Positions 1-64,000 of a DNA stretch of 64,000 nt are shown in pieces (the first letter of the stretch is position 1; each line of letters starts with the position of its first letter). The notes beneath the pieces were generated by a model. The model ran no database searches. It was given only the letters and a program-made list of their open reading frames with translations, and was not told where the DNA came from. Made by a program: the position numbers and the translations under genes. The DNA comes from Jaapia argillacea MUCL 33604 (taxonomy: Eukaryota; Basidiomycota; Agaricomycetes; Jaapiales; Jaapiaceae), in assembly GCA_000697665.1 (NCBI GenBank), contig KL197732.1, forward strand, positions 12,154-76,153, given 5' to 3'.

Positions 1-34
1 AGTGACTTTGTCTAACACTGATGATATCTGGTAG

Positions 35-627
35 GATCCAGAGGGTCAAGCGGGAGTCTTTCAAAATCCCATCATTGCTGATGTCGTCCACGAGATGTGG
101 TTCCGGCATCACACCGATTTGGGTTGCCTGTACCAGAAGGAATTCGACCCAATCCCAAACCCATTGATTGCTCTCGTCCTCACAACGGTATGGCAAGCAG
201 TAGCATTCGCTGTCTCCCTCGCTTGAAGCTGACCTAGTAACTTGAAGATCTATCATTGTCTAGGTCTCTGGTCAACAGGCACAAAACAGATGGCCCGATT
301 CTCGAAGACGTACACCACCCAATTCAATGATTTCCTCCACGCTGTAGAAGAGCTCAGAAACGAACCATTTTGGAGGATCTGGCGTCACAAGATGTTCAAG
401 GAGGGAGTGTAAGTTCATTCTCATCCGTGCTGCCACCGTTTGAACCCAATTGACGGATGTATAGGGCTCACGGCGGAGGTGTCACTGAGGTGTCCCACGT
501 CCCGGTTATTGGTAGTGTTTCACTTTCTAAACAAGCTGAGGAGATGCGGCGCTTAGGCGCAGCACTTGGTGACTTCGTTGTTGAAGGGGAGGAGTTTACT
601 GGGGTATCACAGGGTGTTGAGCATTGA
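35..627 (+). CDS. DUF6532-like protein, 3' part
   Basis: Three exons of a gene that starts before the window. An acceptor at 31-34 opens the frame; introns are about 188-247 and 410-464; TGA is at 625-627. The translation contains NPIIADVVHEMWF, then FDPIPNPLIALVLTT, then LWSTGT, joined in phase across the first intron. This order (a hydrophobic helix with a conserved MWF, then an F-P-I-P-x-P-x-I-A segment, then a Trp-S-T-G-T strip) is what I know from the DUF6532 domain of Agaricomycete proteins, whose function is unknown. The tail after the domain is about 50 residues and ends in GVEH. No catalytic motif is visible. The family call rests on memory of the motif order. Confidence 0.7.
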
Positions 628-1536
628 GTCGCTTACTATTCCTCACTCGTTTATCAGCACGAGTAGTTTCGGCTGTTTTCTGCATACCACAATGAACTGG
701 TTAGTCCGCTCTGCTGAGTCCAAACCCGAGTGAAAGTATCTCTACAAACTGCGGCGCATGATTGGGTCACTCGACATGAACTGATAATTGTATCCTCGAC
801 TGGAAGATAACCTCTCCGCATCGCATGGTATAGAGCAGGAGGACTCTGGATGGATCCAAGTATCTCCGTCCAGACCCTAATGGAACGCGACATCTCCGTA
901 AAGTTGCCAAATCTCCGTTAGCTCCGTAGCTCCGTATGGTACCGTATGGCGAAATCGGAGCCAAAGCCAGTTCCTGATGCAGAGCTGCCCAAAGGTGTGA
1001 AACGAAATTCCTGACAAATGGATCCCTCGCACACGCAATCCAGCCCCCACTTGGTAGAGAACAGTACGGTAGGATACATCGTACGGACTTAGAGGGCCAA
1101 GATTTGGTGGAGCGCTCAGCCTTGAACCCCGCGCGCGCGGGGCTGGAATAAATGTACAGTTGGAGCATCATAGGGCGAGACGTGAGAGCGGAGATTGAAT
1201 TGATCTGACCAACCTCGGCCTCCGACCAACCTCCGTCCTCTGCCAGCGCTTTGACTTCATCTGCGTAGCGCCCCGGTGTTGGAGCTGTGGTGGCGTAAAA
1301 AAAATGCATTGTCACTGGCAAGCGCTGGTCCCTCCGCCAGCACTCTGGCTTCTCTCGACATCGTCGGGCAACAGAAATCCCACCTCAGTATACGTCTCAA
1401 ATTTGGTAGACTTTCCCGAGGTTTCTATCTACTGCAGTAGTGCTGTTATCTCGGCTTTGTCTACGCTTGTGACTCACTACCCAACGTCGCCTTCAAACAT
1501 CACTTTTCGAGGGGTATAGCCCATTATCAGCCACCG
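628..1536. other. intergenic, no gene recognised
   Basis: Short overlapping open frames on both strands but no domain and no consistent exon chain. It contains the 3' region of the DUF6532-like gene and presumably the promoter of the kinase gene. A short alternating CG tract lies at about 1131-1140. Confidence 0.5.
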
Positions 1537-3532
1537 ATGGAGCCCGGGATACACCTTCGAACCAAAGGAGTAGTTTCGAAACGAGATATCTTTGTCATCA
1601 GGCCCGATGAAGTCGATATCAACCGCGAAGCCCTTCTTGGCGAAGGAGGTTTCGGAACCGTATACCGCGGTCACTGGGGAGGACACGATGTAGCCGTTAA
1701 AGTCGTGTCGCGAGGTATTCCCGCTAAGGTGTGTATGATCGTCCAATTTGTCTCCATTTTCCTGCTAACTCGCTCTAGCTTCTTCAGAAGGAAGTTGATG
1801 TGTGGAAAGACCTTCGACACCCAAACATTGTAGAATTCTATGGGTACAACTATTCCTCTGCTCCGATGTTCCTAGTGTCTTCCCTCAAGGAGGAGGGTGA
1901 CGCTCTGACGTTTCTCGTGAGTAATCCTGATGCCAACAGAGCAAAGTTGGTATGTATCCACTCTACCGCTGCAACTGTGATTCCATTTTCATTTTTGGCC
2001 ACCTGATAAGCTCCATGAAGTATCTCTGGGCTTGCAACATCTCCATTGTCATTCAATTGTTCATGGTGATCTGAAGGCGGTGAGTCGTCCCATCCTCGTC
2101 CCTGAGCTAGATCGTGACAACCTTTATTTGTCAATATAGCTCAATATTTTGGTGGACAAACACGGGATCGCATCTTTATGCGATTTTGGCTTATCGTTGG
2201 TTAGAATGCATTCATCTTCGAATACCTCTAATAGCATCAACCCTGGAGGCCAAGGAACGTTGCGATGAATGGCCCCAGAACAAATGACCGGCGGCAGAGC
2301 CACTTCGAAGTCAGACATCTACGGCTTTGGAATGACGATCTACGAAGTGAGTCGATTTGTACGACCAAACTTTGATATTATCTAACCTGAATCTTGTTAA
2401 GATATTTACGGGGCTTGCGCCATTTGCTCATCTCCCAAATGACCTAGTGCATGCATACGTCACCAAGGAGGACCGACGGCCTGAGCGCCCATCCGACTTG
2501 GACGTTGTAGTCCACGGGTTGGACGACAGCATGTGGGATATCGTCCTGGAATGTTGGTGTCGCGAGTCAAGCGCGAGACCCCGTGCAGTTGATTTGGTCC
2601 GTCGTCTCGATTTGCTGGCTACATTGTATGCAGAGCAACAAAAGTTCCCACTATCGGGCCACGCCGGAGAAGATTCCGAGCCAGTCATCACGCAGGATAC
2701 TACCTCCCAACAATCTAATCGTGGAAACTTGGGGTCGTCTGTGGACGCTTGGGGAAAAACTCTAAGGCAGCTCACGACGATCGATTACCCGACCGTAAGC
2801 CACTGGTAAATGTTCGGCTGCTGGTTTGGCTAAGAGGGCTACCTCTAAACGTTGTGTATTTCCCCTGCGACAGGTATGAAAATCTTCAACTAGGACTCAC
2901 CAGCTTAGGGACCAGGTACAAAACTCTGCTGGCCAACCCACTCCAAACCACGCCAATAACGAATACATTCCCCGACGGTGAGCCTCCCCAACGGGACCTC
3001 AATTTCCGCCCCTCATCTTGTATTTCAGTGAACATCGATCCAGCCTTGTCACTCCCAGTAACTCAGGATTGTACACTTCCATCGTCGCCAAAGTGGAGAC
3101 TTGGATGAGATATTCGAGCTACTTCACGTGCAATCTCTCTTATCCTCTTCGGATAGAGATCGACGATACGCGATTGCCAATTTGGGCGACGCCTTCCACG
3201 CGAAGTTCAAGTTTACTAACCAGTTGAAGGACTTGGGCGAAGCAGTCAAGTTTCATCGTAAATCCCTCACATTTTCACCAAGACCGAACCTCACCCGGTG
3301 TTGGAAACTCAACTACCTCGGAGATGATCTCCATGATCGTTTCATCCTCACTGGAAATGTTGCAGATTTGGACGAGTCGATCGCTCTTTACCGCGAAGCT
3401 GTAACTTTGTGTCCTGGACCGAGCGGTGCTCGACGCTTCGCGGGGCTGATCAAAGCCCTTACAACACGCTACGACCGTTTTGGTAGATGTGAGGATTTGG
3501 ACGAGTTGGTCAAGGTTCGCGCCGAGGAATAG
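1537..3532 (+). pseudogene. Ser/Thr (TKL-like) protein kinase with C-terminal TPR-like repeats, interrupted by an in-frame TGA
   Basis: Start ATG at 1537. The kinase domain is spliced from at least five exons (introns 1729-1778, 1950-2010, 2080-2139, 2347-2401). Visible motifs are the Gly loop GEGGFGTVYRG, VAVKVV with the ATP Lys, the catalytic loop HGDLKALNIL (HGD in place of HRD, common in basidiomycete TKL-like kinases), and DFG as CDFGLSL. In the activation segment GTLR is followed by TGA (2266-2268) and then MAPEQ; nearly all relatives have Trp at this site, so a TGG to TGA change is the simplest reading. After the C-lobe come two TPR-like units (about 3101-3530) with the pattern NLGDAFHAKF and NYLGDDLHDRF, ending in TAG. 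Kinase-TPR fusions are abundant in Agaricomycetes and usually longer, so the TPR array is also short. The junction at 2795-3100 is not cleanly resolved. Either a young pseudogene or a sequence error. Confidence 0.7.
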
Positions 3533-3564
3533 TGGATGGGATGTCAGCTTCGAGGTTATGTTGG

Positions 3565-3988
3565 TCACGACCCATATCGGGATTCTCGACGGCGAGTCGG
3601 TGAGGACGGATCGTTGGATTCGTCGAAGTCCTCGCTACGTGATACAATTACTCTGGGAGGCTGAGGGCCTGAGGACTCGGGAGGCTTGGCTTGGTTTCGG
3701 ATGGAGCTCGACGAAGGCAGAGCGCAAATAACAGGACGTTGACAATCTTTGTGACTCATATTCATTTGACTCGGATCGTACGTCATAGTGTACAATTTCC
3801 CTTCGATTACTGTCGTTCTTGAGCCTTTTCTTAGGACCCTCATGTTGACCTACCTGATGCCAGTGCTTATAATCGATGCTAACTGAATATAGTGTTTCCT
3901 TAGAAAGTTCATCGAGCTTTTGATCTTTCCTCCTGCTGTGCTTCAGCCAGTACATGCCAAAACGATCGAAGCCTCGCCTACCACACAA
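3565..3988 (-). CDS. possible 3' end of an unrecognised minus-strand gene
   Basis: A candidate exon (3854-3988) reads FGMYWLKHSRRKDQKLDE and onward to YKHWHQ, then a good donor (CAG|GTAGGT). Downstream, a Ser/Pro-rich frame ends at 3565, convergent with the kinase gene that stops at 3532. The composition looks coding. The phase between the two pieces is not settled (another acceptor gives a stop near 3649), and I found no upstream exon. I do not recognise the family. Confidence 0.25.
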
Positions 3989-6031
3989 ATCGGTCCATTT
4001 CTAGATCACCGATTGGCTTGTCCGAAGATATGGGGGTTCGAGGGGGACGTCGACAAGGAACTCGATAAATCCAGACAAGATCTCTTGGATCGGCGGTGTC
4101 GTTAGGTATGGCGTTGGGAGGTTCTACTTTCGACGCCTGAGCTGACCATTCCAAATTTGAGATCTGCTCTGAAATAAGAGGCTGTGAAAAACTCGTGGTA
4201 TCATTTAATTGGAAGGGAAGTGGAAACGAGGATCCGGAACGCTCACCTTGAATATATAGTATATAAGTAGTCTCAAGCGAGTCCGCAAGCTGTGACTTCC
4301 TTCCCGCAGCTGCTGTGTTCGGAGAAAAAAGCTTCGCTACGGCGTTTGGGACTTGCCAAAAATCATCACGGTCTCATGGGCGCGCATCGGACATTATTGG
4401 GTTCGAGGGGCGATCAACCGAAGGAGGGTACGAGTACGAGATCTAGAGGCTGGAGATGAGAGTGCGTTTTAAGTAGATGGGGGGCTCCTTTCCTTCGAGA
4501 ATGGTTCCCTTGGTGCCCGAGGGAGTCATTGGTGGTTCCGAGCGCTGGCGGCGTGATAAGATGAGGGGGCATCAAGCTTATTAGGAGCCACCTAACAAGC
4601 TGAGAATCTTCGCGACTAACTTGTTTCGTTTGCTCTATACCCTCACTTCACGAATACCCTTGTCAAATCGAAAATCGATGCCGACTTGAGGTCGGCGAGG
4701 TGGTGAAGAGCGATACGGATAATTCCGAAAGCGAGATTTGGATAATGCGATGATGTTGGTGATCTTGGAAAGGATGGTTTCAGATGATGTGTAGGATTCG
4801 GAATGGACTTGGTCCTTGGTGTTGGTGGATGATCGTGGGTTAGCGAGGGGTGAGGGGGAAGTTTATAGGGTTGAAAGCAGAGGTTTGTATGGTTGGAGGA
4901 AGAGGTTTAGGGTGAAGGACACAAGTTCTGTTTTAGGGGGAGAAGGGCGGGGGGAGGGGGAGGGATGGATGGAAAAGTAAGGTGATTGGGTGGGGAATTG
5001 AAGTCGGATTGATCGACTAACAAGCGACTAAATGAAAAGGAGGCATTTAAATGCCGAAAGAATGAAGACGTACTTCATCTTTTCCCTTCCCACCAACCCG
5101 CGTCCGACACCGAACGTGAGTCGGTGGAAGGGAGAACCAAGAGATCTTGGCGGTCTGTCGAGTACGAGGTGATGAGATGCAATAAGAGAGACCGGTGGGA
5201 AGGTTTGATGGTAGCCTGTTTGTACTCGATTTATCAAGTTTCCCCTGACCTGGGTAGGTTACAGTGATTGAACCGATTTGTGGAGGATTTTGGACATGAG
5301 GGACGGCGGGGGGTTGCGCGGCCGTGGAGTGTTGGGAGTGTCGATTCAGGTCTTTTGGTTGTATGTACGCATTGATGAGTAGTGGTCGTTGAGTTCTCGT
5401 TAGCAGCTGACTTGCGGTGTTGGGACGTCAGCCGAGGGTTGATGTTTGGGGGAGGGTGATGTGGGTGTTCGTAGGGATAATGCAGAGGAGGGTTCATGTA
5501 TGATTCAGGAAAGACGATGCGTGACTTTATTTGGAAGGACAGTGTGTATTATCTCTGTGATATTGGGAAGGAGGAATGGAGGGATATAAAAAAACAGGCT
5601 TTGATGGATGGTAGTCGGACCTAGCTAATCCCCGGTGGAGGCCTCCCAAGAATAACGAGATGTTGGCAGCAGATATCCATCATCGCGCAGCGCGTGGAGC
5701 TTTCGAGTGGTTACGTAGCAGAAAAAGTGGGGTATATGAGCAGCGTAGCGTCAGTGATCCCTCTAATATTGAAGGCGGCCAGTGGATAATATGGACAGTT
5801 TGGCATCATAGGAGCATCAGAGACATCAGCAGACGGGGGAACGTTGGCGGTAGTGTTATTTTTAACCAGGCACGGCTTAAAATAGGATTGATTAAGCTAA
5901 TGATGTAATCGTCCTTCTCCCTGATAATCTCGTCTTGCCCTTGTCCTGTGTCGTTATCTTCCTTCTGCAACACCTCCCCCACCCACTTGCCAAGCCAACG
6001 CCAAGCCACCTAACCCCAACGCGATTGCAAG
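3989..6031. other. intergenic, possible Pro/His-rich minus-strand exons
   Basis: No recognisable domain. On the minus strand, 5234-5497 encodes a Pro/His-rich frame (starts MNPPLHYPYEHPHHPPP) followed by another open frame at 5028-5237; these could be N-terminal exons of an unknown gene. A TATA-like stretch (tatatagtatataag) lies near 4255. The last 110 bases before 6032 are pyrimidine-rich on the plus strand, as is common before fungal start codons. Confidence 0.3.
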
Positions 6032-8538
6032 ATGACGAGTCTACACGGATCGAACATCACAAAGCCCCTGGAACCGACGCAAGACCCATCGTCGCTCCCC
6101 GACGCACACCAAGACAACCTCGCGCACGCCCTGCACTCTGTCGTCGAACACACCTCCTCAGAACCCGATGCATCCAAATCCATCCACGCCCACTTGCACA
6201 AAGTCTCTTCCTCCTCCTGGATCCACAAACTAGTCCCTGGTCTCGAAGATCTCGCCAGCAAGTACCACATTGGCAACTATGTCGTCGTCAGGGGCACAGG
6301 CGAGAAGTTCTTTGAGAGTATGCCCTTGTATGCTCGCATTGGAATGCACCTGTTGTTTTATGGGAAGGAGCAGGTCAAGGTGCTTGAACATGTAAAGTAT
6401 GTTGAGGATTTGTTGAGGGACGAGAGTGTCAAGGTTAGTCGTTGAGCGTCATATCCTTGTTCTCGCCTGAGTATGCTATTCGTCTCTAGCAAGGCAAAAT
6501 ATACGACTCTCCCCAATCCGTAGCCGCCATCCCCCATTTCATACAAACCTACGCTCTCCAACTCGACGAACTCCTCAATCCCGATATCAAATCTTATCAC
6601 ACCTTCAACGAGTTCTTCTTCAGGTCTCTTCCTTCCTTCCTATCTCGCACCATTCACTTACTCACTCACACCATAGGAAACTCAAAGCAGATGCCCGCCC
6701 TATCCAGAACCCAACAGATCCTACTTCCTTTTGTTCACCTGCAGATTGCAGGATGGTCGTTTATCAAACGGTAGATTTGGCTCAGAAGTTTTGGTGAGTT
6801 TCTGCTTTGGGTCATCGTTTGCTTGCGAATGGGCTGGTCTCTCCCGGCCTCCGTTCCTCGTATTCTCCTTGTCATCTGCGTCTGCGTCTTCGCTTTCGTC
6901 TTATCACTCAACACCTTCATCCTCCCTACCCCTCCCCTTCCTCCAAACAAACCAAACTGACCCCTCCTCTCCTCTAGGATAAAAGGAGACGAATTCACAC
7001 TCCCCACTCTCCTCCATCTCAAACCCGATGATGAAAGACTGAAGAAATACGTTGGAGGTAGTTTGGCTATCTGTCGGTGTGTCTTATTTTCCTTTCTTCT
7101 CCTTCCGTTCGCGCTTGTTTCGCTCTACTTTGGAGTTTGGGGTTTGCTGGGGGCGAGGATCGTGGGTCGTTAGGAGCGCTCGGCGCTGTTGCCCTTTCTT
7201 TCCCTTATTCCATCTGGACCGAATTGGTGTGAAGCCAGGTGGACGATCGGTTCCACTTATGATGGGTGATATCTCCCTTGGACTTTCTGAACCGAAGAAG
7301 AGGGAACTGGGGTCGTTCGCCTCATCGACGATGTTGGGGAGAGGGTTACTGTGTTGGTGGTGCAGCTTTTGTGGGGCGCAAGTGTGTTTGGGGGTTTAGC
7401 CCATGTTTGGAAGAGTTTTCAGTCCTGCTTATTCCTCCCCCCCTCCCCTTCACCCTCCCCTTCCACCTAACACCAACTAACAAATCTCCCAAACAGCCTC
7501 GCACCACAAGATTATCATAGATTCCATTGTCCCATCGACGCTGTTAACGAGCACGGCGAGGAAGGTGTGGTGGACGTTCCAGGGCAGTATTATACCGGTA
7601 TGTTCTTTCGCTTTTGGGAATTGCGTTTCGCTTGATCGCTTATACCCACCCCGCTCATTTTTGACAGTTAACCCACAAGCTGTGAATGAGCCCAAGTTGG
7701 ATGTGTTTACTGCTAATAAGAGGAGTATTATTTATCTTAAACCTGATTCTGTGAGTTATGCACTTGTTACACCTTCACCACCTTCCCTTCCCTCTCCCCA
7801 CCTCTGTCCACCCCTCTGCTTTCCACTCCCATGCCTCACACAACCACTAACCACCCTTTCGACTAGTCCGAAGCAGGAGAAGTAGCGTTCATCGCCGTTG
7901 GAGCTTTACTCGTTGGCGGGATCGTTTGGACGGGGGGCAAACAGAAGGGAGCGATCAAGAGGGGTGATGAATTGGGGTACGTCTTTTTCATACGTTTATT
8001 TCCTTGTTCGTTTGGACGGCTTTTTTTATCTTGCTCGCGATCCATCACACCCGCCCCCATCTTTTTCTCTTGGAAAAAACTTTCGGCAAATTTCCTTGCT
8101 CTCCTCCCAATACTCTGCCTTTTGATTTCGATTATCGCACTCTGTACTCAATTCTGATATTTGGGTTCGCAGGTACTTTGCGTATGGAGGGAGTACGATC
8201 CTCGTTCTGTTCCCTAAAGGTTCTGTCAAGTAAGTCACATCTTCCAGTGCCATCAGATTAGTCATCTTCACTACTCACAATATCAACGGTTACTTATCAC
8301 GTTTGTTTACTCGTTTTTTTAGGTTCGACGAAGATTTGGTTAAGAATTCGGAAGTACCTGTTGAGACGCTTATGAAGGTCTGTATCTCCATCTCCCTTCC
8401 CCCCTTGCCTCCTCCCTCCTCCCTATCTAATATCTCGCTTACCTCCCCCCTCCCTCCTAATAGGTCGGCTACTCCGTCGGACACTTCACAACCGAACCTG
8501 TCAAACCTACCGCTCCCCCGGTTGACGAGCCGAAGTGA
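6032..8538 (+). CDS. phosphatidylserine decarboxylase, C2-less fungal type
   Basis: Makes phosphatidylethanolamine from phosphatidylserine with a self-generated pyruvoyl cofactor. Ten exons (6032-6433, 6490-6623, 6677-6793, 6978-7076, 7497-7597, 7668-7750, 7867-7976, 8173-8229, 8323-8377, 8464-8538) sum to 1233 nt, a 410-residue protein with all phases matching. Visible motifs: FFRKLK; SPADCRMVVY, which holds the conserved Asp; DYHRFHCPID with the conserved His pair; GQYYTVNPQAV; and YGGSTILVLF, where GGS|T is the autocleavage site giving the alpha chain (bacterial and Psd1 types have LGST, Psd2 types GGST). No C2 domain, transit peptide or membrane segment is evident at the N terminus, unlike yeast Psd1 and Psd2. 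Intron 4 (7077-7496) is 420 bp, far longer than the others. Family call is firm; location in the cell is unknown. Confidence 0.93.
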
Positions 8539-9538
8539 GTCATTGAGCGTTTTTTAGAAAGTGTGATGAATCGTGTTTGACAATGCTGCTGCTGCTTTTG
8601 TACGATGTTATCGTGTTGTATGATGTGTTGTTGTGCTTGTGATGTATGATTAAACGATGTTTTTCTTGGACTTTTTCTTTTGGTGTGCGGTTTTTGGTGA
8701 ATGTTCTTCCGTGTGTTTGTGGGTTTTGAAACGTTCTCGATGGTGTGTACTTCGTTCGCTTTCGTGCTTTCTTTCTACTCCAGTCCGCTTGAGAAGAAGG
8801 GTAGGGGTTGGTTATGCGGGTTGATCTGATCTGATCGTCATGGGCCTCTCTTGAGGGGTTCATCATCTTCCTGGTTGGGCGGCGCGTTTATACCCCCTTT
8901 CTTGACTCGCCGGGATCTTAGGCTGCTTTTTGGATTCGACGTTACGAACTTTCATGAACTCGACTGACGGGGTTGATACGATTCTACGATCTTATGACTT
9001 GATGTGATCTTATGAACGGTTGGATAATTGTCTAATGTATTGTATTTGATGTGCTTGATTGAATGGCACTCGACTACTCTCGTGTTTCGCAGGAGTGGTG
9101 TAAGGTCAATGGGGAGGATGATTTGAGGGGGATGGTTCTGTTCGACAACCCCGCACGCGAGTATGAACCCGGGTCGAGAGAGAAGTACATCAATTCAACT
9201 AAGCACCACCATCCACTCCTAGGAGGTAGGAAGACTGATAGGAAGACTGTCAAGACCATCAAGTCGGTTTCCGGAACAAAATAATAGTATAATCAAAATA
9301 AAATGTATAAATATTGAGACCCGTAGGTCTTCCACTCTGGGGAAGCGTTGTGCAGGGGCGATGCTAATCACGGATGTGGTGGTGTAGTGTGAAAATGAGA
9401 CCCTTCGATCATGATGTCCTCGCCAGAGTCCCTCCGAAGAGAAATTCAAAAATCGGGGGTCTGTCGTAGGGCCGTCAGTCTCCGCGGGTTGGATATGCTC
9501 TGCTATGGCAAATAACGATTTGCCCTAATTCCACGTCT
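8539..9538. other. 3' flank of the decarboxylase gene; no gene recognised
   Basis: A T/G-rich stretch (8570-8760) fits a 3' UTR or terminator region. A 73-codon open frame at 9063-9284 has no recognisable motif. Nothing else supported. Confidence 0.4.
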
Positions 9539-10190
9539 CGACTTGGGCATGAGTCGCCTGGTGGCACTGGACGATGATGCGGCGGACTCTAAGCTGTCCT
9601 CCGAAGTTACGACATTACCGATTGGCACCCTTGACATGTTCAGTTTCAGCACAAGCTCAGCTCCGCTAGTGTTATCGCGCTTTCAATGGAAGTATGTTCA
9701 ATCTATCTGATCATGGGGTGGTTCTCGAGTCTTATCTAGTACGGGTTCTTGCATTCAATGCCAGATGCATGCTCGTCATCATGTATCTGTCCGATCGCTT
9801 TCCCGCACGATGGGAGCCCGAGCTGTCCAGAGTTCTAGGAGACGAAACCGTCCACTTTGCACTATTTTCAAAGACCTCCCCGAATTCCAGTGTCTTGTTC
9901 CTGGCCACACTTTGACACGTACCCACCACCTAGTATCCACCTAATTGGCCCTCAGGCTTGCGACGAAAACGGTCCCATATCATCCGAATTTCCACTGTCG
10001 CTCGTCGACGACTACTTGTCAGCACAGGGGTCTTGCATCCAACACTCGTGAATATGTCCACCGTGATAGAAACCAGCTCGCGCCCCGGATCCCTTGATTG
10101 AATGCCTACTCATGGTGGGCGCCTTCGGACTAGCCAACTGGATTTCTCAGCATGGTCAACGATGCTGAGAAGTCGTCCTGCGGGTCCGCT
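9539..10190. repeat. dispersed repeat A, copy 1
   Basis: This segment matches 13898-14605 in the same orientation over its whole length. Many short identical blocks lie in the same order, for example tatctgatcatgggg, cacactttgacacgtacc and gatcccttgattgaa, separated by substitutions and small indels. Open frames differ between the copies, so neither looks coding today. A relic of an old segmental duplication or an unknown non-coding element. No terminal inverted repeats or target duplication seen. Confidence 0.75.
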
Positions 10191-11296
10191 CTCGCCCTGA
10201 ACTTAACTACGCGCCGGTTGACTAGTTTCAGTAAAGTTTATTCCCGAGTGAAGAGAATAACACTGGCTCATTCCATCGAGATGGGAAGGGTTAGCGAGCC
10301 ATGGGCCTGACAAAGCGTGGTCCTCGCCACTCCATCCGAAAAGGACGATCAGAGGTCTAGCAAGTCGATTTCGGAACGCGGAGATGGGTTTGAAGAGCGT
10401 TTACGAACTGAAGGAGCCACTTTGATCAAAGTCGACGTGTACCATTATCCTTGCCACAAGGGGTTCGAGTTAGGAATCAGGTTTTGAGTGAGTATGGCAG
10501 GAAGACAGGCGTAGAGAAGCCTTGGATGTTGGACGAGCCTTTGCCAGTGGAGGGGGGTAGGAGGTAAGGAGAAGGTCGATCGTGTCGTACAATCAAATGT
10601 AAATGTTGAATATTTATTGTAGTTTCATTCTTGGCCGGAGCTTCCCAAGGCAAGCAAGCTGATAATGAAACGTACACATCATATAGATCACCACCGGGCC
10701 ACTATCGCTGTGGATATGCCTTGCCACTTCGTTCACCATCCAATGCAACCCAATACATCCACTATACCGCACTGGTCCTCCGCGAAAGAGGCCATCATCA
10801 CGACAGCGTCGAGTGTAAGGGACCCTTCCTCACGAATCCCTGTCAACATAAAATATCAGTCACAGCCAGCCGAGACAAGAGGCCGAAGGATAAGAGTAGT
10901 TCTTGGGTCGCAATCCATGAGCATCTAGCGAACTCAGTTGCCTTCTCACGTCTTTCAAGATTCATTGAGAAGAGGCTAAACATATCGTACACCACTAAAT
11001 ATGCACGTACACCCCGACCCAGAGAAGTGAGTACATCTAGCAGAGTTTGAGCAGTCATCATAACCGGATAACAAAGCCTCAAACCAGCACAGAAGAGATT
11101 GGACGTTGAACAGGCATCACTGTGTCCGAAAATGTGTACGGGCACCACACAGTAAGAAATAGCAAGATCTGCAACGTTGATGAGTCGGGGATCAATACCG
11201 CACACCTATCACACCTACAAAAAGAGATACGTACGAGCAGCTGGTCAGATATTCGCGAAGTTATGCAGAATCCCTCCGAGTATTGGGATTCAGTTG
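10191..11296. other. no gene recognised
   Basis: A 139-codon plus-strand frame (10631-11050) and overlapping minus-strand frames show no domain, signal peptide or convincing exon chain. The right end is the 3' flank of the MYND gene. Confidence 0.35.
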
Positions 11297-12779
11297 TCAA
11301 AAATGTACTCCGCATCGCGCAAGTCTTGTCCAGGGAATTGCAGCGGTAGTGGAGGCTGACCATCAGGATTGATGAGGCGTCGCCAATCCGGATCGTAGGG
11401 ATTGTTATGGAGAACATTGGTGGTGAACGATCCTATCCGTTGAAATTATATATGTTAACCTTGGAAATGTAACGGATAGTGCTTACGACCGCCAAGCCAT
11501 GCTTGTATCCCATTTCCCCACGACAGATCGAGTATAGGCATGCGAAGCTCACCGCCCCGACCCGAGGCTCCCGAGACATCATCAATATACTCCTTTCCTT
11601 CACCTTCGTTCAAACCCATCAAGCGCTCCAACTCTGGCATAAAATCGGTGATTCGAAATACGCCACACTGGATGACATGAAATTTGAGACTTTTCTTTGT
11701 TGCGTTGGGTCTGTATTCGACCACCTTGGCGACGATGTGAGTCCTACATCGGGAGCGATCGCGGTGTAAACCGAGTGCATGCACAAGTTCGTAACCTTCG
11801 ACGTAATTAACGCGCCAATGCTTCCAATCTACCCATCTCTGGGCTGCCTCTGGGTCACTAGATGTCAGCTCCTGGATTCTCTCGTTCGTCATGGAATTAT
11901 CCCTGAAGACAAGTGAGTGTGGCAGGTGTCAAGTCCGCGTGTCAGGGTAGAAACTCACAGGCAGCTTTGTCTGTCGAGGGCACCCGTACAGTGGTCAAGA
12001 AGATATTCCTTCCCCTTCAACGTCGGGGACTCACTTATGGCGGGGCCAATCTATCCTCTGGCACTCACGGGAGCTGCGGGAGGACATGAGAAATATTGTA
12101 AATCACGGGCAAAAGATGATCTGCACCAATAGTAGATGTGGCAGTTCGAACAACGGAATAACCTTTTGGTCGGCTCCCGGGCGAAGCACTTATAGCACAT
12201 CTTGGTCAGGTTGCGATCCGTTTTCTCTGTGCGTTTTCGGGTGTCAAACCATCGAAGGCCCCCCAGACCTTCAAGGATATCGGTAGGGGAACCGTCCTCT
12301 GCGAGGAGAAGCCGGCGGAGAGTGACGTCTGTGAAGAGATTCGGGTTCTTCTTAAACCACTTCACAGCCCATACTTCGCTACATACAGGGGCACAACGCA
12401 TAAGGTCAGATCGAACAGACAGACGGTATTGCAGACCCACTGCTCCTTTGCTTTTTCTACTTGCTCCAGTCGGCGAAGAACTTGCGAGAAGCGGACTCGG
12501 CAGAGCAGAACGTGGTCAAACGGGAGGTTCGGGTTTTTCAAGACGCGTTCGAGAATCATCTTTGCTTGTTTATCGTCCCGTTTAACTCGAGTAAGGGCCT
12601 CGCCGTAGTGAATAAAAACGATGCTGCATTGAGCTACCTTTATCTGGGTCACCTTGGGGAATGTAAATTAAGAACGTACGGATCGGCGAGCCACGCTTCC
12701 TTAATCGTTGTAACTCGACGCTCCACCTCGGGTTTCAAGTGGTCGAGTGCTTCCTGCGGTCGGCCAACATTTCTGCTGC
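11297..12779 (-). CDS. MYND-type zinc finger protein (N terminus not resolved)
   Basis: Exons read on the minus strand, first to last: a helical segment with EALDHLKPEVERRV; then AKMILERVLKNPNLPFDH and a TPR-like helical stretch; then the finger; then a C-terminal region ending in PLPLQFPGQDLRDAEYIF and TGA at 11297-11299. The MYND finger is C-x2-C (CYKC), C-x2-C (CSNC), then Y-C-SREC, then H-K-Q-S-C, spliced in phase across two introns near 12010-12140. MYND fingers bind proline-rich partners. This architecture, a helical N-terminal part plus MYND plus a short conserved tail, is widespread in Agaricomycetes with no known role. Candidate N-terminal exons lie at 12910-13180 but their phase could not be closed. 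The donor of the first listed exon is GT at about 12676. Confidence 0.75.
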
Positions 12780-13897
12780 CTGATGGGGTTGGTGAACACG
12801 ATCACATACAATAGATGAGACCCTAGTTTACAGCGGCAATTCACAATCTAAGGGAACTCAGTTCTTCGCGGAAGAGAAAACTGGACGGCAGTAAGTCGGT
12901 GACTCACATTCAATTTTCATGATGTTTCCGCAGACATTCCATCGATGATATATCCACGAATGCGAATGTCATCATCACTACTCGCATAACCAAAATGTAT
13001 TGCTTCAGAGCCCATATGCATGGTTCCACAAGATCGTCGGCAACTGCGAAACCAAAAAAAGGGCAGTTCAATGGTAATAGATTAGACAGGAACACGTGAA
13101 AAGGATATACCATCTTCGATTTGAACCAAGAAGGAGAATACGAACAGGTGGGGAAGCATCATCTTGCACTTGCGCGCTTCCGACATTGTGTTGTGCGTGA
13201 AGGATGTAGTTGCCCTCCAATTCACCACTTGGATTTCTGGCAAATGTGTGCTTTTCGCCAGAGAAGACCCTTACCGCGGGCCCACTGGCATCAGCCAGCG
13301 ATACGGTATCAGCACGCTGAATCTTCGAAGCGAACACCCACATTTGACAACGTCTGAGCGTACAGCGTCCAACGGCGGCAGCTTGACATCTGGGGAGGCA
13401 TCGAGGCCTGCGTATCGAGATATCCTCGGTTGAAGGGTATACAGGGACGAGTCAGGATGTGCCTTCTCCATGAAATGTTGGAGGTGGTGAAGGCGGCGGG
13501 TGGACGATAATCCAGGAGAAGCAACTGCTTCTCTTCGCATGATATCGTCGATGATCCAGTCTGCAGTATCAGCGCCAACTACGCTGGTCAACCGACCTCG
13601 ATTGTTGGAAAAAGAGGTCTCCAGGCTTCCATTCTACACTCGTTACCACGGCAGAGGGTCAGCGGGTGATGAATCGAGTGGAAAGTGGGTACTCGCTCTG
13701 TTTGTAGCTGGGCCAGAACCACCATACAATTAGACTCCAACACCACGTGGGTTGAATTGCTCTTCCAGAAACCACAAGCTGCGGTGACTCAGAAGAGACA
13801 TATTAATATGCACTGGCACTCCCCCGTCGTTCTCTGCGGGATTTGGACAATCACCCTGGCGGTGGAGCGTCACTGACCCTGATTCCCAGCGAAATGT
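12780..13897. other. possible upstream exons of the MYND gene; otherwise unresolved
   Basis: The minus strand holds exon-like pieces: one encoding MMLPHLFVFSFLVQIED followed by a donor, and one encoding VADDLVEPCIWALKQYIL. A further frame at 13271-13591 reads through MEKAHPDSSLYTLQPRISR. They may belong to the MYND gene or to a separate small gene; no consistent start-to-stop path was found. Confidence 0.3.
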
Positions 13898-14605
13898 CGA
13901 CTTGGACATAGGTCGCCCACTGCCGCCTGATATTACGATGGAATGGGCTTTCATCATGTCACTCGACGATGATACTACTTAGTACGGACTAGCTCCATAT
14001 CATCCGAAGTTACGACATCACCGATTAATGGCACCCTTGACGTGTTCAGTTTCAACACTGGCTCACCCTCCTCCAGGGATATCGCGTTTTCAGCGGAAGC
14101 TTGCCCAACTTATCTGATCATGGGGCAGCTCTCTGGTCTTATCTAGGAGGGCTTCTTGCATTTGCCAGATGCACGCTTGCCATCGTGACCTATCTGTCCG
14201 ACTTTCCCGCACCATGAAATCCTGAGTTGTCTACAGTTATGGGAGACAAAGCCGTGCTCTTTACGCAATTTTCAAAGTCATTGACGGATTCATTTGGTGA
14301 CTTCCCCGAATTCCGATTTCTGATTCCCGACCACACTTTGACACGTACCTCCTACCTTTTAGTATCCACTCAAATAGCCCTTGCAACGAAAACGGTTCCG
14401 TATCACCCGAATTTCCATTGTCGCTCTCATTGGCGACTGTCGACGTGGTGTCTGTTTGTCATTTACAGGCGCGTGAGGTGCATCCAACCCTCGTCGTTGT
14501 GTCGACCGTGATGGAATCCAGCCCACGCCCCCCAGATCCCTTGATTGAACGCCTAACCCGGCATGCTCAATGATGTTGAATTTAAATACACGTCCGTCCG
14601 TCGGT
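13898..14605. repeat. dispersed repeat A, copy 2
   Basis: Second copy of the sequence at 9539-10190, in direct orientation and about 3.7 kb away. The copies have diverged by many substitutions and short indels. It ends about 100 bp before the start of the decayed aldo-keto reductase gene, whereas copy 1 has no such neighbour. Confidence 0.75.
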
Positions 14606-14712
14606 TGCAGTAGGTGTCTTATGCCCACTTATCTTTTCTGTGCCGCTTATTCACTCGTCCTCGCATTCTCGCATAGCGTCTCTCCGTGGTTGAAGTCGAA
14701 AACGACCTGAAG

Positions 14713-16018
14713 ATGGTAGAGTATCGACAATTAGGCAAATCTATTCTGCGTTTTTCTGTGCTGATTGTCAGTTCTTCAGTAGTTCTGCGTATAGCGGCCT
14801 TGGCCGACTTCACCCGCTGTTTCTAGCTTGGACCATGGGCATCGGATCGAAGAAATGCGCGGTGAGGAGACCTTCCATCCTATTGAGATCAAAATGATGT
14901 TGATGACCACCATATTGCAGCCACGGGCTCCAGACGAAGACAAAGCCCTTCCCCTGCTAAAGGCTGCTAAAGGCTGCTTGGGATCGAGGAATCAATACTG
15001 CCGACACCGCCAACATATATTCGAACGGAGAGCCAGAAAAACTCATCGGAGAGTTCATAAAAAATGTATGGTGCTTCTCGTCCAACCCCAAACCCTCGTC
15101 CTGTAGAAACTGACGTTGATTCAACTCAGTATAACATTCCGCGGAACAACCTCGTGATCGTCGCCAAAGATATCTCAACACACGCTTTTCTTTTCCCCGG
15201 TCTCGAGAGCCAGCCTGGGTATCTCAATCAAAGCGGATTGTCCCGTTCAGCCATCCTCAATTCTGTCGACGCATCCTTCGAACGTCTCAACAACTCCTAC
15301 ATTGATCCCCTACAAATCCATCAGTTCGACCCAAAGGTTCCGGTCAAAGAGACTATGAAGGCTTTGCATTATTTGGGGCAAAGTAGAAACGTTCGGTATA
15401 TCGGGGTTAGTTCTATGAGACGTTGGGAGTTCGCGATGATGAATGAGATCGCGGGGAAGAACGGGTGGACGACGTTTGTTAGCATGCGGGATGAATACTC
15501 TTTGCTCTACCGCGAGGATGTGAGTTATGGTTCCAATACTTCATCCTCGTTCCCTCACTGAGCGGAGCCCCATTTTTCTCAAGGAACGGGAAATGCACCC
15601 CTATTGCAAGCGTATCGGGGTCGGGATTATCACGACGTGGGCTCCGCAGGCTTCTGTAGCTCTTACACGTCCGTATGGTGTTGAAACATTTCACCAAGAG
15701 AACAGTCTTCCAAAACAAATTCACTCAATTAAACATTGTAATTATCTCCTACGTCGAAGAGCGAGTCAAGAAGGGTACAAGACGAGTCAAGTTGTATTGG
15801 CGTGGGTGCAGACAAAGGTTGTCGGTCAGGCAGTGGGGTGCAACTTGGTGGAGGGATTGGGTGACGCTATCCTGAGGGCGTCGACTTGACAAAAGAGGAG
15901 ATCGAGTATCTCGAAGATCCATACGTTTTGATTTGTCGGCAGTCCTCTATTGTTTGACTCACACATCTCTTCTCCGTTTCATAGATACGAGCCCAAAGTC
16001 GTTCGAGGCCATGCGTAA
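14713..16018 (+). pseudogene. decayed aldo-keto reductase
   Basis: Aligns from start to stop with the intact gene at 56306-57627. Recognisable pieces in order: VEYRQLGK at the start (14713); [15 protein letters not shown] after an intron-like gap; NNLVIVAK; a long open block 15180-15520 with YIDPLQIHQFDPKVPV, NVRYIGVSSMRR and [20 protein letters not shown] after the intron; QVVLAWVQTKVVG; LTKEEIEYLEDPY; and a final VRGHA-like end before TAA at 16016-16018. The Asp, Tyr, Lys and His catalytic positions are still readable, but exon 2 (the [11 protein letters not shown] region) is scrambled, part of an early helix is duplicated (ctgctaaaggctgctaaagg near 14958), the segment after NNLVIVAK is shortened, and the frame is lost in the 15600-15890 part. 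Old enough to be damaged throughout yet still alignable. Confidence 0.85.
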
Positions 16019-19000
16019 AGACTTCACAGTCACCAGAAGGTCGGGAAATTGGGGCTATTGATTTCTCTTCCCCTTGCTGTGTATGAAATCTCGTAAATTG
16101 GCACCAAGAAATTGCAACCGGCCCAATTCCACCTCTGCACGCGGCTCGCACTGCTCCCGTTCTATAACATTGTCATTCGCTTTTGACCCCGACTCGGCCT
16201 AACTTCTCAGATCTAAGCTCGGCCGCCTCGTCATAGGATCTCTTTGTGGGGCTAACAGCGTTGCTCGGCTCAAGAAAGGCTCTTGTGAATACCTATTCGT
16301 GCTTCCCGGGTGACGAAGGTGTTTCGAGTGTCTGACCGAAGGGAGTTGACATCTCAGGTCGTGTTTCTTCCCTGATCGTCTGCCCCGAATCAAACTGCTC
16401 GGAAGCGGTGTCAACATGCTTCCGAGGTGACTTGCAGTATCGCGCCTGACATGTGTGTGTGGAAGAAGCCGTTGTCAACCACGCCACCACCGACGAATAA
16501 AAAACCCACGGGACCCGCACCGTTGTAAAACTTTGAAGCCTAAAATCACGAATCTGCAATGAGGGTGCGAATGATCTTCTGATTTGCTATTGAGCATAAA
16601 TGTAGAGTAGGGCAAACATTGAAACCAACTTTCAACTCGAGAAGGCTGGAATTCGCCGTGGCCAGCCAAGATTGCAATATTGCTTGTGTGTCACCCGTCC
16701 TCCTTACTCAGAAGGTCCCCGGCTCCCCAATCAAGACGCTTCTCACAATGGACCCACTGTGGTGCAAAATCGTCTCCATTACCTTCAAGACCGCAATTTC
16801 ACGTGCACAGACCTTACTAAAAAACGGGCTTGATGTCAATGTCAATTTGATTTCCGAGCTTGGGGGAAAGGATGGCCTTACAATCCAGTTTCATGCTCCT
16901 AGCAGATCTGTCTTGTCGTCTGAAATACAGGTATGTCCTTGGAGAACAGACTGGGCAGCTTTGATGACACCGCGACGATGAGCTAATTGCTACCGTCGCC
17001 CCGCATTGTCAATACCCTCAGGCCTGACGCGGGGATAGATATTCCCCTTGATCTCTTCACATTTCTCGTTGCCTTGTCGCTCCTCCCAGCGATCATTCCG
17101 TCGAAGATTGCATGACTGACGACCCAAGGTTGTTATCACGGCCGAAACTCTGCTAACGCAACAATGGACAGGGAAGACACTTACGTAGACACCTTGCATT
17201 TCGAGTTCCTTGTCCCGACCCTTCGATGAAATTCCTCGTCCCTAGCTCCAGGTAGGTGAGGCCGCGGATTTTACGTCTTCTCTACTTCTCAAAACTCCAC
17301 TTCAGTGCCAAGCCGGTCAGCAAAATAGACCGAATGAGCGCAATGAGCACACACGCGGAATATCGAGATACGCTTGAGTAAAGGGGTATCTGAGGGCTCG
17401 GGTTATGTTCCATACTGCGACGCGAATTTGTCCAGAACCATCGTCTGGCCAACACGACTTGATTCGAGAAAACACAGCGGAGGGATCAGAGGCGGTGTAT
17501 GAGCTGATGGTGATGCTATGACCTGTATAACGGTAACTGGACCTAAACCAGAATGATTGGGCAAGGGGGCTCACCTCTCCGCCTTCACGTGTTGGTGGAT
17601 TCGACCAATGCTTGGAGGTGATGCGGGACGCGAAGAATCAAGGCCACGGCGTATCCCGTGGTCACAATTTGAGGGCCTTGATTGAAAACAACGACATCTC
17701 CAGAAAACTACAAGGTTGCGTAACTGAGTTCGCACTCGCACAGCGACAACGCCCGGTACCTTAGTATTTAGAGACGAACTACTTAGCTCAGGAGAAAATG
17801 ACATTGACAACGTGAAACCGTACCAGCCCCTGATCCCGCTATAGAAATTGAATGGGGGCAATCCAATGGCCGTGGTGAACTTTATCAATCTCTTTGGGCA
17901 GAGATGTAGTTCGCCGAGACCGAAGGAACACATTCACGAATGAGGGGAAAGATAGAGCGGAGGGATGGATTTTAAGCCACAGGATGGTCGATGATCATCG
18001 ATTGTATCGGCCATGAGCAGGTCCTGGCACACTTTAGACGGTATTTCGAGCCCATGGAATGTGGCGGGTATGCGGGAAAATATCGGCGAAAACCACTTGG
18101 TTGTCCGAGTCGAGGCAAGTTGAGCCTCATGGTTCTGTCTGCGGTCAAGTTGACAGCCATCGGTGTCAACGTAGCGCCACTGCTCCCAAGCCTGAAGGGT
18201 CGACTGCGAAGCATTGACAAAATTTGAGGGCAGTGTACCCGCTCCGATCGGAAAATGAGCCGGCCATGCCGTTCCACTACGCATGTGGATGTACGTTTTC
18301 ATCGCAGTGCGCAAATTTTGTCTGGGGGGTATGGGCATTGGGCTAGTTTCTTCGTTGCCAATACCAAGAAGAATGGAGTGCAACTTGCATCGACAGAGGA
18401 CAACACTTAGAACCAACTGGAATCCGAGACGGAAGCGAGTGCATAGCCGAGGTGTTTGATATCATCGAGGTTGGCCCCAAGAATATCAGTCGGGTATCAG
18501 GCTAAAAGTGTACCATCGTGAACAACGACCGTTGGAGGCAAATGAATAGATGAAAAAAACGTGAAAAAAACGTGGAGAATTGGAACTAAGGAGACCTCGA
18601 GTCTGAATGCAATGACCCGAAGATCATGAGCTTTTTTAGACTTTGAAACATGAGCAGGTCTACAGGGCGAGAGTTGTAGTCGCCTTGATGGAACGGTTTG
18701 GAAGCTGGTTCGTCGTCGCTTGGGAATGCAGGGTGAGGCTCGTCATTGGCTAAGGCATTTATGGCGAGCCAGAACCGAGGTAAAGGTACCTCGTCAAAAG
18801 AAGGCCCAAATAGATCTCGCCCCTCAATTATGCAGATCGCATCGGATTAGTTTCGATGACATGGTGACCAAAGATCACCAGCAGTCCAAATTGGCAAACA
18901 ACTGAAGATCTCCTTCAGAGACCATGTGGACAACACGCAAACGCAAACGCTTCTGGTCGGGATAGTGATCCATCAGTTGGCAAATCGCCAGAGCGTGCCA

Positions 19001-19802
19001 CGTGAGGCAAAATCTTCATCAAGGCGCCTGTACTTATAAGTCAAAAGAAGGGCACGATGCAAGGGGATGGACAAATAGGAACGCACTTTAAACCTTACGA
19101 CTACGTATACGGGACACCTGTGTGTGATGAAATTGATAAGTCTACAAGAGCAGGTGATCAGCAAGCGGAAGGGCGGGAGGCGAGCGACCGAGCGCCTCTG
19201 GCCAGTCAAAACGAGTGTAGCTTGAGGCAGAGGGAAGAAGAAAGATTGATGGAGACCCAGTTGGTCGGGTTTTGCATATCGATGTGATTTTCCGCCCTCT
19301 TCGTGAAATCCGACTGGTGGACAATGAGACAGGAACAAATGGGAGCAAAACGCGGTTGGTGGACATGCCAGCGGTCAGTGAGGTTTGGGCAAGTGCGAGG
19401 AAAGCTCAGTACCCAGGTCATCAAGCTTCTACTCCCATCAGAGTACTGCTGGTGAGTTGAGTAATGATCAGCGAGGTCGAGAATCGCGTAGTGAGTCTGC
19501 AGATCAACATGGTGATCCTGCAGGCAGATCGGCAGTCGGTGATAGTAGGCGGTGGCTCCCGAGGATGACTGGGGGAAGTAAGTACCGACGAGCAGTGATT
19601 CGTGAACCTCACTGGCCAGTTGAAGGGAGACTTGCAATGTGACGGGTGACCAGTGTGACAGTAACGCGTTTGTCAACATGGACAAACTGACGCCGAGGAT
19701 TGCACTCAAAATCCAAACGTTGAACTTCTAGGTGAGTCCATCTTCGGAGATCATGATAGATTTTCTTGTTCACATCACCGTGTACTCAAGGGCGTGCAAA
19801 AA
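16019..19802. other. 3.8 kb without a recognisable gene
   Basis: Many medium open frames on both strands and no domain I can name. Notable ones on the minus strand: 17934-18416 (160 codons) and 17571-17933, adjoining in different frames; and 19206-19709 (167 codons), which begins with a hydrophobic helix (VWILSAILGVSLSMLTN) preceded by a possible acceptor, as in fungal multi-pass membrane proteins, but has no further clear membrane segments. On the plus strand 16619-16981 is open for 120 codons. These may be remnants of decayed genes. A small tandem of gaaaaaaacgt occurs near 18555. Confidence 0.35.
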
Positions 19803-20333
19803 ATGTCAACGTTAAAGCCATCCAATCCGTCCTTTACTTCGATACGCGGGGGCGTGACCAACGCAGCCCCCGCCGTCGCAACATCCCCAGAACTTGAGCA
19901 AAGCCTTGCCCTATTATCAGCCCATCGTTCAGTCCTCGGATACATGTTATTGTCCCGTGGTCATCCCGTGAGTATCATCCGGCACTCTGGTGTTATCTTC
20001 GAGGGGGAACAGGGCCGGAAATACGCCCATGCAATCGGTAGAATCGTGCAGAGTGTGCAGACAGGATTGGACGAAGTTAGTGGGGATCAACGCGATACTG
20101 TGGGTTCCCCCCTTCCCTGTTTTCAGATCTCCACTTCGTTCCGAACCAATTCCGACCCCCTTTCTGTGTATCAGGATGAAGTACGCTTCATGAGGATTCG
20201 GACGAAACGCCATGAAATTATGATTTCCCCTGGTCAGTCCTATTCGGCTCGAGCAACCCTATAGCTGGTTTATGTATTCCGTTCCACAGATGACAGATAC
20301 CTCCTGGCAGTCCTGCATGACCCTGCGACTTGA
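19803..20333 (+). CDS. roadblock/LC7 domain dynein light chain
   Basis: Three exons (19803-20099, 20175-20232, 20290-20333) give 131-132 residues, close to the usual fungal length of this family. After a short Ser/Thr-rich leader comes the roadblock fold: LLSAHRSVLGYMLLSRG, then a strand-helix with GRIVQSVQTGLDEV, then DEVRFMRIRTKRHEIMISP and DRYLLAVLHDP at the end. Roadblock light chains dimerise and attach cargo and intermediate chains to cytoplasmic dynein; relatives act in Ragulator-type GTPase scaffolds, but the length and HEIMISPDDRYLL ending favour the dynein subunit. The first ATG that fits is 19803; an in-frame GTG nine bases upstream was not used. Introns have canonical ends and matching phases. 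Confidence 0.88.
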
Positions 20334-20433
20334 CGTACTGGACAACACCTCTCGTCTCGTAATGAACCACCTTGTCTTACTGTCCACTCGCATTTCCTGT
20401 ATCCATGGAATCTCATTATCGATCGCACTCCAT

Positions 20434-21042
20434 TTAGACGCCCATGTGCTTGGCATTGCGTCTGGGGAATGAGACGCTCATCTTTCCCGGCTGGGTCCAG
20501 TCCTTTCCAATGATCTGCGCTCCAGATTTGGACTGCTTGCACTTAATCTTTCTTTTGAGTGGCGTCAAGTCAATTCGTTGGCAGGCCTGCTTAATTGACG
20601 GAATCAGTCGCGGAACCCTGCCCTCCGTTCTTTCACATGGGGTCCTAAACTGCCTAAGGTGTTGAGCGATCAAACCGCTATTCAGCCCCCATTCAGGTCC
20701 CAGAAGGTATCTCACATTGCTCCCTCGATCTAGTTATTTCATCATTTGAATCCGCTGCGCGAGAACGTGTTCCCGGGGGTACCTTGTCGACGGTAGTTGT
20801 GAGTCTGTCTGACATCCCACATTGTTTTCGCGCCAATGAGATGCTCTCCTGTTCTCCCTAGCCGGTGAATGAGTGTTATCTGCCCCAAACCTCACCCCTC
20901 CCTTTGGTCGCATCAGCGCGAGGGCAGCGGGCCCATATTCATTGGTGAACCGAAAAATGCTCTGCACGGTTCGTCCACTGGTATTTTGCGTTCCAATCTT
21001 GGGGAATCGGTCTTGAATGCGATAACAACCACGACCATGCAA
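20434..21042 (-). CDS. unrecognised minus-strand gene, C-terminal part
   Basis: Two exon-like blocks on the minus strand, 20734-21042 (contains FRFTNEYGPAALALMRP) and 20434-20715 (contains GPEWGLNSGLIAQHL and ends FPRRNAKHMGV). The gene would be convergent with the roadblock gene, 100 bp apart. Composition is plausible for coding but no family is recognised and the splice between the blocks is not certain. Confidence 0.25.
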
Positions 21043-21638
21043 CTCCTATATGCAAATCCCTGCGATCGCGTGTACGATCGTCAAGTTCTAACCGAGAGGC
21101 TAAGCTGTTTGATTGTGTCAATGGAACCCCTTTTGGTGTCTTCGACCGCATCGGTGAATTCTCTGATGAATTGCCCAGGGCCAGATGCAAGAAGACATGT
21201 ACTTTATCGCAAGCCTGAGGAGTGAGCTGGCTTTCCGAATCGACGAATAACATCTGGAGACCAGCAGCGGAGTGTTGTACACCACTAAATGGCCTGCGGG
21301 CATTCTCCGGGCCGGGCTGTCAAATAAACAAATTCACACCTCATAAACCACGTTCCATTCCTCCTTTCCATCAAGCCAAGTCGGTGCAGGCTCATTCGCT
21401 TTGCCAGAGAGGGCAACAAACTCCAACGAGTGCAAAATTCTTGACCGCTGACGCAACTTTGCAAACACCGAAAAAGATCGCATGGTGCGGTGCAATGGAG
21501 GTCGTGCCCTTTTCGTCATCCCGCGATGATTTTTCGGTTTGTCAACGCCAACCGTGCCAGGCACCCTTGGCCGAATACATACCGCCCACACAAAGTCAAA
21601 CAAGATTCTATTTGCCCTGAGCTAGTGGGGAAGCGAAT
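21043..21638. other. unresolved, possibly internal to a minus-strand gene
   Basis: Overlapping open frames on both strands with no motif. It may join the exon candidates at 20434-21042 and 21639-22017 into one gene, but no clean exon chain was found. Confidence 0.25.
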
Positions 21639-22017
21639 CTAGTCGCGTAGGAGGGTCTGATCGTAGAACAGCTTCTGTGCGAGGCTGTTAGGAATGTTGT
21701 TCGAGTCCCTCTTCGTCTCTCTCGCTGGAAAGTGGGTGAACTGTACCTCGGTCTGCAGCAAGTTGGAGCAGGAGATGGTCCCTTCCGTTGACAGGTTCTG
21801 TCAGATTGCGTTTCATGTGTCAGCTTCTGTCCTTCCAAATCGAAGGATGGCAGTTTGTCTGTGTTTACGTGAATTCTCACCTTCGCAGACAACTTTAAAC
21901 GATCACAGATCTCCGCCACAAGATCCCTGCATCGAAGATTCAAAAATTAGCATACCAGATAAATCTCGGACGCATTCGCCATCGAGACTCGACGACTTCA
22001 ATGCCTATTAGAGCCAT
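21639..22017 (-). CDS. unrecognised small minus-strand gene or 5' exons of a longer one
   Basis: Three exons can be joined in phase on the minus strand: ATG at 22017 giving MALIGIEVVESRW, then DLVAEICDRLKLSAK, then NLSTEGTISCSNLLQTEV through to LAQKLFYDQTLLRD and a stop at 21639-21641. Both introns have GT-AG ends (gtatgctaat and gtgagaattc donors). About 90 residues, no recognised family. It is divergent from the Zn2Cys6 gene, whose start is 96 bp away, so the two could share a promoter. Confidence 0.35.
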
Positions 22018-22113
22018 ATCATTGTCCCTCCTTCAACCACCCGCTACCAACCCACATATCCTTCGTCTCGTTTACACGCTCTGTGTGCTTTGACCTGTAT
22101 CTCTTAGATTGTT

Positions 22114-23853
22114 ATGCTTCCATCATCTCACCAGGAGGACCAATCTAACCTTCGTTTCGAAGAGGATCCAGTCACCAATCCCTCATCGTCCCACCACCAG
22201 GTCGTCTCCGACGAGTCAGACTCCCTACCATTGAGCGCGGGGCGCCTTCAGAGACCCGCTGCTGCTGGGCTCAATCTAGTGCTCGATAAACATACGATAC
22301 GTTCATTTGGCGCACCCTCCAAGCCACCGTCGTCCACAGACGGGGAGGATAGCGACATGCCGGACAGAAGTTCACCTAGTAACAGCGAGGTCTACGATCT
22401 TCCCAGCCCCTTGTCCCGAAACTCCTCACCCTACAACGGCGCCGCGCCATCTCCCCTCTCTTCTACCTCGACGTCCGATTCTGCTCCTCCCACTCCCTCC
22501 GAGAACGAGGATTCGTGGAACCTCATCCCTTACCATGTCCCTTGGGGATCGTCGTACCTAGAGTACGACTCCGGTACCCTTCCCGGACCCGATGGTACCT
22601 GCCTATTTCTTCGGTCGCCTACGCCGCTCAAGAACCAGCGGACGACCCAGGCTTGCGAGAAGTGTCGCGAGCGAAAAGCCAAAGTGAGTGATTCGCCCTG
22701 CCGATTGTCTAGAGCCACGCCTAACGCGCCGGAATCCCATAGTGTAGTGGCGCGCGACCATCTTGTGCACGTTGCCAGGCAAGGGGACACGTGTGTACCT
22801 ACCTCGCTGAGCCTTCCAAGCGCGTTCGTGGTCCTAGTTTATCGCGTCGCCGCCGTCGTGATACCATCTCTGCGCTCCCTACAAACTCCCATTCGCCCTC
22901 CGACAACGAATTTGATAACACCCCTCGGAGACACAGCGATCCAGAAATCACTCACACCTCTCCTGCTTCGCGATCGTACCTGACGTCGACTCAACCTGTA
23001 GAATTGGTGCCCAAGGAGGAAGAGGAGTGTGAAGAAGGAGCGAGTTTGCAGAAATTTGACGATGTTGGCTCATCAAGTGGGATGTCGGGTGAAATCGGAA
23101 TCTTAGGACTAGACCAGCCTCCTCCCGCCCACACAGTCGACGTTGGTATGTCCAGCGCAGGCTTGCATGACCATGCGTTCATGGCCACTCCGCGTGTGAT
23201 GGATTTCCACAACGAGAGGCTCGGCGCACCCTCACAAAGTCGCTCGTTTACTCCTTTCGCCAACATCCATCACCTTCAAACTGTCGACGACCGAGCCCTT
23301 CGAGATTATCAGTACCATTCACAAGCTGCGCCCTCGATTTGCGCTCCTCGTCCCATACGTCACTCTTCATCGATGCCGTTCCTCTCTCATTCCATCGCCC
23401 CTATAGAAGTTGCCGCGGACATGTCAAATCACGTCATGGAGGTTCACCCACATGTCATTCCTGATATGCAGTCGCTCTCCATTTGCACTTCCACCTCGCC
23501 GTCGGTGGGTGAATACTCGCCTTACGACCCGAGTCCATGCGACGAGTCAACCTCCGAGTACGACGATTCGGCATCTCGCGCCCAGTAAGTTTCATCCTCC
23601 TGACAATCGCATTTCACATCTGACACATATCAATAGTTCGTACCCCTCTCAGATGCATTACTACTCGGTACCCGAGTTTCCCGAATCTGAGCTAGATCAA
23701 ATGGGTACACTACACTTCCCATATCAGCAACCTTACACATCTCCGTCCGTTTACGGAGATGACGGCTCTGGGTGCTACACCGCCAACGTCCCTCATGGCT
23801 ATGGGTCCCTCCACGATCTCCCGCCTTATGTCCAGGCGTATCTTGGACAATAA
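22114..23853 (+). CDS. Zn2Cys6 (fungal binuclear cluster) transcription factor
   Basis: Three exons (22114-22683, 22743-23584, 23637-23853) give 542 residues. The DNA-binding cluster is split by intron 1 and reads C181-x2-C184-x6-C191-x6-C198-x2-C201-x6-C208, with the basic stretch RERKAK between Cys 184 and Cys 191, the classic Gal4-type motif. A basic patch (SRRRRRD) follows. The cluster sits in the middle, preceded by about 180 Ser/Pro-rich, acidic residues and followed by a Ser/Pro/His-rich region without a visible fungal-specific middle homology domain. The last exon is Tyr/Pro-rich and ends PPYVQAYLGQ. Expected to act in the nucleus; targets cannot be told from sequence. No metabolic gene cluster surrounds it. 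Confidence 0.93.
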
Positions 23854-24806
23854 CCTCCTTCACCTTATCCATTCGACAAACCTCGGGCGCGGCTGGTCAG
23901 CACTTCGAGAATGGGTGCCTTTCAATACCCCACAAATTGCATAATGCGTTAATGTATTTATTAGAGCCGTCTTCGGCCAAGTCACCGACTCACTGTTCAC
24001 TTGGAAATTTACTTTACCTTTCTTGCCCCAAGTCATTACGCAGTACAGCACCTATTTCCACTAGTACTCAAAACCGCTATCTTCATTGCAGTACATATTG
24101 TATCCTATGGCACATATTTTCCCCTATTCCTATCGTACACCTCCAACTTGTTCGACTCGTAAGTTCCTCGAGTTACATTCTAGTCGTCGTGGTCGCTCTG
24201 GATGGACTTTTTGTTTTCATAGCAGATTAGGACTCTTGCTTTCTTGAATCACCGAGCTTTGCTCGGCTTGCTTGCCTGCCCCCATCAGAAGGTGACCGGG
24301 GAAACTGAGCAACCGACATCAATAATCGGTGATTCGGCGCTTGTTTTGATGCTTCGAAGGTCAGGGAACCTCAGGGAACCACTGAACACAAAAAGCGTGA
24401 GGTTAGGGTTGTCATCCCTCCCTAGCAACGACCGCGGGGGCCTCGTGGTGCGTTGCATCTTGCCGACAATTGTGATACTACGTCTTGCTACGTGTTCCCC
24501 ATGTGGCCAACGCTCGTGCAACGCTACTTCTTCGCGCCCACACTATTGTCTCGGGAATTCTTCCTTCCGCAAGTGTTGCAGTGGCGGGCGCCTCTAACAA
24601 TGTCCGTTGTTACCACGTTTCCAAGTTGCGCCTTTGATACCTCGAGGGGCACTGCTTGAGCCCTCATCGTCTGGAAACGGCGTGGCAAGTCGCATGGATC
24701 TCCATTCTGAGAATCTATGAAGTCGGTCTCTCGCCATCCGCTCCACGTATAAAGATCCACGGTAAGCGCAGTTTCCCTTAACACAAGATATCACTCACAA
24801 TCGCTC
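23854..24806. other. intergenic, no gene recognised
   Basis: Contains the 3' end of the regulator gene and the upstream region of the F-box gene. Several open frames of 60-150 codons on the plus strand (for example 23772-24230) have no motif. Confidence 0.4.
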
Positions 24807-27146
24807 ATGTATCACCAACGCTATCTCCCTCAAGCCCAAAGACCCACGGGACGCAGGTCCAGGGTTGGAAGATTGAGCAATGCCATGGATTTGCTTCCTT
24901 TCGACATCTGGGACGAGGTCAGTGTGCATCCCCAATCGGGCCCCGACGTCATTGATGAGAAAGTTGTAGGTTTTCAAATACCTCCACCCGTTGGATCTCT
25001 ACAATTTGTCGGGTGTGAAGTATTTTCGATCTTACATCACAAGGACAGACGGCTCGTACCTGTGGCGACGTGCTCGCCTCAATGTGAAGGGTTTCAGAAC
25101 CGGCCCCTTTCCCGATTGTCCCCCAGGATTGACAGAGGCTCAGTACGCCCGTTTGATGTTCACGTCGCTCTGCAGCGTACGTTTAATCCGTATTTCCCTT
25201 CGGCTAGCTTCCTGACGCTGCCGAAAACAGTTTTGCAGTCGGAGTAGAGCTCAGAACATCTATTGGACTTTCTTCATCAGAAGTTGCAAAGACTGCTTCA
25301 AGAAGCAGTACGTAATCATTCTTTCCTCGCTTGAACAGACTCCGGCTCATTTGGATATCGTCAGCTTCGTCAGCTGCTCCAAGTTTCTCGGGATGATCCC
25401 AGAGCCCGCAAGGTCCATATTCAAGAACCAAAGAATCGAACCTACGGAGCTCCTTCCCTACTACGAACAAGGTGGGTTCTATCATCCGACGATGAAGCGC
25501 TCCACACCTTTCCTCTCGATCCTCACTCGGCTTCTAGGTGATCAAACCAAATATTTGATGACCAGTGATATGGTTCGGCTTATCCGAGAAGTTATTGAAC
25601 GACTCAATACACCAAGGGAATTAGACTATTTGCTGCAATCGAAACGATACAAACTCAAAGAGGCTCTCACGGTTCGACTTCCCTTCCTCAGGTGTCACAT
25701 TGTAAAGCGTGCTTACTTCACCACAGGTTGCTGCACAGTGTTCACAATGGGTCCAAAGCTCCGTCGAACATCGAGGGGATGAGGTGGAAGCCCTGTGTGC
25801 CCAACGGTGTGGACAGTGAGTCTTTCGTATCTTCGTGCGAGAACCGTCTCACCTATGGTGTTCAGGATATTATACGCTCTGTCAAATCGCCTCAGGAATA
25901 CAGAGCTCAACGGAGAAGTCGAGAGGCTCTTGCAATGGAAAAGTGATCTTTTTCAATACCACCCTTTGATTAACAAACCGCAAGCCCTCAGCAACCGAAG
26001 TTCGTTTGGTCCTTTCTTGTCCCATCAGAGATTTAGCTTATTTTGTCACACAGGTTGGGGTAACATGGAATCGACATTGATAGCATTCGTCCGCGAACAA
26101 CAGGCGCTCCGTGTGAAGGATGTGAAGGACAAAATCATCGTATCTCGATTCCTGATCGCCGCTCGCTTTTACGCCTATTGGATTACGACTAGAGGTGCCC
26201 AAGCTCGACTCGTCTTTCATCCGAGCACCATGGACGTTTGTATGACGGAGGATCTCTTGAAGATCCTCTATCTTCCTCTTCACATCCAAGTCAAGGGCGC
26301 CCATTTCACACCACTGGGTCCTTATTTCACTCGGATCGTGGAAGGCGTTACCCATGGGATCATGGAAAGACTCTGCCGGCTGATGCCTCCTCCTCAGAAC
26401 CCTCGAACCAATCCCCACGATATTAGAAGAACTCTGACTCTGACAGCCTTGTTTTACTGTGTACACTGCAAGCTGGGTGGTATGGACGTTCGGGACGTCG
26501 CCGAACACAGTTGCCTTCTCGATATCCGACACCCCGATAACCCAGCGGTTTGCAAGGTCCTCGGTCACCGACCCTGGAACCATGACAACAAGGGGGTTAT
26601 TTTTCACCACTGGGCGTCGGACGCATGTCGGAGAATCGCAGAGGCTTGTGGTTTGGACTCGGAAGCGACCACCCTCGATTATATCTGCCAAATATCAGCA
26701 CCTGGGAACCTCTTGCTTACATGCGATGCGTGCGTATCCGATTCTGGTGAGAGGTTGGAGATGACTCCGGCCGCTATGGTGAGTCGTCGCTTCATGCGAT
26801 AATCGGAGTCTTCTCGGCACTCATCTTATCCGTAGGTGAAACACTTGTGTGCAGCGCATCGAGACTTTACGTGGAACATCCTTGAATTTCCACCTAAATA
26901 CTGGTACTGTACGGAATGCAAACACTGGGAGAAGACTTTGGACAAACTGAACCGTCATGTTGCGCAACAGTAAGTCCTCCTCTACTGCCTCCGAATCATT
27001 AGTTACTGAGATTTCACCCAAGGCATCCCGGCCGACTGATTGACAACGGACTCAGGCGGCTATTGGACAGCGAGAACATGCTGGGTCGCATCCTTTCGCC
27101 GCCTGTGGTCACTGTTCGTCGTATTTCGCGCGCTAACAGATACTGA
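24807..27146 (+). CDS. F-box protein with Cys-rich segments, Agaricomycete type
   Basis: Probable substrate receptor of an SCF ubiquitin ligase. The F-box is spliced across intron 24918-24970: LLPFDIWDE joined to VFKYLHPLDLYNLSGVKY, followed by YLWRRARLNVKGF. Next come a short Cys pattern (SFCSRSRAQNIYW, then SCKDCFKK), a coiled middle region (REVIERL, QWVQSSVEHRG), a long exon from about 26055 to 26780, and a Cys/His-rich C-terminal part (CKHWEKTLDKLNRHVAQQ, where C-x2-C and H spacing resemble a C2H2 finger). TGA is at 27144-27146. The layout (basic leader ending in GRLS, F-box, WRxARLN, then Cys pairs) is common in mushroom F-box proteins. The in-frame 66 bp piece 25472-25537 could be an intron or retained. 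Start at 24807 is chosen for the basic leader; 24885 is the alternative. Confidence 0.82.
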
Positions 27147-28334
27147 GGGCTTCCGATCAATCTTTTCGACCTGGGACAATCTGGATAAGCACGGTAACTT
27201 GGAGATGTGATTGGGTTTGGACTCCACCGTACGACACGAGGACACTGGAGTCTCAGGGGTGTAACTAGTATGTTTAACGGGTCTCCGATGTCCCATGTAA
27301 AGCTCCGATGATGTACCTACGGTTTGGTCGCCAACACTTAACGATGCTCGCAAAATGTTCACTCTTCCTCCACCTGCTGGCTCGATCGCTAACTTCTAGT
27401 GGAGTTGATGGCCAAGTTCATCAAGACCTCGCCCTCGAGAACAAAAAGCGGCCTCGCCCAAAGCTAGTGGCATCAGATTCTCTTCAGCCGCATTCTGACC
27501 GCCCTCACCTGGTCATGGTGATCGCGGCGATAGATACTGTCCTTTTCAAATATCCGGAGTAGATCATAGAAGATCATAGAGCACTGGTTAACCATGCAAA
27601 TCGGCGGTGCCTGGAGCAGCCAAGGCTTGGCCAATAAGGAAGGTCGGAACGGGGAGCAAATGGCGATGGTCGCTTGCCGTGTGCAATCGAATGTCGACTC
27701 AATCCATTCCGACTCGCTGTCCGTACGAGTCGCCATGAATTGCGGAGATCACTCCCAAAGATTCTGAGGTTCCGGCGATAGCGATGCGGATTTCCGTCTC
27801 AAAGGCAGGAGACAAGCCTTGCAGCCGAAACGCGAAGCATCGTTATTAGTGTCGTCAGTAAGAAAACAAGCGAGGTGACACGGCTGTATCCTGCGATACT
27901 AGGAGAGTGCCACTGAGCGCAGCTGAGGTCTGAGAGCCTTCAAGTTGCGACAACGCACGTGGTGTCGATGAAAGAGCAAAAACACCGCGTCGAAGTCGAC
28001 GTCACCAAGTCGGAGCATAAAGCCCCTAATTTTGCCTCAATCGCACCTTTGGCGGCCAATGGTTTCCAAAGGCACCCAAGAGCAGGCGTAACCACGATAT
28101 TCTACAGCACAATGAAGACAAAGGCTCCCCGGCCTTTGACACCCTCCACTCGCAACAAAGAGGACGATTGGATCAAAGTCACCTTTGTGCCCTTTGTCAT
28201 ATGAACTCTTTGTGCTCACTCCCTCACGCCACTCATCTTCCAGATAAAAGCTCGACTTGGTACCATGATAGCTTCTCCACAGATCCTACACACCACAATC
28301 TCCTTCGCCTCAACACCCCAGTCTGACATCGATC
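27147..28334. other. intergenic, no gene recognised
   Basis: Open frames up to 100 codons on both strands without motif or exon structure. The last 150 bases are pyrimidine-rich and probably hold the promoter of the secreted protein that follows. Confidence 0.4.
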
Positions 28335-29382
28335 ATGAGAAACAGCGCGATCCTCCTCTCTATCTGCACCTTGATCCTTCTTCCCCTCGCTGCCCTCCAA
28401 GGATGGGCGCTACAAATGCCCTTCGACATTTTGAACGTCACATCGTGGACGGACGACCTGCCCGCCAATCACCTTTCAGCCAGCTTTGATCTCGAAGGGT
28501 TTCGATCCAAACTAGAGGCGGCGAAAGTAGCCATCAAGCAATCCCACGCTTATTCGATGGTGCTTGAGGAAGCCACCAAACCAATTGAAGACTTAGATGC
28601 CGCGTCGTTGTAAGTCATGATCATCATGAATCCAGGATGAATGTTGCTTACCCTACGAGGTGGATGTCGCTATTAGCATGGAGGACCCTGAATCTTTCAA
28701 GGGTTACATGCTAGGTGTTAGTGACTTCGGCGAGGTGGTCGCAGATAGTTTCATTGGGGTTGCAATCGCCGTTTTCGATACGTACAAGGTCGCGCATTGC
28801 GCTTTGGACGAGAGAAAATGCTTCGAGCATGGGAGGCCAAAAAGTGATTTGAGGCTTTTTGCTGAGTTGATGGATGAGAGCGGGCAATCAGCGTTGAAAG
28901 GCTTACTTCATGACGTACGTGTTCTCGCACTATGCTTCAGCTGGTTGAAGTAAGAGCTTCTTGTTCAGGGTGATACGACTCGAGAGATAGCTAAAGCGAT
29001 GGCGAGGGCTGTATACAAGGTACGCAACTGGATGTTTGTTTGAGTATAACAGTTGAACTGAAGGAATGGTTTGTAGCTGAACGACAGGTATGCATCCTTC
29101 ACAGATATCAGGTGTTTTACGTGCCGATCAAGAACGATAGCCGGTCGCCGAGTGCAAAAGCCCAAGTTAGTCGACCGCTCACCGGAATCGTGTAACGACC
29201 ACTTACCTTTACTGAATATCCGGTAGACCATCCGGAAGGTGACGAAGGAACACTTCATAAAAGCTGCAGGCTACGAGGATACGATTTTGGACAAGATCAA
29301 GGAAGAGAATCGTCTGCCGCTTTACACAGCCATGCTAGACGTCAAGGGGAAGGAAACGCTCCGGAAGCAGGCCTTCATATAG
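28335..29382 (+). CDS. secreted protein of unknown function
   Basis: ATG at 28335 opens a clear signal peptide (hydrophobic core ILLSICTLILLPLAAL, likely cleaved near GWA-LQ). The exon chain I favour is 28335-28611, then from about 28678 through GLLHD, then GDTTREIAKAMARAVYK, then VFYVPIKNDSRSPSAK, then TIRKVTKEHFIKAAGY to TAG at 29380-29382; all introns have GT-AG ends and phases match, giving roughly 255 residues. The mature part is mostly helical, with a single Cys pair region (AHCALDERKCFEHG). No domain recognised. It could be a small secreted effector-like or cell-wall protein, but that is only inferred from the signal peptide and lack of homologues I know. Confidence 0.6.
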
Positions 29383-29708
29383 GATCGCAGAGAGCGTGAT
29401 GCAGACGTAGCGTTGAATATCTCGCTGATGTAGACGAGAACGGCGAAATACGAGGATATGGACCAAAAAGTGGTTCCATTTGCGTTCTGCCTTCGAGCAA
29501 ACGTCACGAAGGCCAATAGAAGCCGAAACTAACGACGCTTCGAGTCTTTGCGAGATCCATAATAAGATATAGTGCTCCCAAAGTATCTGCACACTGACTA
29601 ACGTCTCATTAGCACAATTCCCCAGTCAGGAAGGAACGACATACCGAACAAGTACACTAAAAACAAGGGCCAAAGCTGAGAGCGACGGCAGAGATCCCCA
29701 ATCTCAGC
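29383..29708. other. 3' intergenic between convergent genes
   Basis: Separates the secreted-protein gene (plus) from VPS29 (minus). Nothing recognised. Confidence 0.5.
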
Positions 29709-30535
29709 TCACCAGACACTCTGCGGTTGTGGAGGCCCAGGACTACTCGGTATACTCTGCGGCATAACCGTACTTCTCGGAGCCTCCTTGAATGCCTCTA
29801 CCTCTTTCCTCCACTCAATCTTCTCAACGCGGACTTCGCCTTCAATGAGTTGGTATACGTAGGTGACGACTACTGGTCCCTGGATATCCATCAGAGCGAA
29901 TGAAGGTGTCGGATCGCTGAGTGCGGTGAACAATTCATCAAGTTGCGGTCAGGAAGGTGTATGTGTGGGAACATACCCGGAGTATGCACCAGTCCATGCA
30001 CCCGTCGCGGAGCCTGGGTTGACGAAAAAGTGGTTGTCGTATCCTATCGCTTGGAAGCTGAAGAGGCGGCGGTTTCATTATTATTGAGACCATGAATGAG
30101 CGAAGAATGACTGACGTATGGGTATGCCCCGAAACAAGTACATCAACATCCATGGTTCTGGCAATAGCACTTAACGAGTCCAGATCTCCCGTCGGTATAC
30201 ACTGGTGTCCGTGTATGACTCCAATCCTGATCGGTGTATGGGTAACTGTCACCGACATGGGGAAAGCGGCACTCTTCACAAACAGCCAACCGTCAATGAT
30301 CACCTCATGTTCAGATCAAAGCTGGAGTATCTCGTACCTCATCATAATCTCCTCGCACGACATGAACGTCTGAAGCGACCGTCCGTAACCAATCGTACGT
30401 CTCCTTGTCGCAAACATTGCCTGTGGAAAGGATTTGTTGAATTTTCCCTGGGACTAATAATTTCTTGAACTTTGCGGGGAGGTCGTGGACTCTGTGGGGG
30501 ATGTGTAGATCGCCAATAATGAGGACTAAGACCAT
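29709..30535 (-). CDS. VPS29: retromer subunit Vps29
   Basis: Metallophosphoesterase-fold scaffold of the retromer complex that recycles cargo from endosomes. Four exons on the minus strand; exon 1 is 30338-30535. Motifs in order: [15 protein letters not shown] at the start, [26 protein letters not shown], then [28 protein letters not shown], and [12 protein letters not shown] after splices. The last exon gives [18 protein letters not shown]. Residues corresponding to the metal site (D and H of GDLH, N of GN, the GH and H-T-H positions) are largely kept, although Vps29 is not thought to be an active phosphatase. A Ser/Pro-rich tail of about 25 residues ends in QPQSVW. Divergent from MDM35 with 211 bp between start codons. 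Confidence 0.95.
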
Positions 30536-30746
30536 CGTTCGAGCTGGAAACAGATAAGGCGTTTAAAGTTGACTGCGATTGTGGCCTTGGTGAGGGACGA
30601 TGGCCACCAAGGTATTTGTGTATGTTTGGGCTCAGTGGCGGGCCGGGTGTCCACCTCATCGTCATCGTCCCAAAGCATAAATTTCCTTCGCAAACACCAT
30701 CTTGTTCAAATTCCCCACACAGTCCCATCTACTTCACGTCCTCACC
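30536..30746. promoter_or_regulatory. shared divergent promoter VPS29/MDM35
   Basis: Only 211 bp separate the two start codons, so the 5' UTRs and promoters of both genes must lie here. No clear TATA box seen; a short T-rich run precedes the MDM35 start. Confidence 0.6.
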
Positions 30747-31141
30747 ATGGCCCACAGTTTGTCTCCAGAGTGTACGCCTCTGAAAAAGGAGTACGACTCC
30801 TGCTTCAATGCTTGGTTTGAAGGCTATCTGGAACCTGCGGTCGCAGCCTCTGCCTCCTCAGCAGAACGGGCAAAGTATTCGAAACAAAAAGCCGAAGAGT
30901 ATGAACGGAATTGCGGGAAGATATGGGGGCAGTATCAAGAGTGTGTTCAGGTGCGACTTCGTCTTATATCCACAGTCCGCAACCTCGACCTTACTCGATC
31001 ATAACGTTGGCTTAGAACGCAGTCAAGAATAGAGGCTTGAACGATTTGCTGAAACAAGCTAGAGAGGAAAACCCACTGCGGGAACCGCCCTCATCTCCAC
31101 CCTCCGATAATTCATCCTCAGCCTCGCTCTCATCCCGGTAG
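30747..31141 (+). CDS. MDM35: Mdm35/TRIAP1-type twin CX9C protein
   Basis: Small mitochondrial intermembrane-space chaperone that partners PRELI/Ups proteins in phospholipid transfer. Two exons (30747-30950 and 31016-31141) give 109 residues. The twin CX9C motif is exact: C9-x9-C19 (CTPLKKEYDSC) and C56-x9-C66 (CGKIWGQYQEC), with the YDSCFNAWF signature of the family. It is imported by the Mia40 disulfide relay in known relatives. The C terminus (after NPLREPP) is a Ser-rich tail longer than in yeast. The intron falls just after the second Cys motif. The call is firm. Confidence 0.95.
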
Positions 31142-32010
31142 CGGAAGGGGATCCCCGCCCACCGTTCTCGGTTGTTTCGTGTATATGGTGCGAAATGATC
31201 TATTCCAACGCCTTACTCTCTGACTCGAATCTTATGCAGACTATCTTCTTAATGACTCCAATGTATCATTAGACCGCTCTCCTTGCTTTTGTATCACATT
31301 CCAAGCGTCCCATCTCACCACCTGCGCAATCCTGGCACCCGCCATATCCCCTGGGCCCGTGTTATCACATCCCTCAAAATTGACATTATTGTTCCTTACC
31401 GGGTGCCGCCCGCACGAGGTGTATCTCAACGATTCTTCAACGTCGTGATCGAGACTTGTCTTGGCCAACCGAAGATTCGATCTCGTGAGTACAAGAAAGA
31501 AGGTTGCATCGCTGTGCGTCAATGTCTACATGCTCGTTCAACTACCCTTTCTCCTCCCACGCTTCCCAGTGGTACCAGAACCCTGCTTCTAGGTCATCAC
31601 CAGTCGCTTCACCTTAGGATCTTGCCGTACGTTCCCCTCGTTGGCTCCGACATGCACTCGCCTTCTCCCATCTCATTCCGGAACTTCAGCCAGCAATGCT
31701 TGCGACCGCTTAAAATAGATGCATGGCCGTTCTCCTCACGGCCCAAAATGTCACGCAAGTGTCGACCTGTGTATCCCCTTATCAGCCGACGGGTTTTCCT
31801 ATGTTTTCCTCCAGATTCAATTTCCAACAAGTTGGGACTCGTTGATCTTACCATCTCAGCACATCGATAAGCAGAAAGAAGTCGCTTCGACTTCCCCCGA
31901 ATCCCGAACTGTGGCGCAGCACGATGAGTATGACTCGGTCTCGGTCTCATACCCAGCGCGATCTCCCCACCACAACTTCACCCCAACTCCAACTTCGGAC
32001 TCACCCCACC
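31142..32010. other. probable small minus-strand gene(s), not resolved
   Basis: On the minus strand, exon-like pieces exist between 31241 and 31950: one starting MRPRPSHTHRAAPQFG with a donor after AEM, one with HCWLKFRNEMGEGECM, one with DDLEAGFWYHWEAWEEKG, and one ending SNDTLESLRR at 31241. Codon choice looks coding, and a start near 31950 would be divergent from the GNAT gene by about 60 bp. I could not join them in one frame and do not recognise them. The 195-codon plus-strand frame across the same bases is probably their shadow. Confidence 0.35.
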
Positions 32011-32616
32011 ATGTTTGAAACTGAACGTCTCATCCTCAGAGCTTATCGCGATTCCGACTTGGGCGATATGCTCCGTCTCCGAAACAATCCGGTCACTCAA
32101 CGACTCATGACCCACGACTACATCCTACCAGCTGGAATCAAATACATAGAATCCGTACAAAAGTGGGCGACAGAGTCGTTGTTTGCTGTTATAGTGACAT
32201 CAAAACCTGGAGGAGATTTCATGGGGTTGTGTCATTTGCAGGTGCCGAGTCGGAAGAATAGGGATGCGGATTTGGGTGTGGCTTTCTTACCGGAATACTG
32301 GGGGAAGGGATATGGAACTGAGGCCATCAGTTTTGTTGTGGAGCATGGGTTTCGGTGGTTGGCTTTACATCGGGTTTCGTTGGTTGTGTATGAGGGGAAC
32401 ACGAGGGCGATCAAAGTATACAAGAACCTGTGAGTTGCTTCCTTCATATCTTTCGAGGATGGATCAGGGTCTAACGCCTCCATTGCCAGTGGTTTTAGAG
32501 AAGAGGGTCGGAAGAGAAAGGCGAATTGGGTGGACGGCAAGTGGGAGGACATCATCCAGATGGGTCTCTTGGAGGACGAATGGCCTTCATCGCCAGGTGT
32601 AACGCACCGCACGTGA
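32011..32616 (+). CDS. GNAT (RimJ/RimL-like) N-acetyltransferase
   Basis: Two exons (32011-32429, 32490-32616) give 181 residues. The protein starts MFETERLILRAYRDSD, a typical RimJ/RimL opening, and has the acetyl-CoA loop as GVAFLPEYWGKGYGTEA (Q/R-x-x-G-x-G/A pattern as WGKGYG), then a strand with RVSLVVYEGNTRAIKVY and, after the intron, GFREEGRKRKANWVDGKWEDIIQMGLL cut here as GFREEGRKRKA and WEDIIQMGLL. Enzymes of this group acetylate protein N termini or small amines; the substrate is not evident. An in-frame ATG at 31924 would add a Thr/Pro-rich leader; I prefer 32011 because the family starts there. Confidence 0.9.
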
Positions 32617-32820
32617 TCCTGTGACAATCGCGTACCTGACCCAAATGCGAGATTGAGTTTCGGTTTGAGGGATGCTTCCGGTGTGGACGAGTTTGCCATG
32701 ACAATCGCATTGATCACAAGGTCCTCGCATTTCAAGCCGCGCTGTCTGTTGCCCCTGGCGCTTCCCTTTATATCTTTCTTGTGTTTGGTGCTCCAGGTTG
32801 TGATGCCCCTTTGTTGAGCG

Positions 32821-34300
32821 ATGCTCACCTTCACCTGTTTGTGGGCCGTAGCTGCCTCCCTCTGGGCTGCCTGCGTATGGGGTGCTCCCCTCCCCGTGAG
32901 ACGGTGAGCTTTCCGTCTGATCGCTGTTCGGTATCATTGATCTTCGGCTCTGATTTGGGGTGTGAAGTGCGACGGTTTGCAACGGGCGGCCTGAACTATG
33001 TGATAGGAGCTACGGCAACATCACATTTATCGGCGGTACCTTCTCTCAGTCCCTCATATGAACTCGAGAGCCTGATAGGAACCCCTCGTTAGCCCACGAT
33101 TCGTTTGCGTATAGCGCAGACCCTTTTGCGCGTAAGTCTAAAAGTCGTATGTGGATCACTTGCACGATCTCTTGACCCTTCTTTTTAATAGTCGCGAGAG
33201 ACCAGGAGGTGAGCATAACGAGGCAGCTCAATCTGGGAGTACGATTACTTCAGGCTCAGGCTCATGAGTGAGTTTTACTCGTCATTCAACACATCGCTTC
33301 TTACCTTACCGTTTTATACTCCAGAGAAGATGGAGTCTTGCATTTCTGTCACACTAGTATGCTTTTAATCATCTGGGTGTTACAGCTATCCTGACTCCAC
33401 CGGATCCTGCTTTGATACAACCTTTCAGGCTGTGTAAGTATTTCCATTCTATCGTTGTCGACGCCGAGTTGACGTATCCTCCCAGTCTCTTTTCGACGGC
33501 GGAACAGTCGAAGGTACCTCCCTCTTCCCTCCTCCTCCTCACACCTAACCCACCCCAATCAAAAGCATACCTAACAACAGTCCGAACATTCCTAACCGCC
33601 AACCCCAACGAAGTCTTAACCCTCCTCTTCACCAACCCCGACGGCCTCTCCTACGCAGATCTATGGGATCCAGCATTCCAAGCATCAGGAATCGCAGACC
33701 TAGCTTATATCCCACCTACTGTCCCTGTGAAGCAGAGCGATTGGCCAACGCTTGGAGAGCTGATTGATAGTGGGAAACGAGTGGTTGTTTTTTTGGATGC
33801 TGGGGCTAGTGATGGGAGTACCGTTGATTACATCTTACCGGAGTTTCAGATGGTATGTGGGATGCTCTATCCTTGATTATCGGAATCTCGTATTAATTTT
33901 GCGTTGGGTATGCACTAGATATGGGAAACTCCGTATGGGTATACCAATCCGTCGTTTCCTTGCTCTGTAGATCGGATCAAAGGGACACTCTCAGTTGAAG
34001 ATCATATGTACATGATAAACCATTCCCTCAACTTCAACCTCTTCGACGCTGGCCTCATCATCTCCGATCCTGAACAAGCTTCCACTACAAATGGCGTCAA
34101 GTCGTGAGTTTCGCCGCCCTCTCCTTCTTCCCACCCTATCGGTGAGGGTGCTGATATGGGGGTGTCGTTGTAGGATATTGGCCAACGCGTATGGATGTTC
34201 GCATTTCGCCGATGGGCGAGCCCCGAATTTCGTCCTTTTGGATTTTGTGAACAAGGGACAACCATTTGCAGCTGCTGATATCTTGAACGGGTTTGGGTGA
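32821..34300 (+). CDS. secreted PLC-like phosphodiesterase (PI-PLC X-like TIM barrel)
   Basis: Many short exons. ATG at 32821 gives a signal peptide (LWAVAASLWAACVWG) then APLPVRR; exon 2 encodes ATVCNGRPELCDRSYGN and TFIG; the following exons give GAHDSFAYSADPFA, QLNLGVRLLQAQAH, EDGVLHFCHTS, SLFDGGTVEAYLTTVRTF, NEVLTLLFTNPDG, then KRVVVFLDAG and FNLFDAGLIISD; TGA is at 34298-34300. His in GAHDS and His in LHFCHTS match the two catalytic His of the PLC-like superfamily, and VVVFLDAG is the typical barrel strand. Fungal members are secreted and their substrates are mostly unknown. All introns are short with GT-AG ends. Cys pairs (VC, LC, FC) suggest disulfides. Confidence 0.88.
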
Positions 34301-34945
34301 TGTTGTGGGTGCGGTTGTAGTCGTGGTTACGAGTTATTGTTGAATTAATGAAATGTATGAGGGGTGGATACCCTAAATCGTCGTGCTAATACCAATGTGT
34401 TCGATGAAGTTCGTGGGGAGTGTGCTCTTGGAGACGAGGTCGAGACTGTCTATTGGGGTGGGATTTTCGTGTGAAGGGGCTTGTTATGTAGTTCTGAAGA
34501 GGGCGACAGTCGATTTGATGAGAAGCCCTGAGTTGATTTCATGGGTGGATAGTGAATACAACGTGTGATGATGCGGCGGCGATCTAGAAGATATTCGAGC
34601 GGTTCGGCGGGAAAGAGACGACAGATTGAGGGTTGGCGAGATTGAGAGGTAGAAGGCGAATCGAAGTGGGAGTGCATTGACGTGTCCGCGATAGGATATG
34701 GAGGAAGGATAGGACGATCCAATGGCCGATGAGCAATGGGCAAGGGTACTTCGCCCAAGGTACGACTCGGAACCTGGCGTGGCCGAAGGGCTAACAGTTG
34801 GCAGTCGGCGCCCCTCCAACTCCTTTCGCCGACTCAAGGTCAAGGTAGGGATCCCTTTGGCGAACAGGACGCAATCCAAGATCAGCATCGGAAGAAACAA
34901 AGCTGAGAGTTTACGACCAACCAGACTCTGTTCAATCTCCCGATC
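34301..34945. other. intergenic, no gene recognised
   Basis: A minus-strand frame 34484-34900 (138 codons, Ser-rich) has no motif or clear splice signals. The region separates the phosphodiesterase (plus) from the minus-strand unknown gene, so it is a 3'-3' interval. Confidence 0.4.
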
Positions 34946-35404
34946 TCAGGATATTTCAGATGCAGATTTCGTAGCACTCGTCCATTCGTGATGAGTGAAC
35001 AACCCTCTCTTATGAGCACCAACCAACAGCACTTTTAACCACCTCTCCGAGTCCCACTTCCCATCAGGACTTTTCAAAAATGACCCTACCGGACCGGTGG
35101 CTAGGACTTCAATCAGACGACGGTCTGAGAGACCTAGAGATTTGATTACTACGTGATCCTGAGGATGGGTTGGTGAGATGACGGTGGTGAGGATTTTGGG
35201 AGTCCCGTCGTCTGGGGTTATATAGAGTTGGCGTTGGACTTGATCGCCTGTGTCGGTGATTGCGACTTGCCAGGATAGTTTCCATTGGACGGGTGTGTTG
35301 GATGAAGGGTCTGCTGGGGTGACGATGATGAGAATGGGGAGGGGGAGGTCGGGATCTGGATAGATGGATTCGAGGCTCAAGGTTTCGGGTGTAGAGTCGG
35401 ACAT
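34946..35404 (-). CDS. unknown protein, single exon
   Basis: Continuous frame of 152 codons from ATG at 35404 to a stop at 34946-34948. It starts MSDSTPETLSLESIYPDPD, then alternates hydrophobic strands (LPILIIVTPAD, WKLSWQVAITDTGD, VVIKSLGLSDRRLIEVLA), and ends with a helix containing KWDSERWLKVLLVGAHKRG. The SERWLKVLL motif near the C terminus looks like that of small unannotated basidiomycete proteins. No signal peptide or membrane span. Codon use looks coding and no intron is needed. I do not know the family. Confidence 0.6.
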   Translation of the reverse strand: MSDSTPETLSLESIYPDPDLPLPILIIVTPADPSSNTPVQWKLSWQVAITDTGDQVQRQLYITPDDGTPKILTTVISPTHPQDHVVIKSLGLSDRRLIEVLATGPVGSFLKSPDGKWDSERWLKVLLVGAHKRGLFTHHEWTSATKSASEIS

Positions 35405-36106
35405 TGTCGAAGGTTGGGGAGGTGGACGGCAACCGAGAATGTATCGGTGGTAGTGGATGTTCCTTGGGTGATTTAACCAACGTCTCTAGCGTTGTTATTC
35501 GGAGAGATCCTGTGGTCGTCAAGATCCTGAGATCGTTGTCGTCGACAAAGATGGAACAATCCAAAATCAAACTCTACAAGAACAATTCCGTTGATGGAAC
35601 GTGGGGAAGCGTGGGAGAGTGCGGGGTAAGTTCATGTTCATCCGGTTCTCAAACTTTCTTTCATCTGAACGTACCTCCTTGGACCTGGTCATATGTCAGG
35701 CCAGGACGCCTTGCCTTTCGCGAGATGAGCCGTGCCCGTCGCGAGCGTATCCAACTCGTATAGCAACCCTGTCATCTCCATCTCGTCACTTCGGGTCTCC
35801 TGCTGATTTCGAGAACTCGCAATGTCATGAAGAGGATCCTCGTAGTACTCGTCCATCGCAAACGGAAGCTGGCGTCAAGCTTTCGCGAATGCATATCATA
35901 GCATTCCCGGTTCCAGTTCTGCAATTTATTCTTCCAACGATGACTTAGTCTCCTCTTGTCGACCAAGATGTCACCTGCTGTTCCACACTCGAAAGAGGGT
36001 TTCACCGTCCTCTTGACCAAAGCACCTGCTCTTCCCTCCAATATGTGATAAAAGGTAGCAACTCAGTCGGCTTGGAGGTCCCAAGCCCCTCGCTAGGCTC
36101 TCCCCC
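35405..36106. other. intergenic, one possible short exon
   Basis: A plus-strand piece near 35551-35627 (MEQSKIKLYKNNS to WGSVGECG) ends in a good donor GTAAGT, but I found no partner exons. The rest is the upstream region of the transporter gene. Confidence 0.35.
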
Positions 36107-38096
36107 ATGGCTGCCTCAATATCCTCCTCAAAGTCGGCGTTGAAACCTGAAGATGTCCAAATCGAACGGACAAGTCTCCCGTGTCTGGAGAAGGGAATCA
36201 GCGAGCTTCCAACCAACGTGGACATCAAGAAGTTGATGTGGAAGATCGATCTGCACGTCGTACCGGTCCTTTGCATGCTCTTCCTCCTAGCCTTCCTTGA
36301 TCGGTGAGTTTCCGCCCTTTCTTCAGCCTTTCCTTGTCGCGATAACCTAACAACAATAATCAAACCAGAGTAAACATCTCAAACGCAGCTCTCTTCGGCC
36401 TTCGTGAAGATCTCAACCTCTCAAGTATCCAATACTCTACAGCACTAGTCATCTTCTTCGTCCCATACGTCGTATTCGAAATCCCTTCCAACATCCTCGT
36501 CAAACGTCTCCGCCCACATATCTGGTTATCCCTCTGCATGTTCTTTTTCGGTTTGATAACCACACTCCAAGGTCCGTCTCTTCTCCCTCTCCCTCTCCTC
36601 CCTTCCCTCCCACATCTCCACACTAACTCAAACCCAGGTCTAACAAAAACCTACTCCCAAATCCTCGCCACCCGTTTCTTCCTCGGTGTCTTTGAATCAG
36701 GGATGTTCCCAGCCTGTTTCTTCATCCTCTCTCAATGGTACAGACGAGAAGAATCGCAGAAAAGATTTACGTTCTTTTTTTGCTCGACCAACCTTGCGGG
36801 AGCCTTTGGTGGGTTGTTGGCTAGTGCTATCGGGGAGATGGATGGGGTTAGAGGGTGGAGAGGGTGGAGATGGGTTTTTGTTATTGGTTAGTAGTTGGCA
36901 TCATCTGCGTTCATGCATATCACTTTCGTCTGACCTCACCTTTCACATCCACGTCGGCCCCGCCTTCTATTACTCACGTGAACACACAACAGAGGGCGCA
37001 GCAACCTGTGTAATCTCCATAATCTGGTTCTTCCTCATCCCCGATTTCCCAGAAGCCGCAAAGTTCTTAACAGAAGAAGAGAGGGCGGTCGTTACACAAC
37101 GACTCAGAGATGACGTTGGTCATTCCCAAGAACACCATCGTATCGGGATGAAAGACATCTTGGACGTTTTTCGGGATTGTATGTCCTTACCCCCCCCCCT
37201 CTCCGTCGCCTCGCTGATAGACGTGGTTTGTAGATAAGATCTTCCTCGGGGGGTTCATGTATTTTGGGCTTATCGTACCCGCTTATGGCTACGCCTATTT
37301 CTCGCCGACTATTATCAAGGATTTCGGCTATGGAGGTACGTTCGTCTTAATCATGAAACCGTCTGCCCTGGGGTTGACGGATCGACTCGAACAGCAATCG
37401 AATCGCAATTACGTTCAGTCCCACCCTGGGCGTGCTCCTTCGTCTTCGCAATGATAATAGCATCCATATCCGACCATACCAAACATCGCTACCTCTTCAC
37501 ACTCGGTACTCCCCCTCTCCTCCCCTAACCCTCCTAACTCATTTTTTTGGTTTAGGATCGGCGCTGTTGGGTATGGTAGGCTACATAACCCTGGTATGCG
37601 TACACGACAAAGCGCACGTCCATGTTCGGTATTTTTCGTTGTTCTTGTCGGCTATGGGGGTGTATACTAGTATGCCGATTTGTATTGGGTGGTTTAATAC
37701 GAACCTTGCGGGGCATAGGAGGAGAGCTGTTGGGAGTGCTTGGCAGGTTCGTCTTTTCCGCTCTTCCTTCCTTCCTTCTTTCCTTCCTTGTTCGTTATGA
37801 AACTCAGCTGGAATAATCTAATTCTGACCCTCGCCCTATAGATCGGCTTCGGAAATATGGGAGGAATAATCGCAGCTTACATCTTCCCCTCAAAAGACGG
37901 TCCTCGATATACGAAAGGATACATTATCTGTATCGCTTTCATTTGTCTTTCTATGCTTGCTTCGTTTTCTTATTTGGTTGGTGTCACGGCGGAGAACAGG
38001 AGGAGGGATCAGATGGGAGGGGGGGAGAAGGAGTTGAGTGGGGAGGAAGAAGAGATGTTGGGGGATTTGCATCCTGCATATCGATATATTCTGTGA
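36107..38096 (+). CDS. MFS permease, Dal5/allantoate (anion:cation symporter) type
   Basis: Multi-exon gene for a 12-helix transporter. N-terminal cytosolic part ends ELPTNVDIKKLMWKID, followed by the first helix (VVPVLCMLFLLAFLDR) and the signature NISNAALFGLREDLNLS. Then YSTALVIFFVPYVVFEIPSN, TRFFLGVFESGMFPAC, SQWYRREESQKRFTFF, and RWVFVIEGAATCVISI; in the second half GYAYFSPTIIKDFGY, then AMIIASISDHTKHR, GWFNTNLAGHRRRAVGSA and IGFGNMGGIIAAYIF. The R-E-E-x-x-x-R and N-x-x-G-H-x-x-R signatures fit the Dal5 family, which carries allantoate, nicotinate, thiamine or other organic anions. It ends GDLHPAYRYIL with TGA at 38094-38096. The substrate cannot be told; no catabolic genes lie alongside. 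Confidence 0.93.
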
Positions 38097-38622
38097 GGTT
38101 GTATGTGGGCTATACTTTCAGGGAGGCTTTGGTTTGGGAATGGTTTATTGGTTTTTTTGCCGTGTACAGTACTTATGTTGCGGTTCCTTGCCCGAGGGAT
38201 GTTATGCCTCTAGTTGAGTATCAATTCGCGATCTTGACCTAGCGTGTACGTTAGCCTTCGACTGGGGTAGTCAAACCGAAGATATGAATGATCTCGAAGT
38301 CGAACATGACGAGGAGAGGTTGGGCAAATCTTGAAGCCAGAAGACTGATGGACACCATCCGACGCCCATTAGACACCGTGCAGTCTAATAAGGTCGGATC
38401 TGACTGTTGTCCGAGAAGATTTAGGATTGCCTTCGAAGAGATTCCCCCTCATCCTTTAACTGTCGGATTAACCGAGCCTGAGCATTATACAGGGATATAG
38501 TAAAGAGGGAGCGATTTGATACAGACGTAGAAAAGAAAGTGAGCCGAGGCATTCTACATAAGTAGTCCGTTAATGTCCTCCAATAGATAAATAACGAGTG
38601 ACTTGTAAACTTCCGCAACGGA
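38097..38622. other. 3'-3' intergenic interval
   Basis: Lies between the convergent transporter gene and the minus-strand membrane protein gene. Nothing recognised. Confidence 0.5.
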
Positions 38623-40061
38623 TTATCCAGACCATGGAAGTTCAAACTCTTTCAGCAAACGCATACCCTCCGCCGAAAGGCCCAATACGGCACGTTTCAG
38701 GAACCGAAGCTCATCCGCCGGGGATGCAAGGCCATCGCATGCTTGTTTAATTTCTCCCTAAAGTGGTATAAATCAGAACTTACTCGAGGGAAAAAGCAAG
38801 GAGCACGGACACGGAGTTGTTTTACTGAGAACCTCAGTCGGTCCAATTCAGCGGCCAGGATGGCGCTAGCTTCGTGGGTGCTATCAGCTTGGCGATAGCC
38901 GGCCCAAATCATTTCACTGTCCGCCGCGATCTGCTGTCCCCCAGGCGTAAGATAACGTAACATGAGGCGGACTGGTGGTAGGTGTTGGTTCAGCTCTCTG
39001 TCGATCTCGGTGCCCTCACGCTTGTACGTCGCCATCAAGACCCTCATAGACTGCAGCACAAGTTCGGAGTGATCGCTGGTCGCATTCACGACGAGTCCAA
39101 ATGCATGGACGCGGTCGGTGAACTGGACGACGAATCGGTTCAGGAGGCTATCAATGTCCTTCCAGGATCGCCGTAAACCCCAAGACGACTCCAACTCTTG
39201 TAAACGAGACTCTAGATGAACGAACTGGGTTACGCTGCGTTCAGCCCTACGACAGGATAGGAAATATGGTCACAACCCACCTCGTCAATAAAAAACGACA
39301 TGGTCTGGCCTCCATGTTGGTTTGTGTGCGACAAAGCTGCGGCAAACGTGCGTAACTTGTCACCAATCAGCATCGTCTCACGCCCGAGGATGGGCCGATC
39401 AGGCAGAGCTGCGCTAAGCGTATTCGCTAGCTTGACTATCTCCCTGTAGTGCTTCCAGGCGAGGGAGGTGTGCCGAGCATGAGAGAAGGAGGCGACGCTG
39501 TGTAGGGCAGCCGTGGTAGCAACCGCTCTCTGTCTAATGATGTGTGCCACAGCAGCCAGGTCCGGTGCGGATGGATCAACGGGGTTTACTCTTCCACAAA
39601 TGAGGCCAGAGGTTTGATTGCCGCAAAAAGCCGAGGCGGCGCAGGACAAGGAGGTTGCACAGGTCACTGCTCCAAAGATCGTAGCAGTGGTGTTGCCAAA
39701 CGAGGCCAAAGCCTGTTGCTTGACGGTATTCATGGTGGATGAGATGGCTGACTGGATCCCGAGGACCACAAAATGGCCGCTTAGGATGCAAATGACCATC
39801 ATGGTCAGGTTTGGTAGCAACATTGAAAAGGGTCCGGCCCTCTTTTCAATGTGAATCGCTAGGAAACGACTACAGCGTAAGCCAGCGAGTATGATAGAGG
39901 ACCGAACAACTGTTGAACACACCTGATCTGGATCGACGTGGTCGTGGTCTCTTGACATCACCGTTCTCTCTTGGGGCATCCGGAACCTCGATCAACGAGA
40001 GACTTGACATGTATCTTGGGGAGGAGGCGGACTCAGGAGCGTGATAGTGTCGAATCTGCAT
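38623..40061 (-). CDS. membrane-anchored helical protein, divergent partner of the tandem array
   Basis: Four exons on the minus strand, 39923-40061, 39281-39858, 38811-39224 and 38623-38757 (139, 578, 414 and 135 nt), join in phase to 421 residues. A Pro/Arg-rich cytosolic start (IEVPDAPRENGDVKRPRPRR, about residues 24-43) leads to one strong membrane segment (about 64-86, MMVICILSGHFVVLGIQS) and a Cys-containing stretch (Cys 113, 119, 125, 134). A long helical region of about 280 residues follows (for example FVHLESRLQELESSWG and AELDRLRFSVKQL), ending EFELPWSG. The last exon reads ACDGLASPADELRFLKRAV. No known domain. Head-to-head with array copy 1, 340 bp between starts. Pieces of its first exon recur inside the array, with IELPDVPTPRENRDF still in frame in one of them. 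The last intron starts with the rare donor GTCCGT, as in the array genes. Confidence 0.7.
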
Positions 40062-40401
40062 ACTTTTCCGGCGAGCATTTTAACGTCACAAGTCAGGGCG
40101 TTGCTAGATGATGGCAAAGTTCAGTTCAGGCACAAAAGCCGTTTTGAGAATAATACGGGCGAACTCGATAACAAAAACACGGTCCTGAGAGACAAGGACT
40201 TGTTGGATAACTTGGATTTGTGGGTGTCAGTGGGCGTCTGGCGTCTCTCTGCTGACCCACGCCTGTCAACCGCTTGTTATCGCTGCTTATCCACCTTGTT
40301 CACTTTATACTTCCTCCTTTCAAGTTCTTTTGTCACTCTTTTCGTCGGGTAACCTGATTCACGAGTGGCGGCTTGTTCATATGTAAATCACTCGCCGACT
40401 C
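40062..40401. promoter_or_regulatory. bidirectional promoter of the divergent pair, founder copy
   Basis: The 340 bp between the two start codons must drive both genes. Its sequence recurs before array copies 2, 3 and 4 and once more after copy 4. Shared blocks include tgacccacgcc, the aaccgctta region, and gagtggcgg close to the plus-strand start. Confidence 0.7.
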
Positions 40402-41804
40402 ATGACCCCCAACATGACCCCCTCTTTCTACACCATTTTCGTGTCCTCTTGCTTGGCGGTCAGCCTAACGGCGACTTTTTGGGCTTTGTTTCCTTCACCA
40501 AGCCTCCCCAAAATCATTAGTGGGGATAAGGTCTCGGGGTCGGCCATCCAGGGCGATTGTATCACGGGTACGACGGGCTTACCCTGTCATTTTGAGGCCA
40601 GCGTTGCAAGATTTGTCTCTGAGCAAATAGCCCATTGCTCCAATATCCTCTCCCTCACGCAAGAGTGGGGTGTACCTGCTATAGCTGTCTTCTTCCCACA
40701 CCAGTATGTACTCATTAAATCGTACATTGCTAGATTGTTGATCGTGCGTTAGACGCAACTTTGAGAAACTCCTCTTGGCTCTCCTAGTTGACAACATTCC
40801 AGAGAGTGGACTTCGCCCAGAACCAGTAGACGCTATGGGATGGGAATCATACAAGATGATGCGATCCTTGTATGGCCGTCAATTATACATAATAACCGAC
40901 CTGAGCCAGCCTTCGAGTGCACTGGGTGCGGTGAGTGATCTCATTTGAAATCTCCATTTTCTATCTAGCAACTGATGTTTAGAATACAGTTAAACAAAGC
41001 TATATCTCAGCTCAAGACCATCCAAGAGTTCCGCCAATTGCTCGATCGGGACCCAGATCACCGCGTCCCTTATCGTATTCGCTCCAATGCCATCAAACGA
41101 ATGAAACAGATCTTGTCCTCAGTGACCCAAGATCTCACCAACGATTTGAGAGGTCGATTCTTGGATCACGTCCCGCACCTCGGGACGATCTTTGAACCCG
41201 CAGATCGCACAGCAAATCAAGCAGAGAGCCTTCTGTCGATCATGGCTCAGGACGTTATACTAGTTGACCAGCTCCTCAAAACGCGCCCGTGGCAAGATAG
41301 ATGGGCCATCTGTTGGCTGTACGACGGCCAGGCGTGTCGAGAAGGAAGACAGCTCAGGAAATATCAAGAAGCTCTGAACACCCGAGGCCAACTCCTCAAG
41401 TACTATGCACAGCATCTCCCTACCATAAGTGAAAGTATTTTTTCGGCCAAAGCCTACATGGAATGGTACACCCAGTATATGGTCCGTGACCAACCACCTG
41501 CGAACGATCGCCATACTGACCGACCATGTGTATCTGACAGCCTTCCCATGCAGAAACGCATCATCGAACGCCGCGAAGCACACCACTGGGTACTGCTGAC
41601 GAAGAGCTCGCCGCTCTCGAGGGAGAATTGGAACTCTACATCTTCCGAGCTCAGGAGGCTTTCAAGTACGTGGATCTCAGTCCAATAGACGAGCCAGATG
41701 ATTGGTACAAGAAGGCACTTCTTCCTGGTCGGCGCCGTCCATTATCAACCGGCTTGCCGTTTGAGCCATTCCAGGGAAACCACTCTGACCCTCTTACTTC
41801 GTGA
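40402..41804 (+). CDS. array gene copy 1: single-pass membrane helical protein
   Basis: Exons 40402-40703, 40753-40930, 40990-41481 and 41541-41804 give 411 residues. A short N terminus (MTPNMTPSFY) leads into a signal-anchor helix (about 11-31, SSCLAVSLTATFWALF). Next is a conserved Cys block: GDCITGTTGLPC (Cys 53 and 62) and AHCSNILSLTQEWGVPA (Cys 79). Exon 3 (residues 161-324) is strongly helical: QLKTIQEFRQLLDRD, RMKQILSSVTQDL, then TRPWQDRWAICWLYDGQAC (Cys 268, 276) and GQLLKYYAQHLPTI. Exon 4 holds ADEELAALEGELELYIFRAQ, a Tyr/Pro segment SPIDEPDDWYKKALL, and a basic PGRRRP tail. With one N-terminal anchor and no cleavage site, most of the protein probably faces the lumen or outside, but that is inferred. 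No family known to me. Confidence 0.8.
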
Positions 41805-42470
41805 CTCCTGTGAGTACCATCTTGGTTTTATTGGGTGATGCACTGAGATATCGACATAGATACCTACTATCTCGCGGTACAGCGCCCCGGTAGTTTCGCC
41901 GTATAGGTATCCTTCGGAATGTCTTCGGAGCTGCGACACGTATTGTTAATACGCCCCGATTAACATCTTAGTTGGTGTGGAGGACGGAGCCCAGGCTCTC
42001 CAAGAAGCTGCTCTATTGGAGTATGATCCACGTTGACTATGGGAAGCGACCCCACGCCCTTTCGATATCTTTGGTGGTCATGGTTTTCCTCAATCGCCAT
42101 TCTCTCTCAGGACGTTTGGAAGGTCGATCAACGGAAGATTTGATAGATCTCTTGATGAGGAAGTGGAGGGACGGGATGGATTTGCATAGGACTTTTTCAA
42201 TTGAGCATTTGCCCTCGAAAACAGGGCGCTGCTCGATGATGGCGAGCTTGATTGAGGTGCAGAAACAGTTTTGAGGACAACATGGTCGAATTCGATGACA
42301 ACAGTGGGATTTGTCTGGTTTGTAGGTGCCAGGCGTTCGCGGCGTTTGACCCACGCCCGATCAACCGCTTATTGTGAACACTTGTTCTCGTTGTTCTGTC
42401 TTTTGGCCACATCTATTGTTCAAGTTTTTGAGTGGCGGCTTCATATTGTAACTCACTCTGGCACCAATCA
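41805..42470. repeat. array spacer 1-2: 3' flank, first-exon relic and promoter
   Basis: From about 42072 to 42470 this matches 39935-40401, that is the start of the minus-strand partner gene and the shared promoter. The relic of the minus exon is degraded here. Before 42072 lies the 3' flank shared by the array genes. Confidence 0.75.
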
Positions 42471-43883
42471 ATGACCCCCAAAATGACCCGCTCTTTCTGC
42501 ACCATGTTCTGGTCCTCTTGCTTCGCGTTCAGCCTGATAGCGGCTTTCTGGTCTTTGTTTCCTCTACCAAGCTTCCTCGGAAGAGTCTTTGGGCGTGATA
42601 GCGTCTCGAGTGCGGCCATACAGGGCGGTTGTGTCACGGGCACGACGGGCTTGCCCTGTAACTTCGAGGCCAGCGTCGCACGATTTGTGGCTGAGCAAAT
42701 ATCTCACTGCTCCAATATCCTCTCACTCACGCAAGAGTGGGGCGTTCCTACTATAGCTGTCTTCTTCCCACATCAGTGTGTACTCATTGAATCGTCCATT
42801 ACTTAGGTTTTTCACGTTTTGTTAGAGCTAACTTTCAGGATCTTGTCCGGGATCTCATGCTTTACAACAGTCCAGAGAGTGGCCTTTGCCCAAAAGCAGT
42901 ACATTCTATGGGATTTGAAGCATTCATGATGACTCAAACCTTGTATGTCCGTCAATTGCACATGGTAGCCGACCTGAGCAAGCCCTCAATAGCACTGGGA
43001 GCGGTAAGTGATCCTTCTTTTGAAATCTCCAGTTTTTTTGCTGGAAACTGATTATTTTACAATCCAGTTAAAATCCGCCGTCTCTCAGCTCAAGACTGTC
43101 CAAGAGTTCCGCCAATTGCTCGATCGAGACCCAGATCACCGCGTCCCTTATCGTATTCGCTCCAACGCCGTCAAACGAATGAAACAGATCTTGTCCTCAG
43201 TGACCCAAGACCTCACTAACGATTTGAGAAATCAATTCTTGAATCACATCCACCACCTCGGGACCGTCTTTGAAACCGCAGACTGCATAGCAAATCAAGC
43301 AGAGAGCCTTCTCTCTATCATGGATCAGGACATCATATCAGTGGACCTGCTCCTCAAAACACGTCCGTGGCAAGATAGGTGGGCCATTTGCTGGCTGTAC
43401 ATCGGCCAAGTTTGTCGGGAGAGAAGACAGAGTAGGAAATATCAAGAAGCTCTGGTCACCAAAGGCCAACTCCTCAAGTACTATGCGGAGCACCTCTCTA
43501 CCATAACTGAAAGCATCTTTTCTGCTAAAGCCTACACGGAATGGTATACCCAGTATATGGTCCGTGATGAATTACATTGCTAACGATCACGACGCTGACC
43601 GACCATGTGGACCTAGCAGCCTTCTTACGCAGAAACACATCATCGAATACCGCGAAGCACGCCACTGGGCAGCGCTGACGAAGAAATCGCCGCTCTTGAG
43701 GGAGAATTGGAACTCTACATCTTCCGAGCTCAGGAGGCCTTCAAGTACGTGGATCTAAGCCCAATGGAGGAGCCGGATGATTGGTACAAGAAGGCACTCC
43801 CTCCTGGTCGGCGTCGTCCGTCGTCGACCGGCTTGCCTTTTACGCCATTCCAGGGAAACTACTCTGACCCTCTTGCTTCGTGA
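42471..43883 (+). CDS. array gene copy 2: single-pass membrane helical protein
   Basis: Exons 42471-42775, 42826-43003, 43068-43559 and 43620-43883 give about 412 residues. Exons 2, 3 and 4 have exactly the lengths of copy 1 (178, 492, 264 nt). Starts MTPKMTRSFCTMFWSS; the Cys block is GGCVTGTTGLPCNFEASVAR then ISHCSNILSLTQEWG. Copy 2 is the most different in exons 2 and 3 (for example NQFLNHIHHLGTVFETAD and LYIGQVCRERRQ, where the copy 1 Asp-Gly pair before the Cys is Ile-Gly). The end SDPLAS and the RRRPSSTGLPF region are kept. An alternative acceptor three bases upstream of exon 4 would add one Gln. No stop or frameshift, so likely functional. Confidence 0.8.
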
Positions 43884-44547
43884 TTCGTGTGAGTACCCTC
43901 ATAGTTTATTATACGATATGCTAAGACATCGCGACAGATACATAACTCCCGATATCGCACTGCGGTTGTTTCACCATATACGATCCAGAACTGCTTCGTA
44001 GCTGAGAGGCATGTTACTCCATACGCCCCGTATCGCAGTGGGCCCGAAGGACGGAAACCAGGCTCTCCAAGAAGCTAGTCCATTGGAGTATGATCCACGT
44101 TGACTATGGGAAGTGACTGCATGTCCTTCGATACCTTTGGTCGTGGTTTTCTGAAATCACGGTTCTCTCTCGGAGTCGGGACGTCTGGAAGTTCGATTAA
44201 CGGAGGGATTGATATATGTCTTGATGAGGAAGTGGAGGGACAGGATGAATCTGCACTGTACTTTTTCAATCGACCCCGAATATCAGGGCGCTGCTCGATG
44301 ATGGCTGAGTTGATGGAGGTGCAAAAATGGTCTCGAGTACGATATGGACGAATTTGATGATTTGTTGTGTTTGTGGGCGTCAGCCTTGGGCGTTTCGCGG
44401 CGTCTGGCCCACGCCCGTCAAGCGATTATTATGAACGCTTGTTCCTGTTGTCTTTGCATCGCGTTTGTTCTGTCTTTCGGTCAGATCAATTGTTCGAGTG
44501 CTTGAGTGGCGGTTTATTCATGTCTAATTCACTCACCGACCCCCAAC
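43884..44547. repeat. array spacer 2-3 with an open first-exon relic
   Basis: Between about 44138 and 44547 it matches the founder divergent region. The minus-strand relic (44075-44269) is still an open frame reading SRHISIPPLIELPDVPT then PRENRDFRKPRPK, aligned with the partner gene's MSSLSLIEVPDAPRENGDV and KRPRPR. The remaining exons of the partner gene are absent. Confidence 0.75.
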
Positions 44548-45945
44548 ATGACTCGCTCTTTCTACGACATTTTCTGGTCCTCTTGCTTGGCGTTCACCCT
44601 GTTAGCAGCTTTCTGGGCCCTTTTTCCTCCGCCAAGCTTCCCTAGAACCATCAGTAACGATGATGTCTCGAGTTCGGGGGTCCAGGGCGGTTGTGTCGCG
44701 GGCACAACGGGCTTACCCTGCAACTTCGAGGCTAGCGTTGCGAGATTTGTGTTCGAGCAAATATCCCACTGCTCCAATATACTCTCCCTCTCGCAGGAGT
44801 GGGGTGTTCCTGCTATAGCTGTCTTCTTCCCACATCAGTGAGTACTCATTGAACCTTCCAGTGCTCAAATTGTTCATACGCGTGTTAGACCCGGCTTTCA
44901 AGATCTTCTCCGGGATCTCATCATTCACAACATTCCAGAGAGCGGGCTTCGCCCAGAACCAGTAAAATTGATGGGACGTGAAGCATACAATATGATGCGA
45001 AGCTTGTATCGCCTACAATCAGAAATGATATCAGACCTAAGTGAACCTACGGGAGCGCTGGGTGCGGTGAGTGATCCTTCTTTTGAAATGTCGATTTTTC
45101 GCTGGCAGCTGATTATTTTACGATCCAGTTAAAAGCCGCTGTTTCTCAGCTCAAGACTGTCCAAGAGTTTCGCCAGTTGCTTGATCGGGACGCAGATCAT
45201 CATGTCCCTTATCGTATCCGGTTCAACGCTATTCAACAGATGAAAAAAATCTTGTCCTCATTGGCCCAAGATCTCACTGCGGATCTAAGGGACCGATTCC
45301 TGGATCACATCCCCCAACTTGGGACAACCTTCGAACCTGCAGATCGCGCAGCAAATCAAGCAGAGAGCCTTGTCTCCATCATGGATCGGGACATTATATT
45401 AGTTGACCAGCTCCTCAAAACGCGTCCGTGGCAAGATAGGTGGGCCATATGTTGGCTGTACGACGGCCAAGCGTGTCAAGAAGGAAGCCAGATCAGGAAA
45501 TATCAAGATGCTCTAAACACGAGAGGCCAACTCCTTAAGTATTATGCGGAGCACCTCCCCAACATTCGTGAAAGTATCTTCTCCGCCAAAACCTATGAAG
45601 AGTGGTACACGCGGCATATGGTTCGTGGCTATCTACTTTACTCGAGATGAATAGGCTGACTGACCATGTATTACTTGACAGCCTTCTTACGCAGAAAGAC
45701 ATCATCGAATGCCGCGAAGCACGCCATTGGGCAGCGCTGACGAAGAACTCGCCGCTCTTGAGGGGGAATTAGAGCTCTACATCTTCCGAGCTCAGGAGGC
45801 TTTCAAGTACGTGGATCTCAGCCCAATAGACGAGCCGGATGATTGGTACAAGAAGGCACTTCTTCCTGGTCGGCGCCGTCCACTGTCAACCGGCTTGCCG
45901 TTTGAGCCATTCCAGGGAAACCAATCTGACCCTCTTGCTTCGTGA
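44548..45945 (+). CDS. array gene copy 3: single-pass membrane helical protein
   Basis: Exons 44548-44837, 44889-45066, 45129-45620 and 45682-45945 give about 407 residues with the same exon plan. The first ATG of the other copies is lost (acc-ccc-aac before the second ATG), so translation should begin at MTRSFYDIFWSS, four codons further in. The membrane helix is FWSSCLAFTLLAAFWALF. The Cys block GGCVAGTTGLPCNFE and ISHCSNILSLSQEWG is intact, as are WQDRWAICWLYDGQACQEG and the exon 4 acidic helix ADEELAALEGELELY. Exon 3 has its own changes (DRDADHHVPYRIRFNA, QQMKKILSSLAQDLTADL). The last intron starts GTTCGT, one base off the GTCCGT of the other copies. No disabling change. Confidence 0.8.
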
Positions 45946-46645
45946 CTCCCGTGAGTACCATCCTGCTTTTACCGGGTGTTACACTAAGATATAGATATAG
46001 ACTACTATCTCGCGATACAGCACCCCCGTAGTTTCGCCGTATAGGTATCCTTCGGAACGTCTTCGAAGCTGCGACACTTATCGCTAGTACGTTCGGATTA
46101 ACATCGTAGTTGGCGTGAAGGACGGAGCCCAGTCTCTCCAAGAAGCTGGTCTGGAGTATGATCCATGTTGCCAGTGACTACTATGGGAAGTGACTACGTG
46201 CCCTTTCGATATCTTTGGCGGTCATGGTTTTCCCCAATCACCGTCCTCTCTCAGGACGTTTGGAAGGTCGATCAACGGAAGGTTTGACATATCTCTTGAT
46301 GAGGATGATGTGGAGGACTCAACGGGGTGACTCTGCGTAGTACCTTTCAATTGAGCATTGTGACCTCGAAAATCTGGCCGCTTCTCGATGGTTGAGCTTT
46401 ATTGTGGTGTAAAAAAAACGGGATTGAGAATGATATGGACGAACTCGATAACAACAGGGTTTGTGTCAATGGGCGTCAGTCGACGCGTCTGACCCACGCC
46501 CGTCAACCTCCGTCAACTGCTTATTGTGAACACTTGTCCACCCTGTTCCCGAGCCCTTTGTATCTGCAACTCGTTGTTTTGTCCTTCGGTCAGACCAACT
46601 GTTCTTGAGTGGCGGCTTGTTCATATATAACTCACTCACCTCCCC
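45946..46645. repeat. array spacer 3-4: 3' flank, first-exon relic and promoter
   Basis: The 3' flank after copy 3 closely resembles that after copy 1 (block tttcgccgtataggtatcct). From about 46216 the founder divergent region is recognisable, with a small insertion in the relic (gaggatgatgtgg). Confidence 0.75.
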
Positions 46646-48049
46646 ATGACCCCCAACATAAACCGCTTTTTCATTTTCTGGTCCTCTTGCCTAGCACTCT
46701 GCCTGATAGCGACTTTCTGGGCGTTGTTTCCTCCACCAAGCTTCCTCGGAATAATCAGTAGTGAAAGTGTCTCCAGTTTGGCCACCGAGGGCGGTTGTAT
46801 CACGGGCACAACGGGCTTGCCCTGTAACTTCGAGGCCAGCGTCGCACGATTTGTGACTGAGCAAATATCTCACTGCTCCAATATCCTCTCGCTCACGCAA
46901 GAGTGGGGCGTTCCTGCTATAGCTGTCTTCTTCCCACATCAGTATGTACTACTCGTTGAGTCGTACATTGCTTAGAGTGTTCATCATGTGTTAGACGCAA
47001 CTTTCAGAAACTGCTCTTGGCTCTCATGGTTGACAGCATTCCAGATAGTGCGCTTCGCCGAGAACCAGTAGACGCTATGGGACGCGAATCATACAAGATG
47101 ATGCGAACCCTGTATGGCCGTCAATTAGATGTAATAACCGACCTGAGCCAGCCTTCAAGAGCACTGGGTACGGTGAGTGATCCTGCTTTTGAGATCTCCA
47201 TTTTTTCGCTGACACCTGATTGTTTACAATCCAGTTAAAAAAAGCTGTATCTCAGCTCAAAACTGTCCAAGAGTTTCGCCAATTGCTCGATCGGGACCCA
47301 GATCACCGTGTCCCGTATCGTATTCGCTCCAACGCCATCAACCGAATGAAACAGATCTTGTCCTCAGTGACTCAAGATCTCACCAGCGATTTGATTGGTC
47401 GATTCTTGGATCACGCCCCGCACCTCGGGACAATCTTTGAACCCGCAGATCGCACAGCAAATCAAGCAGAGAGCCTTCTGTCGATCATGGCTCAGGACGT
47501 TATACTAGTTGACCAGCTCCTCGAAACGCGTCCGTGGCAAGACAGGTGGGCCATCTGTTGGCTGTACGACGGCCATGCGTGTCGAGAAGGAAGACAGCTC
47601 AGGAAATATCAAGAAGCTCTGAACACCCAAGGCCAACTCCTCAAGTACTACGCACAGCATCTCCCTACCATAAGTGAAAGTATTTTCTCCGCCAAAGCCT
47701 ACATGGAATGGTACACTCAGTATATGGTCCGTGACCAACCACCTGCGAACGATCGTCATGCTGATAGACCATGTGTATCTCATAGCCTTCCCATGCAGAA
47801 ACGCATCATCGAACGCCGCGAAGCACACCACTGGGTACCGCTGACGAGGAACTCGCCGCTCTCGAGGGAGAATTGGAACTCTACATCTTCCGAGCTCAGG
47901 AGGCTTTCAAGTATGTGGATCTCAGTCCAATAGACGAGCCGGATGATTGGTATAAGAAGGCACTTCTTCCTGGTCGGCGCCGTCCATTTTCAACCGGCTT
48001 GCCGTTTGAACCATTCCAGGGAAACCACTCTGACCGTCTTGCTCCATGA
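46646..48049 (+). CDS. array gene copy 4: single-pass membrane helical protein
   Basis: Exons 46646-46941, 46995-47172, 47235-47726 and 47786-48049 give about 409 residues. Starts MTPNINRFFIFWSSCLALC, a slightly shortened N terminus compared with copy 1. Exons 2-4 keep 178, 492 and 264 nt. By eye exon 3 differs from copy 1 at only about ten of 164 residues (for example LLETRPWQDRW for LLKTRPWQDRW, and DGHAC for DGQAC), far fewer than copy 2 or 3. The Cys block GGCITGTTGLPCNFE and the exon 4 acidic helix are intact. It ends NHSDRLAP, where the others end SDPLAS or SDPLTS. Probably functional, and either a recent duplicate of copy 1 or homogenised with it. Confidence 0.8.
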
Positions 48050-48610
48050 TTCCTGTGAATACCCTCCTACTTTACTGTACGATATGCAACGACATCGTGA
48101 CAGATACATATCTCCTGATATAGCACTGCGGTAGTTCCACCATATACGATCCTCCAGAACCGCTTCGTAGCTGCGAGGCCTGTTACTACATACGCCCCGA
48201 TCAGTATCACAGTTGGCCCGAAGGACGGAAACCAAGCTCTTCAACAAGCTGTTCTATTGGAGTATGATCCACGTTGACTATGGGAAGTGACCGCATGTCC
48301 TTCGATATCTTGGGGGGTTATGGTTTCCTGAAATCATCGTTCTCTCTCTCTCTCGCTCGATCAACGGAAGGTTTGATATATCTCTCGACGAGGAAGTGGA
48401 GGGACGGGATGAATCTGCATCGTAATTCTTCCATCGAGCATTTTGACCTCGAAAATCAGGGCACTGCTCGATGATGGCTGAGCTTGTTTGAGGTGCAAAC
48501 ACGGTTTTGAGTACGATATGGACGAACTCGATGATAACAGGGCCGTCCTTGGAGGCAGGATTTGTCGGGTTTGTGAGCGTCAGGCGGCGTCTGACCCACG
48601 CCCGTCACTG
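48050..48610. repeat. fifth array unit, promoter without gene
   Basis: After the 3' flank of copy 4, the founder divergent region reappears from about 48305 (relic of the minus first exon with a short tc repeat, then the promoter blocks). It runs to tgacccacgcccgtcac near 48595-48611, after which no array gene follows. The unit is cut about 100 bp before the expected start codon. Confidence 0.75.
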
Positions 48611-49785
48611 AGGATGCCCTCGAGCGCATGGTGTAATTACTTTCCGTGCGTGAGCTTTGAAGGTGTTAATGAGGGGAGCAGAGGTCGGATGAAGGCATCT
48701 CTGAGATAAGGATAGGACTTCGGGAAAAGTATGATTTGGTTGAATGAGATCGGCTTCATGACATTCCATTACGAGGTACACCACAAAATCCTACCAGAGT
48801 TGTGAAAACAACCGCGACCCGATACAGAATAAGTATAAAGACAACACACCGAGAAGAAACCCAATGTCTAGAAGACGACTGGTGTATGAACGAGACGAAC
48901 CAGTCCATCGACAGGCTCCGACTCGGACTCCGTAACTTGTGAATGCACTGGCACCCAGGACGCTCCGCGCAAAAGACGCTGTCGACCTTGACTTCCTCAG
49001 CGAAAGGAGCATGACCATAATTCACCGGTGGTAGATGGAAGAGTATGGGCAAAAAGCGAAAGCGACAATATACATAGTGCCCAGTACTAATAGTCACTTG
49101 GGAAGTTCAACTTGTTCAAGTCGGAGGCGACGGTGGCAGGAACAGAAATTCAGGTTTGGCCAAGTACGCATCAGAGACGACGACCGTCTGCAGTCACAGC
49201 TAAATTCAGAACGATAGACCGTTCGGATTTCTTTCACTCTCAGAAGCCTCTCGGTTCAGTCACCGTTTGTGGCAAGTCGAACGCGCAGTGCCTTGACTCC
49301 ACCCAGCGCCACAATTCGTGTTAGAATCCCGGAAATCAATATAATTCCCCCCCTTTTCAACGGACGTGCCTGAGTCGAGTAAATTCGCTGTGGTCTATCG
49401 TTGTGAATTTAGCTGCAACGGAGAACACTAGCTCTATTCTTGGCGTCAGCGAAGGAAGCAAGATTTATCAACTTTCCAGAGGCGTGGTGGCAGGAACTGA
49501 ACAAGGGGCGTCGTGAGACAATTTCTCGAACTTATGTACCCGTTCTGCCCGACGAGGGGGAAAGAAATTTCGAGATCCGAGGCTATACGCTAAATACCCT
49601 CATTGACATCAGGCAAGTACGACAATAAATCATTCTCCAACTCCAACAAGCCGAACGAGTTCACCAACGAGAAAGATAACTATTTATCAACACCAACCCC
49701 ATCCTCCATCCTCAAAATTCATGGCGAACCAACAGCCCATTAAATCCAATCCCACATCCACATCCACCACCGCAAGACCTAACCA
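48611..49785. other. array right flank, no gene recognised
   Basis: A minus-strand frame 48756-49097 (113 codons) ends in hydrophobic stretches (RCVVFILILYRVAVVF), and a plus-strand piece 49440-49615 reads EARFINFPEAWWQELNKGRR before a possible donor. Neither is recognised and neither has a supported exon chain. The last 150 bases hold the 3' end of the F-box gene on the minus strand. Confidence 0.35.
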
Positions 49786-52237
49786 TCATCTCTCCCTCAA
49801 CGACATAACCAAAGGACCCTCCAACGGAATCGCCTTCCCATCCGGAGTCCAACTCCTCCAAGTCCCAACGAACGTCTGTCCAGCATGCACATACCCCCTA
49901 AATATAATCCTACCACCTTCAAGATCAGGTAAACCCGTCGCAGGACTAATCTATTATATGAGAAGGGTAGGTCAGTGGTGGAGGGTGGTAAGAGAGGGGA
50001 AGGGACGTACGGGAATTCGAACGATAGCGATGAGGCCGTCATATGGACGGACGCGGCCATAATATTGGAAGGCGTCCCAAGCTTCACCGTGTCGAGTATC
50101 GGTCTATACAAGAAAGAAGGTCAGCAACGAGGACTAGAGACGACGAAAACAAGACACTAACCTTGCCAGTGAAGACGATATCACCAACCCCATCACATAG
50201 TCTCCCATCATCCTCATCCTCACTCTCCACTTCACTCTCAACCGAAACCTCACTCCCATAACTCCCACTTTCACTCTCCTCGTCCTCAGGCTCGGGAGAC
50301 CCGATCCCATCCTCGTCCTCACACCCCATCTCAACTTCATCACAACCCATCTCATCCTCAGGATCCTCCAAAGTCATCTCCTCGAAATCCTCTTCGAGAT
50401 GTCGACGACTCTTCTCGTCTTTCAACCGACACTCCATCTCTCGTTGCCTAATCCTTCTCAACATCCCCCTCTCCACCCGCTCCGCCCTTCGAATACAAAC
50501 AACACACCTATCCGCCGAATGCGAACTCTTCTTCCCAGGTACGTATGTTTCATAAATATGTTTCGCTCCCTTCATACTGTACATCGTCAAACGTCCCTAT
50601 CACACACATCAGCACCATAACCACAAAAGAGACGAAGTCGAAAGACGTACCTTGTTGCCTTCTTGGAGGGACCTCCAAGTAGGGAACCAAGCGTTGTTGA
50701 TACCATGCTCGTCGGCGTTGGCGAAGGGATACGGAGTATTGGGCGAGATGCAATGATGTTCTTGGATACGCATATATACTGGCCTTCCGTTGACGAAAGG
50801 ATCAGTTTGGGTGAATGCGGGTGGCATGTTGGCCGTCCGGACGAGGTCCATATAGATCGGTTCCGACGGGACCTAGGATATATGCGAGAAACCAATGATC
50901 AATAAAACTCGACAAAACGACGAAATGGGAGGGAAAGAAACATACGAGCATCCTACCATGCCACAACCCCGACAACATCCCGATCTCGTAAACTTGTCCT
51001 TTCCCCTCTGGTTGCCTCCACAATCCCCACTTCATCATGCACCACCTCTCCCACTCCTGATCCCACCTCGCACTCGGTGGCTTCCTCTCCACCCTCGTAT
51101 GACCTTCTTCACCCTCAGCACCCTCCCACCAATTCCACCTCGGAGTCTCCTCCAACTTCGCCTGCGGAAACGCATTAAACTCGTGTATATCATCTTTCGT
51201 CGGGCCCGTAGGGTACTCCAACGACCTCGAAGGTGGCAATATGTCAGGGATACGGATTGGTACGACTTCGCGGCGAGCGAAGTAGATTAGTTTGGCTGCA
51301 GTGGAGGTGAGAGGCGTTGTGAGACGGAGATGGTGGCCAAAATGGGGGATTTCTTTGTGGATTTTGGTTGGGGAGCGGTAGATTGGCCAGGGGCCGTGTG
51401 CGGTTCGAGATGAGTGGGGTTGGGTGGGGGAGAGGTCCGAGTGGACGAGGGGGAGTTCGTAGTGGATGTCGGGAGCGTAGAAGGTCGGGTACTGTAGATT
51501 ATGTTAGTGAGGAGGCGAGACGAGAAGGAAAGGAAAACGTACACGGAACGCAAGATGGACGAAGGGGGTGACGAGACCAATCATCTGCCACCTATCCTGA
51601 GGTATCTCCTTGGCGAGTTTCTCTGCGCGACCAGGTGAGTATCGATAAACCGACGAGAACGAAATCAACTACCTTTCGTAGTGAAGAACCAGTGAAGCCA
51701 CAACGCAAGGGAATTAATAGCGTTATCCGCAGGCCACCCACGAAACCTTCCCCGATCCTCCCATAGCCTCGCTCTAATAAACCTATCCACAAACAAATCC
51801 ACACCGACAGCTTCGAGCTGAATCTGATTCCTCCCATCATTCTCCACCATCATCAATACGGCTTCCCAAAACCTCTCCTCCAAAGCCGGCGCGTGCAGAG
51901 TAGCGTGTTTGAAAAAGTGCAGCGTGTCGCAGTTCTTGCGCAACTGTTCGGCGAAGTGGACGGGGAGGATCTCGCTTTCGCGTGACCTGCGTTTGAAAGC
52001 GCTGCTATCGAAGCAGGCTTTGAAAACGCGACCGTAGAGGACTTGAGAATTGGGGTTGTCGAAAGCCAAGGTAAAATAGATTTGTTTGCATGTAGCGAGC
52101 AGAGCAGGAATGATTTTTGGAGGGCCGATCGGATCTAGCAGGACGGCTTCGACAGTGATGTTTTCGAGGATTTCTCGAGGCAGGTTACAGAGCGGGGACG
52201 ACTGATGAGCCATCGAGGCGGAGATGAGGCTGGTCAT
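49786..52237 (-). CDS. F-box protein of a large basidiomycete family
   Basis: Minus-strand gene with several exons. From ATG at 52237: MTSLISASMAHQSS, then the F-box-like start LCNLPREILENITVEAVLL, DPIGPPKIIPALLATCKQIY, and a helical domain with LYGRVFKACFDSSAFKRR, MMVENDGRNQIQLEAVGV and WPADNAINSLALWLHWFF. Downstream exons encode KLAKEIPQDRWQMIGL, YAPDIHYELPLVHSD, RWCMMKWGLWRQPEGKG, a long acidic linker rich in E, D and S, and HGEAWDAFQYYGRVRPYDGL. The last exon encodes a strand-rich end (FRGYVHAGQTFVGTWRSWT) and stops at 49786-49788. This order, with LPREILENI, GPP, END-G-N and GRVRP-DGL, is the one I know from many Agaricomycete F-box proteins, presumed SCF adaptors with unknown targets. 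An alternative upstream in-frame ATG at 52528 is less likely. Confidence 0.85.
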
Positions 52238-52630
52238 CGTCAGAGACAACGACGGGGATACGAACGTTGACGGCGAGTAGAGGAGGAAAAGGAAACGGCG
52301 AGGTGCAGGCAGGTATATAAAGGGAAGCGGCGAGGAGCATGTCGGCACGCGTTTGGTGGCAAGATCTCCGGGATCGCGTAGGTTATTAGCAGAACAGTCA
52401 CTAGTCTCTTTCTGCTCAAAGTCCCCGTTGATGAATCCAAAATTGAACAGCTCACGCTTCGGCGGCGTTACCGGTCCACAAGCCTCATTATTTCCCATTT
52501 TTCCATTGTCCACACGTAACGCTTGCACAATGCTGGCGTAAACGTCCTGTAACGTCGGCGCCGCCTCGACGTCCTCCTTGTCTTCTTCTCGCTTTCGCCA
52601 CCCTGCAAACCGCCATTGTCGACCTGCATC
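52238..52630. promoter_or_regulatory. divergent intergenic region with a TATA-like element
   Basis: Separates the minus-strand F-box gene from a plus-strand unknown gene. A tatataa string at about 52314-52320 lies some 80 bp upstream of the F-box start codon and reads as TATATA on the minus strand, a plausible TATA box. The region is also an open continuation of the F-box frame, which I take as chance. Confidence 0.45.
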
Positions 52631-53998
52631 ATGTCCGCGGCAACCCCAGCATCGTCTTCTAGTCTAGGGGCCTGTCAGCAAAACACCGAGAAACCAGCTC
52701 AGCCCAAGTCTCTGCTTCCACGGCCGCCGGCTTTCTCTGGTTTTCCAGAGGACCAAGGACCGATAAAGTACGTATGTCACAAAGTCCGTGCCACTCACCC
52801 GTCCTCGTTTATCCACATGCAGCCGATACGGTGACCATCTCAACATCCAATTCGGAACCAATCTATCAGTCTAATGACGACGCTCCTCGCCACGAGCACC
52901 ATACTCAACTCCGCCGCATTTCAAAATCCCGTGTTGCCAACGAGCGTTTAGGTATTCTTTCGATGGCTTTTGCCTTTCTGTATGCCAATGAGATGAAGCG
53001 GACTTTCGTGGTTTGAACGTTGTCCAGCCTTCCCTGCATCTCGCGACCCACTGGACCTCGGCTTTTACCCAAAGAACCAGAAGGAAGCACTCTCGGTCGG
53101 GAAATGCCTCTACTCGTGCCTCTCGTCGACACACTCGCTTGGACTCTCCACTGGCATCCTCCGAATCTCCTGGCTCGTCTTGTGGTATCGACCTGATCCC
53201 ATTCGCGATTCCCAAATACCAAGCTTTTTACGCCTCTCGCTGAGTTGGAACTTCAATCCTGCTGTCTCTTGGTCTCTCAGCGCTCCTCTACCCTGACCTC
53301 TACCATGCCATCATCTCGCTCTTCGGGCCACTCAAGTTCTCTCATTATCTCTCATTATACGGATCTACGTTCCGTCTTATGTTCGCGGGTAGGCATCCGA
53401 GACATCACTCTTCCCAAGAACCCGCTCCTAAACGCACATACACCGAATGTCCGTTCCTCCGTCGAACCTAATTCCACATCAGGGAAGCCGTCACTCATTG
53501 TCCCAGCGTACCTACAATCCATCAAGCAGCGAAAACACCTCAAAGGCTCAAGACTTCACCGTTACCAACCCCCATCACCTTCGTCCCAATCCATCAGGAC
53601 CCTTGAACCGTTACCCAAGTATCAACGTCGTCAAAAGACACCGATTGGGTACATCTTTACCATACATGTCTCTCCGTCGTTCTGGACCACGTCTCTCTCC
53701 CATAATTCCGCAATCACCCATAAACTATACTTCTCCTATGTATAGCACTCCACTTCAGGTACGCTCCAAACGCTTTATCCCCCCACTACGTGATGCGAAA
53801 ATCCCGAAGTCTCGTCAGCTTTCTAATCCATCATTTCACGAAACCTCGGCGACCTTGGCTGATTGCATCGTCGCCGTGATTCGAGAACTACATCTCTTGC
53901 CGATCGTTCCTACCCCCCTTCCGCCGGCTCATACAATACACGGGCCTTCCAAGACCTTTGTCAGGCAACGGCGTTTCCTTTCCTACGTGTCTTATTAG
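52631..53998 (+). CDS. Ser/Pro-rich protein of unknown function (exon structure uncertain)
   Basis: ATG at 52631 begins MSAATPASSSSLGACQQN, and the exon runs to a donor GTACGT after EDQGPIK. Downstream open frames are rich in Ser, Pro, Arg and Thr and look coding: 52800-53015 (TISTSNSEPIYQSND), 53060-53240 (basic, SRSGNASTRASRRHTR) and 53447-53998 (183 codons, NPHHLRPNPSGPLNRYPS, then ADCIVAVIRELHLLP near the end). I could not fix all splice sites, so the protein may be one low-complexity regulator or two genes. No zinc finger, kinase or other domain seen. Confidence 0.35.
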
Positions 53999-56305
53999 CT
54001 TTAGTTCTCCATGTCCCGTATCCTCTCGATACAGAATCCATTGGCCTCCTCCCCACCCCACGCTTGCGAAACTGAATACTCAAGGGTCTACCCTGTCATT
54101 CCCATTTCTTAGGGCGGGGTTCTAGGCCCTCTCTGAGTACCCATTGGTGGCCGCACCTGCCAAACGGTGTCCCACGTCCATTTCCGTATTGAATGGGGGT
54201 GGATCCTCCATCGCGTAACCTATGCGGATCCTCCTTCGCTTAACGCCCCGCCAATGCAGACTAGGGGTTGTATCATAACCTAAACGCTGTCCATCCTAGA
54301 TCGTGTTCTTGGTATTTGGGGGAGTGTTTATTGCTCGGTCATTAGTGAAGTTGATTGGATGGCGAAAGCTCTTACCCTTTCTCGTACCTATGGTCCACGA
54401 CGATCTGACGTTTGATGTCAATTGGGGAAGGCCTCGCGATGGTATCGACGGTAAACATGAGGGTAAGCCGAGAACTATATACTAACCACTTGACCACGAT
54501 GCTGGCTAGCTATATGCAGCACTCGAGATCAATGGGCTTTTACTTGCGGCGGAGGAGACAAAATGACCGTTAAGGTTGGAGGATTACGACACGGTTTGAT
54601 GCTTATCCGCGAGCCTGCTTGATTTTAATGGGAGGGAGGCGCGGAAGGCCTAAAGTTAGAGGGGATGTGAATGAAGAGCTTGCTTGCCACCGTACTAGCA
54701 GAGAATTGTGGCGAATAATGGAAGGGGCGGAACAGAGTACCCATTATCAACGGCGAAGCAAAATCAATGACCTCACCTTGACCCCAGGTACGGCACGGCA
54801 GGTACACCAAGCACCCGCGCGTGCCCTTCACCAAATTCAACCGATCGTACACACCATTCGATTGTGCTGGCGTTGCAACACTACCAGTCATTAGATGATC
54901 GAGTTACAGTGGCCTTGGAGTTCGAGAAAATGGGGGTGTTTCTCGATAGGCAGAAAGAGAAGCTCGATACGGATATACCGCGGTGTGTATTTCTCGAGGG
55001 GGACGATCTTGGGCGCGGCGAAAGTTCAAGCAGGGGGCGAGGATGGGAGTTTGAGGCGTTGGCGTTGTGAGAGAGGTCGGCTGTCGGCCCGTTCACCCGT
55101 GCGAAATCTCGGGTGCTTGAAGACGCCACCGCACTTAGTCCAGAACACAATTCTGACTCCTTTGGTTCAACGTGCAACGCTCCTGGATGCTACAACCTCC
55201 TGGCCCTACACCCGAATTTCCCTCCTCAAATCACTCGGCATACGTCCTGAAGGCCTGAAGACGGAATGATTTGATACCTAGGCGAGATATTATTGCTAAT
55301 CGGGGTACAGAAAGCGACGAAAACTACGTGGATTTGATTCGTTCTACCCTTGACACTCGAGTGGTTTTCGATATCACACCACTTGGTAGCGTAGGGGGGT
55401 TGTTTGGTGCAGTGGAGGCTGCCCGTTCTCTGAGTGTATGGCTAGATCGCCTGCGATCGGTAGTTCATCTCTGTCTTGTCGTTCATCGCACTACTCTGTT
55501 GTCTCGCCCTCCTCGTGTCACCTTCAGCCTCGTCGCTCATCAAACTCATCTCCACATTTCAATGGGCATCATCCACCGTTTCCTTACCCACCAGGTGCAC
55601 CATCCCTGATTCAGCCATCTGTCTAATAGACAGTCGACATGCGAGCGACGCCACGATATAATTAAACCTCTTCTGATTTTTGGACCCTGGGTATCGCTTT
55701 TCCACCCTGCACGATCCGCAACCTCTGGGAGTTGTAATCGAGTCTTACCTTGTTTTGATGTCGATATTGGTGTTCCACGGTTATCAAACCAACAATCGAA
55801 CCATCCCTCTCTTTTGGCTACTTGGTGCTTTCGGGAAGCCGACGTTGCTAGCTCTTGCCGGTTGATTCTTCGCCATCGTCATCGCCATCGCCGGTACTTG
55901 CACTCAAAACACAAATCTGGCGCACCACTCATTCATTTGGTGGCTATGGACATCACTAGAGTTGCTCGACAGCCTCTCGAACTCCTCGATGCAGTCATCT
56001 CGCTTGTACTTGTCCTGCCTCCCCCTTCATCCTTGAGGATTACTTTCTGTTTCTCGTAGTCAGCTTCGGTGCACCGTCGGTCAACCGTGGCTCCACAACC
56101 ATTACCGGAGGCCTCCATCATCCCCCACCTGGTCCTGGAAATACCTCGGACTTGCCATCAAATTCCTCCCAACTTGAATCATTTCCGTCCATAGCCGTCC
56201 TATCATTAGCAAACTCCATCACCTGATCAATCGCAATCATCTATAAGTCGGCTCGTTCTTCCTTGGCCATTTCCTTCTCATTTCTCTCGAGCTTGTTTTT
56301 GCACT
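53999..56305. other. 2.3 kb without a recognisable gene
   Basis: Many short frames on both strands. A plus-strand frame near 55711-55865 (PLGVVIESYLVLMSILVF) looks like one membrane helix and resembles a stretch in repeat A (9714-9752, GVVLESYLVRVLAF), so a decayed membrane protein gene may be common to both places. A frame at 55476-55661 starts like a signal peptide but is short. A direct repeat, ggatcctccNtcgcNtaac, occurs twice at about 54200 and 54225. Confidence 0.35.
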
Positions 56306-57627
56306 ATGGCAGCCAATAACGGGATCAAGATGGCTGAGTATCGTCAGCTTGGAAAGTGTGGTTTACGGGTTTCCGTTCCTATCGTAAGTTATTACCTCAT
56401 TTTTCGAATGGCTCGTTCACTCACTCTATGTCGTTTCATCCAGCTCGGAGCTATGAGTTTCGGTACAAAGAAATGGGCGGTAAGAATATGACTATGAAAT
56501 AGCATAGATGATCGAGCTTATCACATCTTAATAGCCATGGGTCATCGAAGAGGACGAAGCTTTACCTCTCCTCAAGGCTGCTTGGGATCATGGGGTTACT
56601 ACCATTGACACCGCGAACGTTTACTCTAACGGCGAGTCTGAAAAAATCATCGCCAAATTCATCGAAACGGTAGGTTCTCGTCTCCCTCGTATCTTCGCTT
56701 CATCCCTTCGAGCTCAAATTATGGCCCTCAGTACAACATCCCCCGTAGCGAACTCATAATCGCCACCAAATGCATCGGACTCGTTTCTAGGGACCCCACA
56801 ATCCGTACAGGTCTCCGTCCCGATCTTGCAAACCTTCGGGAATACGTGAACCAAGGTGGCCTTTCGCGCGGTGCGATCTTCAAACAAGTCGATGCGTCCC
56901 TTGAACGTCTCAGGACATCCTACATCGACCTTCTTCAGATTCACAGGTTTGATCCGAAAGTACCGGTCGAGGAGACGATGAAGGCGTTGCATGATGTGGT
57001 GGAGAGTGGGAAGGTTAGGTATATTGGGGCTAGTTCTATGCGGTGTTGGCAGTTTGCGTTGATGAATGAGGTTGCGGAGAAGAATGGGTGGACGAAATTT
57101 GTGAGCATGCAGGATGAATACTCGTTGCTGTATCGTGAGGATGTGAGTTTCTTTCCCCCTGCACTCCTCTCCATTTCGATGTTGAGGCATATTTTGTTTT
57201 TCAGGAACGAGAAATGCACGCATATTGTAACTACAATGGGATCGGTATCATCCCTTGGGCACCCCTAGCAGCAGGAGCGCTCGCCCGACCTTTCGGCACC
57301 CAAACCACTCGCTCATCACTATCAGTAGCCCAGTACAAAGATTCCGATAAACTGATCATCTCGCGCGTTGATGAGCTTGCAAAGAAGAAGGGTTGTACGA
57401 TGGGCCAGATTGCGTTGGCTTGGACTCAAACGAAAGTGGCGAGTCCTATTGTTGGGTGTAGTTCTGCTGAGAGGTTGGAAGAGGCTATCGTGCAAGGCGT
57501 AGAGCTCACGAAGGAGGAGATTGTGTACCTTGAGGAACCGTGCGTTTGTCGATTTGGGTTGCGATGTCGATGCTGATTTCCCTTGACTCTCAGGTACGAA
57601 CCCAAACCAATTCGTGGCCATGCATGA
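56306..57627 (+). CDS. aldo-keto reductase (NADPH-dependent, AKR TIM barrel)
   Basis: Six to seven exons with matching phases from ATG at 56306 to TGA at 57625-57627. Protein order: [63 protein letters not shown] (Asp and Tyr of the tetrad), [12 protein letters not shown] (Lys), [18 protein letters not shown] (His), [52 protein letters not shown], and the cofactor-binding end [17 protein letters not shown] with [10 protein letters not shown]. It ends [10 protein letters not shown]. The catalytic Asp-Tyr-Lys-His set is complete. Closest in style to fungal AKR9 or YakC-like enzymes that reduce aldehydes or ketones; the substrate is unknown. Its decayed paralogue lies at 14713-16018. Confidence 0.93.
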
Positions 57628-58241
57628 TCGGCCGACCTCTTCGGTGATAGATATTAGATCGTTGCTGTAGCATAGAGGCGGCGTATCCATACGTTTTTCA
57701 CTCATCTCCACTCCAGTTCGACGTTTATTGAGGATTATTTCGGACCCGGTCATCCGGAGCGCGACGCCACCACGCTCAGCCTTGAAAGTGGGATTGAAAT
57801 TCGACAGTTACATGTCTAATTCCACTCACCCTCGTCGAAATCAAGTCAATGACTAGTCTTCTCGCACCTCGTCAGGTCGTGACCGAAGATTTTTCTCGGG
57901 TTGTGATACCCAATATTCGGCTCGAGTTCCAGCAAGAGCTGCTCGACCTACTTTGCGGTGTCAGGTCCTACATCAGCAAACAAGACCGCCCAAAATCATA
58001 ATCATCGTAAAGCTAGGTGTCTGTCCCATCCTGGCGACTGCTTTCGGGATTCGGAGCTTGGAAGGTGAAAAGCAGACGACGGACATTGCGGTTCAGAGGT
58101 CCGTATATCACCTAGTCGACGGAGAGGGAGCGGGGAACCGGACAGAAGAATCCTGGATTACACTAGGCGGTCAGTGGTCGGCCTCGGGCACTATTGATCA
58201 CTAAGAATGACGGACCTCTTACGATGGACATGAGGCGAGTG
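57628..58241. other. intergenic, no gene recognised
   Basis: 3' flank of the aldo-keto reductase gene and the left flank of the inverted-repeat element. An 83-codon frame at 57953-58204 has no motif. Confidence 0.45.
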
Positions 58242-60263
58242 CATCAGGAAAATCCCCAACTGAGAATTGTCGAAATTTGTCGAAAATTAGTGACAATCGA
58301 GTGCTATTTCCTACCACCAGAGACAATCCTTGCCAACCGATGACTCCAGACCATGATACATTCAATGACATTAGAATATGGCGACGAACGAAATTCAACG
58401 AGTGTGGGTCCTATATAATTAATATCTATGTAGAAAGTTCATAGTCGTGGCTTGTTTCAAAATGGCGTCGCATGTTCATTCATGGGGAGTAACAGGTGCG
58501 AATTCAGGGTGAAGTAATACACTACATGGAGATCGAAGAAAGGGACGGGACACAGACCTCATGCCATCACATTCGCAACAGATTGGGGGGTTTGGGGAGT
58601 AGCTTCTTACAGCACGACTCGTGTAATTGAAAGACAACGCACATCCGAGCGACACGGTAACCTGGCCGAACAAAGGGACAAATTTCATCACTGGGGGTAA
58701 TGAAATCATTGGAAGGACACTCATCCTCGATACCTGTGTCTCTCCCACCTTATCCCCCCCCAATTCACTAGCAGCATGTTGATACCCAATTCCTTCCCAA
58801 GTCGGATGCTCAAGGGTGGATAGCATTGCGGATGAAGATCTCGAGAGGATGAGTGTTGAAAGAGGGGGTTGTGAGGTGAGGTGTGATAGGATGAATCAGA
58901 CTTCGAATGTAATTTAGCTGCCAGAGGGGTCCAAATGCAGATGTGAGAACGGGAATGCTGGGTACAGTTGGTTCATGGTTTTGCGGTGGGGATCAACGAA
59001 TCGCCGTGAGGTGTGGGGGATAGGATGAATTTGTATTGTTCGAATGGAAGTCAGCTGCCAGACGACTAGCAGGAGAGTGGGAAAGCTGGGTACAGTCAAC
59101 CTTGGTTGCGGGTGGGGCTCGAGGCTGCCAGGGTAAGACCAAGTGAGCGAGCGTCACGGCATGTGGGTTACAACCGATGTTCAGGCCAACTTCAAGACTG
59201 GAATTGGACTTGGGCGAATTTCGTCGTCAACGTCACGTGCTTTAGGTTGAACTTCAAGTTTAAACTCAGCTCGCCTTTCACTAGCTTTCCTCCTCCCAAT
59301 TTCTCCCCTCCACCCTCCTTCTCCGTCGTCGTCCTCGCCAGTATGTGTTGATCACCCTCCGTCAGTTTGGCTTCTGGCTGTGCGTTGACGTCTACTTACA
59401 ACTGCATCACAAGCATGTGTTGGTTTGATTTCGACAAGCCATGCTACGCGGCAGTCAACGCCCGAGTCGATCCCATGGTCAGACACGATTCCCGCACTGG
59501 GTTCGGACTATGTACGCCCTCTCCCCCTAGTCTATCACCTTCGGTCTGGTTGATTTAGTGACACAGGTCCCCAACTGACAATTTCTTAGAGTACTCCCTG
59601 GTATGAGACCGACCCTTCCCTCCATATGCAGTATTCTCTCAGACACCACCTCTCGTCATCAAGGGATGGACTCCATTTCAGGGTATGTTCCACGTCCTGC
59701 CAGGAGCCTGTGGCCGAGTTAACCCATCAGCTCTGTAGTGACCCATAGACCCACCATCCCAAACCTTCCTGTATCGGAGGGTGTCAATCGCACCTTTTGC
59801 AACAGTCAGGTGGTGATTGGCTCCGAGTCTGGCACCTCTCCCCCACTCCTTCCCCCTTGACCCATTGCTCACTTTCCACCTCATTTCCGGTGTTATTGTC
59901 AACGCCGATTCTTTGTCCTGTGATACCTCACCTGGTCGATGTAGATTCGGTGAAGGACAATTTTGAGGTGGTCGGCTCTTGTGTAGATTGGTAGCATATA
60001 CATTCATTTGTAACCTATGTAGTTCACAATACATTTTTTTTGTAACGAACATCCTCCTGAAGAAATGTGATCCAAAAAACCAGTGAAAGAATGGATGCTA
60101 ATTGAGAGAATATGGTGCCAATTGGCGAAAATTTGGCGACAATATGGCGACAAAGTTGACACTGTTTTCAACTTTGTACAATTGGCGAAAACGATGCCAA
60201 TCTGCCAATTGTCGACAATTTTTGACAATTTTCGACAATTCTCAGTTGGGGATTTTCCTGATG
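58242..60263. mobile_element. 2.0 kb non-autonomous DNA transposon-like element with about 60 bp terminal inverted repeats
   Basis: The left end (58242-58300) starts catcaggaaaatccccaact; the right end (60204-60263) is its inverted complement, ending ttggggattttcctgatg. The outer 35 bases are identical and the next 25 differ at a few sites. Just inside the right end is a subterminal region with small palindromes (aaagttga and tcaacttt at about 60153-60176) and repeated ttggcgaaaa motifs. No transposase is recognisable, so it is non-autonomous or gutted. A target duplication is not clear (tg on both sides at most). Inside are a direct repeat of about 95 bp at 58882 and 59013, and a possible captured exon near 59415 (MCWFDFDKPCYAAVNARVD). 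Superfamily not assignable by eye. Confidence 0.65.
58882..59108. repeat. direct repeat pair inside the element
   Basis: Two copies of about 95 bp, 58882-58978 and 59013-59108, share gataggatgaat, ttcgaatg, agctgccaga, gagaacggga or gagagtggga, and gctgggtacagt in the same order. Function unknown; a local duplication. Confidence 0.7.
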
Positions 60264-62316
60264 TGTTCGATTGTAGAGATCTTAGCTGAATGTTTCGCGA
60301 GCGTTCGATCTATGCTCGTTCATTCGACTTAATTCGCCATTCGGGAGTTCATGTGCGACACTCGCTAATGAGACGAATTCTGTGTCAATGATCTATTGAC
60401 CGAATGGATCAATTTCGTACGGAAAGCGAAGTGAAGTTGGTCAAAGTCCTGACTGACCTAATCCCGCAGACAAAGTCCATCACGCTCCAAGCAAGCTTCT
60501 CCTGCAAGCGTATGATAGCCTTACTCGCTCGACGGGAATATCATTAACCTGTTCCCAATCGTCCCACTGCGAAAATGGGATGACTGCCTGTGCAGTAGAG
60601 AATCCAGACCTCGTTCAAACCAGCAGTGTCCTTGGATCTCATCAGTTCGAATCATTCCCATGTGAGATAATCTTGGGATTTAGTGAGCCGAAATCAGATC
60701 TGGTGGTTTAGTGACGTTGAACATCTACTTTCGGGAAGTAAGCAGCGGAGGGCGAGCCGTGTGATTGGGTATTTTTTCGGACTCCCCTACCTCCTGGTCA
60801 GCCGATATTGGACGGATGGATACAACTGATGGAGAGTTGGGGTGGCGCTTTGGATCTCCTGCTGTTCCTCGGAATTGGAGGGAGATGGCGTATTGAATTG
60901 AAATTATTGGAGGGATGTTTTCGAAAGGGAGACGGAGAATTGTATTTGGACTAGGTCCAGATTGGCTATATCGTCTGCCATCAATCACGATCAATGGGTA
61001 GGTGAAGAGAATAAAGAGACGGACCTGGGACTGTATGCTCTAATTTACCAGCACTCTGAGGTTGATCTCAAAGACTCGCATCCGTCGCGACGAACGTAGA
61101 TCGCCAATGTTCCCAGGCCATTGAACTCGAGATGCTTGGTCAGGTTTAGCGAGGCTGCTGAGAGGTTTCAATTTTCATCCTGGGTAGTGTCGACGGCTCC
61201 ATCTGTTGGAACGGGTGCTCGCGGGACCAACTGGATATGCGAATTGTTGAGCGGGCTCAAAGGGCGAAAATGTTGATGTTTTTCTGAAATCAGTTCGTCG
61301 GTGGTTGGTTTCGAAGATAATGTCGAGATGGAGACTCACCTACGTCGGATGCGACTGCTCTTTCTCAAATGTCGGTCACGAGTGCAACACATCAACTCTC
61401 GGTGATGACATGGACTTAGAAATCCAGTATATGGTATTGTTTTCCACGGATAGCCAGCAGGAGGAACTGTCTCCTACATACCTGTGTATCCGAGTCACCA
61501 CCTCGTCTTAAAAACGTAGTGCAAACCGAGGAGCTGGAGAGCGCGCCATTCGAGAGTCTCCTTCAAAGCCTTCGGACCCACCCCCATCCAAGGCCTTAAG
61601 CAAAACGGGCGAACCCCGCTTCTTCCTGTTTAAACTCCCCAAACGAGTTCCAAACAGACGAACATCTTCATGGGGAAGTTTTGTTAATCCCAAGGGCATT
61701 GGTACATCTTGAGATGACCACAATTCTCGTCAACGCATCTTCAAGTTGTCCACATTTGAAAGTCGCAATAGAGGACGAGTGGTTTAATTGTAGACGGCAA
61801 GAGGAAGGGAGGGCCATTCGCAGAGTAAGCCCGTACCCGCCAGTGATGAGTTCCAAGAAATGTAGGTAGGAGCAAGGTAGGAGAGAGCCCGTGTCCAACA
61901 CGGGCAACACCAGTGAGGTTTCGGAGAAACAGACTCAAGTGGGGGACGTCCTTGAGCCGTAACGCCTTGATGCCGTCCACAAAAACCCTTCCTCTTCACC
62001 TCCAAGCTCTGAAACGGTATTCTTGACATCATCTCAGCTGTATACTACACTCTGGCGTCATGGTGCTCCAAGATTCTTTACGAAAACTTGGAACTTCAAG
62101 TTGCCGTAGGCCGATTGATTTTCAGGTTAAGTTACTAACTTCAGCGCTAGTAGTGTCAAGCAGCCTCAGGCTATAGACGAGCTATAGGCGCTGGGTCGCT
62201 GTGTTTGGCAGATCAATAGCAAAACTTTGATCTTCCGTGTGAGCGCCGTGCAGGCCGCCTCGTGTAGCATCTTGATCTCGCCCTTGACCTCGTTCTCCGA
62301 CACAGTGCTGGTACTC
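60264..62316. other. 2 kb without a recognised gene; possible minus-strand gene relic
   Basis: At 61508-62032 the minus strand has three partly overlapping frames with pieces such as LRLKDVPHLSLFLRNLTG, LEDALTRIVVISRCTNALG and, near 61510, LEWRALQLLGLHYVF. The LRLKDVPHL wording recalls the leucine-rich part of F-box/LRR proteins, but the frames shift between pieces, so this is probably a broken copy. The rest of the interval shows nothing. Confidence 0.3.
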
Positions 62317-63493
62317 ATGAGGGGTTCGGGCCTTTCATCCCAAATCGCCCTTGAGGAGTGCTCCTGGTAAGATCGTCAGTTGTGGACACTCATGTACCCC
62401 TTGAACACTCGTGTGCTTCCTGACACAGTATTCGTATCTTGGTCATCGGAATGGTGACGGTTGTTTCATCCTTCTTCATGCGGTGTCTGATGCTTGAGCT
62501 CACAGACCGGAGTCGGGAAGTCGACCCTGATCAATTGCGCCTTCAAAGCCAATATCGCAGTAAGATCTCCTGGTTCTTTCCATTGGTCCTACCAACCTAA
62601 TGTGGTTCATTCACCATCAGAACGTATCTGATCGTCGAGCTAGTGTATCGAACATCGAAAATGAACTTATTCCTCCGGAAAACCCTCGGTTCATTCTCCA
62701 CGATTCCCAAGGTCTCGAGACCGGTGAGGTTGACAACTTGAACAAGATAAAGGATTTCGTCAAGCGTAGGATGGCCGAGCCTAAGGTTCAGGATAGGCTC
62801 CATGCCATCTGGTGAGTCCCTCTCCGGCATCCCACGCCTTTCTTGATAGCTGTCTCGCAGGCTCTGCGTTGAGGTTCCCCGGGCGGGCGGGCGGTTATTC
62901 GAGGCTGGAACTGAGGAATCGCTCCGGCTCGGGGGGGATGAGTGTGAGTCACCATATCTGTTTGCTGCAGTGCCGTCGCTGATATATGCGTGCATCTCAG
63001 TGCCCGTTATTGTGGTGTTCACTAAGTGTGACCTGCTGCTCCTTCTGAAGCGTAACGAATTGAGGGGTAAACTTCCTGAGGTAGAGAGAACCCTTGCTGC
63101 AAAGAGACAGGCCGACGTATTTTTTGAAGAGCGTTGTAAAACACCTTTGATCCGGCTGGTACGAAACCCATCCTACGTGAGAGTTTCTTGTGCGTTTTGG
63201 TAGTCACGTCCACCTACTTCATCCCATTCGGCTGATTTTTCTCTCGCATCTTAGATGACGATTATTCCTCGTTATCGCGGCTACTCGAAGTCACATCCAG
63301 CCTTGTGGTAAGTCGGCTTTGTTGAAGGGGACGTGTAGATTGTTTCATCCGATTGTTTCAGCCACTGCCCGACAAGTGAGCTCCTCTGAAGCTGGAGCCA
63401 TCTGTTGCGTGCGTGACCACTGCTGTATGGTGTTCTCCTTTGATCCTGACAGGTTCTTTGTAATCAGCGTTGGTATGACAAGTCCGGGATGAC
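62317..63493 (+). CDS. G-domain (P-loop GTPase) protein, Agaricomycete type; 3' end uncertain
   Basis: Exons 62317-62366, 62429-62453, 62506-62559, 62621-62811, from 62861, from about 62971, and 63256-63307 join in phase. Motifs: G1 as GMTGVGKST (residues 24-32), spliced across an intron after Met; the switch region RRASVSNIENELIPPE; G3 as HDSQGLETGEV; LHAIWLCVEVPRAGGRLFE; and G4 as VVFTKCDLL (TKCD for NKxD). Then FFEERCKTPLIRLV, YVRVSYDDYSSLSRLLEVT. These are hallmarks of the G-domain proteins that are common and variable in mushroom genomes, of unknown role. After VTSSLV the gene may end at 63491-63493 through PLPDKFFVISVG, or use other exons. Confidence 0.82.
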
Positions 63494-64000
63494 CTACGAC
63501 GATATCGATATCCTGCCTCTTAAGATCCCGGGAGGATCTTTGTCTATGAGTACCATCTAGTGACAGGCAATGCCAGACATGCCTCGACACTGTCCATCTC
63601 CTATATATCAACAACGCTCAACTTTCTCCTGTGTGGTGTCCCTTCTACGGTCAGGTCGGGGAGATCCAGTCTTGGTTCGTGCATCTTTGCTCCATATCCA
63701 CTTGTACTTATCATCAACGGGGGCACCATCCTCATCCTTACTCATTCCGATCATTCACCCTCTACAGAGACAGAGGTGGTTGTCCACACATCATGGACTA
63801 TCTTTCAAATCATTGTCTTATTCGAGATCTCTCTACGTCAACTGCGAGACTCCGTACTTTATATCACCACCCTACTCGATGCTCGATGATTCTGGATGCT
63901 TGAGTTGCATCGGGAACTGTATCGTTTTTCAGGCCGTTTGGATACAGGGGGGGGAGGTGCTACCGAGAGTGTACGTGCTGTTCGACGTCGAGAATTTCGA
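63494..64000. other. right edge, unresolved
   Basis: May hold 3' exons of the G-domain gene. A plus-strand frame to 63903 (ending STSTARLRTLYHHPTR) has no motif. The last 60 bases contain a run of G. Confidence 0.35.

Follow-up and report, generated by a model that had tools for sequence, protein, structure and literature searches.

A tandem gene array in Jaapia argillacea whose spacers carry the start of a divergent neighbouring gene

Results

Gene content of the array

We analysed a 64,000-nucleotide stretch of contig KL197732.1 of Jaapia argillacea MUCL 33604, hereafter the window. It contains four related genes arranged head-to-tail on the plus strand, the first of which lies head-to-head with a minus-strand gene that we call the partner (Table 1). 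All gene models are predictions built from splice-like ends and open frames. The introns are short (49-64 nt) with GT-AG ends. A four-exon frame of 407-412 aa with matching introns is intact in all four plus copies, and the order of the units is constant, with spacings of 2078, 2061 and 2106 nt between members of the exon-3 family. Plus copy 3 does not have the first ATG of the other copies (44520-44550) and uses the second, with the frame kept. The gene models agree with the initial annotation in placing one intact partner beside copy 1, as against four intact plus genes.

The start codons of the partner and plus copy 1 are 391 bp apart, and the region between them is presumed to be a bidirectional promoter. 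Divergently paired genes are described as neighbours on opposite strands whose starts are separated by less than 1 kb (PMC2670823); the present pair, with opposite strands and 391 bp between its predicted start codons, may be of this kind.

A simple hydropathy scan finds one hydrophobic stretch near the N terminus of each of the five proteins, beginning near residue 50 in the partner. The partner and plus genes are also of similar size and have three introns each, and we considered whether they might be paralogs. This idea was not supported: the best blastp match between them has an E-value of 3.2, and when plus exon 3 and partner exon 2, the one exon pair compared by profile, were aligned with hhalign, the probability was 0.1 percent.

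Searches for relatives used collections without eukaryotic genomes. Pfam gave no match at E<=10 for the three proteins submitted, namely the partner, plus copy 1 and plus copy 3, and plus copy 1 has just three matches among PDB sequences, at E 0.49-0.8. Plasmid records gave no match to plus copy 1, the viral_contigs collection no relative of its exon 3 or of partner exon 2, and the prokaryote-only genome_contigs collection no relative of plus exon 3. Modelling the structure of two single exons gave poor results (mean pLDDT 43.5 and 40.2). Within the window, tblastn with the five proteins found no copy outside the array below E 0.10, and neither Rfam (gathering scores) nor ARAGORN reported anything. 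Among 20 window ORFs scanned, the only Pfam matches at E<=0.01 are fragments matching MFS_1 (36346-36891, E 1.3e-21) and aldo/keto reductase (56642-57268, E 3.2e-27).

Table 1. Positions of the predicted genes, the repeated block and its spacer copies in the window
Feature	Position	Strand	Description
Partner gene	38623..40010	minus	four exons, predicted 404 aa; model from splice-like ends and open frame
Partner exons	40010-39923, 39858-39281, 39224-38811, 38757-38623	minus	introns 64, 56, 53 nt
Partner exon 1 part within repeated unit	39938..40010	minus	73 of 88 nt; left border of unit
Intergenic region between the two divergent start codons	40011..40401		391 bp; position from gene models
Plus gene copy 1	40402..41804	plus	411 aa; exons 40402-40703, 40753-40930, 40990-41481, 41541-41804
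Spacer copy P1	42074..42470		decayed partner stub, minus reading LSNLPLIDLPNVLRENGD*GKP*P, and promoter copy
Plus gene copy 2	42471..43883	plus	four exons, 412 aa
Spacer copy P2	44138..44547		stub open in partner frame (IELPDVPTPRENRDFRKPRPK), ATG absent, and promoter copy
Plus gene copy 3	44548..45945	plus	four exons, 407 aa
Spacer copy P3	46220..46645		ATG kept, stop in partner frame (MSNLPLIDLPNVLREDGDWGKP*PP), and promoter copy
Plus gene copy 4	46646..48049	plus	four exons, 409 aa
Spacer copy P4 (fifth, truncated)	48316..48607		frame-shifted stub and left part of promoter block

The repeated block ends inside partner exon 1

The block at 39938-40401 (464 nt), consisting of the first 73 nt of the minus-strand partner and the 391-bp intergenic region, recurs upstream of plus copies 2, 3 and 4, and its first ~330 nt recur after copy 4. 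We refer to the block beside the partner as P0. A blastn search with 38000-40401 against 40402-49400 (E<=0.01) gave four matches with 60-68% identity, pairing 39938-40174 with 42074-42301 (E 3e-24), 39939-40399 with 44138-44540 (E 2e-19), 39940-40396 with 46220-46640 (E 4e-25) and 39940-40240 with 48316-48593 (E 1e-30). The match starts (39938, 39939, 39940 and 39940) fall within three bases of each other, all inside partner exon 1, which is 88 nt long (40010-39923).

When three sub-blocks were compared with the four spacers, using 500 dinucleotide-preserving shuffles for each of the 12 comparisons, no shuffle reached the observed score in 11 of them. The exception is 40261-40401 against the spacer after copy 4 (171 of 500 shuffles), and the last recurrence is therefore limited to the left ~330 nt. 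The initial annotation had reported that 39935-40401 recurs in all four places; the blastn matches and shuffles uphold this before copies 2, 3 and 4, and only for that left part after copy 4.

A profile built from the four spacers aligns to 39938-40397 (E 1e-51) with no extension leftward. The 80 nt at 39858-39937 are ordinary in their similarity to 3' flanks 1-3 (444, 326 and 212 of 500 shuffles) and score high against flank 4 (3 of 500). For the longer segment 39700-39937 (238 nt) the corresponding figures for the four flanks are 420, 491, 253 and 43 of 500, and for partner intron 1 alone 127, 60, 177 and 23 of 500. Little similarity thus appears to be shared with the 3' flanks left of 39938, flank 4 being the one result against a clean border. 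From the match starts, the shuffle tests and the limit of the profile, we place the border 73 nt inside the partner coding sequence, rather than the ~130 bp initially proposed. Similarity among the five block copies does go beyond the promoter, into 73 nt of partner exon 1, and the later copies do hold the promoter and plus gene with only a stub of the partner, apparently sharing one border in exon 1.

Sequence conservation within the block

Similarity to a coding exon could be incidental if the block had been kept only as a regulatory element. This would sit well with a 16-bp imperfect palindrome, TGRCCCACGCCYGTCA, present in four of the five spacer copies (40253-40268, 44405-44420, 46490-46505 and 48592-48607) and interrupted by one inserted base in the fifth, which precedes plus gene 2. 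The palindrome is possibly a regulator site; it occurs nowhere else in the window at <=2 mismatches, with 0.14 occurrences expected for a pattern that was itself drawn from these copies. The similarity, however, runs across the block and not in islands, and the longest run conserved in all five copies is 8 nt, a length reached in 161 of 5000 column shuffles. The block moreover starts inside a coding exon, at almost the same base each time. We regard a purely regulatory origin of the likeness as highly improbable.

Decay of the partner stubs

The partner frame is broken by a stop or frameshift in three of the four stubs (P1, P3 and P4), and the ATG is kept in one (P3). In the partner frame the P2 stub reads ISIPPLIELPDVPTPRENRDFRKPRPKV, and the minus-strand relic IELPDVPTPRENRDF of the initial annotation proved to be real. 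The P4 stub starts ISNLPLIE before its frame shift, and no plus gene follows it. At one arginine codon, P0 and P2 have CGA, P1 and P3 TGA, and P4 TAA.

In a tblastn search whose search space was the four spacers only, partner residues 1-28 were found in spacers 1, 2 and 3 (E 2e-4, 2e-5 and 3e-4). Spacer 4 instead has its best match at residues 121-196 (21% over 80 aa, E 0.002), and we attribute this to chance, since the DNA concerned aligns to the promoter block. Stub homology is seen at the DNA level in all four spacers and at the protein level in three. The protein similarity of the P2 stub exceeds neutral simulation at a fraction of 0.044 of 3000, as one of four uncorrected tests, and that of P1, P3 and P4 does not (0.15, 0.22 and 0.44); two wrong-frame controls gave 0.11-0.82. 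As read from these comparisons, the stub pattern fits unconstrained drift and gives no independent proof of past coding.

These searches also bear on the idea that duplication involved whole gene pairs, with deletion of the surplus partners afterwards. Such a history would lead to the same end state if one deletion came before amplification, whereas a separate deletion in each copy is unlikely since one border appears common to four spacers. There is, in addition, no convincing trace of partner exons 2-4 in the spacers: residues 30-404 alone gave a best match of E 0.002 (21% over 80 aa, in promoter-derived P4 DNA) and a next best of E 1.1, and the full-length partner gave one further match, at E 0.050, that does not include exon 1. 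We consider duplication of whole pairs quite improbable.

Direction of the rearrangement

P0 stands furthest from the rest of the five spacer copies, with 66-72% identity to the others as against 77-85% among P1-P4; in the promoter part of a whole-unit alignment the values are 63-67% and 70-78%, respectively. P0 also has the longest branch (0.29) in a FastTree phylogeny of the spacer copies (supports 0.69 and 0.80). This does not decide the direction of history, which could in principle be reversed: the array with its spacers would be the older structure, and a rearrangement at 39938 would have brought other DNA to its left end. The partner would then be a chimera whose promoter, start codon and first 24 codons derive from array DNA. 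Two breaks in an older array would be expected to leave ends at different phases, as found here, and both the position of the border within a coding exon and the little coding constraint in the stubs favour such a history; it stays compatible with the joint because the joint is seen only where similarity to P0 ends. Indeed, as judged from the alignments, the spacer junction is recognizable only as that end of similarity. On the other side, a nearly open partner frame can be reconstructed for the ancestor of the stubs, with the ATG in P0 and P3 and CGA in P0 and P2, although hand parsimony on this ancestor is close to a tie. The reversed order also has against it that partial duplications are more common, and we judge it unlikely. 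The corollary that the partner, a predicted membrane protein gene, is a newcomer that acquired its start from an array spacer seems to us slightly more doubtful still. If true, the promoter of one unit would now be driving a chimeric gene on the other strand.

Divergence and selection among the plus genes

The four plus proteins are 76-88% identical in pairwise comparison, and 268 of the 411 positions of copy 1 are invariant across them, with 36 percent of residues 102-160 invariant as against 84 percent of residues 325-411. Omega is 0.23-0.36 in all six pairs of copies (Nei-Gojobori, 405 shared codons). By exon, it is 0.25-0.65 in exon 1, 0.60-0.98 in exon 2, 0.15-0.25 in exon 3 and 0.10-0.28 in exon 4, and exon 2 (40753-40930 and its counterparts in copies 2-4) has the fastest protein divergence among the plus exons. 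On these estimates all the plus copies seem to be functional, exon 2 containing a segment that changes quickly, and the combination of low omega in all copies with rapid exon 2 divergence fits several working, diverging copies. The initial annotation suggested that the plus gene was favoured in dosage or diversity; selection for dosage is at most a putative factor. Positive selection is not demonstrated, as no omega estimate exceeds 1.

Mosaic units and the ends of the array

The plus-gene units are mosaics. There are 119 two-against-two sites among the four units, of which 57 support pairing copy 1 with copy 4, 49 pairing it with copy 3 and 13 pairing it with copy 2. These informative sites fall into 36 runs as against 71.1 +- 5.0 after shuffling, and none of 5000 shuffles gave as few. 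Between intron 1 and the early part of exon 4, most sites favour 1+4 (42 of 48, made up of 11/13, no sites in intron 2, 3/5, 13/15 and 15/15), although the closest pairs are different ones in windows near intron 2 and the beginning of exon 3 (40918-41152). The 3' flank pairs copy 1 with 3 and copy 2 with 4 at 31 of its 33 sites, and in the promoter part the groupings are mixed (11, 5 and 4 sites). The alternating spacers and the conflicting gene body suggest a two-unit exchange and then gene conversion, in an order that we infer.

The left end of the array coincides with the start of a stub, and the right end lies within a promoter copy, close to the last base of TGACCCACGCCCGTCA at 48607 (a limit placed by eye), so that the two ends are at different phases of the unit. 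Because a simple duplication would end in phase, we assume that most of a fifth unit was deleted, and the original right flank appears to have been lost together with this truncated unit.

Discussion

We think it probable that the array arose by an old tandem duplication of the promoter and plus gene whose left end fell within the partner, followed by amplification, conversion and loss of most of a fifth unit. The starting point would have been a head-to-head gene pair sharing an intergenic promoter of ~390 bp. By tandem duplication, DNA downstream of the plus gene would have been joined to partner exon 1 at 73 nt from its start, giving a unit of ~2.07 kb that comprises partner stub, promoter, plus gene and 3' flank. 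Copy number would then have been raised by unequal exchange, further exchange or gene conversion would have made the copies mosaic, and a deletion would have removed most of a fifth unit. The partner would have remained single because each unit contains no more than its stub, and the plus copies would have stayed under purifying selection while exon 2 diverged. The homology of the spacers, the near-identical left limit of that homology, the intact plus frames, the decayed stubs and the mosaicism are features of the DNA as it stands, and we infer the direction of events, the mechanism of joining, the function of the promoter and any selection for extra copies. Four points count against this account: the additional truncation that it needs because the array ends are out of phase, a spacer junction marked only by the end of similarity to P0, the want of clear coding constraint in the stub codons, and the high similarity of flank 4 to the DNA left of 39938 (3 of 500 shuffles), which may blur the border.

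The closest precedent is the CUP1 array of Saccharomyces cerevisiae, which the present locus appears to match in kind. CUP1 repeats are ~1.2-2.0 kb long with one gene each (PMC4232551). The Type 1 repeat (1998 bp) carries YHR054C, a sequence identical to the last 1 kb of the neighbouring gene RSC30, of which a complete copy lies at one end of the array. Repeat number is altered there by unequal crossovers, and the authors argue for non-homologous end joining (PMC4232551). The two loci share a fragment of a neighbour within the repeats, at CUP1 those of Type 1, and the whole neighbour at one end. The CUP1 fragment, however, is the 3' end of its neighbour, whereas here it is the 5' end together with the shared intergenic region; CUP1 also has a known selected trait (copper); and, unlike in the CUP1 array, the four proteins here are only 76-88% identical.

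Overall the locus is an ordinary outcome of tandem duplication, ordinary in kind, and by itself changes no general understanding. Its break, stubs and mosaic copies nevertheless preserve a legible trace of the way in which such an array may begin and expand. With relatives for comparison, the duplication could be dated against stub decay, and the locus could be used to test if sharing a promoter allows one member of a divergent pair to be amplified alone.
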